A program made the translations under genes and the position numbers. The notes below the pieces were generated by a model. The model saw nothing but the letters and a program-made list of their open reading frames with translations, searched no databases and was not told where the DNA came from. Below, one piece after another: positions 1 to 64,000 of a DNA stretch of 64,000 nucleotides; the first letter of the stretch is position 1; the number at the start of each line of letters is the position of its first letter. The stretch comes from Thermoflexibacter ruber. GTDB taxonomy: Bacteria; Bacteroidota; Bacteroidia; Cytophagales; Thermoflexibacteraceae. The stretch spans positions 1 to 64,000 of the forward strand of contig NZ_FONY01000010.1 of the NCBI RefSeq assembly GCF_900113045.1, given 5' to 3'.

Positions 1-258
1 TTTAGGAAATAATGCTAAGTAGTTCTTCTTGACTATTTTATACCAAGCCTTCTCAGAATCGCAAACCATTTGACCGACAAGATTTAGACAAATCACTTCA
101 CTATCCGAAAAAGTTGGTTTAGGTCCCGAACGTTCAACTAACTGACCGACTTCTTTGTAAATTTCATCTATAATGAAAAAAGTAAGGGTCAGAAAATCTG
201 ATAAATTTAACTCTTTTATATTATCTTTGAATACTGAATCAATTGCGATTTGGTGCAT
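1..258 (-). CDS. IS982-type transposase, N-terminal part, cut by window edge
   Basis: Reading the minus strand from the ATG at 258 gives 86 codons open to the window edge. The peptide starts MHQIAIDSV and contains PTFSDSEVICLNLVGQ and later AWYKIVKKNY followed by LFP. This matches the N-terminal helical region of IS982-family transposases, where an 'lsdsEi' motif precedes the catalytic DDE domain. The catalytic part lies outside the window, so integrity and family cannot be settled. Assignment rests on motif recognition only; another DDE family with a similar N-terminus is possible. Confidence 0.6.
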   Translation of the reverse strand, partial: MHQIAIDSVFKDNIKELNLSDFLTLTFFIIDEIYKEVGQLVERSGPKPTFSDSEVICLNLVGQMVCDSEKAWYKIVKKNYLALFPK

Positions 259-297
259 AGGTTATCTCTTTTTATGGTTGCACCTTAGAGATAACCT
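259..297. repeat. 10-bp perfect inverted repeat beside the transposase start
   Basis: AGGTTATCTC at 259-268 is the exact reverse complement of GAGATAACCT at 288-297, with a 19-nt loop. It lies directly in front of the transposase ATG, so it would fold at the 5' end of a transposase mRNA. Insertion sequences often carry such hairpins to block read-in transcription. It could equally be part of the element end. No matching end or target duplication can be tested because the other end is outside the window. Confidence 0.5.
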
Positions 298-587
298 TTT
301 TTACTGAAAATTCCAAACTAGCACAATCGGTATCATAATGTTAAACTAAAAGACAAAGCTACTTTTTTCTATTTCTTTTTATTTTCAAAGTTAAAAAATA
401 ATTTTGAAAAATGAAAAACTTTATAAGAGGCTCTATCAAAGTTTCACGGAAACAAAACACAATTTTTTTGCGTTTTACCGATAAGTGTAAAATTCTATGT
501 CTATCTTTACTTTATAATTGTTGAATCAATAGCTTATTCCGATAGAAAAAATCAAAGCAGACGTTATCAAAAATAAAAAAGTCTTCT
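298..587. other. Gene-free AT-rich stretch between IS fragment and next gene
   Basis: I see no ORF with family resemblance here. A GAGGCTCTATCAAAGTTTC run near 427-445 resembles sequences found at insertion-sequence ends and could mark the outer boundary of the IS982-type element, but no partner repeat is visible. Confidence 0.4.
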
Positions 588-618
588 TTTGATAATTGTT
601 CATCTTAAATTACTTTTG
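588..618 (+). promoter_or_regulatory. Bacteroidota promoter, consensus -33/-7, leaderless geometry
   Basis: TTTG at 588-591, a 19-nt spacer, then TACTTTTG at 611-618 exactly match the TTTG / TAnnTTTG pattern of the Bacteroidota housekeeping sigma factor. The start codon of the following gene is GTG at 623, only four bases after the -7 box, so the predicted transcript starts at or next to the start codon. Confidence 0.7.
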
Positions 619-622
619 ATAC

Positions 623-1351
623 GTGAAGAAAATAACCTTACTATTTGCTATTTTAGGTTTGGCTTGGGGGGTAAAAGCCCAAAAAAAAGGCTCAATTAAC
701 GAAATCCTATATAAAAGTGAAACCACGTATGGGCTTAATTTTAGCACCAATGCGGGTCTAATAGGCGGTGTTACTATCAGACATACTCGAGCTATTACGC
801 CTAAGATGTACCATTATTTTGGTTTAGATGCCGTCAATATCCGCCACCCTAAGGAACAACGCTCCACCAGCCGACTTTCAGGGCAGACCTTTATACCCGG
901 TAAGCAAAATGCACTTTTCATGCTTCGCCCCACTTACGGTAGAGAATTTATTTTGTTCAAAAAAGAAGCCGAGCAGGGGGTGCAAATCAACACACACTTT
1001 TCTGCGGGACCTGCTTTAGGTTTGGTCGTTCCTTACTTTATAGAATACAGGTATGACAATAGAAGCCAACGCACCGAGCAGTATGACCCCGCAAAACACA
1101 TCTTGTTTGAAAATGTAGTAGGCTCACCCGGCATATTTTCAGGGTTAGGGCAATCAAGCCTGACCTTCGGAGGTACAGTAAGGGCAGGGATTAACTTTGA
1201 GTTTGGGAGTTTCAAAAATAATGTAACAGGCTTTGAGTTAGGCATCGCCGCCGACTTCCTCTCTAACAAAGTAATACTCATGCCTTTGGCAGAAAACAGG
1301 TCTAACTTTTTTTCTGCCTATGTAGTGCTGTTTTATGGAGGAAGAAAGTAA
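623..1351 (+). CDS. Predicted outer-membrane beta-barrel protein, Bacteroidota-specific
   Basis: 242 aa with an N-terminal signal peptide (MKKITLLFAILGLAWGVKAQ) and a likely cleavage after residue 19-20. The mature part alternates polar and hydrophobic residues and is rich in aromatic residues and glycine, as in transmembrane beta strands (for example THFSAGPALGLVVPYFIEYR and the final SAYVVLFYG). I cannot place it in a named family. The GTG start is chosen because it alone supplies the signal peptide. It precedes lipA by 38 nt on the same strand and may be cotranscribed with it; no functional link to lipoate is evident. Confidence 0.75.
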   Translation: MKKITLLFAILGLAWGVKAQKKGSINEILYKSETTYGLNFSTNAGLIGGVTIRHTRAITPKMYHYFGLDAVNIRHPKEQRSTSRLSGQTFIPGKQNALFMLRPTYGREFILFKKEAEQGVQINTHFSAGPALGLVVPYFIEYRYDNRSQRTEQYDPAKHILFENVVGSPGIFSGLGQSSLTFGGTVRAGINFEFGSFKNNVTGFELGIAADFLSNKVILMPLAENRSNFFSAYVVLFYGGRK

Positions 1352-1389
1352 GTTTTTTAAAAAGTATTTAACTTGATTTAATAGATAAA

Positions 1390-2289
1390 ATGATAGAACT
1401 ACCAGTCATAGAGCCAACCACAGAAACTCAGCCCCCAAGTACCCCATTGCATCGCAAACCAAGCTGGCTGAGGGTAAAACTTCCTGTGGGAGAGAACTTT
1501 ACAAAAGTTAGGAAAATCGTAGATGAATATAAACTACACACCATTTGCCAAAGTGGGAATTGTCCAAATATGGGCGAGTGTTGGGGAGCGGGTACGGCTA
1601 CTTTTATGATTTTAGGCAATGTGTGTACGCGCAGTTGTACTTTCTGTGCCGTAGCAACAGGCAGACCGAATGAGTACGATACCGATGAGCCTCGCAGGGT
1701 AGCCGAAGCTATTAAACTCATGGGCGTAAAGCACGCAGTGATTACTTCGGTAAACAGAGATGAACTCAAAGACAGAGGAGCAGAAATTTGGTATCAGACC
1801 GTAATAGAGGTAAAAAAATTAAATCCTCATACTACTATAGAAACCCTCATTCCTGATGTAAAAGGAAATTGGGAAGCCCTTTACCGTATGATTTCCGCAG
1901 GGCAGGAGGTGGTTTCTCATAATATGGAAACCGTCAAGCGATTGTATAGGAGAGTACGTCCGCAAGCAAAATATGAACGCAGTTTAGAACAAATCCAACG
2001 CATCAAAGAATACGGAAAACGCACCAAATCAGGCATTATGCTTGGCTTGGGAGAAACTGACGAGGAGGTATTTGAAGCGATGGACGATTTGGTAGCTCAT
2101 GGGCTTGATGTGCTTACGCTGGGGCAGTACCTCCAACCTACCAAAATGCACTTAGAAGTAGCTGAGTATATTCACCCTGACAAGTTTGCCTTTTTCAAGG
2201 AAGAAGGATTAAAAAGAGGTTTGAAGTATGTAGAGTCTGGAGCTTTAGTTCGCTCCTCCTATCATGCAGAAAGGCACGTAAACGTTTAG
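1390..2289 (+). CDS. lipA: Lipoyl synthase
   Basis: Radical-SAM enzyme that inserts two sulfurs into octanoyl groups on lipoyl domains, completing lipoate assembly for 2-oxoacid dehydrogenases and the glycine cleavage system. 299 aa, normal length. The auxiliary cluster triad is C53, C58, C64 ([12 protein letters not shown]) and the radical-SAM CxxxCxxC is C79, C83, C86 (CTRSCTFC). The C-terminal RSSYHAE motif, whose serine ligates the auxiliary cluster, is present. Start ATG 1390. It lies between an outer-membrane protein gene and a small monooxygenase-fold gene 5 nt downstream. No lipB is seen in the window. Confidence 0.98.
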
Positions 2290-2294
2290 ATAAA

Positions 2295-2588
2295 ATGCTG
2301 ATTCGCATAGTGAGAATGACATTTCAAAAAGAAAAAGTAGAAGATTTTTTAGCTATTTTTTCAGAGTCCAAAGATAAAATCAGAAATTTTCAGGGCTGTT
2401 TGCATTTGGAATTGCTCAGAGATGCAGAACAGCCTCATGTTTTTATGACTTACAGCCATTGGGACAGTGAACAATCCTTAGAAAAATATAGGCAATCTGC
2501 CTTATTTCAAACTACTTGGGCAGCCACTAAACTACTTTTTGCCGACAAACCTTTGGCTTTTAGTAGTTATTCCTTCGTAAAAGTTTGA
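2295..2588 (+). CDS. Antibiotic biosynthesis monooxygenase (ABM) fold protein
   Basis: 97 aa. It has the small ferredoxin-like ABM pattern: MLIRIVRMTFQ start, a helix with FLAIFSESKDKI, then GCLHLELLRD and FMTYSHWDSEQSLEKYRQS, ending in a second beta-alpha unit. Family members are dimeric and range from heme-degrading to quinol-oxidising enzymes, and many have unknown substrates. It begins 5 nt after lipA and is probably cotranscribed. The stop is TGA, showing that UGA terminates here. Specific function not assignable. Confidence 0.8.
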   Translation: MLIRIVRMTFQKEKVEDFLAIFSESKDKIRNFQGCLHLELLRDAEQPHVFMTYSHWDSEQSLEKYRQSALFQTTWAATKLLFADKPLAFSSYSFVKV

Positions 2589-2615
2589 GGTTTTCGCAAT
2601 TTTCTACTATCTTTG
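2584..2615 (+). promoter_or_regulatory. Promoter for yajC-ybbR-coaE
   Basis: TTTG at 2584-2587, a 20-nt spacer and TATCTTTG at 2608-2615 fit the Bacteroidota consensus. It overlaps the last codons of the preceding gene and predicts a 5' UTR of about 100 nt before yajC. Confidence 0.6.
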
Positions 2616-2721
2616 TTTTTAATTGAAATAGTTAAAATAATTTGAATTTGTTTGATATAGTTAGAACATCTTGCTTTTCAGCTATCTATACACTCATAAC
2701 TTATAACTCATAACTAAAAAA

Positions 2722-3045
2722 ATGTACTCAATTTTATTACAAACAGGCGGTGGAAGTGGAAATATGATGAATTTGCTATTCATCGTGGGTATGGTAGCAG
2801 TTTTCTACTTTTTTATGATTCGGCCACAGCAGAAAAAACAAAAAGAGCAAAAATCATTTTTGGAAAGCCTCAAAAGAGGCGATAAAATAGTTACTATTGG
2901 AGGAATGCACGGAACTATTTTGTCTATTGAAGGAAATACGGTATTAGTAGAAGCAGACCAAGGCGTAAAACTCAAGTTTGAGAAATCTGCAATTTCACAA
3001 GAGCAAACCAAAGCCGCCTACGGTAAAACAGAGGCAAAAGCCTAA
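2722..3045 (+). CDS. yajC: Preprotein translocase subunit YajC
   Basis: 107 aa accessory subunit of the SecDF-YajC complex in the inner membrane. A single membrane segment at about residues 17-34 (LLFIVGMVAVFYFFMIRP) is followed by the RPQQKKQKE basic stretch and the conserved GDKIVTIGGMHGTI segment. Length and order are typical. It heads a tight unit with a YbbR-domain gene and coaE; the same grouping is familiar in other Bacteroidota. Confidence 0.95.
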   Translation: MYSILLQTGGGSGNMMNLLFIVGMVAVFYFFMIRPQQKKQKEQKSFLESLKRGDKIVTIGGMHGTILSIEGNTVLVEADQGVKLKFEKSAISQEQTKAAYGKTEAKA

Positions 3046-3058
3046 GTATTTTAAAAAC

Positions 3059-4018
3059 TTGAAAGCACTTGATTGGAAAGGAATTAGCTTATGTGTGGTG
3101 ATAGCTACTTTGATTTGGTTTTTTAATGCACTAAACAAGACCTACACCACACGTATCAGATTCCCTGTTATTTTTAAAACCAAGCAAAATAATGTTGTTC
3201 CAGTTAATGACCCTCCGAATAGCTTGGAAGTAGAAGTAACAGGACAGGGCTGGAGTTTGTTTCGTAAAAACTTTGGCATAGGCGTAGAACCTGTTATCAT
3301 AGACCTTATTAATGTACTTCGAGTAAAAAATTTTCCTACTAAGGCTTTTTTACCTATTTTTAGTATTCAGTTCAAGGATATAAAAATTAACCAAATCATT
3401 CCTGATACCATCAAATTAGATTATAATAATGTCATTAGTAAGGAAATATATCTTGACTTGCCTATTAGCCAAGTTGATTTGAAAGAAGACTATAGGATTA
3501 CTTCTCCTATACAAATTGCTCCCAACAGAGTTACTTTCACAGGAGCAAGTTCTTTGGTAGAGGCACTGGGAGATACTATTTTTTTAAGTATCAAAGCAGA
3601 AGATGGCATTAGCAAAAACTATAATGACTACGTAGCGATTCAATATCCTGTACATAAACACTTAAAGCCTAAAGTAGAAAAAGTAAGAGTTAGCTTTCAA
3701 GTATCTCTTTTTGTTCAGCATAACCAACTCATACCTATTGAGTTACTCAATTTTCCTGCAGACTCCTCCGCCACTATTGATGAGAGAAGTGTTATCTTAG
3801 AATACTGGCTACGAAAAGAAAAAGAAAATAGAGTACGCACAGATACTATTAAGGCTATCGTAGATTTTAGAGCAAGAAACAAGAAAGATTCTACTATTAC
3901 CCCTATGCTATGGATTCCCCAAGATTTGACTAATACCAAAGTAACGCCTTCAAAAGTAAAAATTCACTATGGCAAGTACACTAAAAATCGGAATAACAGG
4001 AGGGATAGGAGTAGGTAA
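3059..4018 (+). CDS. YbbR-like domain protein (CdaR-related)
   Basis: About 320 aa with one N-terminal membrane segment (LCVVIATLIWFFNALNK) and extracytoplasmic YbbR-like repeats (GASSLVEALGD). In Firmicutes the related CdaR regulates the diadenylate cyclase CdaA; no such gene is nearby, so that role is not implied. The reading frame is open from 2978, inside yajC, but I choose TTG 3059. It lies 13 nt after the yajC stop and gives a compact protein beginning MKALDWKG. The 3' end overlaps coaE by 50 nt; the basic tail KNRNNRRDRSR is encoded in that overlap. Confidence 0.8.
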   Translation: MKALDWKGISLCVVIATLIWFFNALNKTYTTRIRFPVIFKTKQNNVVPVNDPPNSLEVEVTGQGWSLFRKNFGIGVEPVIIDLINVLRVKNFPTKAFLPIFSIQFKDIKINQIIPDTIKLDYNNVISKEIYLDLPISQVDLKEDYRITSPIQIAPNRVTFTGASSLVEALGDTIFLSIKAEDGISKNYNDYVAIQYPVHKHLKPKVEKVRVSFQVSLFVQHNQLIPIELLNFPADSSATIDERSVILEYWLRKEKENRVRTDTIKAIVDFRARNKKDSTITPMLWIPQDLTNTKVTPSKVKIHYGKYTKNRNNRRDRSR

Positions 4019-4601
4019 AAGTACTGCATGCCTGATATTCAAGCATTTAGGTATTCCTGTTTACGATGCAGATACGCGAGCCAAATGGCTCATTAGTCAT
4101 CACCCTACGCTTATTTCCGAAATCAAAGCCTACTTTGGCAAGGAGGCATACTTCAATGGCGAACTCAATAGAAGATATTTGGCAGAGAAAGTTTTTATTG
4201 ACAAAGATAATATCCAAAAAATGAATAGCTTAGTCCACCCTAAAGTAGGGGAGGACGCTAAGCAATGGTTCAATGAACAAGAAGGAAAGTATCCCTACAT
4301 CATCAAAGAGGCAGCTTTACTCTACGAATCAGGTTCTTACAAAGAGTTAGATAAAGTCATTGTAGTAACTGCTCCCTTAGACCTCAGAATAGCACGCATA
4401 CAAGCCAGAGACCCTCAGCGAAGCAAAGAGGAAATCTTAGGCATTATTAGCAAACAAATGCCCGAGGAGGAGAAAGTAAAGAGAGCTGACTTTGTGATTT
4501 ATAATGATGAAAAACAAATGCTTATTCCCCAAGTGCTAACAGTACACCAAGCGTTAATAAATCTCTCTAAAAGCAACCACGTTCCTATTTTCAGAAGCTA
4601 A
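3969..4601 (+). CDS. coaE: Dephospho-CoA kinase
   Basis: Last step of coenzyme A synthesis: ATP-dependent phosphorylation of dephospho-CoA at the 3'-hydroxyl. 210 aa, typical length. P-loop GGIGVGKST at residues 11-19, then the YDAD motif and the substrate segment KEAALLYES. It starts inside the preceding YbbR gene, 50 nt before that gene's stop, suggesting translational coupling. Its 3' end overlaps the convergent minus-strand gene by 11 nt. Confidence 0.97.
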   Translation: MASTLKIGITGGIGVGKSTACLIFKHLGIPVYDADTRAKWLISHHPTLISEIKAYFGKEAYFNGELNRRYLAEKVFIDKDNIQKMNSLVHPKVGEDAKQWFNEQEGKYPYIIKEAALLYESGSYKELDKVIVVTAPLDLRIARIQARDPQRSKEEILGIISKQMPEEEKVKRADFVIYNDEKQMLIPQVLTVHQALINLSKSNHVPIFRS

Positions 4602-5349
4602 ATCCTCCATGAAAGCCAATAAATTGATGCCCTAATCTTTCTGAGAAAGGAACAGGACTGCCATTATTTCTAATGATAAAATAATTTACTTGTATCTGTT
4701 GAGATTTAAGTCCTATAGAAAAATAAGCCGATTTTGAATGGTTTAACATAAGCCGAATTCCTACATTGCCTTGCACCATGAAACCTGCATTATCTGTGCC
4801 TTGCCTATTCTCCGACCAACCAAAACTATGTCCTGAACGGAAATTGAAAAAGGGACGCCACTTACCCTTGGCAAAATCAGTACGTAAATCTAAGAATATA
4901 GGAATTAGCTGTAAATTTCCTTGTTTGCTGTATCCCGTCCCCAAACCTATATAAAGCGAAGGTGATAGGGCATAGTTGTAAGAAAAATTGATTTCCTGTC
5001 CCTGCATAGTATTTCTTAACCCGCCAAAACGAGTCATTATATTACCTGTCCCAACTGTATGGGCTAACTCCACGAAGCGTACAAATCCTGTACATGTAGA
5101 TTCTGCACTTTTAGGACTCTCAACTCCTTCTACACGCTCATTTCTAATCTGCTCTATTTCGTTGATTACAAGAGATAAAGCAGTATGATTCAAGGTTTCA
5201 AATTCTATAATTTGATTTTCTATCTTTTTGATTTTACCTTTTACCACCTTCCCATTTTTCAAGTAAATAACATCTGCGTACTGATGCTGGCAGCGAGCCT
5301 GCATAGAAAAAATAAACACCAAACCAATAACCAATAATATATATTTCAT
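4591..5349 (-). CDS. Exported protein with NGxxxKGxI-type N-terminal domain and beta-barrel tail
   Basis: 252 aa. A signal peptide (MKYILLVIGLVFIFSMQARCQ) is followed by a small domain (DVIYLKNGKVVKGKIKKIE, then ALSLVINEIEQI) of a kind common in Bacteroidota exported proteins. The rest looks like membrane beta strands (SLYIGLGTGYSKQG, GFMVQGNVGIRLML, GHQFIGFHGGFSF) and ends in phenylalanine, as outer-membrane barrels often do. Tail-to-tail overlap with coaE. Role unknown. It contains one of only four GAATTC sites found in the window (4755-4760). Confidence 0.7.
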   Translation of the reverse strand: MKYILLVIGLVFIFSMQARCQHQYADVIYLKNGKVVKGKIKKIENQIIEFETLNHTALSLVINEIEQIRNERVEGVESPKSAESTCTGFVRFVELAHTVGTGNIMTRFGGLRNTMQGQEINFSYNYALSPSLYIGLGTGYSKQGNLQLIPIFLDLRTDFAKGKWRPFFNFRSGHSFGWSENRQGTDNAGFMVQGNVGIRLMLNHSKSAYFSIGLKSQQIQVNYFIIRNNGSPVPFSERLGHQFIGFHGGFSF

Positions 5350-5594
5350 ATCATTTTTTGGATTTATCTGACATAAAAACGAGCAAAACAGCTATTCGGT
5401 TTAACATTTTAAAACTTATTAGCATGCTATTTTAACTTTTTTAAAATAGCTTAGAAACGTAGTTTATTAGTAATTGATAATCAAGCAGTTTATAGCTTGA
5501 TTTTAGGTGAAAAGTATATAATTAGTGTAATTATTGCTGTAAATAAAAAACTAATTTAGCAATGCCTGAATTTTTATTTTTTATTCCTTTATTT

Positions 5595-5602
5595 TAATTT
5601 TG
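5595..5602 (+). promoter_or_regulatory. -7 box TAATTTTG before metal-binding lipoprotein gene
   Basis: Exact TAnnTTTG match 32 nt before the ATG at 5634, in the 284-nt divergent spacer 5350-5633. No TTTG is present at the expected -33 position, only T-rich sequence. A promoter for the leftward gene at 5349 is not obvious. Confidence 0.45.
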
Positions 5603-5633
5603 GGTTTCAAAAAAAATATATCAGGATAAATCT

Positions 5634-6593
5634 ATGCCTACAAGACTGCTTATTCTCAAGAATAAAAAAGCATACCTATTTTTAATTCTTTTTTTTATTA
5701 GCTTTTTACCGAACAGCTGTCAAGAAAAAAAAAGAGCCAACACTAAGCTAAAAATTGTCTGCACTACCAGCATGATAGCAGATGTATTTCAACAAATTGC
5801 AAGGGACTCGGCTGAGGTCGTAGCACTGATGGGCGCAGGGGTCGACCCACACTTATACAAAGCCACGCATGGAGATATAAAAAAACTACTTTCTGCTGAT
5901 GTAGTATTCTACAATGGCTTACATTTAGAAGGAAAAATGGGGGAAATTATGCAAAAGTTGGCACGACAGAAGCCTGTAGTGGCTCTAGGAGAAGGGCTTG
6001 ACTCTGCTCGACTTATCTATCCTATGGAAGATGCTCATACCCCAGACCCGCATATTTGGTTTGATGTCATGCTTTGGAAAGAGGCAGTCCGATATGGGGC
6101 TATTGCTTTGGAAAGAATAGACAAAGAACTATTTGCAGGAAAAAGAGCAAGCTATTTTAGAAAAAATACAGAAGATTATTTGCAGAAACTGGACAGCTTG
6201 GACAGAGCAGTAAGAGCCATCTTAGACCACATTCCTACCAGCCAAAAAGTATTAATCACCTCTCATGATGCTTTTTCGTACTTTGGGCGTGCTTATCAGT
6301 TCGAGGTAAGAGGTTTGCAAGGCATCTCTACTTTATCTGATTTTGGTTTGAAAGATGTGTCAGATTTGGTAAATTTTATTGTTAAGAACAAAATAAAAGC
6401 TATCTTTGTAGAAACTTCTGTTTCCGAACAGTCTATCAAAGCGGTCATTAAAGGTTGTCAAGCACAAGGGCACCAAGTGAAAATGGGAGGGAAACTTTTT
6501 TCTGATGCACTTGGTAAAACGGGTACTTTGGAGGGAACATACACGGGTATGATTCAAAGCAATGTAAAGACTATCGCCAATGCTTTGAAATAA
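5634..6593 (+). CDS. Zinc/manganese ABC transporter substrate-binding lipoprotein
   Basis: 319 aa, cluster A-I metal-binding protein (TroA/ZnuA/PsaA family). Export signal with a lipoprotein cysteine at about residue 29 (FLPNSCQ). The likely metal ligands are H73 (VDPHLYK), H140 (DPHIWFD), H211 (SHDAFSYF) and D291 (LFSDALG). A His at the third site resembles TroA/ZnuA rather than the Glu of PsaA, so zinc or manganese are both possible. No long His-rich loop is present. No permease or ATPase gene is adjacent; the neighbour is a lytic transglycosylase, so the partner transporter must lie elsewhere. Confidence 0.9.
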   Translation: MPTRLLILKNKKAYLFLILFFISFLPNSCQEKKRANTKLKIVCTTSMIADVFQQIARDSAEVVALMGAGVDPHLYKATHGDIKKLLSADVVFYNGLHLEGKMGEIMQKLARQKPVVALGEGLDSARLIYPMEDAHTPDPHIWFDVMLWKEAVRYGAIALERIDKELFAGKRASYFRKNTEDYLQKLDSLDRAVRAILDHIPTSQKVLITSHDAFSYFGRAYQFEVRGLQGISTLSDFGLKDVSDLVNFIVKNKIKAIFVETSVSEQSIKAVIKGCQAQGHQVKMGGKLFSDALGKTGTLEGTYTGMIQSNVKTIANALK

Positions 6594-6632
6594 AGCTAAT
6601 TACAATTGTCTGATTATGAATATTTAATAATT

Positions 6633-7550
6633 ATGCATCTAATTCATTTTATCCTTATCTTTTTTTTGCAAGTTACAGTGGCGAATCAAACAGCCAATGA
6701 CTTAGTAAAAAGTAAAGTCAAAGAGGTAGAAACTCAGCAGTTTCAAAAAATCATCGTTCCAGAACTCCCAGCCTCTCTTTCTTTTGCGGGAGAGCCTGTA
6801 CCCTTAGAAGATGCAGACATTAGAGAACGACTTGAGAGAGAACTCATTAACAACTGTTACAAGCACTCTGCTACTCTGATTATTTTGAAAAGAGAAGGCA
6901 AATGGAAAGCACGTATCCAAGCCATTTTGAAAGAGCAAGGTATTCCAGAAGATTTTTTCTACTTAGCTGTAGCCGAAAGTGAATTAGATGAATATGCCCT
7001 TTCTCCTGCTAAAGCATTGGGTTTTTGGCAGTTTCTCAAAGAAACCGGTAAAGAATTTGGTTTAGAAATCAACAATTACGTCGACCAACGCAAAGACCCT
7101 ATTGCTTCCACTTATGCCGCTTGCAAGTATTTGAAAGCGGCCTATGAGAAATACGGTAGGAATTGGACGCTTGCCGCCGCTTCCTATAATCGTGGTATGA
7201 ACGGGCTTAAAAAAGCCTTAGAAGCCCAAAAGGTAGATTCTTATTACGACCTTTACCTCAACAGAGAAACCTATCGCTACGTGTTACGTATCTTAGCTTT
7301 GAAAGCAATCATGGAAAATCCCAGCAAGTACGGGTTTCATATAGAAGATGAACAGCGTTGGAAAGCAGTAGAAACTGAACGCGTATGGATAGATAGCACT
7401 ATCAACAACCTGCCTGAGTTTGCTAAGCAAATGGGGATTAACTATAAAACCTTGAAAATATACAACCCTTGGTTGGACAGTGAGGACTACAATTTGGTAG
7501 TTCAGAAAGGTAAAGGTTATTGGTTCGAGATTCCCAAAACAAAAAACTAA
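6633..7550 (+). CDS. Lytic transglycosylase, SLT domain, MltD-like
   Basis: 306 aa from ATG 6633; the in-frame TTG at 6606 would put nine polar residues before the signal sequence MHLIHFILIFFLQV. The SLT fold is clear: catalytic glutamate in AVAESELDEYALSPAKALG, then GFWQFLKETGKEFGL and the AASYNRGMNGLKKAL segment. The C-terminus (NLPEFAKQMGINYKTLKIYN) resembles a LysM-like or binding segment. Predicted to cleave peptidoglycan with anhydro-muropeptide formation in the periplasm. It follows the metal-binding lipoprotein gene by 39 nt. Confidence 0.9.
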   Translation: MHLIHFILIFFLQVTVANQTANDLVKSKVKEVETQQFQKIIVPELPASLSFAGEPVPLEDADIRERLERELINNCYKHSATLIILKREGKWKARIQAILKEQGIPEDFFYLAVAESELDEYALSPAKALGFWQFLKETGKEFGLEINNYVDQRKDPIASTYAACKYLKAAYEKYGRNWTLAAASYNRGMNGLKKALEAQKVDSYYDLYLNRETYRYVLRILALKAIMENPSKYGFHIEDEQRWKAVETERVWIDSTINNLPEFAKQMGINYKTLKIYNPWLDSEDYNLVVQKGKGYWFEIPKTKN

Positions 7551-7593
7551 TAAAACAAGTAGCTGTTTTTCAATTAAATAGCTTTAAAAGAAT

Positions 7594-8214
7594 ATGAAAA
7601 AAACAGGAAGAAAAATAGTCGCTTATTCGTCTATCTTGGCTACCTTCTTAGCTATTTTATTTATTTTTTGGTCAGAAGAAGTCAAGTATTTATTGCCTAC
7701 TCCTATCCCTCAAAGCTATCAAGAAGTAGCTATTAATCAATCTGTTTCTGTAGAAGATTTTATCCAAACCCAATCTACAAAGCCTATATTTTTACATTTT
7801 TTCAATCCAGACTGCCCTTGCTCAAAGTTCAATCTCAGTCATGTACGAAGTCTGATAAAGAAGTATAATAAAGAAATAGAATTTTATGCAGTTTTGCAAG
7901 TAGAGGGAAAGAACTATGATGTAAGCCAATTTACAAAAAAATACGACCTTCCTGTTAAAGTTATTGTTGATTATCAGAATATTTTAGCAGAGAAGTGTGG
8001 AGTTTATTCTACTCCTCAAGCAGTCATTCTGACTACTGACAGTAAACTCTATTATCGCGGTAATTATAACAAATCTCGCTATTGTACCGACAAAGCGACT
8101 AATTTTGCTCAAATGGCAATAGATAGCCTCTTGCTTGGGAAAGAACCTCCTCAGTTTGGTATTTTAGCAAGCCAATCTTATGGCTGTGAATTGCCAAAAG
8201 AAGAAGAAAATTGA
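7594..8214 (+). CDS. Membrane-anchored thioredoxin-fold protein with CPC motif
   Basis: 206 aa. N-terminal membrane anchor (residues about 9-26), then a thioredoxin fold: FLHFFNPDCPCSKFN places CxC where thioredoxins have CxxC. The cis-proline loop is STPQAVILT, and further cysteines lie in EKCGVYS, RYCTDK and YGCEL. It looks like a DUF6436-type redoxin; the CxC spacing suggests disulfide isomerase or peroxiredoxin-like chemistry in the periplasm, but the substrate is unknown. Stop TGA. A TAGCTTTA box just upstream is a weak promoter candidate. Confidence 0.75.
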   Translation: MKKTGRKIVAYSSILATFLAILFIFWSEEVKYLLPTPIPQSYQEVAINQSVSVEDFIQTQSTKPIFLHFFNPDCPCSKFNLSHVRSLIKKYNKEIEFYAVLQVEGKNYDVSQFTKKYDLPVKVIVDYQNILAEKCGVYSTPQAVILTTDSKLYYRGNYNKSRYCTDKATNFAQMAIDSLLLGKEPPQFGILASQSYGCELPKEEEN

Positions 8215-8292
8215 TTTTAATGAAAATAAACTTGTTTTTTTGAAAATAACAGTAGAAATTCAGTTTTCATTTTCATCTAACGCTCTATTACA

Positions 8293-9714
8293 TTGAAAAA
8301 AAAGCAAGGTCAGTTTGTCAGGTCATTGACTATGGGTGCGGCAATGATTTTGGTCATTAGCTCAGTGATAGGCTCGGGAGTATATAAGAAGGTAGCCCCT
8401 ATGTCTGCGGAATTGCAGTCACCAACGTTGGTACTTTTTTGTTGGATTCTGGCAGGTATTATCAGCCTTTGTGGCGCATTGAGCAATGCAGAAATTGCCA
8501 GTATGCTCGCTGACTCTGGGGGAGAGTATGTGTATTTCAAGCGAATCTACGGCAGATTCATGGCATTTATTTATGGTTGGAGTACTTTTACAGCTATCAA
8601 GACTGCGGCAGTGGCTTCTATTGCCTACGTTTTTTCTCAATCTTTCAATGCCCTCTTTCCTCTACCTAACCTGCCCGATGCGATTGCACAAATAGATATT
8701 TGGGGCTTATTCAAACCCTTTGAAAACTTTGGAGTAAAGGCTTTGACCATTTTTCTTATCTTATCTCTGACTTTTCTGAATACCAGAGGGCTAAAAGGAG
8801 CTTCTTTTTTAAGCAAATCCATTACTACTTTGGTGATTATAGGTTTAGGCGTAATAGTCATTTCTGGATTACTTTTTGGACAAGGAGGAAGTTTTGCTAA
8901 CTTACAAAACCCTGCTATCCACTATATTTCAAAGGATTGGACTGATTTTAGCTTAATAAAATCCGTATTTGGAGCGATGTTGGCAGCGTTTTGGGCTTAC
9001 GAAGGCTGGAATACCGTAGGCTTTATCGGCGGGGAAATTCAAAATCCAAATAAAAACCTCCCTTTGGCTCTCTTTGGGGGCATGGTCATCATTATTTCTG
9101 CTTATATCTTAGTAAATTTTACCTACTTCTATGTCATGCCCATAGATAAAATTATTGAAGTCCATCAATCCCAAAATGAAATTGCGGCGGTGGCTGTCAT
9201 TCGTTCCTATGCAGGAAATATTGGTGCGGGTGCCTTATCTGTTCTGATTCTATTCACTACTTTTGGCTGTACCAATAGCACTATCCTCATGCCACCTCGC
9301 ATTTACTATGCTATGGCAAAAGATGGATTATTTTTCAAAAATGCAGAATACGTCCACCCCCGCTACAATACCCCGAATACAGCCCTTTGGATTCAGGGGA
9401 TATGGGCTTGTGTATTGGTACTTTCGGGTAGTTTTGACCAACTTACTGATATGCTGATATTTGCGGCATTTTTCTTTTATGGAGCTACGGCATTAGGCGT
9501 ATTTGTTTTGCGTATCAAAGAACCTAACACGGAAAGACCTTATAAGGTGTGGGGCTATCCTATCGTACCTGCTCTGTTTGTTATTTTTTGTTTTGCCCTG
9601 ATAATCATTACCTTGTTCACTCACCCCAGAGAAGCGGGCATAGGATTGGTACTCATGCTGACGGGTGTGCCTTTTTATTTTTATTGGAATAGGAGAAGGA
9701 TATTGGAAGAATAA
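8293..9714 (+). CDS. APC-family amino acid permease
   Basis: 473 aa with about 12 membrane segments. TM1 carries the substrate-binding signature VISSVIGSGVYKK, and TM6 has AFWAYEGWNTVGFIGGE, typical of the amino acid-polyamine-organocation superfamily. The start is TTG at 8293 (MKKKQGQF); no better start exists before TM1. It resembles L-type or serine/threonine exchangers more than AdiC, but the substrate cannot be read from sequence. Followed after 24 nt by the sugar-acid dehydratase gene. Confidence 0.9.
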   Translation: MKKKQGQFVRSLTMGAAMILVISSVIGSGVYKKVAPMSAELQSPTLVLFCWILAGIISLCGALSNAEIASMLADSGGEYVYFKRIYGRFMAFIYGWSTFTAIKTAAVASIAYVFSQSFNALFPLPNLPDAIAQIDIWGLFKPFENFGVKALTIFLILSLTFLNTRGLKGASFLSKSITTLVIIGLGVIVISGLLFGQGGSFANLQNPAIHYISKDWTDFSLIKSVFGAMLAAFWAYEGWNTVGFIGGEIQNPNKNLPLALFGGMVIIISAYILVNFTYFYVMPIDKIIEVHQSQNEIAAVAVIRSYAGNIGAGALSVLILFTTFGCTNSTILMPPRIYYAMAKDGLFFKNAEYVHPRYNTPNTALWIQGIWACVLVLSGSFDQLTDMLIFAAFFFYGATALGVFVLRIKEPNTERPYKVWGYPIVPALFVIFCFALIIITLFTHPREAGIGLVLMLTGVPFYFYWNRRRILEE

Positions 9715-9738
9715 AATTTCATCAAAACTATAAATACA

Positions 9739-11454
9739 ATGAGCCAAAAATTAAGAAGCTACGATTGGTTTGGGAAAAATGATAAAATGGGTTTTGTCCA
9801 TAGGTCTTGGTTGAGGAATCAAGGCTATCCTGACGATTATTTCCAAGGCAAACCCGTCATAGGGATATGCAATACTTGGAGCGAACTCACCCCTTGCAAT
9901 GCTCACCTGCGAGATTTTGCAGAAGTAGTTAAAAGAGGCATAGTAGAGGCAGGTGGCTTCCCTTTGGAGTTCCCTGTGATGTCCTTAGGAGAAACTATCA
10001 TGCGTCCTACGACTATGCTTTTCCGCAATTTAGCCAGCATGGATACGGAGGAGAGCATCAGAGCCAACCCACTTGACGGAGTAGTTTTGCTGACTGGCTG
10101 TGATAAAACTACCCCAAGTACAGTTATGGGAGCGTGTAGTGTAGATTTACCCACTATTGTCGTACCGGGCGGACCTATGCTCAATGGAAGGTTTCGGGGG
10201 CAATGTGTAGGTTCTGGCTCTTTTAATTGGCTTATCAAAGAAAAACAACACGTAGAAAACTACACCGCAGAGGACATTCATGAAATGGAGGTAGGCGTAG
10301 CACGCAGTCAAGGACACTGTATGACTATGGGGACGGCTTCTACGATGGCTTGCATGATGGAAGCCTTAGGACTTACGCTCCCGGGCATGGCAGCCATTCC
10401 TGCAGCGGATTCCCGCAAAAAGCTCATGGCTCAACTTTCAGGGAGAAGAATAGTAGAAATGGTCAAAGAAGACCTGAAGATTTCTAAAATCCTTACTCGT
10501 CAGGCTTTTGAGAACGCAATCGTTATCAATGCGGGAATAGGAGGCTCTACTAATGCTATTATCCACCTTTTAGCTATTGCAGGAAGGCTGGGCGTGGAGT
10601 TAAATTTGGAAGATTTTGATATAATAGGCAGTAAAGTTCCTCTTTTGGCCAACCTAAAACCTGCGGGAAAATACCTTATGGAGGAATTTTTCTATGCTGG
10701 CGGCTTGCCTGTAGTAATTAGAGAATTAAAACAATATATTCATAATGAAGCAATTACAGTTAACGGGAAAAGTATAGGAGAAAACAATGCCCATGCGCCT
10801 TGCTACGACCAAGAAGTAATTGCAAGTGCAGATAAACCTTTGCTCAAAGAAGCAGGAATTGCGGTATTGAAGGGAAACTTATGCGAATACGGGGCAATTA
10901 TAAAGCCCTCTGCGGCTACCCCTGCCTTGATGAAACACAGAGGCAAAGCAGTAGTTTTCAAAAGCATAGAAGATTATCACCAACGCATAGACGACCCCAA
11001 TTTGGAAATAGACGAAAACTCTGTCATCGTCTTGCAAGGAGTAGGACCTGTAGGCTACCCGGGAATGCCAGAGGTCGGTAATGTGGACTTACCTGAAAAG
11101 TTATTGAGGAAAGGTATCAAAGACATGGTAAGGATTTCCGATGGACGCATGAGCGGAACGGCGGCAGGAACGGTAGTATTGCACGTTTCTCCCGAGTCTG
11201 CTATTGGAGGAGTTTTAGCCTTAGTCAAAGACGGCGACATGATAGAATTGGACGTGGAAAATAGGAAACTTCACTTGGACATTAGCGATGAGGAGTTAGC
11301 AAAACGCAAGGCAGCATGGACACCACCCCCACCGCAAGCTGACAGAGGCTATGTCAAATTTTACATAGACCACGTACAGCAAGCGCATCTCGGGGCAGAT
11401 TTAGACATTTTAAGAGGTGGCTCAGGAAGCGAAGTTACCAGAGATTTGCATTAG
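9739..11454 (+). CDS. IlvD/Edd-family dehydratase, L-arabinonate dehydratase type
   Basis: 571 aa Fe-S and Mg-dependent dehydratase. Cluster cysteines C53 (SELTPCN), C121 (GCDKT) and C193 (GHCMTMGT) have the spacing of the sugar-acid members, with K123 next to C121. The N-terminus (YDWFGKNDKMGFVHRSWL) and C-terminus (AHLGADLDILRGGSGSEV) match L-arabinonate and D-xylonate-type dehydratases better than dihydroxy-acid dehydratase of valine/isoleucine synthesis. Automatic annotation as IlvD would mislead. The neighbours are an amino-acid permease and a PhnD-like binding protein, with no other pentose pathway gene or ilv operon. Confidence 0.85.
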   Translation: MSQKLRSYDWFGKNDKMGFVHRSWLRNQGYPDDYFQGKPVIGICNTWSELTPCNAHLRDFAEVVKRGIVEAGGFPLEFPVMSLGETIMRPTTMLFRNLASMDTEESIRANPLDGVVLLTGCDKTTPSTVMGACSVDLPTIVVPGGPMLNGRFRGQCVGSGSFNWLIKEKQHVENYTAEDIHEMEVGVARSQGHCMTMGTASTMACMMEALGLTLPGMAAIPAADSRKKLMAQLSGRRIVEMVKEDLKISKILTRQAFENAIVINAGIGGSTNAIIHLLAIAGRLGVELNLEDFDIIGSKVPLLANLKPAGKYLMEEFFYAGGLPVVIRELKQYIHNEAITVNGKSIGENNAHAPCYDQEVIASADKPLLKEAGIAVLKGNLCEYGAIIKPSAATPALMKHRGKAVVFKSIEDYHQRIDDPNLEIDENSVIVLQGVGPVGYPGMPEVGNVDLPEKLLRKGIKDMVRISDGRMSGTAAGTVVLHVSPESAIGGVLALVKDGDMIELDVENRKLHLDISDEELAKRKAAWTPPPPQADRGYVKFYIDHVQQAHLGADLDILRGGSGSEVTRDLH

Positions 11455-11566
11455 CAATAAAAGGTTGGAATTTGAAAGTATTACTCTTGTTTATAATTTG
11501 TAGTCTTACTAAACTTTTGAGAGTTTATTAAGGCTATTTTTTATTATATTCTTCACAAGAAACATC

Positions 11567-12508
11567 TCATTGATTAGCATACGCTTTGACAAATAAGGAC
11601 AAATTATCAACAGCACTTGCCATTTTACGTACAGAATCGTACATTTTATCATCAGTTTCCACATAAGTACAATTTTTAGAAGCAGTATTATGCCAAAGTT
11701 GTTTTACTTCATCTTGCAGTTGGGCATTTTTTGTTGGAAGTTGCATAAAGGCTTGTTTGATGGCATACTTCACCTCGTTGGGGAGGTCTTTTTTCACAAT
11801 CACAGGGCTATTGTAGATAGGTTCTGAAATCCAGATAATTCTTACATCGTCTTTCTCTATGGCTCTTGCCTGTATCATTTCTTGTAGCTCATCATAACTA
11901 CAAGCTCCTGCTAATGCCTTCCCTTCTTTGATAGCCAAAACAGTTTTCTGATGTGTTCCTCCAAAGACAATATTATTAAAAAACATCTCCGCTGGGTTTA
12001 TTTTTTCCTTTGCCATATACAAGCGAGGAACTAAATGCCCTGAGGTAGAGCCAGAGTTTACAAACATAAAGTCTATGTGATGCGAGAGCCTTCTTATATC
12101 TTCTATGTTTTTCATCTGTCCTAAGGAATCAGGATTGACAATGATACAACTTTGGTAAGTAATTGGCTTCTGATTTTTATCTCCTATCATCAATAAAGGC
12201 TCTACATTGTTAGTTTCCTGAGCTAAAATGTAGCCAAAAGTATTCATAATTGCTACATCTACCTTGCCTTCTTTGAGCATTTCCACCAAATCAAGTGTTT
12301 TCTGCGGTTTGACGAGAACTATCTCTGCGCCAGTTTGCTGACTTAGATATTCCTTTAATTTGTTAAAGGTATTATCGTTTACTGAGCTACTTACATTAGT
12401 AACGATTGCCAAAGTAATCTTTTGCCTTTGAGCAAAAAGAGGCTGAGCAATTGTGAAAGTAATAAAAGAAAAGAATAAGAAGATACAGAAGCTGTAGATT
12501 TTTTTCAT
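11567..12508 (-). CDS. PhnD-like phosphate/phosphonate-type substrate-binding protein
   Basis: 313 aa from ATG 12508; an upstream in-frame TTG at 12520 is less likely. Signal peptide MKKIYSFCIFLFFSFITFT...LFAQ. The mature part shows the PhnD/PtxB pattern: Val-Asp-Val-Ala-Ile-Met-Asn at about residue 80 (KVDVAIMNTFGYILA), FVNSGSTSGHLVPRLY and VFGGTHQKTVLAIKEGKALAGACSYDEL, split over lines of the fold. Such proteins bind phosphite, phosphonates or other anions. No transporter genes are adjacent. The divergent neighbour is a histidine kinase, so a sensory role is conceivable but unsupported. Confidence 0.85.
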   Translation of the reverse strand: MKKIYSFCIFLFFSFITFTIAQPLFAQRQKITLAIVTNVSSSVNDNTFNKLKEYLSQQTGAEIVLVKPQKTLDLVEMLKEGKVDVAIMNTFGYILAQETNNVEPLLMIGDKNQKPITYQSCIIVNPDSLGQMKNIEDIRRLSHHIDFMFVNSGSTSGHLVPRLYMAKEKINPAEMFFNNIVFGGTHQKTVLAIKEGKALAGACSYDELQEMIQARAIEKDDVRIIWISEPIYNSPVIVKKDLPNEVKYAIKQAFMQLPTKNAQLQDEVKQLWHNTASKNCTYVETDDKMYDSVRKMASAVDNLSLFVKAYANQ

Positions 12509-12888
12509 AATGACTTCCAATTTTGTAACTTAAATTTAATTCGAATAATTGTGAAAAGCTTGTAAAATAGAATTAAGTTAATGTGAAATTTAGAACTCAA
12601 AATTGCAAAATCAATCAGCTTTTTGAGCAAACTTCCAATTCTTATCTTAGAAGGAGAGGGAGTAGCGAGATAGGCGGGAGAAAGATAGCATTTCTACCTT
12701 GTTTAATCACCTTTCTTTTATATAAAATCTTTTTTAGAAGAATAACAGCTACTAAATTTTTAGCCAAACATTACTCAAATGCCTATTGATGTTATTAAAA
12801 TCTACCTCTGTATAAAATCTTGCCTATCCAATAGCTTTATTACGTAGTTTTACGTTAAAGTATGTATCTGCTAAATCATTGAGATACT
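12509..12888. other. Divergent intergenic region, no gene recognised
   Basis: This 380-nt stretch separates the binding-protein gene and the histidine kinase. A 68-codon open frame at 12583-12789 has no protein-like character and I do not call it. A small inverted repeat ACGTA-GTTT-TACGT lies at 12842-12855, 34 nt before the kinase start, and could be an operator. No full TTTG / TAnnTTTG promoter is visible. Confidence 0.4.
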
Positions 12889-14070
12889 TTGAAAAAAAAC
12901 GCAAAAAATAGTATTATTCTCACCTTTCTGTTTGTGCTAAGCTGGCAGTTTGTCTTTGCTCAGATGCAAACAGAACCAGCTATAGATAGTGCTATGCGCA
13001 ACCTTGTCAATGATGCCTTGATAAAAAATGAACTGGAGGTAGCCAAAATGCGAATGAATTATGAGTTGCTGAAACAACAAGATGAAATCGCTCTCTTACA
13101 AAAAGATAACCAACTCATGAAAGCTACCACACAAAAACAAATTCTTATCATTATTGTAGCGGTTTCTTTGGTGATATTCTTGATGGTTCTTTCTTTTATT
13201 CTTTACTTCAGTAATGCCAAAGCGCACAAACTTAATACGCTCTTAGATAAGCAAAGAAAAGAATTGAAAGATAAAAATGAAGAGATACAACAACAAAAAG
13301 AAGAAATCGAGGCGATTAATAGTAATTTGGAACTCTCTATTACTCAGCATACCAAACAACTGCAAATTACAGTAGAGAGTCTTTCACAAAGAAATAAAGA
13401 TTTAGAGCAATTTTCATACATAGTGTCCCATAACTTACGCGCTCCTATCGCCCACCTCATAGGCTTAGCCAATATTTTTAACAAGGAAGCCCCAGAAGAC
13501 CCTATGAATCAGGAAATCCTAACTCACGTACAAAAAGCGGCCTATAACTTAGATGTGATAGTCAGAGATTTGACGCACATACTGAGTATAAGAAATAATC
13601 TTAGCTTACAAAAAGAAAGAATAAATCTGCCTGAACTTACCCAAGAGGTCTTAGAAAGTTTAAAAGAAGAAATTATACAAGCCACTCCTCAAATCAACCT
13701 TAATTTTAATCAAGTTAGCTATATCTATTCCGTTAAATCCCATATAGAAAACATTTTGTTACAGCTAATTTCCAATACACTTAAATACAGGAAAAAACGT
13801 GTAGCCCTTCAAATGGAAATTTCTGCAATCGTTTCTGAGAATAATCAATTCTGCCTTACAGTCAAAGACAATGGTCTGGGCATAGATTTGACCAAAGTGG
13901 ACACATACAAAATTTTTGGACTTTACCAACGTATGCACACCCATGTGGACGGAAAAGGGCTGGGGCTTTACTTAGTCAAAACCCAAGTAGAAGCACTGGG
14001 AGGGAAAGTAGAGGTAGAAAGTGAAGAAAATGTAGGCTCTACCTTCAAGGTAATACTTCCTCTCTCATAA
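12889..14070 (+). CDS. Sensor histidine kinase
   Basis: 393 aa from TTG 12889, the only start that retains the signal peptide (ILTFLFVLSWQFVFAQ). A short periplasmic helix follows, then a membrane segment at about 84-107 and a cytoplasmic coiled coil at about 112-170. The HisKA domain has the phospho-acceptor H181 (IVSHNLRAP). The HATPase domain has an N box (LISNTLKYR), G1 (DNGLGID) and G2 (GKGLGLYLV). The input region is only about 55 residues, too small for a ligand domain. No response regulator is adjacent, so its partner is elsewhere. Confidence 0.93.
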   Translation: MKKNAKNSIILTFLFVLSWQFVFAQMQTEPAIDSAMRNLVNDALIKNELEVAKMRMNYELLKQQDEIALLQKDNQLMKATTQKQILIIIVAVSLVIFLMVLSFILYFSNAKAHKLNTLLDKQRKELKDKNEEIQQQKEEIEAINSNLELSITQHTKQLQITVESLSQRNKDLEQFSYIVSHNLRAPIAHLIGLANIFNKEAPEDPMNQEILTHVQKAAYNLDVIVRDLTHILSIRNNLSLQKERINLPELTQEVLESLKEEIIQATPQINLNFNQVSYIYSVKSHIENILLQLISNTLKYRKKRVALQMEISAIVSENNQFCLTVKDNGLGIDLTKVDTYKIFGLYQRMHTHVDGKGLGLYLVKTQVEALGGKVEVESEENVGSTFKVILPLS

Positions 14071-14118
14071 AATTAATGTTTTTATCTATTCCTTTTTCAA
14101 ATTCTTTTCATCTTTTGC

Positions 14119-14126
14119 TAATTTTG
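14119..14126 (+). promoter_or_regulatory. -7 box TAATTTTG for the DegT aminotransferase operon
   Basis: Exact TAnnTTTG match about 105 nt upstream of the ATG at 14231; the -33 region is only T-rich. Predicted 5' UTR of about 100 nt. Confidence 0.4.
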
Positions 14127-14230
14127 TTTTTGATATAAAATTTTAGCTTGTTTAATAGTATTTTGCATCAAAAATACTTATTAGTTTACTACAAAAAATT
14201 TGAAAAACTTAATACTCAACCCCATACTAC

Positions 14231-15340
14231 ATGATTCCAGTTTTTGAGCCTATCATAGAAGAAGACGAAATCAATGCTGTCGTTGATGCTCTTCGCAGAG
14301 GAGAAATCTCTGGCTCTTTTGGTCGTTATATTCCTGATTTTGAGCAAGCTTTTGCTAATTACTGTGGTGTTAAGTATGGCATTGCAGTTACCAGTGGCTC
14401 TACTGCCCTGCACGTAGCTGTTACTGCGGCAGGCATAGGCGAGGGTGATGAGGTACTGGTCAGTGCAAGTACCAATATCGCCACCGCATTGGCAGTAATC
14501 CACAATAATGCTATCCCTGTGCCTGTGGATTCTGAGCCTCTTACGTGGAATATGGACTTAGATTTATTGGAATCTTTGATTACTCCTCAAACCAAAGCCA
14601 TCATACCTGTACATCTTTACGGACATCCTGTAGATATGGATAGGCTCATGGAAATAGCCCAAAAACACAAACTCATTGTCATAGAGGATGCCGCAGAAGC
14701 TCATGGAGCGACTTGTAGAGGGAAAATGGCTGGCAGCTTTGGCGATATGGCTTGTTTTAGCTTTTATGCCAATAAAATTATTACTACAGGTGAAGGAGGC
14801 ATGATTCTTACTGATAACAAAGAATATGCAGACAAACTTAAACTCCTTCGTAATCTGGCATTTACTCAGCCACGCTTTTGGCACGAAGAGGCGGGTTTTA
14901 ACTTTCGTATGACGGGCTACCAAGCTGCTATGGGTTTGGTGCAAGTAGGCAAACTGGACGGCATCGTTAATGATAAAATCAAAATGGCTCGCCTCTATGA
15001 CAAGCACTTAGCAGGAATTAAAGGCGTACAAACACCCTATACAGCAGATTGGGCAAAGAATGTCTATTGGATGTACGGTATTGTGGTGAAACCTGAGTTT
15101 GGTGTAAGTAGAGATGAGTTAGTGCAAAAACTAAGACAGGCGGGGATAGATACGCGTACTTTCTTCTGCCCTATGAACCTACAGCCCTGCTTACAAAAAC
15201 GCAAAGGGTTCAAGCAGATTGACTGTCCTGTAGCAGAAAATCTTTGGGAAAATGGTTTGTACCTGCCCTCAAGTACGAATCTAACAGAAGAACAAATTAG
15301 CTTTATTGCAGGAGAAATTAGAAAAATCGGGCAAAAATAA
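14231..15340 (+). CDS. DegT/DnrJ/EryC1/StrS aminotransferase
   Basis: 369 aa PLP-dependent sugar aminotransferase, usually acting on nucleotide 4-keto-6-deoxy sugars for surface polysaccharide. PLP-binding lysine K182 (FYANKIITTGEGG), D153 (EDAAEAHG) and TSGSTALHVA at 54-63 are present. It most resembles perosamine-synthase-like members. The usual sugar-nucleotide genes are absent here; instead a SpoU RNA methyltransferase follows after 12 nt, apparently in the same operon. The specific sugar cannot be assigned. Confidence 0.9.
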   Translation: MIPVFEPIIEEDEINAVVDALRRGEISGSFGRYIPDFEQAFANYCGVKYGIAVTSGSTALHVAVTAAGIGEGDEVLVSASTNIATALAVIHNNAIPVPVDSEPLTWNMDLDLLESLITPQTKAIIPVHLYGHPVDMDRLMEIAQKHKLIVIEDAAEAHGATCRGKMAGSFGDMACFSFYANKIITTGEGGMILTDNKEYADKLKLLRNLAFTQPRFWHEEAGFNFRMTGYQAAMGLVQVGKLDGIVNDKIKMARLYDKHLAGIKGVQTPYTADWAKNVYWMYGIVVKPEFGVSRDELVQKLRQAGIDTRTFFCPMNLQPCLQKRKGFKQIDCPVAENLWENGLYLPSSTNLTEEQISFIAGEIRKIGQK

Positions 15341-15352
15341 CCGAACAATCAC

Positions 15353-16150
15353 ATGCTCAAACGCTGGCAAAGGTTAGTAAAATCTCTACATAACAAAAAG
15401 TTTCGCTACCAAGAAGGATTATTCCTCGTAGAGGGAGAAAAAAGTGTAGTAGAACTGCTTACCCCAGAAACTAACGTGCAGGGCATTGAAGTCGAAGCCT
15501 TATTTTATACACCTAAATTTGCCCAAGAGTATGTGAAGTATTTGGCATCTTTTCAAAAAAAAGTAGCTTACAGTGAGGTAGTTACACAGGAAATACTTCA
15601 AAGCGTTGGTACTTTGCAGACCAACGATAGTATTTTAGCAGTGGCGCACCTTCCTCAGAACCTTCCTTTTGATAGGGCTGATGAGATGGTGTTGGCATTG
15701 GCAGACATTCGCGACCCGGGAAATTTAGGAACGATTATCAGGATAGCAGATTGGTATGGGATAAACAAGATGATTTGTTCTGAAACAACTACAGATTTTT
15801 ACAGTCCAAAAGTCATCTCTGCCTCGATGGGGTCTTTTCTAAGAGTAAGACCTTATTACTGTCAATTGGACAATTATCTAAGAGAGAATTTTTCTGATAG
15901 TGTTTATGGAGCTTTTTTAGATGGTAAAAATATATACGAAGAAGATTTTAAGGCTCATGGCATTATAGTTATTGGTAATGAGTCCAACGGTATTTCAGAT
16001 GAAATAGCCCAATACATATCGCATCGTATTACTATTCCTCGATTTGGCAAGGCTGAATCACTTAACGCAGCGATAGCTACAGCAATCATTTGCGACAACT
16101 GGAAAAGACACATTTTATTTCACAAGTCTTATCAAGATAGAAAAAGATAG
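15353..16150 (+). CDS. TrmH/SpoU-family RNA 2'-O-methyltransferase
   Basis: 265 aa. An N-terminal substrate-binding domain (FLVEGEKSVVELL) is followed by a SPOUT knot with the three family motifs: LADIRDPGNLGTIIRIADW, IVIGNESNGIS and IPRFGKAESLNAAIATAI. Likely methylates rRNA or tRNA ribose, similar to RlmB-like enzymes; the exact target is unknown. It sits 12 nt behind the DegT gene and its stop is 3 nt from the stop of the convergent Rof-like gene. Confidence 0.92.
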   Translation: MLKRWQRLVKSLHNKKFRYQEGLFLVEGEKSVVELLTPETNVQGIEVEALFYTPKFAQEYVKYLASFQKKVAYSEVVTQEILQSVGTLQTNDSILAVAHLPQNLPFDRADEMVLALADIRDPGNLGTIIRIADWYGINKMICSETTTDFYSPKVISASMGSFLRVRPYYCQLDNYLRENFSDSVYGAFLDGKNIYEEDFKAHGIIVIGNESNGISDEIAQYISHRITIPRFGKAESLNAAIATAIICDNWKRHILFHKSYQDRKR

Positions 16151-16153
16151 ACT

Positions 16154-16423
16154 TTAACAGTCGCAAGTAAAATCTTGATAGCCATTATACTTTGGATTAT
16201 ATTTCTCATCTATCTTTACTACTCTGTCCAGACGGATTTTCTCTCCTGTAGCTAATTCCATAAATTCTTCTCCTCTTTCGGTAGTTAAGGATTTGATGAC
16301 GGCATTGGTAGTAATAAACTCGTGAATATCCGTGTAATATTGTACTTTTACGTATTTTTTTAATGTGGCATTGGCTTCCAAGATGTCATAGAATCCACAA
16401 TCAATAGGGTAGTAACTTTCCAT
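16154..16423 (-). CDS. Rof-like (Rho-binding antiterminator) family protein
   Basis: 89 aa from ATG 16423; an upstream in-frame start at 16453 is possible but adds ten unconserved residues. The pattern YYPIDCGFYDILEANATL near the N-terminus and MELATGEKIRLDRVVKID further on match the Rof fold, an SH3/Sm-like beta barrel that in E. coli inhibits Rho. The extra C-terminal tail (YQDFTCDC) is unusual. Whether it acts on Rho in Bacteroidota is not known to me. Confidence 0.75.
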   Translation of the reverse strand: MESYYPIDCGFYDILEANATLKKYVKVQYYTDIHEFITTNAVIKSLTTERGEEFMELATGEKIRLDRVVKIDEKYNPKYNGYQDFTCDC

Positions 16424-16537
16424 AATATTTGTTATCAATTTATTATGTTTCACAAAAACTTCGTCAACTTTGTAAAGATTTCTTTTAGAACGATTCCTAA
16501 GAGCTAATTAGTTCAACTTTACATTTGCCTATGTCCT

Positions 16538-16545
16538 TATCTTTG
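16538..16545 (+). promoter_or_regulatory. -7 box TATCTTTG before SDR gene
   Basis: Exact TAnnTTTG match; the TTTA at 16518-16521 gives a short 16-nt spacer to a poor -33 element. Predicted UTR of about 95 nt to ATG 16644. Confidence 0.35.
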
Positions 16546-16643
16546 AAAACTAATTGAAAATCGTTTTTTTACAAACTAATTTCATTAAGCATAGTTAAAT
16601 ACATGATAATTATATTATCTTGATGTACTTATCGTTTTCACTC

Positions 16644-17498
16644 ATGAAAAATAAAACGGTTGTTATCACAGGAGCAAACTCAGGCATAGGCTACGTTACA
16701 GCCTTAGAGATTGCAAAGTTAGGGGCAGAAGTAGTCATGGTTTGTCGCAACAAGGACAAAGCAGAGGCAGCACGCCAAGAAATCATCAAAAAGAGTAGTA
16801 ATACCGCTATATTGCTCAAAATAGCAGATTTGTCTTCCCAAAAGCAAATTAGGCTCTTGGCGGAGGAGATTAAAAAAGAATATCCTATCATAGATGTCTT
16901 GATTAATAATGCGGGAGTGCTTGTGCCTGAACGCAGAGAAAGTGAGGACGGTATAGAGCTTACTTGGGCAACCAATCATCTTGCTTATTTTTTGCTGACA
17001 AATTTACTGTTAGATAATCTCAAAGCCGCCCCCGCAGCGCGCATCGTCAATGTGGCTTCAGAAGTTCAGCAGATAGGCAACATTTATTGGGACGATATTG
17101 GGCTTACTAAGAGTTACACTCCTTTGAAGGCATACGCCCAATCCAAATTGGCAAATATCATGTTTAGCAATGAGTTAGCCAAAAGATTAGAAGGGACAAA
17201 AGTAACTACCAATGCCCTGCACCCGGGAGCGGTGGCTACTAATTTTGGTAGCGATGGCAAGGGCTTGATAGCTTGGCTTTTTAAAACTTTCAGATGGTCT
17301 TTGCTTAGTGCCGAGAAAGGGGCAGAAACCTCTATCTGGTTAGCTACTTCACCACAGGCGGAAGGTTTGACAGGACAATATTTTACCAAAAAGAAAGCTA
17401 TCAAAGCTAAAACCATTGCTTATAGCAAAGAAGCACTCAAAAGGCTTTGGGAGTTGAGTGAACAGATGACTAACTTAGTACAAGGAGAAGCCGCCTGA
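16644..17498 (+). CDS. Short-chain dehydrogenase/reductase, retinol-dehydrogenase-like
   Basis: 284 aa NAD(P)-dependent SDR. Cofactor motif TGANSGIG at 9-16, NNAG at 88-91, and a catalytic set of S139, Y164 and K168 (YAQSK). R35 after the second beta strand suggests NADP preference. I start at ATG 16644 because MKNKTVVITG is the canonical beginning; the frame is open from TTG 16620. It resembles the RDH11-14/WWOX-like subgroup, whose bacterial substrates are unknown. Stop TGA. A strong terminator follows at 17570. Confidence 0.93.
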   Translation: MKNKTVVITGANSGIGYVTALEIAKLGAEVVMVCRNKDKAEAARQEIIKKSSNTAILLKIADLSSQKQIRLLAEEIKKEYPIIDVLINNAGVLVPERRESEDGIELTWATNHLAYFLLTNLLLDNLKAAPAARIVNVASEVQQIGNIYWDDIGLTKSYTPLKAYAQSKLANIMFSNELAKRLEGTKVTTNALHPGAVATNFGSDGKGLIAWLFKTFRWSLLSAEKGAETSIWLATSPQAEGLTGQYFTKKKAIKAKTIAYSKEALKRLWELSEQMTNLVQGEAA

Positions 17499-17569
17499 TA
17501 TTGCTGGTAATTTTCTTAAAGACATTTTTTATGAAAATAGCTTTTATAATAGTTTTACTATTCATGATT

Positions 17570-17606
17570 AAGCCCTAAGAGTTCTGAAAATTCTTAGGGC
17601 TTTTAG
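17570..17606. terminator. Bidirectional intrinsic terminator
   Basis: AAGCCCTAAGA (17570-17580) pairs perfectly with TCTTAGGGCTT (17592-17602), giving 11 bp. T-rich flanks lie on both sides and it stands between two convergent genes. The stem and loop closely match the hairpin at 61407-61439. Confidence 0.85.
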
Positions 17607-17623
17607 CTTCGTTCAATTATCTT

Positions 17624-19534
17624 TTACTTTGTTTCCTCATTAAGCATCTCTATTACTAAGCTGATTTCTTGTACGGTAGCCTCGGTGTTGCCAGAGAAAC
17701 CTACACTTTTGAAACGAATATCTCCATTTTTATCAATGATGTACTTGGTAGGAATACCCGAAACACCAAAGTTGGCTACTACGGTGTTGTCATTGTCCAA
17801 AAGGACATTAAAAGTATATTTTTTCTTTTCTATAAAATCTCCTGCATTTTGCTTTTTGTCTTTGGCACTTTCCCATGTGTCTATAAAAACAAAAGCTACG
17901 TTTTTGTCGTCTTTGTACTTATCTACGGCTTGTTGCATGGCTGGGAAGGAAGAAATACAAGGTCCGCACCAAGTTGCCCAAAAATCCACGACTACAATTT
18001 TGCCTTTCATGCTTGCCAGACTCACCTCCTCGTCTTTCAGATTTTTCAAAGTAAATTGAGGAGCTTTTTCCCTAATGAGTTTTTTACTAATCTCATTTTT
18101 CATTTTTTCTTTGCTTGCTTTCTCCAAGGCTCCGATGTAAGTTGTCCACCCTTTTTCACTGCCTTTTTCTTTGACATAGATTTCTTTGAGCATTTCTTTC
18201 ATTTTGGCAGAGGCAGCCCCAGTTCTTATAAAGTCTTCTAATTCAGTTTTCAAGGAAGCAGAGGCTTTGCTTTTAGCAAGAGCAAGCACGTAGCGTTCGT
18301 TATAGTCAGCAAGCCTTCTTTTGTATATCTCTACGGCATCTTTTAGGTATTGGTAAGCCTCTTCGTACTTGCCTTGCTTGTACAAGATATAGCCGTATGT
18401 ATCTGCAAACATGCCATAAGTATTTTTATTTTCATCTTTAAATGCTTTCTCAGTAAAATAAGAAGGTTTTTTGCTCATATCCACAGGCATATCTTTCCTT
18501 GCTTTTGCCCAAGCAGTGGCTTTTTGGGAATATGCTAATGCCTTGTCCAAGTTTTCGCCTTTCTCTGCCCAGCCCCAAGCGATGTTATTGTAAGTGTGTG
18601 CTAAATTGTCTATGGATTTGCCTGCTGAGAGTTTTTCAAACTCATCAATCTTATTGGCTTTAATCGCCTTATTTACAAGCAAATAGTCCAAAGATTCTAT
18701 GTAGCGAGAGGAAGGGAATTTTATTTTGAACTCCTCTATTAATTTCTTCACTTGCTCAAAGTCTTCTTCTTGGTCAATCTTATCATACTCTTTCCACTGT
18801 ACTTCGTTCCCAAGTGGGTACTTTTCTTTCAATAGATTTTTATATTTTTCTGTCTTTTCTTTATCCCCCAAACGCTCGTACTGTCCTGCCAAAAACTCCA
18901 AAGTATTTTCATCAAATTCTTTTTTGGTTTCTAAATTAGCTAATTCTTGGGCGATAATCTCATTGGCTTGCTCTTTCTTCTCACTTTTTAATGCCCGTAG
19001 ATAAGTGGCAAGAGTTTGGATTTTTTGTTTTTGTGTAGGATACAGCGCAAACTCCTTTTCAAAAAGTGCTACTATTTTAGGATTATAGTTTTCATCATTT
19101 TCGCTAATAAGGTAATACCACCTTGCGTAGATAACTGCTAGACTGCCATAGGCATTTTCTATGGGTTTTTGCTGGGCATCATAGACCAATGCAGTGTACC
19201 AGTCTTTGCCGTTAAAATCTTTTTGCTCTTCGTTAGTAAAAACAAAAATCATACTTTGGACGGTATCAGGCACTTGAAAAGAGCCTTTCCAAAAGTTGTC
19301 AGCTTTGTTGAGGTCGATTTCGTGAGCTATGAGTTCATAGTCTTTGCCAAAGTAAATGATACAAGAAATTTCCTTTGCCTCTTTCAAGTCCTTGACGGGC
19401 TGATAGGTAATTTCTAAAGTTTTTCCTGCTTGAGGAAAAGCAGGTAAGATTTGCAGATTAGAATAATTTATTTCTTGGGCAATAGCTAAGTTGGCTATCC
19501 AAGCAAGGCAGAGGAACACCAATAGTTTTTTCAT
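17624..19534 (-). CDS. Exported TPR-like protein with C-terminal TlpA-type thioredoxin domain
   Basis: 636 aa from ATG 19534 (MKKLLVFLCLAWIANLAIAQ signal peptide); upstream codons to 19576 are ignored. The long N-terminal part has helical, Lys/Glu-rich repeats of TPR type, for example YGYILYKQGKYEEAYQYLKDA. The C-terminal 135 residues are a thioredoxin domain with WATWCGPC (active site at 522-526) and the cis-proline loop GIPTKYIID. Such proteins are common periplasmic disulfide reductases in Bacteroidota, often with a role in cytochrome or outer-membrane protein maturation. Stands alone. Confidence 0.9.
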   Translation of the reverse strand: MKKLLVFLCLAWIANLAIAQEINYSNLQILPAFPQAGKTLEITYQPVKDLKEAKEISCIIYFGKDYELIAHEIDLNKADNFWKGSFQVPDTVQSMIFVFTNEEQKDFNGKDWYTALVYDAQQKPIENAYGSLAVIYARWYYLISENDENYNPKIVALFEKEFALYPTQKQKIQTLATYLRALKSEKKEQANEIIAQELANLETKKEFDENTLEFLAGQYERLGDKEKTEKYKNLLKEKYPLGNEVQWKEYDKIDQEEDFEQVKKLIEEFKIKFPSSRYIESLDYLLVNKAIKANKIDEFEKLSAGKSIDNLAHTYNNIAWGWAEKGENLDKALAYSQKATAWAKARKDMPVDMSKKPSYFTEKAFKDENKNTYGMFADTYGYILYKQGKYEEAYQYLKDAVEIYKRRLADYNERYVLALAKSKASASLKTELEDFIRTGAASAKMKEMLKEIYVKEKGSEKGWTTYIGALEKASKEKMKNEISKKLIREKAPQFTLKNLKDEEVSLASMKGKIVVVDFWATWCGPCISSFPAMQQAVDKYKDDKNVAFVFIDTWESAKDKKQNAGDFIEKKKYTFNVLLDNDNTVVANFGVSGIPTKYIIDKNGDIRFKSVGFSGNTEATVQEISLVIEMLNEETK

Positions 19535-19668
19535 AAGATTCGTTTTTAAAGTAAAAGGATATGATAAAATACACAATGTAGAATTGATCCCCTAAAATAC
19601 CAAAAGTTATAGAAGTTCCATGTAATTTTTTACTTTTAACTTTCTTATGTTAAAACTTTGTATTTTTG

Positions 19669-20625
19669 TTAAAAAGCACTTGGTTTGAGCAGCAAGCCTG
19701 TTGTTTCTTCTAAGCCAAAAAGAAGATTCATGTTTTGCACTGCCTGCCCAGATGCTCCTTTCGTTAAGTTATCTATTAAGCTAATAATCAATAGCTTGTT
19801 TTTGTGTTTTTCCAAATACAAAATACATTTGTTTGTATTTATCACTTGCTTCAAATCTGGGTTGGCAGAGGAAAGCACCACAAAAGGTTCGTTTTCATAA
19901 TAACTTTGATAAATAGCTCTTGCCTGCTCTATTGTTGCATCAAAGTGGAGATATACCGAAGCTAAAATGCCTCTGGTAAAATTGCCACGATAGGGAATAA
20001 AGTTAATGTCATGGTTAAAATTGGGCTGTAACTGCCTAATACTTTGAGTTATTTCTGCCAAGTGCTGATGCTCGAATGCTTTATAAACAGACAAGTTATT
20101 GTTTCGCCAGCTAAAATGGGTAGTTTCAGTAGGTTTTTGCCCTGCCCCTGTAGAGCCTGTTGTTCCGCTAATGTGTATTTCATCATTTAAAAGGTGTTCC
20201 TTTGCCAGCGGAAGCAGTGCTAACTCTATGCAAGTAGCAAAACACCCGGGATTAGCAATAAAGCGAGCCTGTTGAATAGCAGGTTTATTGAGTTCAGGTA
20301 AGCCATATACCCAATCTAACTTTCCTAAGCGGTGGTCTTGGCTGAGGTCTATGATTTTAATGTGAGAGCCTAAAGTATGTTTTTCTAAAAATTTGACAGC
20401 TTCGCCATGTCCCACACAGAGGAAAACGACATCTACCGCTTGCGAAATTTCGTCTGTAAAGTGTAGTTCTGTTTCTCCTATTAGGTCTTGATGTACCTCA
20501 TAAATGGGCTTATGGGCATTGCTGTTGCTATGCACATAAGCAATCTCTACTTGTGGGTGGCGAAGTAGTATTCTGAGCAATTCTCCCGCAGTATAGCCTG
20601 CACCTCCTATGATTCCGATTTTCAT
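19669..20625 (-). CDS. argC: N-acetyl-gamma-glutamyl-phosphate reductase
   Basis: 318 aa. Third step of arginine synthesis: NADPH-dependent reduction of N-acyl-glutamyl phosphate to the semialdehyde. N-terminal NADP fold with GGAGYTAGEL at 7-16; catalytic C128 in ANPGCFATCIEL; later HQHLAEI and NFTRGILASVY. Length typical of the short ArgC class. Some Bacteroidota use N-succinyl rather than N-acetyl intermediates, so the acyl group is uncertain. No other arg genes are adjacent. Confidence 0.96.
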   Translation of the reverse strand: MKIGIIGGAGYTAGELLRILLRHPQVEIAYVHSNSNAHKPIYEVHQDLIGETELHFTDEISQAVDVVFLCVGHGEAVKFLEKHTLGSHIKIIDLSQDHRLGKLDWVYGLPELNKPAIQQARFIANPGCFATCIELALLPLAKEHLLNDEIHISGTTGSTGAGQKPTETTHFSWRNNNLSVYKAFEHQHLAEITQSIRQLQPNFNHDINFIPYRGNFTRGILASVYLHFDATIEQARAIYQSYYENEPFVVLSSANPDLKQVINTNKCILYLEKHKNKLLIISLIDNLTKGASGQAVQNMNLLFGLEETTGLLLKPSAF

Positions 20626-20660
20626 TTTAAAAGATATTTGCTAATTTTAATTATACCCCA

Positions 20661-20668
20661 CAAAATTA
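20661..20668 (-). promoter_or_regulatory. -7 box TAATTTTG for argC
   Basis: Plus-strand CAAAATTA is TAATTTTG on the minus strand, 35 nt before the argC ATG. No -33 TTTG at the usual distance. No ARG-box-like repeat seen. Confidence 0.4.
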
Positions 20669-20756
20669 CACTCTTTTATCGTACTACCTCCTTGCATTAG
20701 GACAAAAATTAGAGATTTTCCCTTATTTTTAAAAGTTCAATCTATTTCAAAACTAT

Positions 20757-22376
20757 ATGGAAAACATTTCTGTCATTGTCCTATTGCTTTCTGGCATTAC
20801 TTTCTTGGCGATTTTGAGCAATAGATACAAATTTCCTATTCCTATTGCTTTGGTTTTAGCAGGTTTAGTGATTAGCCTTATTCCTAACCTACCTGTAGTT
20901 ATTTTGAAGCCAGAGGTTGTTTTTTTAATCTTTTTACCTCCCTTGCTTTATGCGGCGGCTTGGAATACAAGCTGGCATGACTTCAAGGCAAATCTCAGAC
21001 CTATCTCCTTAGCGGCGTTTGGCTTAGTCTTTTTTACTACAATTTTAGTTGGCTGGGCGGCACACGAGTTTATTCCTAACTTGTCTTGGGCAGAGGCATT
21101 CCTATTAGGGGCTATTATTTCGCCTCCTGATGCTGTTGCCGCTACTTCTGTAACCAAAGGGCTGGGTTTGCACCCACGCATCATTGCCATTTTAGAAGGA
21201 GAAAGTTTGATGAATGATGCAAGCGGACTAATAGCCTACAAGTATGCCTTAGCCGCTATTATGACAGGTTTCTTTGATTGGGGGGAAGCAAGTTGGCACT
21301 TCTTTTGGGTAGTGGGAGCAGGTACAGCGATTGGCTTGGCTGTGGGTGGGGCGATGTATTTCGTGCATAAATACTTAGTCCGAGATGCCAATATCGAGGT
21401 GGCTTTCACTCTTATTACGCCTTTCGCCTCTTACCTTCTGGCAGAGTCTATCCATGTTTCAGGAGTGTTGGCAGTAGTAAGCACAGGTTTATTACTTTCT
21501 TATAGTTCAGGAGAAATTTTTTCGCACCAGTCGCGTATTCAGGCGTATGCTTTTTGGGACGTGATTATCTTCATTTTGAACGGGCTGGTTTTCATACTTA
21601 TAGGGTTGCAGCTTAGCTATGTTGTCAAAGAAGATACTAACCTTTGGCTATGGATAGCTTACGGAATAGGGCTAAGTATTTTCATCTTCTTTATTCGGCT
21701 GATTTGGGTCATTCCTGCCTCAGCTATACCAAGAATGCTCAGTGCAAAAATCAGACAAAGAGAGCATTACAGCAGAAAATATTGGTGGGTATTTACTTGG
21801 GCAGGTATGAGAGGCGTAGTATCTATGGCGGCAGCTTTGGCTTTGCCCTTGACTATGCCCGATGGAACACTCTTTGCCAATCGCGACTTAATCATTTTTC
21901 TCACTTTTTGTGTCATTATTTTTTCTTTGGTGTTCCAAGGGCTTTCTCTGCCTTGGCTCATCAAAACCCTAAAATTGCCAAGACACTCTATTCTGGCAGA
22001 GGAATACGAGATTCGTTTAGCCTTGGTCAATCATTCCATTGCCCATATAGAAGAAAACTTGGCTTTCATAGAGGAAGACTTATTGGCAAAAATCAAGAGC
22101 AAATACGAAATCAAATTTAATAGGCTTCAAAAAACTACCTTGCCTTTGGACTATCACCAAAAACATTTGCTCAACCAAGAAGAAAACACAGAGCAGACCA
22201 TAGAAGACCTGTTCAATCAGTTCACTAAGTACCAGATAGACCTGATAGAGGTAGAAAGAAATTACCTCAAAAAACTGCATAAGCAAGGAAAAGCTAATGA
22301 GGAGGTGCTAAGGAAATTAGAAAAAGAACTTGACTTAGAGGAAGCAAGGCTGAGAATGGAGATGTACGATGAGTAA
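20757..22376 (+). CDS. CPA1-family Na+/H+ antiporter
   Basis: 539 aa. Twelve or so membrane segments carry CPA1 motifs: FLIFLPPLLYAAAWNTSW, IISPPDAVAATSV with the ion-binding aspartate, and EGESLMNDASGLIAY. The cytoplasmic C-terminus of about 140 residues is charged and predicted coiled coil (EENLAFIEEDLLAKI to the end). Probably exchanges Na+ or K+ for H+ in the inner membrane, similar to YjcE/NhaP proteins. Stands upstream of the type IIG R-M gene with a 52-nt spacer. Confidence 0.93.
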   Translation: MENISVIVLLLSGITFLAILSNRYKFPIPIALVLAGLVISLIPNLPVVILKPEVVFLIFLPPLLYAAAWNTSWHDFKANLRPISLAAFGLVFFTTILVGWAAHEFIPNLSWAEAFLLGAIISPPDAVAATSVTKGLGLHPRIIAILEGESLMNDASGLIAYKYALAAIMTGFFDWGEASWHFFWVVGAGTAIGLAVGGAMYFVHKYLVRDANIEVAFTLITPFASYLLAESIHVSGVLAVVSTGLLLSYSSGEIFSHQSRIQAYAFWDVIIFILNGLVFILIGLQLSYVVKEDTNLWLWIAYGIGLSIFIFFIRLIWVIPASAIPRMLSAKIRQREHYSRKYWWVFTWAGMRGVVSMAAALALPLTMPDGTLFANRDLIIFLTFCVIIFSLVFQGLSLPWLIKTLKLPRHSILAEEYEIRLALVNHSIAHIEENLAFIEEDLLAKIKSKYEIKFNRLQKTTLPLDYHQKHLLNQEENTEQTIEDLFNQFTKYQIDLIEVERNYLKKLHKQGKANEEVLRKLEKELDLEEARLRMEMYDE

Positions 22377-22428
22377 TATTTTCTCTTTTCTTTTGTTGAA
22401 AAATTGAATAATCACTAAAATTGCAGTT

Positions 22429-25305
22429 ATGCAAGTAAATACATTTCCTTTGGTAACGAAAGAAGAAGCAAAAGAAAAAATCAGGGAACTCATAGAAAAG
22501 TTTGAGTCGCAGAAAGAGTATTTTAAAACCTTAGAATACAACGAAACCCAAACGCGCAAGGATTTTATTGACCCTTTTTTTAGGGCTTTGGGCTGGGATA
22601 TAGACAACAAAAAAGGTAAGTTAGAAAGCTATCGCGATGTAAAGTTAGAGGACAAAATCAGAGTAAGCGGACGCACCAAGTCCCCCGATTATGCCTTTAA
22701 CGTCAATGGCAAACGCACTTTTTTTGTAGAAGCAAAAAAGCCTGCCGTCCCTATCAAAGAGCAACCTGAGCCTGCTATCCAAGTGCGGAACTATGCTTGG
22801 AACGCCAGCTTACTTATTTCTGTAGTTACTGATTTTGAGGAGTTTGCTATCTACGACTGTACCCGAAAGCCCCGAAAGCACGACAGAGCTATTACTAAGA
22901 GGCTCAAATACATTCACTATACCCAATACCTCCAAGAGTTTGATTTTCTCTGGGATACTTTTGCTTTTGAGAATGTAGAAAAAGGAAGCATCACTGCCTA
23001 CGGTCAGAAATATGCTGACCTCAAAAATGCCGAGCCTGTCGACAAGGCATTTTTAAAATCTTTGGAAGATTGGCGTACTTATTTAGCTACCAATATTGCC
23101 CAGCTGAACAAAAACTTAGAGGAGTACGAACTCAACTTTGCCGTACAGCAGACCATAGACCGCATTGTGTTTTTGAAAGTATGCGAAGACAGAATGTTAG
23201 AAAAAGAAGGTAGCCTCATTGCCCAAATCAAGAAAGGCAACTATTACCAAAACCTTTACCAATACTTTGTCCTTGCTGACCAAAAGTACAACTCAGGACT
23301 ATTTGACCTAAAAAAAGATACCGTTACTGCAAACTTACACATTGACAATAAGGTAATTAAAAGTATCATAGAGGAACTGTATGGCGAAGATGAAAATGGG
23401 ATTACTTTCAATTTTAACATCATTCCCGTAGAAATTTTAGGTTATGCCTACGAGCAGTTTTTGGGCAAAGTCATTTACCTTACCTCGGCTAACAGTGCTA
23501 AAATAGAGGAAAAACCCGAAGTTCGCAAGGCTGGGGGCGTTTACTACACTCCTCAGTACATCGTGGACTACATCGTCAAAGAAACGCTTGGAGAGGTGAT
23601 TGCGGGCAAAACACCCCAAGAAATCTCAGCTATCAAAGTGCTTGACCCTGCTTGCGGGAGCGGTTCGTTCCTGTTGGGTGCTTATCAATACCTTTTGGAT
23701 TATCATTTAAGTTATTACCAAGCCCATCCTTCTCCTTTGGGGAAAGCAAAGGGAGGGACTGATACACTTACCCCTGACGGCAAACTGACTACGGCAGAGA
23801 AAAAACGCATTTTGCTCAACAATATTTTTGGGGTGGACATTGATGCTCAAGCCGTAGAAGTTACTAAGCTAAGTCTGCTTCTGAAAGCCTTAGAAGGGGA
23901 AACCGAAGCCTCTATCCATGCCTCGCTCAAACTTTTCAATGAAAGAGTGTTGCCCTCTATTGACGACAATATTCAGTGCGGCAACTCGCTGATAGGCACT
24001 GATTTTTACAATAGTGGTCTGTTTCTTACACCCAAAGAGGAAAGGAAAATCAACGTTTTTGATTGGAAAATTGCCTTCAAAGAGGTGTTCAGACAAGGCG
24101 GTTTTGATGTGGTGATGGGTAATCCGCCGTACAGGACTTTACAATTAGGAAAGAAGCAAGAAAGTGAAAAAGAATATTTGTTGAATTATTACAAGACTAA
24201 GTTTCCTTATTCTTTTTCATATAAAGTGAACCTTTTTGCATTGTTTATGGAAAGAATGGTTTTTTTACTAAAATCAAAGCAATCTTATGCTTCCTTTATT
24301 GTTCCCAGCACATTTCATAACTCTTTTTATTTCAAAAGCTTACGGAAATTTCTTCTTGAAAAAGGCTCTTTTTCCTCTATTTATGATATTCGCTTTAAAG
24401 TTTTCAATCAGGCTGAGATAGGGGGAAATAGTATTTTTGTGTATCATTTAGACAAATATAATAGTAAAATTCAACTCAAAATAGCAGAGAACAGAGATGA
24501 GTTTAAAATACCTAAAATTACTACCATTACTACTGAAGATATACTTCAAAATGAGCATTTTAATATTAATTTTTTTACTAAGGATTTACGTTTTGAGGAG
24601 AAATTTAAAAGATTAAGTTTTGTAAAATTAGGAGAGATAGCAAAAATATATCAAGGCATTATTACGGGAAATAATCAAAAATTTCTTGCAGAAAAGCGAG
24701 TTTCATCTGATTGGCAACCTATTTTACGAGGTAGAGATATTAATAGATATAGTATTAGTTATTCCAATATCTATGTTTACTACAAACCTGAGGAACTCTG
24801 GAGCAACGCAAATGAAAAAATGTTCAGAGTTCCTGAAAAAATTATTAGCCGTCAAACAAGCGACAAATTAGTAGCCACCTTAGATACAAATAGTTATTTT
24901 TCTTTAGATAGTACACATGTAATTCATCTCAAAAATGATATTTTTTCTTTGAAATATCTTTTAGGCATTTTTAATTCAAAACTACTTAATTTTATATATC
25001 AGTCTAAGGTAAATGAAGGGGGTAGAGTATTTGCACAAGTCAAAGTAGTGAATTTAAAAGTTTTACCCATAAGATTAATTGATTTTAATAACCCCACCGA
25101 GAAGCAAGCTCATGATGAAATTGTGAAGTTTGTAGGAATGCTCTTGGAGTTAAACAAGCGATTACATAAGGCTACTTTGCCCTCTGACATTCGCCAACTG
25201 CAAGCCCGAATCCAAGCGGCAGAGCGGCAAATCGACCAACTAATTTACCAACTTTACGAGCTAAGCCCCGAGGAAATCAAACTGATAGACCCTGAGTATG
25301 AGTAA
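22429..25305 (+). CDS. Type IIG restriction-modification enzyme (endonuclease-methyltransferase fusion)
   Basis: 958 aa. N-terminal PD-(D/E)xK nuclease with D87 (PDYAF), E101 and K103 (FFVEAKK). A helical linker leads to a gamma-class N6-adenine methyltransferase with motif I DPACGSGSFL at 406-415 and motif IV NPPY at 565-568, then a C-terminal target-recognition region (YYKPEELWS, SSDWQPILRGRDI) and a coiled-coil end. This single-chain architecture is that of Eco57I/MmeI-like enzymes, where one recognition domain guides both cutting and methylation. All catalytic motifs look intact. The specificity cannot be read. A palindromic GC-richer segment inside encodes the SPLGKAKGG loop. Confidence 0.93.
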   Translation: MQVNTFPLVTKEEAKEKIRELIEKFESQKEYFKTLEYNETQTRKDFIDPFFRALGWDIDNKKGKLESYRDVKLEDKIRVSGRTKSPDYAFNVNGKRTFFVEAKKPAVPIKEQPEPAIQVRNYAWNASLLISVVTDFEEFAIYDCTRKPRKHDRAITKRLKYIHYTQYLQEFDFLWDTFAFENVEKGSITAYGQKYADLKNAEPVDKAFLKSLEDWRTYLATNIAQLNKNLEEYELNFAVQQTIDRIVFLKVCEDRMLEKEGSLIAQIKKGNYYQNLYQYFVLADQKYNSGLFDLKKDTVTANLHIDNKVIKSIIEELYGEDENGITFNFNIIPVEILGYAYEQFLGKVIYLTSANSAKIEEKPEVRKAGGVYYTPQYIVDYIVKETLGEVIAGKTPQEISAIKVLDPACGSGSFLLGAYQYLLDYHLSYYQAHPSPLGKAKGGTDTLTPDGKLTTAEKKRILLNNIFGVDIDAQAVEVTKLSLLLKALEGETEASIHASLKLFNERVLPSIDDNIQCGNSLIGTDFYNSGLFLTPKEERKINVFDWKIAFKEVFRQGGFDVVMGNPPYRTLQLGKKQESEKEYLLNYYKTKFPYSFSYKVNLFALFMERMVFLLKSKQSYASFIVPSTFHNSFYFKSLRKFLLEKGSFSSIYDIRFKVFNQAEIGGNSIFVYHLDKYNSKIQLKIAENRDEFKIPKITTITTEDILQNEHFNINFFTKDLRFEEKFKRLSFVKLGEIAKIYQGIITGNNQKFLAEKRVSSDWQPILRGRDINRYSISYSNIYVYYKPEELWSNANEKMFRVPEKIISRQTSDKLVATLDTNSYFSLDSTHVIHLKNDIFSLKYLLGIFNSKLLNFIYQSKVNEGGRVFAQVKVVNLKVLPIRLIDFNNPTEKQAHDEIVKFVGMLLELNKRLHKATLPSDIRQLQARIQAAERQIDQLIYQLYELSPEEIKLIDPEYE

Positions 25306-25326
25306 GAGATGAACTTTTTAGCAGAG

Positions 25327-26427
25327 TCAATAAATTATCTCGTCATGCTCGCTCAAGCCATTGAGTACTTCTACCAGTTCTAAGGTTTCTACGCCCTTCT
25401 GGATTTTAGTTTTTATCACCTCTCCATTCTTCTTTACTAAAACACTGTCTGACCCTACTAATGCGAACTTAGGAATAGTCAAAGTTTTGTCTTTCTGATG
25501 GATAATGATATTTGCTTCTGCTGTTAGCCCTGCAAAGTTGTAGGGAAAATCCTCTACAAAATCCGCATCTACTCTAAAAGACTGCTCTTGTTTGTTCAGC
25601 ACTTGGTATATCTTGCTTACCTTTGCCTTGTAGATTTTATCTTTGTAAGCATCTACCTTGACGAGTACATCTTGCCCGAGTGCAATTCGGTGTATGTCCA
25701 ATTCATCTACACTAAGTTTTAGATACACATGCTTTTTATCTCCTATCAGGGCTAAGGCTTCATTTCGTCTTACTGCTTCGCCTTGTGCCTTGTAAATTTC
25801 AAATATTAATCCGTCTATAGTGCTGCGAACCACATAGTTGCTCCCATCTTTGGCATTGATTTTATATTGGCTTTCAGCATTTTGCAAATCTACGTAGAGT
25901 TGATTTTTTACTTTTTCAAAGTTGGCTTTGCGTGATAAAAAATCATTTTTAGAAATCTTAAAAGTGGTAGCATAGCGGTCATACTCTATTTGGGAGGTAG
26001 CATTTTGTTCATACAAATTTTTGTACCTGTGGTAGTTGATAGAATCCTGCTCATACTTGATGCGTGCATTTTGGAGGGCTATTTCCAATTCGCGAAGTAC
26101 AGGTGAACCCTGACTAAGATTTTGCTTGCTGACTTGATAGACTTCCTTAGAAGCATTGAAGCGCGCATCTGCTATATCACTTTCTATCCTGAAAAGGGCT
26201 TGATTTGCCTTCACGGTATCTCCTTCCTGTACCAAAGATTGAATCAGCAGACCATCTGCCATAGCATATATCTTGTATTCATTTTTAGGCAAAATGCTCC
26301 CTGAGGCATATACTGATTCTGTCAGTTGCTTGTATGCTGGTTTTAGGGTTTTCTCTTTTTTAGAACAGGAAAAAATGAGGAAGAACTCAAAAAATAAAAC
26401 TATAAAAAATAGATACCTAATTTTCAT
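25327..26427 (-). CDS. Efflux periplasmic adaptor (HlyD/RND membrane-fusion) lipoprotein
   Basis: 366 aa from ATG 26427, which yields a lipoprotein signal ending LIFSC with lipidated C21. Barrel-sandwich hybrid halves flank a long alpha hairpin (about residues 75-180). The lipoyl half-motif SVYASGSILPKNEYKIYAMADGL, split around residue 45, and the later YVVRSTIDGLIFEIYKAQGE are typical of this family. Normally paired with an RND pump or a MacB-type ABC transporter and an outer-membrane factor; none is adjacent. Next to the convergent type IIG gene and followed upstream by hutH. Confidence 0.9.
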   Translation of the reverse strand: MKIRYLFFIVLFFEFFLIFSCSKKEKTLKPAYKQLTESVYASGSILPKNEYKIYAMADGLLIQSLVQEGDTVKANQALFRIESDIADARFNASKEVYQVSKQNLSQGSPVLRELEIALQNARIKYEQDSINYHRYKNLYEQNATSQIEYDRYATTFKISKNDFLSRKANFEKVKNQLYVDLQNAESQYKINAKDGSNYVVRSTIDGLIFEIYKAQGEAVRRNEALALIGDKKHVYLKLSVDELDIHRIALGQDVLVKVDAYKDKIYKAKVSKIYQVLNKQEQSFRVDADFVEDFPYNFAGLTAEANIIIHQKDKTLTIPKFALVGSDSVLVKKNGEVIKTKIQKGVETLELVEVLNGLSEHDEIIY

Positions 26428-26460
26428 CACTTTTATCGGTCTGCTTGTAGTTTTCACTAT

Positions 26461-26468
26461 CAAAAGTA
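26461..26468 (-). promoter_or_regulatory. -7 box TACTTTTG for adaptor gene
   Basis: Plus-strand CAAAAGTA, reading TACTTTTG on the minus strand, 33 nt before ATG 26427. The -33 region is T-rich without TTTG. Confidence 0.4.
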
Positions 26469-26540
26469 ATGAAAACATAAGAATTATAGAAAAATCTACT
26501 ATTTTTTTAAAGCAATATAATTCCTTTTTTCATACTACTC

Positions 26541-28082
26541 TCAATCCAACTTAAACTCCTCAAAGCCAATATTTAACTTTTCATATTCTTGGACAAGGCT
26601 TTTAAAAGATTTAGAAAGGATAAGTTGGTGTATGGTATTGATGTCCTCAGCAAAAATGCGGTCTTCGGTAGCAAAAGCTACCTGTTGGCGAATTTGATTG
26701 ACTACGTCTTCTACAAGAGCAGTAGAGCGTAGAGGTCTTCTAAACTCTAAGGCTTGGGTAGCATACAGCATTTCTATTGCGAGAATATACTCCAAATTAT
26801 CAATGACTTGGTGCAATTTTCTTCCACTGATAGACCCCATAGAAACGTGGTCTTCCTGCCCAAGTGAGGTAGGGATACTATCCGCAGAGGCAGGAAAGCA
26901 AAGCGATTTGTTTTCAGAAACTAAGGCAGCAGTAGTATATTGAGGAATCATAAACCCAGAGTTTAATCCTGTTTCTTTTAATAAAAGGCGAGGCAGACCA
27001 AAACGTCCTTCTATCATCAAATAGCACCTCCTGTCCGAAATATTCCCTATCTCTGCGGCGGCTAAAGTAGCATAATCCAAAGGCAAGGCTAAGGGCTGTC
27101 CATGAAAATTGCCCCCACTTATCGTGTCATTTTCCCCAAAAATAATTGGATTATCTGTAACAGCATTGAGTTCTATCTCAGTGAGTTCCTTTAAGTGTAA
27201 CCACGCATTGCGAGAAGCCCCATGTACTTGTGGCATACATCGCAAGGAATAGGGGTCTTGCACTCTCTCACAATCCACATGAGATTTAAGTACTTCTGAT
27301 TCTTTGACTAAGTTATAGATTCTTTGAGCGACTAATAGGTTGCCTCTAAAAGGGCGAATCCGATGCAGTCGAGCCTCAAAAGGCTTGATAGACCCCATGA
27401 GAGCCTCCAAAGAAATAGCCCCAATAATATCAGCTAATTCTAAACAGTGATGCAAGCGAGCTACCCCCATGACGGCATGAGCCAAAATAAACTGCGTACC
27501 GTTGATAAGAGCTAAGCCTTCTTTTGCTCCCAGCTGGATAGGGGCTAAGTTGTACTTTTTTAAGATGTCAGCGGTAGGTACTATCTTGTTTTCATCAAAA
27601 ACCTCTCCCAAACCCAGCAAAGGCAAAAATAGATGAGAAAGCGGTGCTAAGTCCCCAGACGCACCTACAGAGCCTTTTTCAGGAACTACAGGAATCACAT
27701 CATTTTCTATGTGCCACAAAATCCTTTCTACTGTCGCTAAGTTTACTCCTGAAAAACCTTTGGCTAAGGATTGTACTTTGCAAATAAGCATGAGTTTAGC
27801 CAAATCTTTGGCAATAGGCTTCCCTACCCCAACGCTGTGGCTACGAAGTAGATTATATTGTAGGGTTTTGGTCTGAGTATCTGAAATAATAGTATCGCAC
27901 AAGACTCCAAAACCTGTATTGATACCATATACTTTTTCGCTTTTAGCTACAATGTTCTCAACATATTGCTGACTTTGAAGGATTTTTGTGCGAACTTCTG
28001 GGGTAAGCGTAGTAGCAAGAGAGCCATGCAGTATTTGTATAGCTTTACCGACAGTAAGCAAGTCCTTTCCGTAGTAAAACAT
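26541..28082 (-). CDS. hutH: Histidine ammonia-lyase
   Basis: 513 aa. Non-oxidative deamination of histidine to urocanate. The MIO cofactor is formed autocatalytically from A141-S142-G143 in GSVGASGDLAPLSH. The active-site tyrosine region VYGINTGFG and the later FHGQPLALPLDYA are present. Length matches HAL. No hutU, hutI or hutG follows in the window, so histidine degradation would rely on genes elsewhere. Aromatic ammonia-lyases share the fold, but the sequence fits HAL best. Confidence 0.93.
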   Translation of the reverse strand: MFYYGKDLLTVGKAIQILHGSLATTLTPEVRTKILQSQQYVENIVAKSEKVYGINTGFGVLCDTIISDTQTKTLQYNLLRSHSVGVGKPIAKDLAKLMLICKVQSLAKGFSGVNLATVERILWHIENDVIPVVPEKGSVGASGDLAPLSHLFLPLLGLGEVFDENKIVPTADILKKYNLAPIQLGAKEGLALINGTQFILAHAVMGVARLHHCLELADIIGAISLEALMGSIKPFEARLHRIRPFRGNLLVAQRIYNLVKESEVLKSHVDCERVQDPYSLRCMPQVHGASRNAWLHLKELTEIELNAVTDNPIIFGENDTISGGNFHGQPLALPLDYATLAAAEIGNISDRRCYLMIEGRFGLPRLLLKETGLNSGFMIPQYTTAALVSENKSLCFPASADSIPTSLGQEDHVSMGSISGRKLHQVIDNLEYILAIEMLYATQALEFRRPLRSTALVEDVVNQIRQQVAFATEDRIFAEDINTIHQLILSKSFKSLVQEYEKLNIGFEEFKLD

Positions 28083-28201
28083 AAGTTGGTATAATTTAAA
28101 GTTTATTGGTTAAGACTATAATTGAACGAATACGATGCTTAAAAAATTGATTTAAAAAAGTTATTTGTATAAGAGTCTGTTTATCAAGCCAAGCCGTATT
28201 A

Positions 28202-28238
28202 ATAAAAAACCACTAAACTACATGACGTAATTTAGTGG
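28202..28238 (-). terminator. Intrinsic terminator of tRNA-Leu
   Basis: CCACTAAA (28210-28217) pairs with TTTAGTGG (28231-28238), followed on the minus strand by a T-rich run (28201-28209). It begins 16 nt beyond the tRNA 3' end. The rest of 28083-28201 holds nothing I recognise. Confidence 0.8.
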
Positions 28239-28253
28239 CTTATCTCTTTAAAA

Positions 28254-28337
28254 TACCCAGAACCGGAATCGAACCGGTATGGGAAAACTCCCACTGGTTT
28301 TTGAGACCAGCGCGTCTACCTGTTCCGCCATCTGGGC
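28254..28337 (-). tRNA. tRNA-Leu (anticodon CAA)
   Basis: Minus-strand cloverleaf of 84 nt: acceptor 5' GCCCAGA pairs with 3' TCTGGGT (one G-U at the first pair). The D arm carries GGTAGACGC, the anticodon arm CTGGT-CTCAAAA-ACCAG gives anticodon CAA, and a class II variable arm (GGGAGTTTTCCC) is followed by the TpsiC arm GGTTCGATTCC. The long variable arm confirms a type II tRNA. CCA is not encoded. Reads UUG leucine codons. Confidence 0.97.
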
Positions 28338-28417
28338 TACTGTTGAATTAGTGTTTGTTTTGAGTGGTGCAAAGGTCATATCTTTTTTTCTTTTTTACAA
28401 GTCTTTCTTAAAATTTT

Positions 28418-29128
28418 TTATTTGTAGATGATGCCTCTATATCTAAATGCCCATTTCCAATGAAGCGTATAGTTTTGAATGTCTGCTTGTTGGAGTAGAT
28501 TTTTTAACTCTTGATATTTGAAAGCACGCAAAACTGACAAGGGGGCATCGTGCTGAACCAAATAAGAACCTCTTAAAATTTTAGTAATGTACTTAATGCT
28601 GTAATAAGCAAACCAATGGCGATGCAAGTCATTGATAATAAATGCAATACGAATTTGATTTTGTATTTGAGAAAATAGTTTGACCAACTCTGCATCAGTA
28701 AAATGATGACAAAATAGGCTACAAATGACTATATCAAACTTTTGATTTTCAAATTCGTCTGAAAAAATGTTCAGCTTTTTAAAATGAATATCAGCTTTTT
28801 TTTGCTTAGCTTTATCTTGGGCATAGTCGAGCATGAATGGGTTGGCATCTATGTCGATGAGCTGAAGGTTGAGCTTATGCTGTTTTCCCCATTTAAAAAT
28901 TTCCCTGAGTGTATCTCCACCCCCACAACCCAAGTCAGCAATGCTAATGCTTTGATTAGGAGGCAGCAAACCCTGTCTATGCAATTTCTTTAATGCTCCT
29001 ATGACAATGCTGTTCCCTCCTAAGTATTTGTTTACCAGTTCTAATTCATCTAAATTTTTTTTTAGAGCCTCATTAGCCAAACTAAGGTCATCCATAAGTT
29101 CAGGTTGAGAGGAGCGAGATTCAAACAT
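28418..29128 (-). CDS. Class I SAM-dependent methyltransferase
   Basis: 236 aa. SAM motif I ADLGCGGGDT at about 64-73, acidic residue in LIDIDANPFML, and motif IV DIVICSLFCHHF. The N-terminal FESRSSQPELMDD is shared with Bacteroidota methyltransferases that often sit in polyketide or flexirubin-type pigment loci, but no such genes are here. Substrate unknown, probably a small molecule. It lies just downstream of the EcoRI-type methylase gene, whose final codons supply a promoter-like box. Confidence 0.85.
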   Translation of the reverse strand: MFESRSSQPELMDDLSLANEALKKNLDELELVNKYLGGNSIVIGALKKLHRQGLLPPNQSISIADLGCGGGDTLREIFKWGKQHKLNLQLIDIDANPFMLDYAQDKAKQKKADIHFKKLNIFSDEFENQKFDIVICSLFCHHFTDAELVKLFSQIQNQIRIAFIINDLHRHWFAYYSIKYITKILRGSYLVQHDAPLSVLRAFKYQELKNLLQQADIQNYTLHWKWAFRYRGIIYK

Positions 29129-29172
29129 CTTTATTAGGCTTTTTATGGTGTGTTGATGATAAGATTAACTTC

Positions 29173-30210
29173 TCAAAAGTAAGCAACTTTGACAAAATTT
29201 TGTGTTTTATCAAAGTCGCCTGCTGGCTTTTTTCTATCTTCTTTTGATTTATTCTGTATTCGTTTGTTTCTAATAATTATTCTAAAATATGGACATTTAC
29301 CATTGATTGCCAAGTCTTTTCCGTCATTCCCTTTTCTGAATTTAATTATTTCAAATTGGTCTGGATTAAATTTGTGTAGAAATGTTATAGGAACGCCCAT
29401 ATATCCGTCATAATCCAATGGTATATCCTCTGTTTTATCAACGTTTATGCCGTCATAGTTGTCATATTTTGGATATTCGGCTTCGTTCCCAAAATATTTT
29501 TTTGTAAGTTGTATGTCTTCGTGTCGTTTGAAGTTGTCTAAATTTGTTAACCAAAGGCAATTATTTGGGGATACTATCCTGTTTCCTAAACTGTCTATTC
29601 GTGCTTCTGTTCCAAAAAGTTCGTAGTGGTCGGGCACAATAAAACCTGAAATACCTCTGCCAAGATGTATGCCTAACCATGCTTTGTTTTCCTTAATAAG
29701 TTTAAAAATTTCTTTGTATGTTATGGCATTTATGTTACCAATAATCAAAAACTTTTTTTCATATTTTACTAACTGCTCCACATACTCTCTGAATAATGAA
29801 AAGGGCGGATTGGTAACAACAATATCGGATTGTTTTAAGAGTTCAATGCTTTCAGCACTACGAAAATCACCATCTCCATTAAACTCTTTTATTTCAATTG
29901 GCGTATTGGGTTCTGAATACTCTGTGAAAAAGCCTTTTTTTACGTTACCATTATTGAACAAATTTATTTCTTGCTTTTGATAACAGGCGGTTATGATTTT
30001 TTTTAAACCTAATTCATTGAAATTTAATGAAAAATATTTGAAAAAATTGCTGGTTTTTGGGTCATCGCAATTACAAAAAACCACTTTGTTCTTAAAATGG
30101 CTTTTGTAATGTTGTAATTCACTTTCTATATCGCAAAGTTGCGTATAGAACTCATCACTTTTTGATTTTTTTGCATTTTGCAATAATTTATTTGTTGCAT
30201 TTCTTGCCAT
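29173..30210 (-). CDS. EcoRI-type adenine-specific DNA methyltransferase (M.EcoRI homologue)
   Basis: 345 aa. Predicted to N6-methylate the second adenine of GAATTC. The N-terminus MARNATNKLL...AKKSKSDEFYTQ and segments such as FCNCDDPKTSNFFKYF, LGRGISGFIVPDHYEL and SPNNCLWLTNLD are near-identical to M.EcoRI as remembered (326 aa). Catalytic NPPF is at 134-137. The C-terminus is about 20 residues longer and basic. It begins 12 nt after the endonuclease stop, the same R-then-M order as in the E. coli EcoRI operon. Nothing suggests inactivation. Base composition is AT-rich like its surroundings. Confidence 0.96.
   Translation of the reverse strand: MARNATNKLLQNAKKSKSDEFYTQLCDIESELQHYKSHFKNKVVFCNCDDPKTSNFFKYFSLNFNELGLKKIITACYQKQEINLFNNGNVKKGFFTEYSEPNTPIEIKEFNGDGDFRSAESIELLKQSDIVVTNPPFSLFREYVEQLVKYEKKFLIIGNINAITYKEIFKLIKENKAWLGIHLGRGISGFIVPDHYELFGTEARIDSLGNRIVSPNNCLWLTNLDNFKRHEDIQLTKKYFGNEAEYPKYDNYDGINVDKTEDIPLDYDGYMGVPITFLHKFNPDQFEIIKFRKGNDGKDLAINGKCPYFRIIIRNKRIQNKSKEDRKKPAGDFDKTQNFVKVAYF
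29174..29181 (-). promoter_or_regulatory. -7 box TACTTTTG formed by the last codons of the methylase gene
   Basis: The methylase ends Tyr-Phe-stop (TAC TTT TGA), which spells TACTTTTG, an exact -7 element. A start about 6 nt downstream would give a UTR of about 40 nt to the methyltransferase ATG at 29128. TTTG with proper spacing is not found. Confidence 0.4.
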
Positions 30211-30222
30211 AACCCTTCTTTT

Positions 30223-31056
30223 TTACTTTTTGGTTATCTGATTGAATAAATCACTGCCCAAGACTTTAAGGGAAGTTTTTGAAATTTCAATCATAATCTC
30301 AAACATTTCCTTACTGTTCCACTTTTCTCCCTTTCCTTGCGTATAAATAGACGTTGCTTGAAGCATAATCGTTTTGTCTTTGTGCTTAACAAATTTATTC
30401 ACGCAAAGATTAGTGTTAATCGGCATTCCATAATTTGCAGAAGTCAGCCTGTCTAATCTATTTAACATACCCGAGTTATATTCAAGGGTTACTATTCTTC
30501 CATCAGGTCTTTCAATGGCAATTGTTTCAGTTAAAAAGTTAGAACCTTCTAAAAACAGGACATAAGGAAAATGTGATTCAGCAAGCATAAAGTTAGCAAT
30601 TTCTGATATATTTTTATGTGACCTTTCAATCGCATTACCAGCCGCCATCAAATCTTGATTATCCGCTTTTCTGACTAAAATACCTTTTTTAATATTCTCA
30701 ATGTCTTTTCCTTGATGTTTTGCTCCTGAAACTAAAATGACTCTCCAACTATCGTTGTCGTCCTTTACTTCAATTATTCCGCCATCGGGGATAATGCTTG
30801 AGTTTGGAACGAAAAGAGTTTGTCCTAATTCCGGGTCAATTTTCTGTAATGCTTCGTTTATTTCTTCTTTCCGAATACTTGTTCTGTAACGGAAAGTCAA
30901 TTGCGGATATTCTTCTTCAAGTTGTGCGACAACAAATTTTGATATTTCTCCAACTGTTAAGTCGTGTAATTTTGCTTCGTCTCCAAAAATACCTACTACT
31001 CCTTGTGATTTTTTATGTTGGTTTGTCAATCTTGTTGATTGGTTCTTTTTTGCCAT
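30223..31056 (-). CDS. EcoRI-type restriction endonuclease with catalytic Glu111 replaced by Gly
   Basis: 277 aa, exactly EcoRI length, and alignable without gaps to EcoRI from memory: QSTRLTNQHKKSQGV, FRYRTSIRKEEINEAL, DLMAAGNAIERSHKNISEI and NLCVNKFVKHKDK are all close matches. In EcoRI the cleavage centre is D91, E111 and K113. Here D91 (IIPDGG) and K113 are present, but position 111 is Gly (LVSGAKHQGKD; codon GGA at 30724-30726). Residues contacting GAATTC are kept: Q115, K117, M137, N141, A142, E144, R145, R200 and R203. E111 substitution (E111Q) is known to abolish cutting while retaining tight specific binding. The start ATG 31056 has a -7 box 22 nt upstream, so it is probably expressed. 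Either a natural non-cutting GAATTC binder, recent decay, or a base error. Confidence 0.95.
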   Translation of the reverse strand: MAKKNQSTRLTNQHKKSQGVVGIFGDEAKLHDLTVGEISKFVVAQLEEEYPQLTFRYRTSIRKEEINEALQKIDPELGQTLFVPNSSIIPDGGIIEVKDDNDSWRVILVSGAKHQGKDIENIKKGILVRKADNQDLMAAGNAIERSHKNISEIANFMLAESHFPYVLFLEGSNFLTETIAIERPDGRIVTLEYNSGMLNRLDRLTSANYGMPINTNLCVNKFVKHKDKTIMLQATSIYTQGKGEKWNSKEMFEIMIEISKTSLKVLGSDLFNQITKK

Positions 31057-31077
31057 TTTATCAATTATATTTTCTTA

Positions 31078-31085
31078 CAAATTTA
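31078..31085 (-). promoter_or_regulatory. -7 box TAAATTTG for the EcoRI-like R-M operon
   Basis: Plus CAAATTTA reads TAAATTTG on the minus strand, an exact TAnnTTTG match 22 nt before the endonuclease ATG. No TTTG lies at the usual distance upstream, where the palindromic element begins. Confidence 0.4.
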
Positions 31086-31114
31086 GCAGTAATGGTCGTC
31101 TTTTAAGCTTGCAG

Positions 31115-31246
31115 GCAACGTTTTGCAGCTTGGCGCAGTGGTGGATTTTGAAGCACAAAACTGTCAATAAACCACAAAAGTTGGTTCGGGGTAAAATGTT
31201 CAGTTAACCATATCACCCACCATTACACCAAGCCGCTGTTAGTTGC
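31115..31246. repeat. 132-bp imperfect palindrome, attC-like
   Basis: The ends are GCAAC (31115) and GTTGC (31246). The reverse complement of the right end (GCGGCTTGGTGTAATGGTGG) matches the left arm GCAGCTTGGCGCAGTGGTGG at 16 of 20 positions. Weaker pairing continues inward (AACTGTCAATAAACC against AACTGAACATTTTACC). The GTTAG core, the terminal GCAAC/GTTGC and the length of about 130 nt recall integron attC sites, which are imperfect palindromes of 60-140 nt. The core GTTAGTT departs from consensus GTTRRRY. It separates phhA from the R-M pair. Confidence 0.6.
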
Positions 31247-31265
31247 AAATGAATTTTACATTTGC

Positions 31266-32003
31266 TTATGCCATAGCTATTTCCTCCTCCAATACTCTTT
31301 CTAAAGTAGGCAGGGAATCATAAAGTTCTTTGTAAGAATGAATTACAAAGTATTTTTCTTGGAATTTATCCCTAATGTAAGGAGTATGAACGATTTGTTC
31401 CACATCAAAGGGGACTTTTTGAGGTTTATCACTGAGGCTGTAAACAGACTCGCCGCTTGAGGAGAGAATGCCTGCACCGTAAATTCTAAGCCCCTCAGGG
31501 TCTTGGATTAGTCCAAACTCTACCGTGTACCAGTACAGGCGGGCTATCATTTCTACCCCCAACTCGCTATCTAAGAAACGCAAAGCAATGGCACTCAGCC
31601 CTTTGAGGAAGTCGCAAAAGTCCAAATTGGTTAGCATAGGGATATGCCCAAAAGTATCATGGAACATGTCTGGCTCTTCCAAGTAGTCTAACTGTTCTAA
31701 CTTTCTCAACCAAGTCGAGGCGGGAAATCGCTTGGTCAAAAGTAGTTCAAAAAATTCTTTGTTAGGAATCAGTCCCTTGACTACTTCAATGCTCCAGCCG
31801 CTGATAGCCATTAAATGTTTGTTGGTTTCCTCATAATTAGGAATACACTCTCTTGTAAAACCAATAGCTTGGATACCTTCTAAGTATGCCTTAGAGGCTA
31901 AGTTTGGCAGCTGCTTCATCTGTCTATCAAAAAGTAATTGCCAAACGTGGTGGTCTTCGGGAGTGTACTTAGCGTAGTCTTGTCGCATATTAAAACTCAC
32001 CAT
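31266..32003 (-). CDS. phhA: Phenylalanine 4-monooxygenase
   Basis: 245 aa from ATG 32003. Pterin-dependent, non-heme iron enzyme converting phenylalanine to tyrosine. Iron ligands H115 and H120 (FHDTFGHIP) and E162 (YWYTVEFGL) are present. The frame is open upstream to 32048, but those residues are not conserved; ATG at 31988 (MRQDY) is an alternative. Length matches bacterial PAH. It has its own consensus promoter and no pterin recycling gene beside it. The attC-like palindrome starts 20 nt beyond its stop. Confidence 0.95.
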   Translation of the reverse strand: MVSFNMRQDYAKYTPEDHHVWQLLFDRQMKQLPNLASKAYLEGIQAIGFTRECIPNYEETNKHLMAISGWSIEVVKGLIPNKEFFELLLTKRFPASTWLRKLEQLDYLEEPDMFHDTFGHIPMLTNLDFCDFLKGLSAIALRFLDSELGVEMIARLYWYTVEFGLIQDPEGLRIYGAGILSSSGESVYSLSDKPQKVPFDVEQIVHTPYIRDKFQEKYFVIHSYKELYDSLPTLERVLEEEIAMA

Positions 32004-32045
32004 AGTCGTTGTTAAATTGGTTAAGGTTATGTATATTTTTTGGAA

Positions 32046-32076
32046 CAAAAATAGTAAAATTTAGTCAAAAGACAAA
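32046..32076 (-). promoter_or_regulatory. Consensus promoter for phhA
   Basis: On the minus strand TTTG (32076-32073), a 19-nt spacer, then TATTTTTG (32053-32046). Both elements and the spacing are exact. Predicted UTR of about 37 nt. Confidence 0.7.
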
Positions 32077-32224
32077 AGCAACTATATTCAGTATTTACGC
32101 AAAGGACTACAAAATAGTTGAGTTATGGCGTAAACAACAAGCAAGGGAAAATTTTTTTATCATTCTCTATATACTTTGGGCAAGTTTGGCTAACTTGCTG
32201 GTTTAAATTATTCATCAAAACACA

Positions 32225-32665
32225 ATGACAGCAGAAATTCATACAGAAAAAGGAGTAATGAAGGTTTCATTTTTTGAAAAAGATACTCCAAATACAGTAG
32301 CTAACTTTGTTGATTTAGCGAAAAAAGGCTTTTATGACGGACTTACTTTCCATAGGGTTGTACCGAACTTTGTCATTCAAGGCGGTTGCCCAAGAGGAGA
32401 CGGACGTGGCGGACCGGGCTATACTATCAAATGTGAATTGGACGGCGACAACCAGTACCATGAACGAGGAGTACTTTCTATGGCTCATGCAGGCAAAGAT
32501 ACAGGAGGTTCGCAATTTTTTATATGTCATAACAGAGAAAATACCAAGCACTTAGACCGTAAACACACTGCTTTTGGAAAGGTGTTTGAAGGTTTGGAAG
32601 TGATAGACCAAATTCGTCAAGGTGATAAAATTATAAAAATCATTATTTTAGATGATAAGGTATAG
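32225..32665 (+). CDS. Cyclophilin-type peptidyl-prolyl cis-trans isomerase
   Basis: 146 aa without signal peptide, so cytoplasmic (PpiB-like). Conserved segments: [20 protein letters not shown], with the catalytic Arg, [17 protein letters not shown] and [15 protein letters not shown]. Short bacterial cyclophilins of this size are common in Bacteroidota. It is a single gene between phhA and gldN. Confidence 0.93.
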
Positions 32666-32771
32666 TGTCTTATCGGTCGTACCTTTATTTTTGAGGAAAA
32701 GTTAGTAGGTCGGTAGGAGTGTTTTAGCAAAGATTAGGTAGTAAGCAAAAAGAAAATTTTAGGAAAATTGT

Positions 32772-32779
32772 TACTTTTG
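32772..32779 (+). promoter_or_regulatory. -7 box TACTTTTG before gldN
   Basis: Exact TAnnTTTG match 94 nt before ATG 32866; no TTTG at the standard -33 distance. Predicted UTR about 82 nt. Confidence 0.45.
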
Positions 32780-32865
32780 CAAGCTAATTGCTATAAATGA
32801 GCAAAGAAAGTCTAATGGTCTTTTCTTTAATTATATAGCATAGCTTTTTAAAACATTTGAAATAT

Positions 32866-33738
32866 ATGAGGAAATTGCTTTTGTTCGCTTTTTTGGTTTT
32901 TACTAACTATTCTTTGCTTGCGCAAACTAAACCCGCACCCAAAGATAATGGTTACAATCCGAATTCTTTGCGTCCTATCCACAAGCACGACCAACTTTTT
33001 AAAAGGACACTTTGGGTTAGAATGGATTGCAGAGAAAAAATGAATAAGTCTTTTCATGCAAAAAATCATGAACTTGCCAGAGTGATTTTAGATGGGGTAA
33101 AAGCAGGTCTAATACGCCCATACATGAATGATTCTTTGATTACTCGAATGGACGAGCAGACCTTCATAGAAAGGCTGACCATTCCTGAGGGGGCACCTGA
33201 ACTAAGTGCAGAAGAAAAAGCCTTAGGGTTCAAACCCGAGGACTTGCTCACAGGCGGAGGCGATGCTTGGGAAGATGATGAAGACGACAAAGAGAAAGCA
33301 AAAGTTCCTACCAATAGATTTTATCTCCCTCAAGATATGTACATTTTTGAAATCAAAATGGATTTGATTTTTGATAAAAAACGTTCAAGAATGTATCGTG
33401 ATATTCAAGCTATTACCATTATTATTCCTGCTGAGCGCAACCCTGCCAAAGGAATAGATATGCCGATTGCTACTTTCTCTTTCAAAGAATTAGCCAGAGA
33501 TGTTTTTGAAGAAAATGAGCAAGCCATCTGGTACAACTTTGAAAATCCTGCAGCACACATGAATCTTTTACATGCCTTTGACCTGAATCTGTTTAATGGT
33601 AGAATTGTCAAAATGGAAAATGGTGATGATTTGTATATAGATACTATGTATGGCAACAACCAAAGGGCAGCTCTCATTGCTTCTGAACAGATTAAGTATG
33701 ACTTAGTAGAGTTTGAGGCTTTGCTTTGGGAATACTAA
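32866..33738 (+). CDS. gldN: Gliding motility / type IX secretion protein GldN
   Basis: 290 aa from ATG 32866 (MRKLLLFAFLVFTNYSLLAQ signal peptide); the in-frame TTG at 32857 is not needed. Conserved GldN/PorN features: HDQLFKRTLWVRMDCREKMNK-type start of the mature region, an acidic low-complexity stretch EDDEDDKEKAK at about 145, and FKELARDVFEENEQAIWYN. GldN forms a periplasmic ring with GldK in the type IX secretion system used for secretion and, in many species, gliding. gldK, gldL and gldM are not in the window, so this is a detached or duplicate copy. Contains a GAATTC site at 32961. Confidence 0.93.
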   Translation: MRKLLLFAFLVFTNYSLLAQTKPAPKDNGYNPNSLRPIHKHDQLFKRTLWVRMDCREKMNKSFHAKNHELARVILDGVKAGLIRPYMNDSLITRMDEQTFIERLTIPEGAPELSAEEKALGFKPEDLLTGGGDAWEDDEDDKEKAKVPTNRFYLPQDMYIFEIKMDLIFDKKRSRMYRDIQAITIIIPAERNPAKGIDMPIATFSFKELARDVFEENEQAIWYNFENPAAHMNLLHAFDLNLFNGRIVKMENGDDLYIDTMYGNNQRAALIASEQIKYDLVEFEALLWEY

Positions 33739-33785
33739 GTTCACATCGATGTTTCAAAAATAAGCATTCCTGAGTTGTAGATAGT

Positions 33786-33806
33786 GTCTGACTTAGAAAG
33801 TCAGAC
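33786..33806. repeat. Short perfect hairpin GTCTGACTT-aga-AAGTCAGAC
   Basis: A 9-bp perfect stem with a 3-nt loop lies between gldN and the convergent PPK2 gene. It may terminate transcription, but there is no T run. The wording (TCTGAC...GTCAGACCTACA) resembles short palindromic repeats I associate with Bacteroidota genomes. Confidence 0.5.
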
Positions 33807-33877
33807 CTACACAGGGAATGAGCATTGATTAAAATTTGATACAGCTCGTACAAGTTTACACAGCCCAGCATCATGTT

Positions 33878-34606
33878 TTAATGATTATCTCCTAAATCCA
33901 TTTTTTCAAAAGTCTGAACGATTTTCTCTGCAATTAGGTATTCTTTGTACCAGTTCTGGTCTGAGGGAATAATGTGCCAAGGAATTTCATTACACTTTTC
34001 AAATATCTCCTCATAAACATTCATAAAATTATCCCATTTTTTTACTGTTTGCCAGTCGCCGTCGTTGTGTTTCCAATATTTTTTAGGATTAGTTAGCCTT
34101 TCCATAAGTCGTTCTTTCTGCTCCTCTGGCGAAATATGCAAATACAGTTTAAGAATGTGAGTATCGTTGTGTTTTAATAACCTTTCAAATACATTGATAA
34201 AATGGTATCTCTCTCGAATTTGCTCTTCGCTAAGCCAGCCCTCTATTTTAGGCACTAAAATATCTTCATAGTGCGACCTGTTGAAAACTTGCATCATGCC
34301 TTTGGCAGGAACTTGCTGGTGAACTCTCCATAAAAAGTCATAAGAAAGCTCAACAGCCGTAGGAGCTTTGAAAGCATATACGCGACAACCCAAAGGATTG
34401 ACCCCGGTAAACACCTTAGCAATGGCACCGTCTTTCCCCGAAGCATCGACGCCCTGCAAAATAACAAGCAAACTATGTTTTGCTTGGGCATACATGCTAC
34501 GCTGATATGTTCTTATTTTTTCTAAAAGGACTTTTGTTTTTTCCTTGATTGCTTCCTTGTCTGCTTCTTTGGGCGCGCGAGTGGAAATTGCTGATAATTT
34601 TTGCAT
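33878..34606 (-). CDS. Polyphosphate kinase 2 (PPK2) family phosphotransferase
   Basis: 242 aa. Transfers phosphate between polyphosphate and nucleotides. Walker A GVDASGKDG at 52-60, Walker B-like FNRSHYEDILV at 108-118, and lid residues in KEYLIAEKIV. A single PPK2 domain without the long N-terminal extension. Whether it phosphorylates AMP, ADP or both cannot be told. It stands alone between gldN and a transposase remnant. Confidence 0.93.
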   Translation of the reverse strand: MQKLSAISTRAPKEADKEAIKEKTKVLLEKIRTYQRSMYAQAKHSLLVILQGVDASGKDGAIAKVFTGVNPLGCRVYAFKAPTAVELSYDFLWRVHQQVPAKGMMQVFNRSHYEDILVPKIEGWLSEEQIRERYHFINVFERLLKHNDTHILKLYLHISPEEQKERLMERLTNPKKYWKHNDGDWQTVKKWDNFMNVYEEIFEKCNEIPWHIIPSDQNWYKEYLIAEKIVQTFEKMDLGDNH

Positions 34607-34689
34607 ATTGTTCTTTTTTAAAAAGTAATATAAACGGAGTAAGTTTCAACATGATCGCCAATTTTGAAATGTTTTAAATAAAAAAAAAT

Positions 34690-34737
34690 GGCATTTATTT
34701 AGGGGAATTTTCTCACGATTAACCTAAAAAAAATGCC
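34690..34737. repeat. Inverted repeat at the left end of the transposase remnant
   Basis: GGCATTTATTTAGG (34690-34703) pairs with CCTAAAAAAAATGCC (34723-34737) allowing one bulge and a mismatch. It covers the start of the decayed transposase frame and may be part of the original element. The surrounding 34607-34689 is AT-rich with nothing recognised. Confidence 0.4.
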
Positions 34738-35322
34738 AAATTTATTAGAAATCTTCTTAGTCTTAGCCCCAGAAGTTTCTTTTGCAAATATAGCAAAATT
34801 AGCTAACATCATCACTACTATTTTTCGTTTATCTGTCCCCGTAACTACCCGAGCCATTGGTCGTTTCGGCAGTTTATCCACTCTTCGCTGGTAGGGAAAT
34901 TGATTTCTTCGGTCAGTTTTCTGGACGCAAGTGTGGTGAATGTGAGCAGTGAAAAATCTCATTTTTTATCTTGCACACAACTGGTCAAACCTACTAAAAC
35001 GGAGGCTTCCACCGCTGCAAATAATTTAGAGATGCCAAGCAATTTTTTGGACTTTCTGATTTCAAAAACTACAAACAACATCAACTGACTAATGCGGTCA
35101 GTATTATCTTTACTTGCCGGATAGTGGCGCAAATCATCTTGGAAAAGTACAAAAAGCTATTCAACCATCCTAAAGATTTCTATTATTGACCTAAAAGCCA
35201 TTCAAAAGGCTCAAATGTACTATCATTATTTTTTAAATACTGAGCAGGATAGCTCTCAGGATTTTTTTAATGATGAAATCTTGCTTAATTTTGTTAAATT
35301 ACGCGCCGTCAATATCGAGTAA
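34733..35322 (+). pseudogene. Decayed DDE (IS4-like) transposase remnant
   Basis: Pieces of one protein appear in different frames. From ATG 34733 comes MPNLLEIFLVLAPEVSF and SVPVTTRAIGRFGSLSTLRW, ended by TAG. Later, FFGLSDFKNYKQHQLTNAV and FTCRIVAQIILEKYKKLFN (ending at a TAA near 35187), then in another frame IIDLKAIQKAQMYYHYFL and DFFNDEILLNFVKLRAVN to TAA 35320-35322. The 'GLSDFKNYK' to 'DLKAI' order is typical of the C-terminal part of Bacteroidota IS4-type transposases. The middle with the catalytic acids is unrecognisable. At least two frameshifts and several stops; no target duplications found. Confidence 0.65.
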
Positions 35323-35435
35323 ACCAAAATTTGGCGGTAATATTGATTATAAAAAATCAGTATTTGTCTATCTTAGTGCATAAAGCATCATTGTAAGACT
35401 ATCTATATTTCTCAAAAATTAAAAAAATAAAGAAA

Positions 35436-36422
35436 ATGAAAAAACTTTTAATCAAAAACGTATTATTCATTACTCTTGCTATTGCTTTACTCGGTTGTGG
35501 AGGTAGCGAGAATACCTCCAAACAGAATACAAATGACCAAGAAATACAAATTGCCGTCATTCCCAAGGGGACTACTCATGCTTTTTGGAAAAGTGTACAG
35601 TTAGGTGCAGAAAAAGCAGGACAAGACTTAGGCGTAAAAGTACTTTGGCAGGGTCCTCAAAAAGAAGATGATAGACAAATGCAAATCCAAGTGGTACAAA
35701 ACTTTGTCAGCAGAGGAGTAAGTGCCATCGTACTTGCTCCTTTGGATTCGCGCAGTTTAGTACCTCCTGTGCAAACCGCTATTAAGAGAAATATTCCTGT
35801 TATAATTTTTGATTCAGGTTTAGATGCCCAAGAATACAGCAGTTTTGTCGCTACTGATAACAAAGAGGGAGGTCGCCTTTGTGCCAAACGCATGGCAGAA
35901 GTCATGAATGGAAAAGGGAAAATTATTCTTTTGCGTTATGCGGAAGGCTCAGCAAGTACTACTGAAAGAGAAGCAGGCTTCTTAGAAGGCTTGAAAGAAT
36001 TTGCTCCTGAGATAGAAATACTTAGTGATAATCAGTATGCAGGAGCTACCAGAGAGGAAGCCTTCCAAACTTCACAAAACTTGCTTAACCGTTTCAAAGA
36101 AGTTGAGGGCATCTTTGCACCTAACGAATCGTCCACTTTTGGTATGTTGAGAGCCTTAGAAACCTCAGGTAAGGCAGGCAAAGTAAAGTTCATAGGCTTT
36201 GATGCTACCAAAGAACTTTTAGATGCCATGCAAGCAGGAAAAATTCATGGACTTTCTGTGCAAAATCCTTACAAGATGGGGTACGAAGGGGTAAAAACAG
36301 CCTTAGCTGTGCTAAAAAAAGAAACGGTAGAAAAACGCATAGATACAGGAGTTACTATGATTACTCCAGAAAATCTGAATACCTCAGAGGTCCAAGAAAT
36401 TCTCAAACCTCAAATACAATAG
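35436..36422 (+). CDS. Sugar-type ABC substrate-binding lipoprotein (periplasmic binding protein I, RbsB-like)
   Basis: 328 aa. Lipoprotein signal with LLGC, lipidated C21. Type I periplasmic-binding fold: VIPKGTTHAFWKSVQLGAE, ALDP-like VLAPLDSRSLVPPV, IIFDSGLD, SFVATDNKEGGRL and VEGIFAPNESSTFGMLRAL. It resembles ribose/xylose/autoinducer-2 binding proteins of the RbsB family. No permease or ATPase is adjacent, and the ribokinase gene is 23 kb away, so the ligand is unproven. A terminator follows. Confidence 0.9.
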   Translation: MKKLLIKNVLFITLAIALLGCGGSENTSKQNTNDQEIQIAVIPKGTTHAFWKSVQLGAEKAGQDLGVKVLWQGPQKEDDRQMQIQVVQNFVSRGVSAIVLAPLDSRSLVPPVQTAIKRNIPVIIFDSGLDAQEYSSFVATDNKEGGRLCAKRMAEVMNGKGKIILLRYAEGSASTTEREAGFLEGLKEFAPEIEILSDNQYAGATREEAFQTSQNLLNRFKEVEGIFAPNESSTFGMLRALETSGKAGKVKFIGFDATKELLDAMQAGKIHGLSVQNPYKMGYEGVKTALAVLKKETVEKRIDTGVTMITPENLNTSEVQEILKPQIQ

Positions 36423-36445
36423 CATAAGATTTCATAAAAAATCTT

Positions 36446-36489
36446 AAAAATGATGAAAACATCGTAGTATGATGACTTTCATCATTTTT
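36446..36489 (+). terminator. Intrinsic terminator after binding-protein gene
   Basis: AAAAATGATGAAA (36446-36458) pairs perfectly with TTTCATCATTTTT (36477-36489), followed by a T-rich tract; the loop is 18 nt. A smaller AAGATT/AATCTT hairpin precedes it. Confidence 0.7.
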
Positions 36490-36545
36490 CTTTTCTATAA
36501 AGGCAAATACCTTTACAATATCAAACTTCAATCCGCCAAAAAATT

Positions 36546-36938
36546 ATGAGTGTATTTGCCTTAAATAGAAATGAAATTCGCTGTGTGCAGTGCAAAGAGT
36601 TTCACAAAGAAAATTACCAAGTAGGAATATGCGATTTTTGTTTTGAAAAAAACAATAACTACTCTACCGTCGTACCAAGTAAAAATCTATATCAGGAAAT
36701 AGATTTCTACAGCCCATTTCCTGTGGATATGAAGGCAAATGGTCTAATTTTGCTGTGGTTAAGCTATTATACTCCACAGAAAGCAATTAAAATGTGGCAT
36801 AGCATCTTGACGCTTGGGAAAACAGAAGAAAACAACCATTTACTTAGCCCGCAAAAAATCTTTGAAAGATATGCCAAAGCAGCATTACCCGATGTTGCAG
36901 AGATTCATGAAGTCATCTGTTGCAAGGTCAGAGTTTGA
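36546..36938 (+). CDS. Hypothetical protein with N-terminal CxxC-CxxC zinc-ribbon-like motif
   Basis: 130 aa. C13, C16, C29 and C32 (RCVQCKEF, ICDFCFEK) are spaced as a treble-clef or zinc-ribbon site. The rest is helical without membrane segments (GLILLWLSYYTPQKAIKMWH) and ends CCKVRV. I do not recognise the family. It stands alone, head to tail with the sugar-binding lipoprotein and convergent with the metallophosphoesterase. Stop TGA. Confidence 0.65.
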   Translation: MSVFALNRNEIRCVQCKEFHKENYQVGICDFCFEKNNNYSTVVPSKNLYQEIDFYSPFPVDMKANGLILLWLSYYTPQKAIKMWHSILTLGKTEENNHLLSPQKIFERYAKAALPDVAEIHEVICCKVRV

Positions 36939-36948
36939 ATAGATAAAC

Positions 36949-38232
36949 TTATGCCCTTTTTAACTCAAAAATACATATCTCAGGCAGAATCCCAATCCTA
37001 CCGGGGTAGCCTATGAAGCCAAAACCACGATTTACGTAAAGATACTGATTTGCCTTTGTATATAGGTCTGCCCATTCTTCATAAAAATACTGCACAGGAC
37101 TCCAACGGAAATTGCCTATTTCTATGCCAAACTGCATACCGTGTGTATGCCCTGCCAGCATCAGGTCTATGTCCTCGTACTGCTCCAATACCTCTGCCCG
37201 CCAATGACTTGGGTCGTGAGAAAGCAGTATTTTCACGCTTGCCTCGTCTGTATTTTCATAGGCTTTGGCTAAACTCCCATACTTAGGGAAGCGCCCCTTA
37301 GCACTCCAATTTTCTATACCCAAAATAGCAATTTTATCTCCGTTTTGGCTAAGGTATCGGCTTTCGTTCATGAGCAAGTTCCAACCCATCAACTTATGCG
37401 TAGCTTTCAAATCCTCCAAGTTTTTTCGCTTGGCTTCCGCAGAAGCCCACATTACATAATCGCCGTAGTCATGATTGCCTAAGGTACTATAAACCCCCAG
37501 AGGTGCTTTGACTTTGGCAAAAATATCTTGGTAATCTCTCATTTCGCTTGCCTCGTTGTTTACCAAATCACCTGTAAAAAACACTACATCAGGCTTTTCC
37601 CTTAGTAGCATTTCTATCCCTCCTTTTACGGCTACTTTGTTAAAAAAGCTACCTGAATGTATATCCGAAAGTTGGGCAAAACGCAAGCCGTCAAAAGATT
37701 TGGGCAGATTAGGCAAGTAAAGCGTTTTTCTATGTACTTGATAGTCATGCGCCCCAGAGAGAACGCCATAGCTCATCGTAAGCAAAGGGGTAGTAGCAGC
37801 TATCAGACCAGCCTTGCTCAAAAATTCAGAACGAGGTATCAGCTCCTCTCCCTCTGCATTGGTCTGATGAGTTGCCTCTATGATAGTTTCTTTGGTAGGA
37901 AAACCCGCAAACTGGTAGTAAACCCACTGTGCCAAGCGAACAAGGTCGTCAATGAGTAAGAACAGTACGGCAAAAACTTTGGAAAAATAAAAAATCACTG
38001 ACCAAACCAAGACAAAGCGGGTAAAAGTTAGCAAGAATCCGCTACGAGGCACCAAGTTATAGGCAAGTACGCCCAGAATAGTCAATACATTCAACGACCA
38101 AAAAGTCCAGTAAATGATTTTAGTAGAAGTCGCATTTTTGTCATCAAAAACAGTTTTAATTGCTTGGAAAACATAAAAATCCACTGCAATTAATAACAAG
38201 GTCAAAATCGCAATCGCCACAATTTTATACAT
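36949..38232 (-). CDS. Membrane-anchored metallophosphoesterase (YkuE-like)
   Basis: 427 aa. About three or four membrane segments in the first 130 residues, then a calcineurin-like phosphoesterase domain: AQLSDIHSGSF, VFFTGDLVNN, YSTLGNHDYGDY, ILLSHDPSHW and LAGHTHGMQFG carry the two-metal ligands. Related to YkuE-type enzymes, some of which act on UDP-diacylglucosamine or cell-envelope phosphoesters; the substrate here is unknown. All metal-binding motifs are intact. Confidence 0.9.
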   Translation of the reverse strand: MYKIVAIAILTLLLIAVDFYVFQAIKTVFDDKNATSTKIIYWTFWSLNVLTILGVLAYNLVPRSGFLLTFTRFVLVWSVIFYFSKVFAVLFLLIDDLVRLAQWVYYQFAGFPTKETIIEATHQTNAEGEELIPRSEFLSKAGLIAATTPLLTMSYGVLSGAHDYQVHRKTLYLPNLPKSFDGLRFAQLSDIHSGSFFNKVAVKGGIEMLLREKPDVVFFTGDLVNNEASEMRDYQDIFAKVKAPLGVYSTLGNHDYGDYVMWASAEAKRKNLEDLKATHKLMGWNLLMNESRYLSQNGDKIAILGIENWSAKGRFPKYGSLAKAYENTDEASVKILLSHDPSHWRAEVLEQYEDIDLMLAGHTHGMQFGIEIGNFRWSPVQYFYEEWADLYTKANQYLYVNRGFGFIGYPGRIGILPEICIFELKRA

Positions 38233-38422
38233 TTAAGATTAGAAGATTAGGAAATAAAAAGCAAAAAATAGGCTGATAGCAGGTGGATAGGATTACATTA
38301 GCATTAAACTCATATCTTGGTCTAAAAGTTTAATTTACCTCGTCTAAATATCTTTTTTGACATTTTTTAGGAATATGTGGAAGTTGATTTTCTACATTGT
38401 TAGAAAATAGATTTTTTAGATG

Positions 38423-38516
38423 AAAAGAACCCAGTAGGGGTGAGATATGCCACTCCTACGGAGTTCTTTTAGCCTAATGATGTTAGAATTTCTACCAATA
38501 TACCATTCCTAACGGA
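38423..38516. repeat. Two adjacent hairpin repeat units
   Basis: In the 320-nt spacer 38233-38552. AAAAGAAC (38423-38430) pairs with GTTCTTTT (38463-38470), and inside it GTAGGGGTG (38434-38442) pairs with CACTCCTAC (38451-38459), so a 48-nt imperfect stem forms. A second small palindrome ATTCC-TAAC-GGAAT lies at about 38505-38518 after TTTCTACCAATATACC. Such CTCCTACGGAG-type units look like dispersed Bacteroidota repeats, and the first could terminate the leftward mlaE transcript. The rest of the spacer is AT-rich. Confidence 0.55.
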
Positions 38517-38552
38517 ATTAAATATTAACTCAAAACAACTTTTTTTAAATCT

Positions 38553-39284
38553 TTACCCTAAGAAAAGTTGAGCCAATAGATAATCCGCTACCAAAATCGC
38601 AATGCAACTGTTGGTAACTGCTTGCGTACTTGCGATGCCTACTTCTAAAGCTCCTCCTGCTGTATAGTACCCCTTGTACGCTGATATAGAGGAAATTAAG
38701 AAAGCAAAAGTAAATGATTTGATAAGGGCAAAAGTAACGCTAAATGTTTTAAAACCTTCTCTGATGCCTTGAATGTACTCGGCAGGCGTGTAAAGTTCTA
38801 AGACAGTACCCGCCACATACCCCCCTAAGATAGATAAAAAACCTGCTAAAATCACTAAAATAGGATACATGGTAATACAAGCAAAAATCTTGGGCATGAC
38901 TAAGTAAGAAGCAGAGTTAATCCCCATGACCTCTATGGCATCTACCTGCTCGGTAATGCGCATCGTTCCTAACTGCCCTGCGATGTTAGAACCTACTTTG
39001 CCTGCAAATACGATGGCTGTTACTGTAGGGGCGAGTTCCAATAAGGTCATATCCCTCACTACTGTTCCGATAATGTACTTGGGAATCAAGGGACTCACTA
39101 AGTTATAGGTAGTTTGTACGGCAGAAACCGCCCCAATGAAGGTAGAAGTAATCACTACGATAGTCAGTGAATCTATGCCGATAAGCATACATTCGTCTAT
39201 AAAGAGTTGCCAATAAACCTTAAACTTTTCTCTGTTGGTGAAGATTTTATAAAGAAAAATGACATACTTTCCGATAGCTCTCAT
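38553..39284 (-). CDS. MlaE-family lipid ABC transporter permease
   Basis: 243 aa inner-membrane permease of the Mla/Mce phospholipid transport type. Conserved MlaE segments: IVVITSTFIGAVSAVQ, LAPTVTAIVFAGKVGSNIAGQLGTMRITEQVDAIEVMG, given here as overlapping short pieces, and a C-terminal TNSCIAILVADYLLAQ. Five or six membrane segments. The partner ATPase (MlaF) and an Mce-domain protein normally follow; none is next to it. The upstream neighbour is a broken GNAT gene 37 nt away. Confidence 0.93.
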   Translation of the reverse strand: MRAIGKYVIFLYKIFTNREKFKVYWQLFIDECMLIGIDSLTIVVITSTFIGAVSAVQTTYNLVSPLIPKYIIGTVVRDMTLLELAPTVTAIVFAGKVGSNIAGQLGTMRITEQVDAIEVMGINSASYLVMPKIFACITMYPILVILAGFLSILGGYVAGTVLELYTPAEYIQGIREGFKTFSVTFALIKSFTFAFLISSISAYKGYYTAGGALEVGIASTQAVTNSCIAILVADYLLAQLFLG

Positions 39285-39321
39285 GTGCTAAAAGGGTTTA
39301 ATTTCTTTCTAAAAAACAAAG

Positions 39322-39849
39322 TTAGACTTTTTTCTTTGAACTTTCCCATTCTTCTATCGTCATTCTATAAATATAATCGTCATAGATGACTTCTCGTTTG
39401 ATGAGGGCTTTTTTAGCAATACTTTCAAATTGGAAACCTGCTTTTTCCAAAACGCGCATAGAGGCTACATTTATAGGGAAAACCCCTGCATAAATCCGCA
39501 CTAAGCCCAGCTTCTCAAAACCCATTTGGCAAAGTAGCCTAACAGCTTCTGTAGCAATACCTTTACCCCAAAAAGGCTCACCTATCCAATAGCCTATTTC
39601 GGCAGATTTTCTGAAAATATCTTGTTGTAATACTAAACCGCACACGCCTGCTAACTTGCTTTGATATCAAATCCCAAAGGTAGTAAGAGGTTCTTGGGTA
39701 GAGAGGTAGGCTAAAAAGTTTCTTGCGTCTTGCTCTGTATAGGGCGAAGGGAAAATATCTCGTACCCACATCGCTATTTGGGGGTTGTTGGCTAAGGTAG
39801 CCAAGGCTGTTACATCGGCTGAGGTCAATGGGGAAAGTGAGATAAACAT
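39322..39849 (-). pseudogene. GNAT acetyltransferase interrupted by one in-frame TGA
   Basis: One continuous minus-strand frame runs from ATG 39849 (MFISLSPLTSADV) to the stop at 39322, broken only by TGA at 39667-39669: EPLTTFGI-stop-YQSKLAGVCGLVL. Both sides are clearly one RimJ-like GNAT: ALANNPQIAMWVRDIFPSPY before, EIGYWIGEPFWGKGIATEAV and NVASMRVLEKAGF after. The acetyl-CoA loop (GKGIAT) is in the second part. With no frameshift and good conservation throughout, this is a recent nonsense mutation or a base error. A downstream GTG (39645) could start a truncated product but would lack the first two strands. Confidence 0.85.
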
Positions 39850-39904
39850 AATATTTTCTAATGAGTTTATTTTTACAAACTTACAAACACAAAATTTATT
39901 GTAA

Positions 39905-39912
39905 TAACTTTG
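39905..39912 (+). promoter_or_regulatory. -7 box TAACTTTG before FAD oxidoreductase gene
   Basis: Exact TAnnTTTG match 22 nt before ATG 39935, in the 85-nt divergent spacer. No clear -33 TTTG. Short predicted UTR of about 17 nt. Confidence 0.45.
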
Positions 39913-39934
39913 AAGGCAAGTTTTCAAAATATTC

Positions 39935-41038
39935 ATGCGAGCAAAAGAAATAAACTGTCAGTATCTAATTGTAGGTCAAGGAATTGCAGGCACTACTTTA
40001 GCTTATTCTTTACTTAAAAGAAAACAAAATATTTATGTGATAGACGACGGCTACCAACACTCCTCCTCTAAGGTCGCAGTAGGAATGTTCAACCCTATTA
40101 CAGGAAAGCGCGTAGTCAAAACTTGGAAAGCAGATGTACTTTTCCCGTTTTTACATCATTTTTACCAAGAGTTGGAAAACTTTTTAGGAGTAAAATTTTT
40201 TTTTCCTAAGACTATTTATCGCCCTTTTGAAAGTATAGAACAGCAAAATCACGTACTGGGGCAGGCGGCAGAGCAGGCTTTTGCGGATTTTATAGAAATA
40301 GATAATAAAGATGAAAAGTACAAAGGCTTTGTTTTCAACGAATTTGGCGGTGCAGAACTCAAACAAGGCGGATACCTTGCAGTAAGCACTATGTTAGAAG
40401 CATTCCAAGATTTTTTAAAAAAAGAGCAATTATTTCTACAAACCAATTTTGATGAAAATAACTTGACTGTTCAGCATCAAGATTCGATTATTTGGGAAAA
40501 TGCACAAACAAGTGTGAAAATCAATGCGAAAAAAGTTATTTTTTGCAGAGGCATTCAAGATGGGGAAAGTCGCTTTTGGAAGGCTTTGCCTTTTCGGGCA
40601 GTCAAAGGCGAAGTTTTAACAGGACATTTTCAAGAACAGTTAGCCTTTGAGGAAATCATCAATCGCTCAGGCTGGGTAATTCCTTTTGGCAATAATACCT
40701 ACAAAGCAGGTTCTACTTACGATTGGGATGATACAAGTTTGGAAATCACTGAAAAAGCTAAAAATGAGATTTTAGACAAAGTAAACAAACTTATCAAATT
40801 CCCTTTTGCTTGCACACATCAAGAGGCAGGTTTGCGACCTACTACCACAGACCGCCGCCCACTCATAGGGCTACACCCTTTGTATGCTAATGTAGGCTTA
40901 TTCAATGGTTTAGGCACAAAAGGGGTAATGCTTGCTCCTTATTTTGCTGATGCTTTCTGCGACTATTTGTTAGAAGGGAAAACATTGGAGGCAGAAGTAA
41001 GTGTGTTAAGATTCTTGGACACAAGTTTACAAAATTAA
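39935..41038 (+). CDS. FAD-dependent amine oxidoreductase (DAO fold)
   Basis: 367 aa. N-terminal dinucleotide motif LIVGQGIAGTTLAYSL followed by an acidic strand end (YVIDDG), then VGMFNPITGKRVVKTW and a C-terminal GLRPTTTDRRPLIG and LFNGLGTKGVMLAPYFA, as in glycine oxidase/D-amino acid oxidase-like proteins. No signal peptide, so cytosolic. The substrate is unknown; similar proteins are conserved in Bacteroidota without an assigned role. Divergent from the GNAT pseudogene. Confidence 0.88.
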   Translation: MRAKEINCQYLIVGQGIAGTTLAYSLLKRKQNIYVIDDGYQHSSSKVAVGMFNPITGKRVVKTWKADVLFPFLHHFYQELENFLGVKFFFPKTIYRPFESIEQQNHVLGQAAEQAFADFIEIDNKDEKYKGFVFNEFGGAELKQGGYLAVSTMLEAFQDFLKKEQLFLQTNFDENNLTVQHQDSIIWENAQTSVKINAKKVIFCRGIQDGESRFWKALPFRAVKGEVLTGHFQEQLAFEEIINRSGWVIPFGNNTYKAGSTYDWDDTSLEITEKAKNEILDKVNKLIKFPFACTHQEAGLRPTTTDRRPLIGLHPLYANVGLFNGLGTKGVMLAPYFADAFCDYLLEGKTLEAEVSVLRFLDTSLQN

Positions 41039-41051
41039 AATGAGCATATCT

Positions 41052-41576
41052 TTACTGCTTTAAGTCTCTCTCCGTCAATTTTTTATGATGCTCTACATGA
41101 TAAATTGTAAAATACATCATCTCTCGAATTGTCAGTTTTCCTAACAAAGGGTGAGGTAAAATATACTTGTCTAATTCATCTTCTGTAAAATTGTCAATTC
41201 GTTGGTTTAAGATGACTATTTCTTTTTGTAGTGCATTAGTCAATTTATCTCTCCTATCAAGACTTACACTTTTAGGAATAAACCTACCTGTTGCTCTGCC
41301 CCCATTTTCTAACTTTTGTAAGTATTTTTTCACCAATTCATCATACGTTTTACTCTGCCTGTTTGCTTTCCCCCATATAAGTCTGAACAACAATTTAGGA
41401 AAGCCTAAAATTTGTCTTACAGGTCTAACGCCGAGATATATATGCTCAAGCTGCTGTCCGGGTGTCCATTTACTATTTTTGCTCAATAGAAACTCCTCCG
41501 CAGTCAGGCTACCAATATAATCGACAAAGGTCTTGTGATTATCAGATAAAAGGAGTTTAATCGCCTGTTTATTCAT
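41052..41576 (-). CDS. DinB-like four-helix protein
   Basis: 174 aa from ATG 41576 (MNKQAIKLLL); the open frame extends to 41645 but the extra residues are not family-like. DinB/DUF1569 pattern: KWTPGQQLEHIYLGV near residue 40, and a C-terminal MMYFTIYHVEHHKKL with paired histidines that, with the first His, form the usual metal site. Members are often bacillithiol-, mycothiol- or glutathione-dependent S-transferases or of unknown function. Its stop faces the FAD oxidoreductase gene. Confidence 0.8.
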   Translation of the reverse strand: MNKQAIKLLLSDNHKTFVDYIGSLTAEEFLLSKNSKWTPGQQLEHIYLGVRPVRQILGFPKLLFRLIWGKANRQSKTYDELVKKYLQKLENGGRATGRFIPKSVSLDRRDKLTNALQKEIVILNQRIDNFTEDELDKYILPHPLLGKLTIREMMYFTIYHVEHHKKLTERDLKQ

Positions 41577-41680
41577 AGTTTTTGTGTTATCTACTTCTGC
41601 GACTTTATATATACCACAAATATATTTAAACCTATATAAACTCAAAAATTTCCATTGGCTTTAACAAAATAAGAAAATCC

Positions 41681-42841
41681 TCACTTAGCCTTTTTCTTTT
41701 CGTATAGTATCAAAAATCCCCAAGCTGCTCCACTTGCTATTCCACTAAACGCAAAGGGGAGAACAAAACCATAAGAAATATTGGCAAGCCAACCACTCAG
41801 CAAAGCTCCTAAACCAATACCTATCTCTAAGGCAATGTAGGTAGTAGCTACTGCCTTGCCTATTTTTTCCTTGTCGCAAAGGTCTATCGTCCAAGCAAAC
41901 AAAGTAGGCATACCCATGCCCAAACCTAATCCATACAAACCTCCTGCCAACAAGAATGAAATGCTATGGTCTGCCCAAGCCGTCCAAATCATTGCCAATA
42001 GGATAATAAAAGCAGAGAATTTTAAAATGCCCAATCTGCCGTACCTATCGGAGGCTTTTCCTGCTAAAAAACGAGCAAGCAAAGAAGTAGAGGTCATGAC
42101 AGCAAAGTAGAGTCCTTTGTTAGCAATTCCCAAATCTTGGCTTTTGTCTGGCGCAAGGGTAAGCACTGCTCCATAGGCTATTTCAATCAAAATCATGGCA
42201 ATAGCCACAGGAAATACTTTGGGTTCTACCACTTCATTAGCCTCTATTTTTAGTAGCTTGATTTGGAATTGCTCTTTGGTAGTCAAAGTTTCTTTCATCT
42301 GATAAAAAATCAATACAGCAATAAAAGCAAGAAAAGAAGAAGCATAAAACATTGCGTTCAAGCCATAAGCCTGAGCAATAGCACTCCCAATGACAGGGGC
42401 AAGGGCATTGCCTACGCTTCCTGTCAGACTGTGCAAACCAATGGCTTCACCTCTGCGAGAGGCAGGAATAATGTCTGCTAAGTAGGCGGCTGTACCTGTG
42501 GGAGTAAATCCCGTAGAAAAGCCATGTACCAGCCTTAAAAGGAAAAATGCCCAAATGGTACTTAGAATTGGATAAACCAAAGAGCAAACTACACAAACTG
42601 CTACACCAAAAATCATCACAGGGATTCTCCCCACAGTATCTGCTAATTTACCGCTAAAGGGACGCGACGCCCCTGCCGTAAGTGTGAAAAGTGAGATGAT
42701 AAGTCCCTTGTAATCTGCACCTCCTAAGTTACTCAGAAAAGCAGGCAGTTCAGGAATCATCATGTTAAAACTAAGGAAAAATAAAAAACTGCTCAGGCTA
42801 AGCAGTCCAAACTGAACGGTGTAAAAACTTTCTTCTTTCAA
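41681..42841 (-). CDS. Major facilitator superfamily transporter
   Basis: 386 aa with 12 predicted membrane segments. The MFS loop 2-3 motif is present as RPFSGKLADTVGRIPVMI, and its repeat in the second half as ARFLAGKASDRYGRLGIL. TM4-5 has GFSTGFTPTGTAAYLADI. Start is TTG 42841 (MKEESFYTVQF), since the next Met lies in TM1. It looks like a proton-linked drug or sugar exporter; the substrate is not inferable. Stands alone. Confidence 0.9.
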   Translation of the reverse strand: MKEESFYTVQFGLLSLSSFLFFLSFNMMIPELPAFLSNLGGADYKGLIISLFTLTAGASRPFSGKLADTVGRIPVMIFGVAVCVVCSLVYPILSTIWAFFLLRLVHGFSTGFTPTGTAAYLADIIPASRRGEAIGLHSLTGSVGNALAPVIGSAIAQAYGLNAMFYASSFLAFIAVLIFYQMKETLTTKEQFQIKLLKIEANEVVEPKVFPVAIAMILIEIAYGAVLTLAPDKSQDLGIANKGLYFAVMTSTSLLARFLAGKASDRYGRLGILKFSAFIILLAMIWTAWADHSISFLLAGGLYGLGLGMGMPTLFAWTIDLCDKEKIGKAVATTYIALEIGIGLGALLSGWLANISYGFVLPFAFSGIASGAAWGFLILYEKKKAK

Positions 42842-42961
42842 AGTAAATAGTCAATTTGATAAAATAAATAACGAGCGGCTTCTTATCTAACCTACAAAAA
42901 TATTAGATTTCTACAAGAATCTATATTTTCTACATTTTAAAGTTTGTATGAGTAGAAAAAC

Positions 42962-42969
42962 TATCTTTG
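42962..42969 (+). promoter_or_regulatory. -7 box TATCTTTG before rsmE
   Basis: Exact TAnnTTTG match 27 nt before the rsmE ATG; TTTG at 42943-42946 is present but only 15 nt upstream. Confidence 0.45.
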
Positions 42970-42996
42970 TAAAATCGCTTCAAAGATTTTTCTAAT

Positions 42997-43701
42997 ATGC
43001 TTTTATTTTTCAAGGAAAACATCTCTCCAAAGGGAATCAGTTACTTAGACGAAGACGAATCAAAGCACTGCATCAAAGTATTGCGATTAGTCAAGGGAGA
43101 TTTTTTATACCTTACCAACGGCAAAGGTGCCTTAGCCAAAGCACAAATAAGCCAGCCAAACCCTAAAAAGTGTGAAATAGAAATCGTTGATTATCAATTT
43201 ACAGAAAATAATAAATCTTTTTACACTCACTTAGCTACCGCCCCAACTAAAAATGCAGAACGCATAGAGTGGTTGGTAGAGAAATGCGTAGAAATGGGCA
43301 TAGACGAAATTTCTTTTGTGATGACTAAACACACAGAGAGAAGCCATTTTAATACAGAAAGAATCGAGAAAAAAGCCATTACTGCACTCAAACAATCTTT
43401 GCAAACATGGCTTCCCAAAATCAATCCACCTATGGATTTTACTAAGTTTATCGAGCAAAGAACTGAAAGCCAAAAATTTATTGCTTATGTAGATAATGAG
43501 AATACTCAAACACTTTTCAAAGCGGCAAAGGCAAATCAGCATTACTGTATATTGATAGGACCGGAAGGGGATTTTAGCAAAGAAGAACTACAAACAGCAT
43601 TAGAGAATGGTTTTCAAAAAGTTAGCTTGGGACAGAACCGCCTAAGAACAGAAACCGCAGGTTTGGTAGCATGTTGCACTTTGAATATGTTGAATGAGTA
43701 G
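42997..43701 (+). CDS. rsmE: 16S rRNA (uracil-1498-N3)-methyltransferase
   Basis: 234 aa SPOUT enzyme. N-terminal PUA-like domain (DEDESKHCIKVLRLVKGD), then EWLVEKCVEMGIDEISFV, ILIGPEGDFSKEEL and the knot motif VSLGQNRLRTETAGLVACC. All are RsmE hallmarks; length is usual. Methylates U1498 of 16S rRNA in the 30S subunit. Confidence 0.96.
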   Translation: MLLFFKENISPKGISYLDEDESKHCIKVLRLVKGDFLYLTNGKGALAKAQISQPNPKKCEIEIVDYQFTENNKSFYTHLATAPTKNAERIEWLVEKCVEMGIDEISFVMTKHTERSHFNTERIEKKAITALKQSLQTWLPKINPPMDFTKFIEQRTESQKFIAYVDNENTQTLFKAAKANQHYCILIGPEGDFSKEELQTALENGFQKVSLGQNRLRTETAGLVACCTLNMLNE

Positions 43702-43726
43702 GAAAGTTTAATGCGAATGTAATTTT

Positions 43727-43734
43727 TATTTTTG
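43727..43734 (+). promoter_or_regulatory. -7 box TATTTTTG five bases before the Crp-like start codon
   Basis: Exact TAnnTTTG match whose final G is at 43734, with ATG at 43740. A transcript from it would be leaderless or nearly so. The -33 element is poor (TTTA with a 16-nt spacer). ATG 43746 is an alternative start. Confidence 0.45.
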
Positions 43735-43739
43735 TTTAG

Positions 43740-44315
43740 ATGCTTATGAGAAATTTTCTTTCTAAGTTCAGGCAGCTTTCCGAAGAGGAAATCACATATT
43801 TTGAATCCTTAGGAATCACGCGAAAGGAAAAAGCCAAAACTTTGATTTTTAACGCTGATAAGCCTTTCTCCAAACTTTTCTTTATTCATTCAGGAATCAT
43901 TAGAGCATACAGGCTTATAGACGGGGAAGATTATTCGTATTATTTTTTTACAAATAATGAATTTGCTGTAGATTTTCAAAGTTTTCTCACCGAAGCGGAT
44001 AGTCCTTTATATTTTGAAACCCTAACTGAAACCGAATACACTGAATTCTCAAAAAAAGATATTCTTTCTTTGTACGACAAGTATCCAATTTTTGAACGTT
44101 TAGGGCGAGTCATGGCAGAGCAGGCATATCTAAGTGCAGCAGAACGTTTGAAACAACATCAAACAGATGATTTGAAAACTCGCTATCTCAAACTTATTTC
44201 TCGCAACCCCACCCTCTTTCAGGCAATTCCCCAGCATTATATTGCTTCTTACTTAGGCGTAAAACCTCAAAGTCTAAGCCGCATTAGAGCAGAAATAGCA
44301 GGTAAACTTTATTAG
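43740..44315 (+). CDS. Crp/Fnr-family transcriptional regulator (module 1)
   Basis: 191 aa. N-terminal cyclic-nucleotide-binding-like domain (LIFNADKPFSKLFFIHSGII, YFFTNNEFAVDFQSFL) without the Arg-Ser phosphate cassette of true CAP, so the ligand is probably not cAMP. The C-terminal helix-turn-helix is YIASYLGVKPQSLSRIRAEI. This belongs to the Bacteroidota group of short Crp-like regulators. It heads a small cluster with a membrane/outer-membrane fusion gene. A second, similar regulator lies 1.2 kb downstream with its own membrane genes. Confidence 0.9.
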   Translation: MLMRNFLSKFRQLSEEEITYFESLGITRKEKAKTLIFNADKPFSKLFFIHSGIIRAYRLIDGEDYSYYFFTNNEFAVDFQSFLTEADSPLYFETLTETEYTEFSKKDILSLYDKYPIFERLGRVMAEQAYLSAAERLKQHQTDDLKTRYLKLISRNPTLFQAIPQHYIASYLGVKPQSLSRIRAEIAGKLY

Positions 44316-44329
44316 TTCACCTATGTGAA
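44316..44329. promoter_or_regulatory. FNR-spaced palindrome TTCAC-N4-GTGAA, candidate regulator site
   Basis: Perfect 5-4-5 inverted repeat (TTCAC CTAT GTGAA) immediately after the Crp-like gene's stop and 74 nt before the next start. The 5-N4-5 layout is that of Crp/Fnr-family operators. Inference only. Confidence 0.45.
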
Positions 44330-44358
44330 TGTATAGCTTGATAGGTTTACAGAAATTT

Positions 44359-44398
44359 GTACTGTTCAGTTTTAATTATTTTACCATTTAAACAGTAC
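44359..44398. promoter_or_regulatory. 8-bp inverted repeat ending 4 nt before start codon
   Basis: GTACTGTT (44359-44366) and AACAGTAC (44391-44398) are exact reverse complements 24 nt apart. As RNA this would fold just before ATG 44403 and could block initiation; as DNA it could be two half-sites. Confidence 0.4.
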
Positions 44399-44402
44399 CA
44401 TC

Positions 44403-45203
44403 ATGAAAGCATCAACTCAACGCAGCCTTACAAGATGGCTGCATATCATCGTAGGAAGCACCATTGCCACTTACATCTATTCCCCTTGGGGTGAGGTTCT
44501 TGTTTTTCAGCTGCTTACAAAAGTTGTTTTGATTCCACTCACAGCTATTACAGGTTTATGGCTGTGGAAAGGGCATCTTGTACGAAGAGGTTTTACAAAA
44601 TCAGATAAAATAGTTACCCCTGTCATGTTGCTGCTATTGCTTTCTACCCCTACCCTATCAGCGCAGCAACGAGACTATGCTAATGTCGACTCTCGAGCAG
44701 TTCCAACTTCATTATGTTGGGGCGCAGAGTTTAGTCCTATTGGAGCAGGAGTGTTCAGACTTGCTCAGGGTAAGATTACTTATGCCTTAAATCCCACCAA
44801 ACAATTCCAAACTGAGTTGGGTCTGGGTTATCTCATACAACCAGCCTCCCAAGCAAAAATGAGTGAAGCCTTCAATAAAGATGGGCTTTACTCTGCTTAC
44901 ATGGCATCTATAGCCGTTCGCCAGTACTTTTGGAGGGGGCTGCATTTTGAAGAAGTAATTAACTTTGGGAAAGGGAGTATCAGCAATAGCAAAGTAGATG
45001 GCAAAAATTACCATGCCTTTGTCGTATTTACTCAAACCTTTTTAGGCTACAAGTTCAATTTGTTTAGGAGAGAAAAATTCTCATTCTTTATTATTGGACA
45101 GTGCGGTTTTGGCTATGTACCTCTTAATACTAACCAATGGCCTCGCACTAATAGCACACAAATATATGGACTTGGCGATTTGAAAATAGGAGTTAATTTT
45201 TAA
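44403..45203 (+). CDS. Unusual fusion: two-TM membrane domain plus outer-membrane barrel-like domain
   Basis: 266 aa in one frame. Residues 1-60 are a small membrane domain (RWLHIIVGSTIATYIYSP, VVLIPLTAITGLWLWKGHL) like free-standing Bacteroidota proteins of about 70 aa. Residues about 70-90 then look like a signal peptide (VMLLLLLSTPTLSAQQRD). The remainder resembles an outer-membrane barrel (FQTELGLGYLIQPA, HAFVVFTQTFLGYKF, final GLGDLKIGVNF). It may be two genes fused in frame, or an internal start (the ATG at Met75) may express the barrel alone. Role unknown. Confidence 0.65.
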   Translation: MKASTQRSLTRWLHIIVGSTIATYIYSPWGEVLVFQLLTKVVLIPLTAITGLWLWKGHLVRRGFTKSDKIVTPVMLLLLLSTPTLSAQQRDYANVDSRAVPTSLCWGAEFSPIGAGVFRLAQGKITYALNPTKQFQTELGLGYLIQPASQAKMSEAFNKDGLYSAYMASIAVRQYFWRGLHFEEVINFGKGSISNSKVDGKNYHAFVVFTQTFLGYKFNLFRREKFSFFIIGQCGFGYVPLNTNQWPRTNSTQIYGLGDLKIGVNF

Positions 45204-45215
45204 GACATAATCATT

Positions 45216-45464
45216 ATGAATCATCTGTTAGACCAACAAATCATAGAGAAAGCCAAGCGAAGAATCGGTTTTAAAATACATTTTACCATTTTTCTATTAC
45301 TGTTTCCTATAAATTGGCTGATTTGGATACTTACCGACACAACGTACTTATGGCCTGTTTGACCTTCCTTAGGCTGGGGGTTAGGAGTTTTATTCCACTG
45401 GATAGGAGTATATCATGCAGACAAGTTATTTTCTATTGACAAAGAGATAAAAAGACTGATATAA
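45216..45464 (+). pseudogene. 2TM-domain protein with TGA in place of a conserved Trp
   Basis: An 83-codon frame from ATG 45216 to TAA 45462-45464 is broken only by TGA at 45360-45362. Before it: EKAKRRIGFKIHFTIFLLL and NWLIWILTDTTYLWPV. After it: PSLGWGLGVLFHWIGVYH. Together they form the 2TM domain found in small Bacteroidota proteins, where the residue after LWPx is usually Trp (TGG). The change TGG to TGA is one transition. It follows the fusion gene by 12 nt and would be part of the same transcript. Nearly intact, so recent loss or a base error. Confidence 0.75.
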
Positions 45465-45476
45465 CAATAGCAAAAT

Positions 45477-45510
45477 ATCAGGCTGATAAACATGAATTTA
45501 TCAGCCTGAT
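45477..45510. terminator. 14-bp perfect hairpin ending module 1
   Basis: ATCAGGCTGATAAA (45477-45490) pairs exactly with TTTATCAGCCTGAT (45497-45510) around the loop CATGAA. No long T run follows, so termination is likely but not certain. It lies 33 nt before the second regulator gene. Confidence 0.6.
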
Positions 45511-45542
45511 TTGGTGTTATTGGCAATAAAATAACTCATAGA

Positions 45543-46127
45543 ATGAAAAATAATCACCTGCTCATACAATTCATCAAAAATACCTATCCTATTTCAGATT
45601 ATGCTGCTGCACTCATCGCAGATAATTTTGAAAGGATTACTTATACAAAACATACCTTGATGCTAAAAGAAGGAAAAATAAACTCTGATTATTTATACCT
45701 TGAAAGTGGCTATATGCGTTCTTATGTTCTTGATACAGAGGGTAATGAAGTAACTACTAATATTTTTAAGCCTAATCAAATGGTTTTTGAAGTAGCTTCC
45801 TATTTTCAACGAAAACCCTCAAAAGAAAATATCGAGACTATTACTGAATGTACCGCTTGGGGAGGGAAATATGAGAGTTTTCAAAAACTTTTTCACTCTT
45901 TGCCAGAATTTAGAGAGTTTGGTAGGGCTGTTTTAGTAAAAGGTTTTATTTCATTCAAAGAAAGAACTATCTCAATGATAACTGAAAAAGCAGAACAACG
46001 CTATGAAAAACTATTGAGCGAAAGTCCAGATATACTCCAATACGTGCCTCTCAAATACATTGCCTCTTACTTAGGCATTACGGATAGTTCCCTAAGCCGC
46101 CTGCGAAAAGATTTTTTGCGAAAGTAA
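45543..46127 (+). CDS. Crp/Fnr-family transcriptional regulator (module 2)
   Basis: 194 aa paralogue-like partner of the regulator at 43740. Cyclic-nucleotide-binding fold (LMLKEGKINSDYLYLESGYM, NIFKPNQMVFEVASYF) with no cAMP phosphate cassette, and C-terminal helix-turn-helix YIASYLGITDSSLSRLRKDF. The recognition helix differs from that of module 1 (ITDSSLSRLR against VKPQSLSRIR), so different operators are likely. Followed by two membrane protein genes. Confidence 0.9.
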   Translation: MKNNHLLIQFIKNTYPISDYAAALIADNFERITYTKHTLMLKEGKINSDYLYLESGYMRSYVLDTEGNEVTTNIFKPNQMVFEVASYFQRKPSKENIETITECTAWGGKYESFQKLFHSLPEFREFGRAVLVKGFISFKERTISMITEKAEQRYEKLLSESPDILQYVPLKYIASYLGITDSSLSRLRKDFLRK

Positions 46128-46138
46128 TTTCTTGTCAT

Positions 46139-46162
46139 TTGTCAAGTAGTTTTTCTTGATAA
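46139..46162. promoter_or_regulatory. Inverted repeat TTGTCAAG-N8-CTTGATAA, candidate operator
   Basis: Seven of eight positions are complementary, in the 71-nt spacer between the second Crp-like gene and the membrane protein gene. Same relative location as the palindrome in module 1. Confidence 0.35.
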
Positions 46163-46198
46163 CCTAAGAAATTTGTATAAACTAAAATTTAAAAGTTT

Positions 46199-46804
46199 AT
46201 GCAAACAATAGCTTTTCAGAAAAACAATGTAGAAAGAAGAATCACCCTTATAGTTGTTTTTTGGGGCATTGCCAGTTTTTTATTGGGTTATTATGGCTTT
46301 TTCGCATCGATCCCCAGACCTATATTTGGAGGAGTGGTAGTTAGTATCTTAATAATACTCATCGTTGTTTATCAAAACAATCATACATTCCATGAATTCT
46401 GTAATGCTATTCCTTTGAAAGCAATAGCATTATTTCATGCTTGGAGAATTTTCGCAGGTTGGGTATTTCTTTCTTTTAGTGGGGTACTCTCCGAAACCTT
46501 TATCAATAATGCTTCTTATGGTGATATTATCTCTGGCTTTTTGGGTCTTGCTGTTTTTGCTCTTGGGCATACCAAACTAAACTACTACATATTTAATATT
46601 ATTGGCTTGTTAGACTTTGTTTTGGCTGTCGGCACAGGCATCACATTGACTATTTTAGGAGATGACGGCATGAGTCCTATCATCCAATTACCTTTGATAA
46701 TGATTCCTCTTTTCGGGGTACCATTATCAGGTTTTACGCATTTTATTTCGCTAAGTAGATTGCTAAAAATGAAACATAAAAACTTAACAGACATCATGGA
46801 GTAA
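46199..46804 (+). CDS. Hypothetical six-TM membrane protein
   Basis: 201 aa. Hydrophobic segments at about 15-35, 40-58, 74-94, 110-127, 130-152 and 160-185, with a positively charged C-terminus (LKMKHKNLTD). No catalytic motif recognised. It ends 2 nt before the next small membrane gene, so the two are cotranscribed. Probably regulated by the adjacent Crp-like protein, by position only. Contains a GAATTC site at 46394. Confidence 0.7.
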   Translation: MQTIAFQKNNVERRITLIVVFWGIASFLLGYYGFFASIPRPIFGGVVVSILIILIVVYQNNHTFHEFCNAIPLKAIALFHAWRIFAGWVFLSFSGVLSETFINNASYGDIISGFLGLAVFALGHTKLNYYIFNIIGLLDFVLAVGTGITLTILGDDGMSPIIQLPLIMIPLFGVPLSGFTHFISLSRLLKMKHKNLTDIME

Positions 46805-46806
46805 CT

Positions 46807-47046
46807 ATGAGCCAAGAATTAAAAAAATTAGCCACATTTGGGATAATCATTAGTTTCTTGACCTCTGCTTATGTATCATTTTTAGGTACTGTTTTGCGAC
46901 AAGGTTTTGGAACTGAAAATTTTGTAAATAACTGGATGCTTCTAATCCCCAAAGCCTATTTTACTGTTTTACCTTTTGTTCTTATTACAGGTCCTTTGGT
47001 AAGAAAATTGGTAGATTGGCTATTTGCCAAGTACGCTAAAAAATAA
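46807..47046 (+). CDS. DUF2798-like small membrane protein
   Basis: 79 aa with two membrane segments (TFGIIISFLTSAYVSFLG and YFTVLPFVLITGPLVRKLVD). The order and the 'TGPLVRKLVDWLF' end match DUF2798 proteins, which are of unknown function. Last gene of module 2; a strong terminator follows. Confidence 0.75.
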   Translation: MSQELKKLATFGIIISFLTSAYVSFLGTVLRQGFGTENFVNNWMLLIPKAYFTVLPFVLITGPLVRKLVDWLFAKYAKK

Positions 47047-47052
47047 AGACAT

Positions 47053-47087
47053 ATCCCTGCTGGCGTTTATTCACTGACAGCAGGGAT
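47053..47087 (+). terminator. Terminator hairpin after module 2
   Basis: ATCCCTGCTG (47053-47062) pairs perfectly with CAGCAGGGAT (47078-47087), followed by TTTCCC. Confidence 0.7.
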
Positions 47088-47315
47088 TTCCCTATTAGCC
47101 TGCATTTGCAAGGTGGACATTCTTTATTGAGGATTTGTAATCCGACTACCCCCTCGAACTCGGCACGAAGAACTTGGCTTATAGGCAGATGGCAAACCTA
47201 TCTCTTACCTACTGCCTTATATACCACAGAACGCAAGTACGGTCTTTCATGGGTTAAATCCGTAATTTGTCTATATCAAATGGACAAAGTTCTTCAATCT
47301 TTAAGATAAAGTTCT
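47088..47315. repeat. Gene-free stretch with repeat-like segment
   Basis: It contains GAGGATTTGTAATCCGAC, a small palindrome (GGATT-TGT-AATCC) that I associate with dispersed Bacteroidota repeats and transposon debris, and a second phrase GGTCTTTCATGGGTTAAATCC. A 67-codon open frame at 47106 has no protein-like features. No gene called. Confidence 0.35.
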
Positions 47316-47323
47316 TATTTTTG
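47316..47323 (+). promoter_or_regulatory. -7 box TATTTTTG before MscS-type gene
   Basis: Exact TAnnTTTG match 38 nt before ATG 47362; no TTTG at the usual upstream distance. Confidence 0.4.
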
Positions 47324-47361
47324 CTTTTGACAAATATGCTTAACCTAATCAGTGAATTGGC

Positions 47362-49017
47362 ATGAAGATAAAAACTTTATCACTTTTTTGTATTATATGT
47401 AGTCTATTACTCACCAACCATGTTGCGGCTCAGTGGAGTTTGCGTTCCCCGCGTCAAACTATAGAAACTCACCTCAAGTATCTTTCTGAAGAGTACCAAA
47501 CTAAAAGTAATGCTTGGCGATATGCACTTTATTCCTCTTATGCGCTTAACAACCCAAACTTAAGCAAGCAAGCCCGCAAAGACCTCCAACACAGAGCAGT
47601 ATTGCTCAAAGAAATTTATGAAGGTTTAGGCGAATACATTGTTTTTGAGGACATTCCTGACAACCCTAATTATATGGACACTACTCAGGGACGCAAAAAT
47701 GTTTATACTGTGGTCAGTAGGTTAGGTGTAGATATTTACTTGGAAAAAATCAATGGCAATTGGTATTATTCTAAGGAAACCGTGGAGAATATTCCCCTTA
47801 TGTACCAAACAGTTTTTCCCTTGCAGATAGAAAAATATTTAGGAGTAAGCATAGAAGCAGGCGAAAAATACTTAGGACTGACCTTTTATCAGTACATAGG
47901 AATTGCTGTGTTGTTGATTATCAGCTTTTTCTTATTTAAAATTATTCAGTTTTTTGTGGAGTTTGTCTTGGCAAAAGTTTTTAGACAAAAAGACAAAGGA
48001 GAGGTTTTTGTTTCTTACCTTGTTCAGATTGCTCGCCCTCTGAGTCTGGCTTTTTTAATTACCTTTTTGCGTATTTTAGTAAGAGCTTTGCAACTGCCCT
48101 TAGAGTATTCTTATTTCATTCAACATTTTTTTGACATTGCCCAAATCGTATTTCTTACTTATGTTGCTTACAAAGCGGTCAATATTTTAGGCTTTTATTT
48201 GGACGCTTGGTCGCAAAGACCCAATAACACGCTCAATCTCCAATTTAACGCCTTGCTTAGAAAAACATTGAGAATTTTAGTCGTCATTTTTGGTGTTTGG
48301 GCTTTTACAGAAACTATTGGGTGGAATATTACAGGTATTATCGCAGGTTTGTCCTTAGGCGGTTTGGCAGTAGCTTTGGCGGCACAGGATACGCTTAAGA
48401 ACGTATTTGGCTCTATGATGATTCTCTTGGATAAGCCATTCAAGATTGGTGATTGGATAGTTACTGACGGAATAGAAGGTAAAGTGGAGGAGATAGGTTT
48501 TCGCTCTACCCGTATTCGCACTTTTTATAATTCTGTGATTACTGTTTCTAATGCCAAAATTACAGATATGAAAATAGACAATATGGGTATTAGAGAAATG
48601 ATTCGCTACCGAACTCGCATTTCCATTACTTATGATACTCCTCCCACTTTGATAGAAGCCTATATAGAGGGTATCAGAGAAATCGTCAAGGCACACCCAT
48701 ATACCAATAAAGAAAATTTCATGGTCTTTTTACACGATTTTGCCGCTTCTTCTTTGGATATTCTTTTAATTATTCATTTTCTTACTCCAGAAGTTTCCCA
48801 AGAGTTTGCTTGGCGACAGGAAATTTTGCTAAAAGTCATACACTTAGCTGATTTCTTAGGGGTTAGATTTGCTTTTCCTACTTCTACTATACACATAGAA
48901 AGCATGGTAGGGCAAGGCTCTATGATAGACAATACCAAGCTAAGTAAAGAGGCTTACCAAGCCAAAATCCAAGAGTTTTTGAAACAATATGAGGAGAAAG
49001 TGGAAGCGAATGAGTAA
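47362..49017 (+). CDS. MscS-family mechanosensitive ion channel
   Basis: 551 aa. Signal peptide to about residue 23, an N-terminal extracytoplasmic region of about 140 residues, then several membrane segments, and the pore-lining helix GIIAGLSLGGLAVALAAQDT. The beta domain has KIGDWIVTDGIEGKVEEIG and RTFYNSVITVSNAK. Longer than E. coli MscS because of the exported N-terminal domain. Predicted to open on membrane tension and release solutes. Stands alone with its own promoter. Confidence 0.94.
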   Translation: MKIKTLSLFCIICSLLLTNHVAAQWSLRSPRQTIETHLKYLSEEYQTKSNAWRYALYSSYALNNPNLSKQARKDLQHRAVLLKEIYEGLGEYIVFEDIPDNPNYMDTTQGRKNVYTVVSRLGVDIYLEKINGNWYYSKETVENIPLMYQTVFPLQIEKYLGVSIEAGEKYLGLTFYQYIGIAVLLIISFFLFKIIQFFVEFVLAKVFRQKDKGEVFVSYLVQIARPLSLAFLITFLRILVRALQLPLEYSYFIQHFFDIAQIVFLTYVAYKAVNILGFYLDAWSQRPNNTLNLQFNALLRKTLRILVVIFGVWAFTETIGWNITGIIAGLSLGGLAVALAAQDTLKNVFGSMMILLDKPFKIGDWIVTDGIEGKVEEIGFRSTRIRTFYNSVITVSNAKITDMKIDNMGIREMIRYRTRISITYDTPPTLIEAYIEGIREIVKAHPYTNKENFMVFLHDFAASSLDILLIIHFLTPEVSQEFAWRQEILLKVIHLADFLGVRFAFPTSTIHIESMVGQGSMIDNTKLSKEAYQAKIQEFLKQYEEKVEANE

Positions 49018-49042
49018 ATTGTTTCTGTAATCAATTCTTACC

Positions 49043-49426
49043 TCAACTTACATCTTCTATTCCAATGATTTTTCCTTCTGCAAAGTAAAAGATAGACTTG
49101 CCTTGGAGTAAAAGCCAATCGCCAGCCTTCATACCATTAGGTAAGTCTACCGCCAATTTGCCCTTGTAATCTATCATCACCTCAACTTTATCCTCTTCGT
49201 TAACAAGTTGTTTTATTTGCTGCTCTCTTTCTATAAAAAATCTTTTTGCTTGTTCTGCTTGAACTTTGAAAGTGTCTTTTCCTTTGGTTTCAAGGGTAAG
49301 CTCTCCATTAGAAATATTCTTAAAGTGAATCTCCTCGTGCAAGTTGGCTAACATTCCAGCAATATCAAAGTGGTTATAAGCATCTATGTACTTCCTGATT
49401 TGTTTTTCTTTTTCTTGTGTGGTCAT
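49043..49426 (-). CDS. NTF2-like (SnoaL-type) protein
   Basis: 127 aa. Helical start EKQIRKYIDAYNHFDIAGML followed by LHEEIHFKNISNG and a beta sheet ending GKSIFYFAEGKIIGIED, the pattern of nuclear transport factor 2-like folds. These bind or turn over diverse small ligands; no catalytic residues can be assigned. No signal peptide. Convergent with the MscS gene. Confidence 0.75.
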   Translation of the reverse strand: MTTQEKEKQIRKYIDAYNHFDIAGMLANLHEEIHFKNISNGELTLETKGKDTFKVQAEQAKRFFIEREQQIKQLVNEEDKVEVMIDYKGKLAVDLPNGMKAGDWLLLQGKSIFYFAEGKIIGIEDVS

Positions 49427-49702
49427 TTAGCGTATCATTGTATAAGTTTTTGCAAAATTTTTTCTTGTAAATAGCCCCGCAAAATTAATTTATAAATATT
49501 CATTAAAGCGTTGATTATTAGTATTTTGTGTTAATTCATAACTTATATAATGCATAACTACTTACAATTTTCTCAAATATCATGATTATTTTTCAATTAA
49601 AGGTTCAAAATTCCTCATAGAATTTACTTGTATGCTTGATATACAAGCTATTCATTAGGGGACTTAGGCATCTCAAATTATTTTGACCACAAAAAAAACA
49701 GA
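49427..49702. other. AT-rich spacer, nothing recognised
   Basis: Divergent spacer between the NTF2-like gene and recN. A small repeat TTGTATGCTTGATATACAAG at about 49628-49647 contains CTTG/CAAG and TGATATAC-type symmetry, but no gene or clear promoter for the leftward gene is seen. Confidence 0.35.
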
Positions 49703-49737
49703 TTTGATAAAAGTACAGCGATTTTATCATAGTTTTG
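49703..49737 (+). promoter_or_regulatory. Promoter for recN
   Basis: TTTG (49703-49706), 23-nt spacer, TAGTTTTG (49730-49737). Predicted start about 26 nt before ATG 49768. No LexA-type operator is obvious. Confidence 0.55.
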
Positions 49738-49767
49738 TAAGCGGAAAATAACGCAGAATCATAGCTT

Positions 49768-51423
49768 ATGCTCACTCGTTTATTCATTAAGAACTATGCT
49801 TTAATTAAGGAGTTGGAAATTAATCCCTCAGCCAAACTCAACATCATTACAGGTGAAACAGGGGCAGGAAAATCTATCATGCTGGGAGCGATTGGCTTGC
49901 TACTTGGCAATAGAGCCGATGTACGTGTACTTTTTGATGAAGAAGAAAAATGCGTAATTGAGGGAGACTTCCAAATTGGGGCTTATAAACTCCAATCTGT
50001 TTTCAAGGAAGCAGACTTGGATTTTTCTGAGGAATGTAGCATCAGGAGGGAAATCAGCCCCAATGGCAAATCTCGTGCTTTTATTAATGATACCCCTGTG
50101 AACTTAGAAGTCTTAGAGTTGGTAACTTCTCGCCTGATGGATATTCACTCACAGCACGATACGCTTCAGTTAGGTTCTAATGAGTTCCAACTGGCTATTG
50201 TAGATAATTATGCTCAAAATCAGAATTATAGAGAAACTTACTATCAAGCCTATCAAGCCTATACCAAAGCAGAAAGTGCATACAAAAAACTGCTTGCCGA
50301 AGCAGAACAAGCTCGCAAAGAGCAGGACTACAATGTATTCCTTTTGGAGGAGTTAAACAAAATCAAGTTAGACCTAATCAATCAAACAGAGTTAGAGCAG
50401 GAGTTGGAAGTTCTTGAAAATGCAGAAGCTATCAAAACCAAACTCAATTTGGTGCTTTCTTTTCTTACCAATGATGAGCAAGGAGCAGAGAGTATTTTGC
50501 GCTCTGCCCTCGTAGAACTGCGTCAATTAGAAAACTATGCACCTCGTTTCCAACAGCTTTCAGAGAGAGCAAATAGCCTGTTTATTGAGTTAAAAGACAT
50601 CATTGGAGAAATAGAAAGAGAGGAAGAAAAGACCTTTTTAGACGAGGAGAGAATTGTACAAATCAAAGAAACTCTTAATCTTATTTATTCCCTTCAAAAA
50701 AAGCATTACAAAACTTCTGTAGAAGAACTGATAGGACTTCGAAATGAGCTAACAGAAAAGGTAAACAGAGTGCTGAATTTAGATGAAGATATAGAAAAAC
50801 TACGCCAACAAAAAGACCAAGCCTATCAAACTTTGTTGGAAATAGCGGAAATTTTGAGCAGTTCGCGCAAGGAAGTGATAGAAAAGATAGAACAAGAAGT
50901 CGACAATCTACTCAAAGAATTGGGAATGCCTAATGCTCACCTCTCTATACAACTTGCTGATACTGCCCCACAACCCTCAGGCGCAAACCAAGTAAGTTTT
51001 CTTTTCAGTGCCAATAAAGGAGTAAAGCCTGATACCTTGAAAAATGTAGCTTCTGGCGGGGAATTTTCTCGCTTGATGTTGTGTATCAAATACATTTTAG
51101 CAGGAAAAACCGCCTTACCTACTATTATTTTTGATGAAATAGATACAGGCATCTCTGGAGAAATCGCTATCAAAGTAAGTAAAATGATGAAAGAAATGGC
51201 AAAAAGGCATCAACTTATCGTGATTAGCCACTTGCCACAAACTGCAGCGAATGGAGATTGTCATTATTTTGTTTACAAAGATGATAGCTCAGAAAGAGCC
51301 ATTAGCAAAATTAAAAAACTCAACGAACAGGAAAGATTAGTAGAGATTGCTCAGATGATAGGCGGAGCGAATCCCAGCCCTACAGCTTTGCAAAGTGCTA
51401 AGGAACTTTTATCTTTGTACTAA
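49768..51423 (+). CDS. recN: DNA repair protein RecN
   Basis: 551 aa SMC-like ATPase acting in recombinational repair of double-strand breaks. Walker A GETGAGKSIMLGAIG near residue 30, a long central coiled coil (about 150-370), and C-terminal signature and Walker B region: ASGGEFSRLMLCIKYI and IIFDEIDTGISGEIA, followed by ISHLPQTAA. Typical length and order. Confidence 0.97.
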   Translation: MLTRLFIKNYALIKELEINPSAKLNIITGETGAGKSIMLGAIGLLLGNRADVRVLFDEEEKCVIEGDFQIGAYKLQSVFKEADLDFSEECSIRREISPNGKSRAFINDTPVNLEVLELVTSRLMDIHSQHDTLQLGSNEFQLAIVDNYAQNQNYRETYYQAYQAYTKAESAYKKLLAEAEQARKEQDYNVFLLEELNKIKLDLINQTELEQELEVLENAEAIKTKLNLVLSFLTNDEQGAESILRSALVELRQLENYAPRFQQLSERANSLFIELKDIIGEIEREEEKTFLDEERIVQIKETLNLIYSLQKKHYKTSVEELIGLRNELTEKVNRVLNLDEDIEKLRQQKDQAYQTLLEIAEILSSSRKEVIEKIEQEVDNLLKELGMPNAHLSIQLADTAPQPSGANQVSFLFSANKGVKPDTLKNVASGGEFSRLMLCIKYILAGKTALPTIIFDEIDTGISGEIAIKVSKMMKEMAKRHQLIVISHLPQTAANGDCHYFVYKDDSSERAISKIKKLNEQERLVEIAQMIGGANPSPTALQSAKELLSLY

Positions 51424-51430
51424 GCAGTAT

Positions 51431-52861
51431 CTACTTCGCCTCTGAGATTTTGTATAATTCCACATTGGAAATCAAAGGACAAGCTTTGGATTCCAAGATG
51501 TTGATTTTTATTTTTGAGGTACTAATGTCAGGGAGATTGACTATGCGTTTGTTACCGATAGTTGTTTCTTGGGCTACTTTTTCCCAAGCATTATTTTTCC
51601 ATACTTCGATAGAAAAAGACTTTACACGCTGTCCTAAGGTTATAAATTCTTGTATCACAAGCGTATTGATTGGTTTTTCTTTTTGTAAATCTATTTCTAA
51701 ACTTCCAGTGGTAACTTGGTCATCAGTAGCCCAATAAGTTTTTGGGTCGCCATCCGTAACCTTATTGCCGTCAAAGTTATCATCATTTGCTCTGTAAGCA
51801 CTTGCAATGACAGATGTGCCTTTGGCTAAGTTATTGGCAAAAGATTCATCTAAGTATTTTCTTAACTTCACCAGAGCAATAGAATCGTTTTCATGCACTA
51901 AGCCTCGTCTATCCACCGGTAGATTGAGTAAAAGATTGGCATTCCTTCCCACAGAGCTGAAGTAGATTTCTACTAATTGGGGGAGCGTTTTGACTTTATC
52001 GTCTTGGTCAGCATGATAGTACCAACCCGGGCGTATAGAAACATCGCACTCCGCAGGAATCCAGTGTGTACCGTCTTCGTGTCCAGAGGTCAGTTCTTTG
52101 TACTGAGGGTATCCCGGATACACTTTATCTCCGTTGAGTGTTCCCCAATTAGTAGGATTGGCAAAACCATTTTCGTTGCCTACCCAGCGTACATCGGGAC
52201 CTCCATCACTAAAAATACAAGCATTGGGCTGATAGGTTCTTACTACCTCTATAAAACCTTTCCAGTCATATTCTTGCTTTTTGCCATTAGGTCCTTCGCC
52301 GTTTGCCCCATCAAACCAAACCTCGAAAATATCGCCGTAGCTTGTAAGGACTTCTTTGAGTGTGTTTTTGAAAACCTCATTGTACTCAGGAGTGCCGTAA
52401 GTGGGGTGATTCCTGTCCCAAGGCGAAAGATAAACGCCCATCTTTAAGCCATATTTCTTACAGGCTTCAGAAAGTTCCTTGACCACATCTCCTTGCCCAT
52501 TTTTCCAAGTGCTATTTTTTACAGAATGTTCAGTGTATTTGCTTGGGAATAAGCAAAATCCATCATGGTGTTTTACGGTTAGGATAATGCCTTTCATGCC
52601 TGCTTGTTTGCAGATTCTTGCCCATTGCTCACAATCTAACTGAGTAGGATTGAATGTATTAGGATTTTCAGTACCATGTCCCCATTCTTCATTGGTAAAA
52701 GTATTCATATTAAAATGCACAAAAGCATAGTATTCCAAGTCATGCCAAGCTAACTGGCGCTGAGAGGGTACTGCTCCAAAAGGAGTAGGCGGCATAGCTT
52801 CCTTGTCTTTGCAAGCAAAAAGTAAAAAAAGGAAAGAAAAAATAAGTGAGGTTCTTTTCAT
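51431..52861 (-). CDS. GH29 alpha-L-fucosidase lipoprotein
   Basis: 476 aa. Lipoprotein signal with LLFAC, lipidated C17, so surface or periplasm-facing. Catalytic barrel with HFNMNTFTNEEWGHG, LTVKHHDGFCLFPSKYT, MGVYLSPWDRNHP and FEVWFDGANGEG, whose aspartate is the likely nucleophile. The C-terminal 130 residues are an F5/8-type (discoidin) carbohydrate-binding domain with DGDPKTYWATDD. Predicted to release terminal fucose. No SusC/SusD genes are nearby, so it is not part of a visible polysaccharide utilisation locus. Confidence 0.93.
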   Translation of the reverse strand: MKRTSLIFSFLFLLFACKDKEAMPPTPFGAVPSQRQLAWHDLEYYAFVHFNMNTFTNEEWGHGTENPNTFNPTQLDCEQWARICKQAGMKGIILTVKHHDGFCLFPSKYTEHSVKNSTWKNGQGDVVKELSEACKKYGLKMGVYLSPWDRNHPTYGTPEYNEVFKNTLKEVLTSYGDIFEVWFDGANGEGPNGKKQEYDWKGFIEVVRTYQPNACIFSDGGPDVRWVGNENGFANPTNWGTLNGDKVYPGYPQYKELTSGHEDGTHWIPAECDVSIRPGWYYHADQDDKVKTLPQLVEIYFSSVGRNANLLLNLPVDRRGLVHENDSIALVKLRKYLDESFANNLAKGTSVIASAYRANDDNFDGNKVTDGDPKTYWATDDQVTTGSLEIDLQKEKPINTLVIQEFITLGQRVKSFSIEVWKNNAWEKVAQETTIGNKRIVNLPDISTSKIKINILESKACPLISNVELYKISEAK

Positions 52862-52890
52862 ATTTTATTTTGATTATTGGTCTAATGATT

Positions 52891-55800
52891 TTACACCTTT
52901 CTCAAATCCAGCGTATAAGGATACTCTGGATTGATTTCATCTTTAGGGTCAGTAGGTACAAACTTGGGCTGTAAGTCTATGCCTTTGGCTTCCACTCTGC
53001 CTATGCTACTGCCTGTGGCTTGTGGCGCATAGATGGGTTCTTGGTACTGCTCATAGTTGTAGTTCCAAAAACGACTGATTCTTCTTGACTCTGCCTCGTA
53101 GGAATTGACAGGGAAAACGTCATAACTTCTGCCCCCGGGATGCGATACAAAATAGGTACAGCCACCAATGGAACGCTTATTCCATGTATCATAAATATCA
53201 AATACCAAAGGCGACTGCACAGGAATAGTAGGGTGCAAGGCTGACCAAGGTTGCCATGCCTTGTATCTTACGCCTGCTACATACTCCCCATGAACTCCTG
53301 TGCTTTTCAATGGAACGCCTCTCCTGTTGCAAACTAATATGTAACGACTATCTGTCAAACCATTGATTTTCAATTGGATACGTTCTACTGAAGAATCCAC
53401 ATAGCGGGCAGTTCCTTGACTTGTTGCTTCCTCACCAAGTACATGCCAAGGCTCTATTGCCATGCGCAGTTCTATAGAAATGTCACCAATCTGTACTGTA
53501 CCATAATGGGGAAAACGAAACTCAAAGAAAGCATCAAACCAAGAAATATCAAAGCCGTAACCTGCTCTTTGTAAGTCTTCTACGACCTCTTTCATGTCTG
53601 TAAAATTGTAATGAGGAAGCATGAACTTGTCGTATAGCTCTGTCCCCCAACGCACCAATTTGTGCTTATACGGTTTTTCCCAAAAGTGGGCAATTAAGGC
53701 TCTTATTAGGAGCATCTGTACTAAACTCATGCGGTAATGTGGGGGCATATCAAAACCTCTGAACTCCACAATGCCCAATCTTCCCGAAGCAGAATCAGGT
53801 GAGTACAACTTATCAATGCAAAACTCTGCCCTATGCGTATTACCTGTAATATCGGTTAAAAGATGACGAAAAAGCCTGTCAGTGAGCCAGAAAGGAACTT
53901 CCCTATTTTCAGGAATTTGACTAAAAGCAATTTCTAATTCATACAAATTTTCCATGCGTCCCTCGTCTATGCGCGGAGCTTGGCTGGTAGGACCTACAAA
54001 GGCACTTGAAAATAGATAAGACAAACAGGGGTGGTGCTGCCAATAGGTAAGCAAACTACGCAGTAAATCAGGGCGACGAAGGACAGGGCTGTCCGAAGGC
54101 GTTTTTCCGCCAATTGTTACATGATTACCGCCTCCCGTACCTGTATGCCTTCCGTCAATCATAAACTTTTCAGTGCCTAATCGGGCATAGCGAGCTTGCT
54201 CATAAAGCAATTCCGTATTTTTCACTAACTCCGCCCAAGAACTCGAGGGGTGAATGTTTACTTCTATGACGCCAGGGTCAGGGGTAACTTTCAGGTTTTC
54301 TATGCGCCAGTCTTTAGGCGGTTCATAACCCTCAATGCGTACAGGCATTTTGAGTTCGCTGGCTGTTTTTTCTACTGCCGCAATCAAGTCTAAATATTGC
54401 TCTAAATACGAAAAAGGAGGCATGAAAATGTGCAAACGTCCTTCCCTAACTTCTGCACAAATTGCAGTTCTAATGGTGTCAATGAGTTGAGAGTTATAAG
54501 TTTTAAGTTTTGGGTTATTTTCCCCTACCCTTGCTTGCGTACCCTTAGACAACTCACTGTTCCTTTCATACTTTTCCACATAGTTTTCTAAAACTTCCTT
54601 CTCAGCAAAAAGGTCGTTTTCAGGCATGATTTCTCGCTTTTCTGGCGACAGATAGGGTAGGGAGTTCAAAGGCATACGCAAACCAATCGGAGAATTTCCG
54701 GCAATTAAAAATAGATTCCCTCGCCTAAATTCCCACAAGCAAGTTTGCCATCTTCCGTCCCAATCATTCCATTTCAAAGGCAATACATAGCCTACAGGAT
54801 TGTTTAAACCACCTTGCAAGACGTTTGCTATATTTTGGCGTTGCCAACTGTCTTTGAGGTCATATTCCAAAGGATTTACATTGATAGGTAATTTTTGTTC
54901 TTCTAAAATATAGTGTAAGGCATCTTCATAAGCAGCAATAATATGCAATGGATTCACATTCAAAAATTTACAAAGGTGTGTTAAAAATTTCTTGGCATCT
55001 TCTTGGGTGTAGCCATAATCTATGCCGTCTTTGGCAGTCCAAGCGTCATTTCGCCAAATAGGCAGCCCATCTTTTCGCCAAAAAAGCCCCAACTGCCATC
55101 GGGGGACGGGTTCGCCGGGATACCACTTGCCTTGGCTGTAGTGCAACAAGCCATTTTTTCCAAAAGTATCTCTTAGTCTGAGCAATAAATCTCCTGCCAA
55201 TTTTCGCTTATGTTCGCCGTCTGCTTTGGTATTCCATTGGGCAGATTCCATGTCATCAATAGAAACAAAAGTAGGTTCACCTCCCATAGTAAGGCGTACA
55301 TCGCCATTCATTAAGTCCTCATCTACTTGGTAGCCCAATGCCAAGATTTTTTGCCACTGTTCCTCTGTATAAGGTTTAGTAACTCTTGGGTCTTCATGGA
55401 TTCGCTTTACTATGTTTGCAAACTTAAATTCTTCTGTTTTGCAAGCGGTCATCAAATAGCCTGTTACAGGGGCAGCACTTACATAGTCAGGGGTACAAGC
55501 GAGCGGGATATGTCCTTCGCTGGCAAAAAGCCCAGAAGTAGGGTCAAGTCCTATCCACCCTGCGCCTGGGATATATACTTCTACCCATGCGTGTAAGTCT
55601 GTAAAATCCTGCTCAGGACCTGAAGGACCGTCTAAGGATTTTATATCCGCAGTAAGCTGTACCAAATAGCCTGAAACAAAGCGTGCCGCTAAGCCCAAGT
55701 GCCTCAAAATCTGCACTAAAAGCCATGCAGAATCCCGACAAGAGCCAAGTCGTTTGGTCAAAGTTTCCTCACATGTCTGCACGCCAGCCTCCATGCGAAT

Positions 55801-56280
55801 AGTGTAATTAATATCTCTATGCAGGCGTTGGTTGATAGCTACTAAAAAATCTACCGTTCTGATTTTTTTGCTTGTATCTACTTCTTTGAGCCATTCTTTG
55901 AGCAGAGTTCCGTTCTCGGCTACTTCTAAGTATGGGGTAAGTTCTCTTTTTAGTTGATTGTCGTATTGGAAAGGAAACTCATTGGCGTATTCTTCTAAGA
56001 AAAAATCAAAGGGATTGATAACCGAAAGTTCAGCAATTACTTCTACATTGACAGCCAATTCGGTAGTAGGCTCAGGGAAAACTACCCTTGCCAAGAAATT
56101 GCCAAAAGGGTCTTGTTGCCAATTGATAAAGTATTTTTCAGGTTTGATTTTCAAGGAATACCCTAAAATTTTGGTGCGACTATGCACCGCAGGACGTAAA
56201 CGAAACACATGAGGGGAAAGGATAACAGGCTTATCGTAGCGATAATAGGTGTCGTGATTGATAGCAATTTTGATAGACAT
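52891..56280 (-). CDS. Transglutaminase-like / DUF2126 protein
   Basis: 1129 aa cytoplasmic protein. N-terminal transglutaminase N domain, then a transglutaminase-like core with catalytic C181 (GSCRDSAW), H230 (DLHAWVEVY) and D246 (GLDPTSG). The C-terminal ~800 residues are DUF2126 (LTMGGEPTFVSIDDMESAQW, MEDVDGRH-like MIDGRHTGTGGGNHVT, RRPDLLRSLLTYWQHHP). Such proteins usually accompany a circularly permuted ATP-grasp protein and an alpha-E protein in putative peptide-modification clusters; neither is present here. Substrate unknown. A 30-nt gap separates it from the fucosidase gene downstream. Confidence 0.93.
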   Translation of the reverse strand: MSIKIAINHDTYYRYDKPVILSPHVFRLRPAVHSRTKILGYSLKIKPEKYFINWQQDPFGNFLARVVFPEPTTELAVNVEVIAELSVINPFDFFLEEYANEFPFQYDNQLKRELTPYLEVAENGTLLKEWLKEVDTSKKIRTVDFLVAINQRLHRDINYTIRMEAGVQTCEETLTKRLGSCRDSAWLLVQILRHLGLAARFVSGYLVQLTADIKSLDGPSGPEQDFTDLHAWVEVYIPGAGWIGLDPTSGLFASEGHIPLACTPDYVSAAPVTGYLMTACKTEEFKFANIVKRIHEDPRVTKPYTEEQWQKILALGYQVDEDLMNGDVRLTMGGEPTFVSIDDMESAQWNTKADGEHKRKLAGDLLLRLRDTFGKNGLLHYSQGKWYPGEPVPRWQLGLFWRKDGLPIWRNDAWTAKDGIDYGYTQEDAKKFLTHLCKFLNVNPLHIIAAYEDALHYILEEQKLPINVNPLEYDLKDSWQRQNIANVLQGGLNNPVGYVLPLKWNDWDGRWQTCLWEFRRGNLFLIAGNSPIGLRMPLNSLPYLSPEKREIMPENDLFAEKEVLENYVEKYERNSELSKGTQARVGENNPKLKTYNSQLIDTIRTAICAEVREGRLHIFMPPFSYLEQYLDLIAAVEKTASELKMPVRIEGYEPPKDWRIENLKVTPDPGVIEVNIHPSSSWAELVKNTELLYEQARYARLGTEKFMIDGRHTGTGGGNHVTIGGKTPSDSPVLRRPDLLRSLLTYWQHHPCLSYLFSSAFVGPTSQAPRIDEGRMENLYELEIAFSQIPENREVPFWLTDRLFRHLLTDITGNTHRAEFCIDKLYSPDSASGRLGIVEFRGFDMPPHYRMSLVQMLLIRALIAHFWEKPYKHKLVRWGTELYDKFMLPHYNFTDMKEVVEDLQRAGYGFDISWFDAFFEFRFPHYGTVQIGDISIELRMAIEPWHVLGEEATSQGTARYVDSSVERIQLKINGLTDSRYILVCNRRGVPLKSTGVHGEYVAGVRYKAWQPWSALHPTIPVQSPLVFDIYDTWNKRSIGGCTYFVSHPGGRSYDVFPVNSYEAESRRISRFWNYNYEQYQEPIYAPQATGSSIGRVEAKGIDLQPKFVPTDPKDEINPEYPYTLDLRKV

Positions 56281-56491
56281 GATAGTTAGTTAGTTTTGAG
56301 TTAGGAGTTATGAGTTGCTGTTTTTGTATAGATTTTATGCGTGTGTTGGTAGCAAAGATAAGTAAAATAATGATTTTAGCAAATGTTTGAGTATGCTTTC
56401 CATATAAAGCAAAAAATGTATATTCAGAAGTTGAAAGAGTATGAAAAAAAAACATAAGGTGTGATGCAAATATGTCTTTGTAAAAAAATAT

Positions 56492-56523
56492 AACCTCTGA
56501 GATTTTGCACAATCTCAGAGGTT
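56492..56523 (-). terminator. Intrinsic terminator, 13-bp perfect stem
   Basis: AACCTCTGAGATT (56492-56504) pairs with AATCTCAGAGGTT (56511-56523); on the minus strand a T-rich tract (TATTTTTTT) follows. It ends the transcript of the gene at 56565-57935. The rest of 56281-56564 has no gene. Confidence 0.85.
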
Positions 56524-56564
56524 TGAGAATATTTACCGCACTAAGAAAACATACAACGTCAGTT

Positions 56565-57935
56565 TCACTTTCCTTTCACATTTTGTGAGGCGATAACATT
56601 CCCATTTTCATCTGTTAGTCTTAAAGTAAAAGTAGCATCTGCTCCTTGCTGATGTTGGAATACGTAAGGAAATTGCTTTTGTCCTCTCATCAGTTTGCTA
56701 TCACTAAAAACTACCCAGATAATTTGCTCATTTTCATCATACACTGCAAGTCTTGCCTTGTCCAAATCCTTATCCAATTTACAAGAGAAAGTACCTCTTT
56801 TAGTAATTGGTGCGTATTTTTTGGCTTCGGACTTGTCTAAGAAAATTTTTTGCTGGGCAACCGTTTTTTCTTTTGCTTTGACCTTTAAAAAGTAGTTTTT
56901 ATGGAGAGGAAGTTCTCGGTTGGTACCTGATAATTCCGTTTTATGAAAGCCTTTTTTGAGCAACTTATTGTCTGATAGCAAGATATATAGCTTATCTTCC
57001 TCATCATAAATACCTACCCGCGCTTCTACGTCATCTTCAAGATGATATGTTAAAGTAGTAGCTTCCATTTTCTGCAAACTTGATACAGAGTCATTTTTAG
57101 TAACAATTTTTTGACTAATGATTTTACCATCTTCTTCCAAGCGCAGATAGAAAGTAGAGGTATCGTTCAAGGTATGGTTTACTCCCATTTTGAAGCGATA
57201 AAATCCGGGTGTTAAAGCCAAATTGCTAAGATGACGGTCAAAAACTTGTCCATTGCGAGTGTAGAGTGTCAGCGTAGCATTTTGGGTATAATCAGGAATC
57301 AAAACATCTAAACTCGTATTGATAGAGGTAATTTGGTGAGGACGAGACTCGTAGTTTTTTGCATTACACAGTTTGCCCGTAGCTTCGCTAACTATTTTAC
57401 ACAATTCCCTGACCATGAGGCTGTCTTGCCCATAGATATTTTCTAAGCCATTACCCCGAATTACTGCCCATACAGCAGACTGAGCGGTGCTGGTAAAATA
57501 TTTTTTCTCGTTGATGAACTGAGCCAATTTGAGCAAATGACCTTCAGCCATTTTCCAGAGTAAAAAACTTACTCCTTTGGCAGGAGAACCATTACTTGGT
57601 TGGATACAAACCGTTTGCAGACTTTTTATATCTGTTTGTTGGGGACGTAGGGCTATTGCCTGCTCCTTTACCACCATTAAGTCTTGTTGCCATTCTTCTG
57701 TATTGTCAAAAATAGTCCCCGCCAATATCTTTATTTCTAAAGGCTTAGTAGAAATATTTTTAACTTCGATGTCTAAACATTTGCCGTTGTAGCCTCCTTT
57801 TCCTGTGGACTTAACTGAGGCTAACTTTTGCTTGACTGCCTCTATAAGGCTGATAGGCTCTCCTGCAAAGCAAGGTGCAATAACAGACACAAGGAGATAA
57901 AAGCTAAAAAGATAGAATAAAAGTGATTTTTTCAT
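56565..57935 (-). CDS. Exported protein of unknown function with two related C-terminal units
   Basis: 456 aa. Signal peptide MKKSLLFYLFSFYLLVSV, cleaved near CFAG. N-terminal third: a beta domain (KCLDIEVKNISTKPLEIKIL) and a helical part with cysteines (LCKIVSEATGKLCNAK). The C-terminal half has similar beta units: YHLEDDVEARVGIYDEEDKL with LLSDNKLLKKG, and CKLDKDLDKARLAVYDENEQ with FSDSKLMRGQ. Both share the order D-x-x-A-R-x-x-x-Y-D-E and SD-x-KL. I do not recognise a family. Upstream of the DUF2126 gene on the same strand but separated by a terminator. Confidence 0.7.
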   Translation of the reverse strand: MKKSLLFYLFSFYLLVSVIAPCFAGEPISLIEAVKQKLASVKSTGKGGYNGKCLDIEVKNISTKPLEIKILAGTIFDNTEEWQQDLMVVKEQAIALRPQQTDIKSLQTVCIQPSNGSPAKGVSFLLWKMAEGHLLKLAQFINEKKYFTSTAQSAVWAVIRGNGLENIYGQDSLMVRELCKIVSEATGKLCNAKNYESRPHQITSINTSLDVLIPDYTQNATLTLYTRNGQVFDRHLSNLALTPGFYRFKMGVNHTLNDTSTFYLRLEEDGKIISQKIVTKNDSVSSLQKMEATTLTYHLEDDVEARVGIYDEEDKLYILLSDNKLLKKGFHKTELSGTNRELPLHKNYFLKVKAKEKTVAQQKIFLDKSEAKKYAPITKRGTFSCKLDKDLDKARLAVYDENEQIIWVVFSDSKLMRGQKQFPYVFQHQQGADATFTLRLTDENGNVIASQNVKGK

Positions 57936-58012
57936 AGGTATTTTCTTTTCTATTGAATTGCCAAAAGGCAGGTAAAGTAAATAGCAACTCTGACCTTAAC
58001 ATTCAAAAAAAG

Positions 58013-59125
58013 TTATAATACCCCTTTGGTGCTTGGAATCTCCTCATTGCCTACTTCTTTGGCGATAGCCATGCGGACAGCCTTGGCAAAAGCCTTAAAG
58101 GTAGCCTCGATTTTGTGATGCTCGTTACTTCCTGCAATGTGGATATTCAGATTGCAAAGTGCTGTATCTGAAAAAGATTTGAAAAAGTGAAAGAACATTT
58201 CCGTAGGCATATTGCCTACTTTTTCTCTTTGGAAGGTAGCATTCCATACCAGATAAGGTCTTCCAGAAAAGTCTAAGGCTACGACTGAAAGAGCCTCGTC
58301 CATAGGCAAGGTGAAATGCCCGTAGCGAAAAATGCCTCTTTTTTCTCCCAAAGCCTTTCGGAAAGCCTCTCCTAATGCCAAAGCAGTATCCTCAATAGTA
58401 TGATGTTCGTCTATGTGCAAGTCGCCTATGGCTTTGATAGTCAGGTTGCAGCGAGCGTGTTTAGCTATCTGCTCCAATAAATGGTCAAAAAATCCAATGC
58501 CTGTTTGAATATCTGCTTTGCCTTGTCCGTCTAATTCTAAATGAATGGTAATATCCGTTTCGTTTGTTTTGCGATGCACCTGTGCGGTTCTTGCTTTATG
58601 CCTTCTATCTTGTTGGATTAAGAATTGGGTTATCTCTTCCCAGTCAGAAGTACAAAGCACAGCTCTCTCATCTTTTTTTCCTATCAAAATACCTTTTGCT
58701 CCTAAGTTTTCAGCTAAGGTTACATCTGTAAGTCTATCTCCAATAGTAAAAGAGTTTTTCAAATCATATTTCGTTTCATCGAGGTACTCAGTCAGCATGC
58801 CTGTATGGGGCTTGCGAGTAGGTGCTTTTTCGTGTTCGAAAGTGCGGTCTATGTGTACTTTGTAAAAGTTAATACCCTCATTGGTAAGTAGATTCATCAT
58901 TTTTTCATGGGCAGGTATGAAAGTGTGTTCTGGAAAAGAAGGTGTGCCTAATCCGTCTTGGTTTGTAACCATTACCAGAAGAAAGTCTGTTTCTTTGGCA
59001 ATTTTGTGCAAAGAAGTGATGACTTTGGGAAGGAAAGCTAATTTTTCTAAGGAGTCAATCTGTTCGTCAGGAGGCTCAGTAATAATAGTTCCGTCTCGGT
59101 CAATAAACAAGATGCGTTTTTTCAT
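58013..59125 (-). CDS. hisB: Bifunctional histidinol-phosphatase / imidazoleglycerol-phosphate dehydratase
   Basis: 370 aa fusion. The N-terminal HAD phosphatase has DRDGT at 9-13, and its zinc-loop region was not checked in detail. The C-terminal IGP dehydratase (from about residue 170) has the metal motifs FDHLLEQIAKH, DLHIDEHHTIEDTA and SNEHHKIEATFKAF. Catalyses steps 6 and 8 of histidine synthesis. The bifunctional form is usual in Bacteroidota. No other his genes are here; an 8-bp palindrome lies upstream. Confidence 0.96.
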   Translation of the reverse strand: MKKRILFIDRDGTIITEPPDEQIDSLEKLAFLPKVITSLHKIAKETDFLLVMVTNQDGLGTPSFPEHTFIPAHEKMMNLLTNEGINFYKVHIDRTFEHEKAPTRKPHTGMLTEYLDETKYDLKNSFTIGDRLTDVTLAENLGAKGILIGKKDERAVLCTSDWEEITQFLIQQDRRHKARTAQVHRKTNETDITIHLELDGQGKADIQTGIGFFDHLLEQIAKHARCNLTIKAIGDLHIDEHHTIEDTALALGEAFRKALGEKRGIFRYGHFTLPMDEALSVVALDFSGRPYLVWNATFQREKVGNMPTEMFFHFFKSFSDTALCNLNIHIAGSNEHHKIEATFKAFAKAVRMAIAKEVGNEEIPSTKGVL

Positions 59126-59156
59126 GGTATTTAATATGCTTTGATAATTCGGTTTT

Positions 59157-59175
59157 ATTGCAAATGTTTTGCAAT
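59157..59175. promoter_or_regulatory. Palindrome ATTGCAAA-TGT-TTTGCAAT, candidate operator
   Basis: Perfect 8-bp inverted repeat with 3-nt centre, 32 nt upstream of the hisB start and in the divergent spacer with the ribokinase gene, so it could control either. The symmetry is that of a dimeric repressor site. Confidence 0.5.
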
Positions 59176-59243
59176 TTTAACGATAACTTTTTAAAAAGCA
59201 AGAGAGTAAAAAACCTGTGTTTATGTAAAAAACTGATAATCAG

Positions 59244-60167
59244 ATGAATATTGTTGTGATAGGGAGTACAAATATAGACATGATAGCCCAAGTACCTCAC
59301 CTGCCCCAAGCAGGGGAAACGGTGATTGGTGGTACATTTTCCCAAGCATACGGCGGGAAAGGAGCAAATCAAGCTGTAGCGGCGAGTAGGATGGGAGGGC
59401 AGGTAACATTTATCTCCTGTGTGGGGGACGATACCTTTGGTACAGAGGTAATCCAACACTTTCAAAAAGAGGGTATTTATACAGATTTTGTATTCAAGGA
59501 GAAAAATGTGGCTACGGGAATTGCTTTGATTATGGTTGATGAAAAAGGAACTAATAGCATTGCTGTTGCCTCAGGAGCAAATGAAAGACTTAGCCCTCAG
59601 CATATCGACCAAGCAAGGCAGGTATTAGAAGAGGCTGATATTGTGCTTTTGCAGTTAGAAATCCCCTTAGCAACTGTCATCTATGCTATAGATTTGGCAA
59701 AGCAAATGGGAAAAAAAGTCTTACTAAATCCCGCCCCCGCTCAAAGGCTACCCAAGTCTTTGCTTAGCAAGGTAGATATTTTGATACCTAATGAAATAGA
59801 GGCGGAAATGCTTACAGGTATAAGATTTGAGGAAGAAATCAAAATAGTAGGAGAAAACCTACTTTCTTTGGGAGTAGAAACGGTCATTATTACCTTAGGA
59901 GAAAAAGGTTGCTATGTTATTGATAGTCAATCAGCAAGACAGATACCTGCCCCCCAAGTAAAAGCGATAGATACCACTGCGGCAGGAGATGTATTTTGTG
60001 GGACGCTGGCAGTAAGTTTAGCAGAGCAGAGGACATTGATAGAGGCAGTTCACTTTGCCAATGCGGCCGCTGCCCTTTCAGTTACCAAAGTAGGAGCGCA
60101 ACCATCTGCTCCTTGCAAAAGTGAGATAGAGAATTTTTTAAAAGGATTACTTGCAAAAAATCAGTAA
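59244..60167 (+). CDS. rbsK: Ribokinase
   Basis: 307 aa PfkB-family sugar kinase. N-terminal sugar-binding segment GSTNIDMIAQVPHLPQAGE, PfkB signature 1 GGKGANQAVAASRMGG, and signature 2 IDTTAAGDVFCGTLAV with the catalytic aspartate. Converts ribose to ribose 5-phosphate. No rbs transport genes adjoin; the RbsB-like lipoprotein at 35436 is far away. Shares a divergent spacer with hisB. Confidence 0.93.
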   Translation: MNIVVIGSTNIDMIAQVPHLPQAGETVIGGTFSQAYGGKGANQAVAASRMGGQVTFISCVGDDTFGTEVIQHFQKEGIYTDFVFKEKNVATGIALIMVDEKGTNSIAVASGANERLSPQHIDQARQVLEEADIVLLQLEIPLATVIYAIDLAKQMGKKVLLNPAPAQRLPKSLLSKVDILIPNEIEAEMLTGIRFEEEIKIVGENLLSLGVETVIITLGEKGCYVIDSQSARQIPAPQVKAIDTTAAGDVFCGTLAVSLAEQRTLIEAVHFANAAAALSVTKVGAQPSAPCKSEIENFLKGLLAKNQ

Positions 60168-60262
60168 AAAGCTACTTTTCAAAAATGAACACAATATATT
60201 CTTAATTTTTTACACTTACTTGTGCTTATATTTATCTACATTTTCCACATATACTTTAATTT

Positions 60263-61363
60263 ATGTCTATTACTCATCAACTTGCACTAACTTTTATTTC
60301 AGGTATCGGTTGTAGTCTATCAAAGCAACTTATTAGCTATTGTGGTTCAGCAGAAAAAGTTTTCCAAATGCCCAAAAGTAAACTTTTAAGGATTCCTAAT
60401 ATCGGTGAAATTCTGGCTGACCAAATCATTTCGCAAGGCAAGGAAGCACTACAAAAAGCAGAAAAAGAGGTACTAAAATGTGAAAAAGAAGGAGTTAGCA
60501 TATTATCTTACTTGAATAAAGACTATCCTACGAGGCTCAAGCAGTTAGAAGATGCTCCTACGGTCTTATTTTACAGAGGAAAAGCAGGCTTAAATCATAG
60601 CAAAGTCGTCAGCATAGTCGGTACGAGGCAGGCTACAAATTATGGTAAAAGAGTAGTGGAGGACATCATTCATACCATTAAAAAATGTAATCCTTTGGTA
60701 GTAAGTGGTTTGGCTTATGGAATAGACATCGCCGCACACAAGGCTTCCCTGCAAAACAACCTACCAACAATAGCTGTTTTTGCTTGTGGCTTAGATTTTA
60801 TCTATCCACCAGTGCATAAATCCATTGCTGAACAAATGATATTGGAAGGAGGTTTATTGACGGAATACCCTTTGCAGACCAAGCCTGACCCGCGTCAGTT
60901 CCCACAACGCAATCGCATCATTGCGGGTTTGGCAGATGCAACTATTGTAGTGGAAGCTGGTACAAAGGGGGGAGCGTTGATTACTGCCGAGATAGCTAAT
61001 CAGTACAATAGGGAGGTATTTGCCGTCGCAGGAAATATTTACAACAAATACTCAGCAGGTTGTAATAACTTAATTAAAGAACACAAAGCCAATATTTTGA
61101 CTTCTCCCGAGGACATTATTACTTTCATGAATTGGAAAGAGGGAGAAGTAGAAAAAGATAGGGTAGTAAAAAAATTGACGATAGACTTAGATGCTGAGGA
61201 ACAGGTTATTTATGACTTGCTTATGAAGCATAAAGAGCTTCATTTGGACGAGTTGGGGTGGCAATCTCAATTAGGTGTGAGCAAGGTAGCTACTGTATTG
61301 CTCAATATGGAATTTAAAAACTTAGTCAAAGCCCTACCGGGCAAAAAGTTTGCTTTGCTATAA
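60263..61363 (+). CDS. dprA: DNA-processing protein DprA
   Basis: 366 aa. Protects incoming single-stranded DNA during transformation and loads RecA. N-terminal helical SAM/HhH-like region (KLLRIPNIGEILADQII), then a Rossmann-like core: SIVGTRQATNYGKR, SGLAYGIDIAAHKASL, FPQRNRIIAGLADATIVVEA and TKGGALITAEIANQY. A C-terminal winged helix (LGVSKVATVLLNMEFKNLV). Complete. Presence suggests at least some competence machinery. Confidence 0.96.
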   Translation: MSITHQLALTFISGIGCSLSKQLISYCGSAEKVFQMPKSKLLRIPNIGEILADQIISQGKEALQKAEKEVLKCEKEGVSILSYLNKDYPTRLKQLEDAPTVLFYRGKAGLNHSKVVSIVGTRQATNYGKRVVEDIIHTIKKCNPLVVSGLAYGIDIAAHKASLQNNLPTIAVFACGLDFIYPPVHKSIAEQMILEGGLLTEYPLQTKPDPRQFPQRNRIIAGLADATIVVEAGTKGGALITAEIANQYNREVFAVAGNIYNKYSAGCNNLIKEHKANILTSPEDIITFMNWKEGEVEKDRVVKKLTIDLDAEEQVIYDLLMKHKELHLDELGWQSQLGVSKVATVLLNMEFKNLVKALPGKKFALL

Positions 61364-61406
61364 AACTTATTTTTTTGATTGTCATAGAACGATTGTTTTC
61401 TTTAAA

Positions 61407-61439
61407 AAACCCTAAGAACTTTGAAAATTCTTAGGGTTT
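61407..61439. terminator. Bidirectional intrinsic terminator
   Basis: AAACCCTAAGAA (61407-61418) pairs perfectly with TTCTTAGGGTTT (61428-61439), with A/T runs on both sides, between convergent dprA and the oxidoreductase gene. Near-copy of the hairpin at 17570. Confidence 0.85.
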
Positions 61440-61455
61440 GATTTATCTAAACCGC

Positions 61456-62901
61456 TTATAAAGTCCAGCCTTCTCTGTATTCTCGTCTTACAAATTGGTT
61501 GGCTTCATCAAAATTGGTAATTTTCATATTTTTTGCGTCCCAAAGCAGTTTTTTCCTACCGGGATAGTTCCTTCCGTCACGCATAGCATAGCTTCTGATA
61601 GCTAAGTTGCCCATGAGTACTGCCTCCGTGAAAGGACCTGCATAATCAAATGGGGAACTTAATTCCATATTTCCATAGCCTTTGATACAAGCATCTACCC
61701 ACTGAGTATAGTGTCCTGCTTCTCCTCCTTCTACTCTTGGAATCGTTGGTTTAGGAAGTTCTACTTCTTTCATACGAGAAGTAGGCAAGAGTACAGGCAT
61801 ACTTTGATAGTTTGCCATCAGTTTACCCTTAGTTCCCTCGAATATATAGCCGTTGCCACCACCACCCATCTGCTCGTCAGGGAGTAGTTCTTCTGGTCTT
61901 TTTGGAATGAGTCCTCCGTCCATCCAAGTAAAATTAATACTGCCTTTGCCATCTTTACGTGGGAATTTAAGATGTATAATAGAAGAAGCGGGACAGCTAT
62001 CTACATAATTTGCTTCTTTGAAAAAGTCTTCCCATGCTGTGGTCGCACTGCACTCTACCTCAGAAGGATAGTCTATAGGAAGGCAACGAAAAGCGGCATC
62101 CATGATATGACAAGCCATATCGCCCAAAGCTCCTGTGCCAAAATTCCACCACCCACGCCAGTTAAAAGGTAAATAAGCAGGGTTAAAGTCCATAGGCTTG
62201 ACAGGACCTAACCACAAATCCCAACTTAATTCTTTGGGAATATCAAATTTGCCTTTGGGGGTAGGAATACCTTGGGGCCAAACTGGGCGATTTGTCCATG
62301 TAAGTACATTGGTAACTTCCCCTATCAGACCTGCTTCTACCCATTCTTTGGTTACTCGTACATAGTCAGCAGAGGCATACTGGTTGCCCATCTGCGTTAC
62401 TACTTTGTACTTTCTTGCGGCTTCGGTAAGCATACGTGCTTCGTAGATATTGTGTGTGAGTGGTTTTTGTACGTACACGTGCTTACCTCTTTGGATAGCT
62501 GCCATAGTAGCCACTGCGTGTGTATGGTCAGGTGTAGAAACAGACACAGCATCTATATTTTTAGATTCTTTGTCAAACATTTCACGAAAATCTCTGTAAA
62601 ACTTTGCATTAGGGAAATTTTTACGTGAATTGGCGGTCATTCTTTCATCTACATCGCATAAAAAAGCAATTTTTGCTTTTGGATTTTTAGCAAAACCTGT
62701 CAAGTCAGATTCTCCTTTTCCCCCTACTCCTATACCCGCAATGTAAAGCGTGTCGCTTGGGGGAATGAATCCCTTACCTCCTAAAACAAAACGAGGTACG
62801 ATGCTAAAAGCCGCAGTAGCTATCCCTGCACTTTTGATAAAATTTCTTCGTGAAAGATTTGATTTGGTAGCAGTGCTTTTCTCTTCGTTAGACATACTCA
62901 T
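61456..62901 (-). CDS. Tat-exported Gfo/Idh/MocA-family oxidoreductase
   Basis: 481 aa. Twin-arginine signal with SRRNFIKSAGIATAAFS at 17-33. NAD-binding fold GIGVGGKGESDLTGF and DVDER, EKPL-like YVQKPLTHNIYEA, and a C-terminal dimerisation domain with HIMDAAFRCL. Exported members of this family in Bacteroidota oxidise or rearrange sugars with tightly bound NAD, some acting as glycosidases. Substrate unknown. A TACTTTTG -7 box lies upstream. Confidence 0.92.
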   Translation of the reverse strand: MSMSNEEKSTATKSNLSRRNFIKSAGIATAAFSIVPRFVLGGKGFIPPSDTLYIAGIGVGGKGESDLTGFAKNPKAKIAFLCDVDERMTANSRKNFPNAKFYRDFREMFDKESKNIDAVSVSTPDHTHAVATMAAIQRGKHVYVQKPLTHNIYEARMLTEAARKYKVVTQMGNQYASADYVRVTKEWVEAGLIGEVTNVLTWTNRPVWPQGIPTPKGKFDIPKELSWDLWLGPVKPMDFNPAYLPFNWRGWWNFGTGALGDMACHIMDAAFRCLPIDYPSEVECSATTAWEDFFKEANYVDSCPASSIIHLKFPRKDGKGSINFTWMDGGLIPKRPEELLPDEQMGGGGNGYIFEGTKGKLMANYQSMPVLLPTSRMKEVELPKPTIPRVEGGEAGHYTQWVDACIKGYGNMELSSPFDYAGPFTEAVLMGNLAIRSYAMRDGRNYPGRKKLLWDAKNMKITNFDEANQFVRREYREGWTL

Positions 62902-62963
62902 TGATTGATGATTTTTAGTATTAAAAATAACTGAATTTATAAAAAATAGTATTGATTGAAATG

Positions 62964-62971
62964 CAAAAGTA
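62964..62971 (-). promoter_or_regulatory. -7 box TACTTTTG for the Gfo/Idh gene
   Basis: Plus CAAAAGTA, 63 nt before the ATG at 62901 on the minus strand; only a weak T-rich -33 region. Confidence 0.4.
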
Positions 62972-63031
62972 TCTATCTGAATGTCTAAAATTGGTCAAGC
63001 CACACAACTACCTTTCCCCAAGTAGCAGTTT

Positions 63032-64000
63032 TTATACTTTCTTTTCTTTAGGTAACTCTATCACAAACTCAGTCCCCTTGCCTAATTCACTGTTTACACT
63101 AATCTTACCGTTCATTCGCTCTACTAAGGTTTTGATAATAGATAAGCCCAATCCTGTAGAACTTTCCCCTGCGGTAGGTCTGGCAGAAAGTTTTTGAAAT
63201 TTCTTAAACATCTTTTTTTGGTCTTCAGGACTAATACCAGGTCCTTCATCTTTGACAGAAATAGAGACGATGTGAGAGTTTTCTACCGCCGAGATGTAAA
63301 TATTTTTTTCTTGAGGTGAAAACTTGATTGCATTAGAAACCAAATTGTCTAAAATACGATTGAGGTAACTGCGGTCTGCATCTATCACCTTCGTATTCAG
63401 TTGTTGGTCAAAATGTAGCTGTATTTTTTTGTTCTCTGCTTGTTGTTTGTAGCTGTTTACCACAGGAATCAAGAAGTTTTCTAAGTCAACCTTTTCCCAG
63501 TTAATCGCTTCTGGTTTTTGCTGTTCTATGGCATTAATATCTAACAAGTCTTCTATGAATTTTTTGCCCTCGAAAGCTACTTTGCGTATCATTTGCACAA
63601 ATTCTTCTTGCTCTTCGTTCAAATCTCCCAAATTGGGTAACAACTGTGCGGCTCCCGCAATTTTGTTGAGTGGTGCTTTCAAGTCATGAGCTACTATGTT
63701 CATCAAACTATTTTTCTCTCTGTCTAAGTCTTCTAATCGCGTATTTTTCTGCTCTATCTCCTGTTTCTGTACCTGTAATTGAGTATTTTGTTGTTCTATC
63801 TGAACTTTTTGTGCTTGTACTTGAGCGAGGGTTTCTGCCAATTCTTTTTTCTGCTTGTCCAACCGTCTTGATAAGATAAAGAGGAAAATCGCCGCAAAAG
63901 CAAAAACAAGAGCAATTAAGGAGAAAAGGATAATCTTATTTCTAAACTCGGCTGCAAGTTGCCTTTTTTCTGCCTCTATTTTCTCGTATTTCTCCTGCAA
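63032..64000 (-). CDS. Sensor histidine kinase, 3' part only
   Basis: 322 residues visible, entering from the right edge, so the true start and any sensory domain are outside. Seen: a helical stretch (EKYEKIEAEKRQL), a membrane segment (IILFSLIALVFAFAAIFLFIL), a coiled coil with QKxxIEQQNTQLQ-like repeats, HisKA with the phospho-acceptor His in NIVAHDLKAPLNK, and HATPase motifs NAIKFSPQEKN, DEGPGISPED and TGLGLSIIK. The architecture is that of TPR-linked Bacteroidota kinases. No response regulator visible. Confidence 0.92.
   Translation of the reverse strand: MQEKYEKIEAEKRQLAAEFRNKIILFSLIALVFAFAAIFLFILSRRLDKQKKELAETLAQVQAQKVQIEQQNTQLQVQKQEIEQKNTRLEDLDREKNSLMNIVAHDLKAPLNKIAGAAQLLPNLGDLNEEQEEFVQMIRKVAFEGKKFIEDLLDINAIEQQKPEAINWEKVDLENFLIPVVNSYKQQAENKKIQLHFDQQLNTKVIDADRSYLNRILDNLVSNAIKFSPQEKNIYISAVENSHIVSISVKDEGPGISPEDQKKMFKKFQKLSARPTAGESSTGLGLSIIKTLVERMNGKISVNSELGKGTEFVIELPKEKKV

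Follow-up and report, generated by a model that had tools for sequence, protein, structure and literature searches.

A natural EcoRI homologue with glycine at the catalytic Glu111 position beside an intact methylase gene in Thermoflexibacter ruber: probable early decay of a restriction-modification pair

For engineered EcoRI E111G, King 1989 and Wright 1989 are the works cited in PMC2807033 and PMC4437897, and Wright 1989 is also said to be the source for its tight binding and lethality. The catalytic site of EcoRI itself is given as D91, E111 and K113 in a review (PMC4081073). According to the accounts in PMC2807033 and PMC6158625, the engineered E111G protein binds its own site with greatly reduced cleavage and halts reconstituted E. 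coli replisomes at EcoRI sites in vitro; both accounts describe that Rep aids forks past this block in vitro, and PMC2807033 describes the same for UvrD. Very tight binding and lethality at high expression are reported in PMC4437897. EcoRI E111G is already known as a laboratory roadblock protein.

The window, a stretch of 64,000 nucleotides from Thermoflexibacter ruber, encodes on its minus strand an EcoRI-family endonuclease homologue of 277 aa with Gly at 111 and Arg at 129 (30223..31056). The open reading frame begins with ATG and contains zero internal stops. The gapless end-to-end alignment to EcoRI over 277 aa that the initial annotation had proposed was borne out: 210/277 residues (76%) are identical to EcoRI of the E. 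coli plasmid NZ_CP103650.1, ungapped, and a phmmer search against PDB chains matched EcoRI 1ckq (E 3.2e-138, residues 3-277 against 2-276). Membership in the EcoRI family follows from the Pfam profile PF02963, which matched residues 17-273 with 501.6 bits (cut-off 22); in NCBIfam, neither the endonuclease nor its methylase was matched at E 0.001. An AlphaFold monomer of the endonuclease was of low confidence (mean pLDDT 61), and with this model five PDB entries were matched at E 0.001 or lower, all of them EcoRI (best E 2.1e-29, TM 0.64, rmsd 8.3). The endonuclease gave a single match in its own 5.50-Mb genome (123 contigs).

The catalytic triad D91-E111-K113 is incomplete in the window protein, where D91 and K113 are present and residue 111 is Gly; Q115 is likewise the EcoRI residue. 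For reading GAATTC we take M137, A138, G140, N141, A142, E144, R145, I197, R200 and R203 to be the relevant residues, and all of these are identical to EcoRI except that 197 is Met. Retention of D91, K113, M137, N141, A142, E144, R145, R200 and R203, as first proposed for this protein, was therefore confirmed by alignment. Over the 34 positions compared, K89I and R131A also distinguish the window protein from EcoRI, in addition to I197M, and K89I is common among relatives. As a separate observation, the His that EcoRI and most relatives have at position 114 is replaced by Arg, Asn, Val or Tyr in others (L057, L058, L066, L068, L073, L079 and the plasmid loci L119-L121). Changes at EcoRI position 114 relax specificity.

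The methylase gene (29173..30210, minus strand) starts 12 bp after the endonuclease gene and encodes an EcoRI-type adenine methyltransferase of 345 aa with a TNPPF motif. The Pfam profile PF13651 (EcoRI_methylase) matched residues 10-315 with 430 bits, and TNPPF was present in 76/76 aligned methylases, window included. The window methylase departs at one near-invariant column (Y199F), a change common to two other sequences, and the C-terminal tail past approximately residue 320 differs between loci. As in a type II restriction-modification (R-M) system, the gene next to that of the endonuclease encodes its cognate methyltransferase, with both frame and motif intact, and judged by its sequence this enzyme presumably methylates GAATTC.

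Codon 111 of the endonuclease gene reads GGA (30724..30726, minus strand; tcc on the plus strand). In 82/82 other codon-aligned relatives this codon is GAA or GAG, and in the nearest relative, L002, it is GAA, so that the Gly codon lies one transition from a Glu codon, exactly as the initial annotation had stated. Glu111 was found in 94/94 distinct relatives where the position was read, and the window alone carries Gly among these 95 distinct sequences, a set derived from 108 loci, of which some are duplicates and two are the window. It was found in 80/80 loci taken from genome-contig relatives (133 found, 80 read), in 6 plasmid records (6/19 read), in 4 viral-contig relatives, two of them identical, and also, wherever the match spans position 111, in the relatives from whole-genome searches (39, 395 and 390 genomes); the position-111 count leaves aside the other 53 genome-contig relatives, 13/19 plasmid records, the phage record PQ159904 and L092, whose match misses the position. 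Viral contigs gave 0 matches to the Gly111 pattern G-A-K-H-Q-G-K-D. EcoRI DNA was detected in 7/5426 E. coli genomes, in 6 of them at full length and at least 99.8% identity, with residue 111 read in one E. coli EcoRI record only (NZ_CP103650.1). No sequence read other than the window has a substitution at D91, E111 or K113. Altogether, Gly111 is not a family feature: possible recurrence in related strains was checked and no second Gly111 turned up, no clade with a shared dead site emerged from the 95 distinct sequences read, and a search of the open-access literature returned no natural EcoRI variant at position 111.

A second unique change, Gly129Arg, was absent from the initial annotation. 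Codon 129 is AGA (30670..30672, minus strand), lies 18 codons from codon 111 and differs from the L002 codon at two bases. Gly occupies this position in 82/82 other codon-aligned relatives and in 93/93 distinct relatives covering it, Arg in the window only. At columns conserved to at least 97%, the window endonuclease departs twice (E111G, G129R); other endonuclease sequences depart 0 to 6 times, many relatives 0-2 times, and two distant sequences reach 14 and 18 departures. E111G aside, R129 is not beyond the usual variation of the family.

These two changes bear on the foremost alternative to a true loss of the catalytic residue, namely a consensus error in sequencing or assembly, in which case the true residue would be Glu111 and the enzyme a normal, functional EcoRI isoschizomer. 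The change is seen in a single genome, one base from the Glu codon of L002, in an endonuclease that is otherwise constrained (see below) and with no other Gly111 found, all of which would fit such an error. However, the assembly is 99.64% complete and 0.08% contaminated, figures that describe it in general and not base 30725, and the second unique change, 18 codons off and two bases from the L002 codon, makes the gene unusual irrespective of base 30725 and speaks against an error in the same indirect manner, since it does not concern that base either. We consider a consensus error unlikely.

Selection was studied with a codon model on a 29-sequence endonuclease tree, in which individual terminal branches were given their own dN/dS, with a fixed topology and fixed background rates. 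The window is the sister of L002 in this tree. On its branch, dN/dS of the endonuclease was 0.041, no different from the background of 0.057 (2dlnL 0.37; against 1, 2dlnL 20.4), and that of the methylase was 0.047 against 0.064 (2dlnL 0.81; against 1, 2dlnL 54.5). Over the 16 endonuclease branches tested, values ranged from 0.036 to 0.121. When the end portion of the window branch was left unconstrained, 2dlnL amounted to 0.79 at 2%, 2.46 at 5%, 5.29 at 10% and 20 at 100% of the branch; by interpolation at the 3.84 level, a neutral period is limited to approximately the last 7% of the branch. The low ratio on the window branch together with the rise of 2dlnL between 5% and 10% means that any neutral stretch was short. 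The endonuclease has therefore either lost its use very recently or remains constrained. Two broken endonucleases served as controls and were low as well, L010 (stop at codon 219) with 0.062 and L064 (frameshift) with 0.109, these being the only 2 of 5 loci with broken endonuclease and intact methylase in the 29-sequence tree. dN/dS bounds the age of a loss, but because both controls are broken yet low it was rejected as proof of retained function. Provided that the breaks are real, the broken endonucleases of this family look constrained through recent breakage.

R-M decay usually goes nuclease first. In 70 of the 80 loci, both endonuclease and methylase were free of stops and frameshifts, with the methylase cut by a contig end in 5. 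A broken endonuclease next to an intact methylase was found in 5/80 loci (L010, L033, L041, L049, L064), the reverse in 1/80 (L048, on a MAG contig with coverage 1.59) and two broken genes in 2/80 (L071, L072), whereas the methylase was not found in 2/80, one of which is explained by a contig end. A further broken endonuclease, outside the 80 loci, came from G541. Many loci are metagenome assemblies, so some of these breaks may be assembly errors; read with this limit, the excess of broken endonucleases over broken methylases fits nuclease-first decay. Separately, L054 has an intact EcoRI-type endonuclease and no EcoRI-type methylase within the fetched locus (4 kb on the downstream side).

The interval separating the endonuclease gene from that for phenylalanine hydroxylase contains a possible cassette border, an attC-like repeat (31090..31265, plus strand) whose inverted arms are imperfect. 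Counting this copy, the genome has 12 matching pieces at approximately 10 places, with copies on contigs C19, C25, C36, C88 and C108 of G000 (L136-L138). The C19 copy adjoins genes that by eye resemble a type III R-M pair, and two C25 copies lie among consecutive small genes with no apparent relation to one another. In L006, L007 and L008, the EcoRI pair is bracketed by repeat copies of the same orientation, of which the upstream one in L007 is weak (E 0.009). The repeat may delimit cassettes in an array of integron type; a search for the integron integrase family gave no match above the cut-off, and folding of 31100-31262 as DNA was not significant (z -0.97). Rfam detected only a tRNA in the region 28000-33000 (28254-28337, minus strand), near a methyltransferase-like gene (28418-29128). 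When 13 window genes were compared with 16-kb regions around the phenylalanine hydroxylase gene of the same-genus genomes G001 and G002, this gene alone was strongly matched, besides one weak 22% match in G002, and no shared insertion that could date the locus was seen in the regions compared. In G002, the endonuclease sequence is identical to L021, and the R-M pair is on another contig than the phenylalanine hydroxylase gene region. The lack of a shared neighbourhood with the same-genus genomes in these regions is in line with transfer.

GAATTC occurs at 197 sites in the 5.50-Mb genome, and its reversal, CTTAAG, at 173. Where the search turned up no EcoRI homologue, relatives had 175 (G001, 62% complete), 182 (G003), 276 (G004), 266 (G006), 222 (G008), 144 (G009) and 268 (G010) sites, and those with a homologue had 239 (G002) and 197 (G005). 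Scarcity of GAATTC was therefore rejected as a sign of EcoRI activity, since the site is similarly rare in most relatives compared, whether or not a homologue was found, and the window is poor in palindromes of many kinds. G007, a member of the same family with no homologue found, has 1575 sites, compared with 144 to 276 in the nine other relatives. The window (1-64000) is short of many six-base palindromes, for example GTATAC (0, 7.6 expected), CATATG (0, 7.8 expected), CCATGG (0, 7.9 expected) and GATATC (1, 15.4 expected), which suggests past R-M activities or general avoidance.

Because the engineered protein with the same substitution binds its site but cleaves far less, and given 76% identity and the same recognition residues, the window protein is predicted to be a non-cutting GAATTC-binder; binding without cutting, the property first proposed for it, is a sound prediction as far as E111G is described in PMC2807033 and PMC4437897. 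The reading that we regard as probable is a recently cleavage-dead EcoRI in the early decay of a mobile R-M pair. A horizontally mobile EcoRI-type pair would recently have lost cleavage with its catalytic Glu111, leaving a mutant protein that would still fold, dimerise and bind unmethylated GAATTC while cleaving far less. Protection of the host GAATTC sites by the methylase would make this protein tolerated and nearly harmless, with little restriction; it would act only on unmethylated incoming DNA, at best as a roadblock, and the methylase would be kept since it is harmless or still needed. What the sequences show directly is the substitution, the fact that no relative read shares it, the open frames and the constraint on the branch; binding without cutting is carried over from the laboratory mutant, and methylation activity, mobility and decay are inferred. 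Early decay is favoured because Glu111 was lost uniquely among the relatives read, with a second change at the otherwise invariant column 129 while the methylase has a single departure that others share, because loss of the endonuclease with the methylase kept recurs in relatives, and because any neutral stretch on the branch was short. Several points count against it. The R129-type departure is at an ordinary level, not more than common in the family; a full-length, constrained frame is equally expected of a still useful protein; several broken relatives come from metagenome assemblies, where the breaks may be errors; and the change is carried by one genome only, where a consensus error is possible. 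In our ranking, early decay stands first, followed by consensus error and then by defence through binding alone.

In the last of these, the Gly111 protein would be kept to block replication and transcription on unmethylated GAATTC of phage or plasmid DNA, with the methylase marking self. The recognition residues are kept, neutral decay beyond approximately 7% of the branch was rejected, and the engineered protein is described as blocking E. coli replisomes at GAATTC in vitro (PMC2807033), yet according to the same account forks could pass with the aid of Rep or UvrD. Moreover, no second Gly111 sequence was found, and with the broken L010 and L064 also low, constraint is no evidence of present function. 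We judge this explanation quite improbable. Early decay was thus the better of the options offered by the initial annotation; a dedicated roadblock or regulator is possible at most, as no second Gly111 came to light, and lost further ground since the low dN/dS is matched by broken genes and the sites of a regulator should be methylated.

Cleavage could also have been kept if another acidic residue took over metal binding. Some PD-(D/E)XK enzymes draw the acid from a neighbouring element (Cfr10I type), and at position 120 the window protein carries Glu instead of the Ile of E. coli EcoRI. However, Glu120 is common in relatives with Glu111 and so is not compensating, and of the 20 differences from L002, those with an acidic residue in the window protein are at 26, 48, 49 and 253, none of them near 111 in sequence. 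With E111G of EcoRI itself described as cleaving far less (PMC2807033), a substitute acid is very unlikely. Least probable of all is domestication, with the protein regulating host genes through their GAATTC sites; natural nuclease-dead regulators of another family provide a precedent (TldR, 'TnpB-like nuclease-dead repressors', as presented in PMC13418256), but the sequence-intact methylase should methylate the 197 genomic GAATTC sites and so prevent binding, and GAATTC is also scarce in relatives that yielded no EcoRI homologue.

With its own methylase alongside, a natural protein that bears the roadblock substitution lets one test directly if binding is enough for protection by a restriction enzyme. 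If binding-only defence were true, the system would be a protein counterpart of CRISPR interference, arising from the same single change that laboratories introduced. The case also bears on R-M decay, as a missense loss of cutting ahead of frame loss; even if it is decay only, it documents a route by which a probable tight binder stays behind in the cell, covered by the methylase.

Compared with known systems, the window pair resembles EcoRI (PF02963; PDB 1ckq, 1eri, 2oxv) in end-to-end ungapped homology, in D91, K113 and the recognition segment, and in the order of endonuclease then methylase, both in one direction; it differs in Gly111 for the catalytic Glu and Arg129 for Gly. The methylase is like the EcoRI methyltransferase (PF13651) in the profile match over residues 10-315 and in TNPPF, and its apparent integrity, as initially annotated, agrees with the open frame, the motif and the constrained dN/dS. 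With decayed R-M pairs such as those of Microcystis (L041, L049) the window shares a disabled nuclease and an intact methylase frame, but these pairs carry stop codons, whereas the window has a missense change expected to keep DNA binding. Engineered EcoRI E111G has the same substitution at the same residue; unlike it, the window version is natural, comes with its own methylase and has 66 other differences, Arg129 among them.
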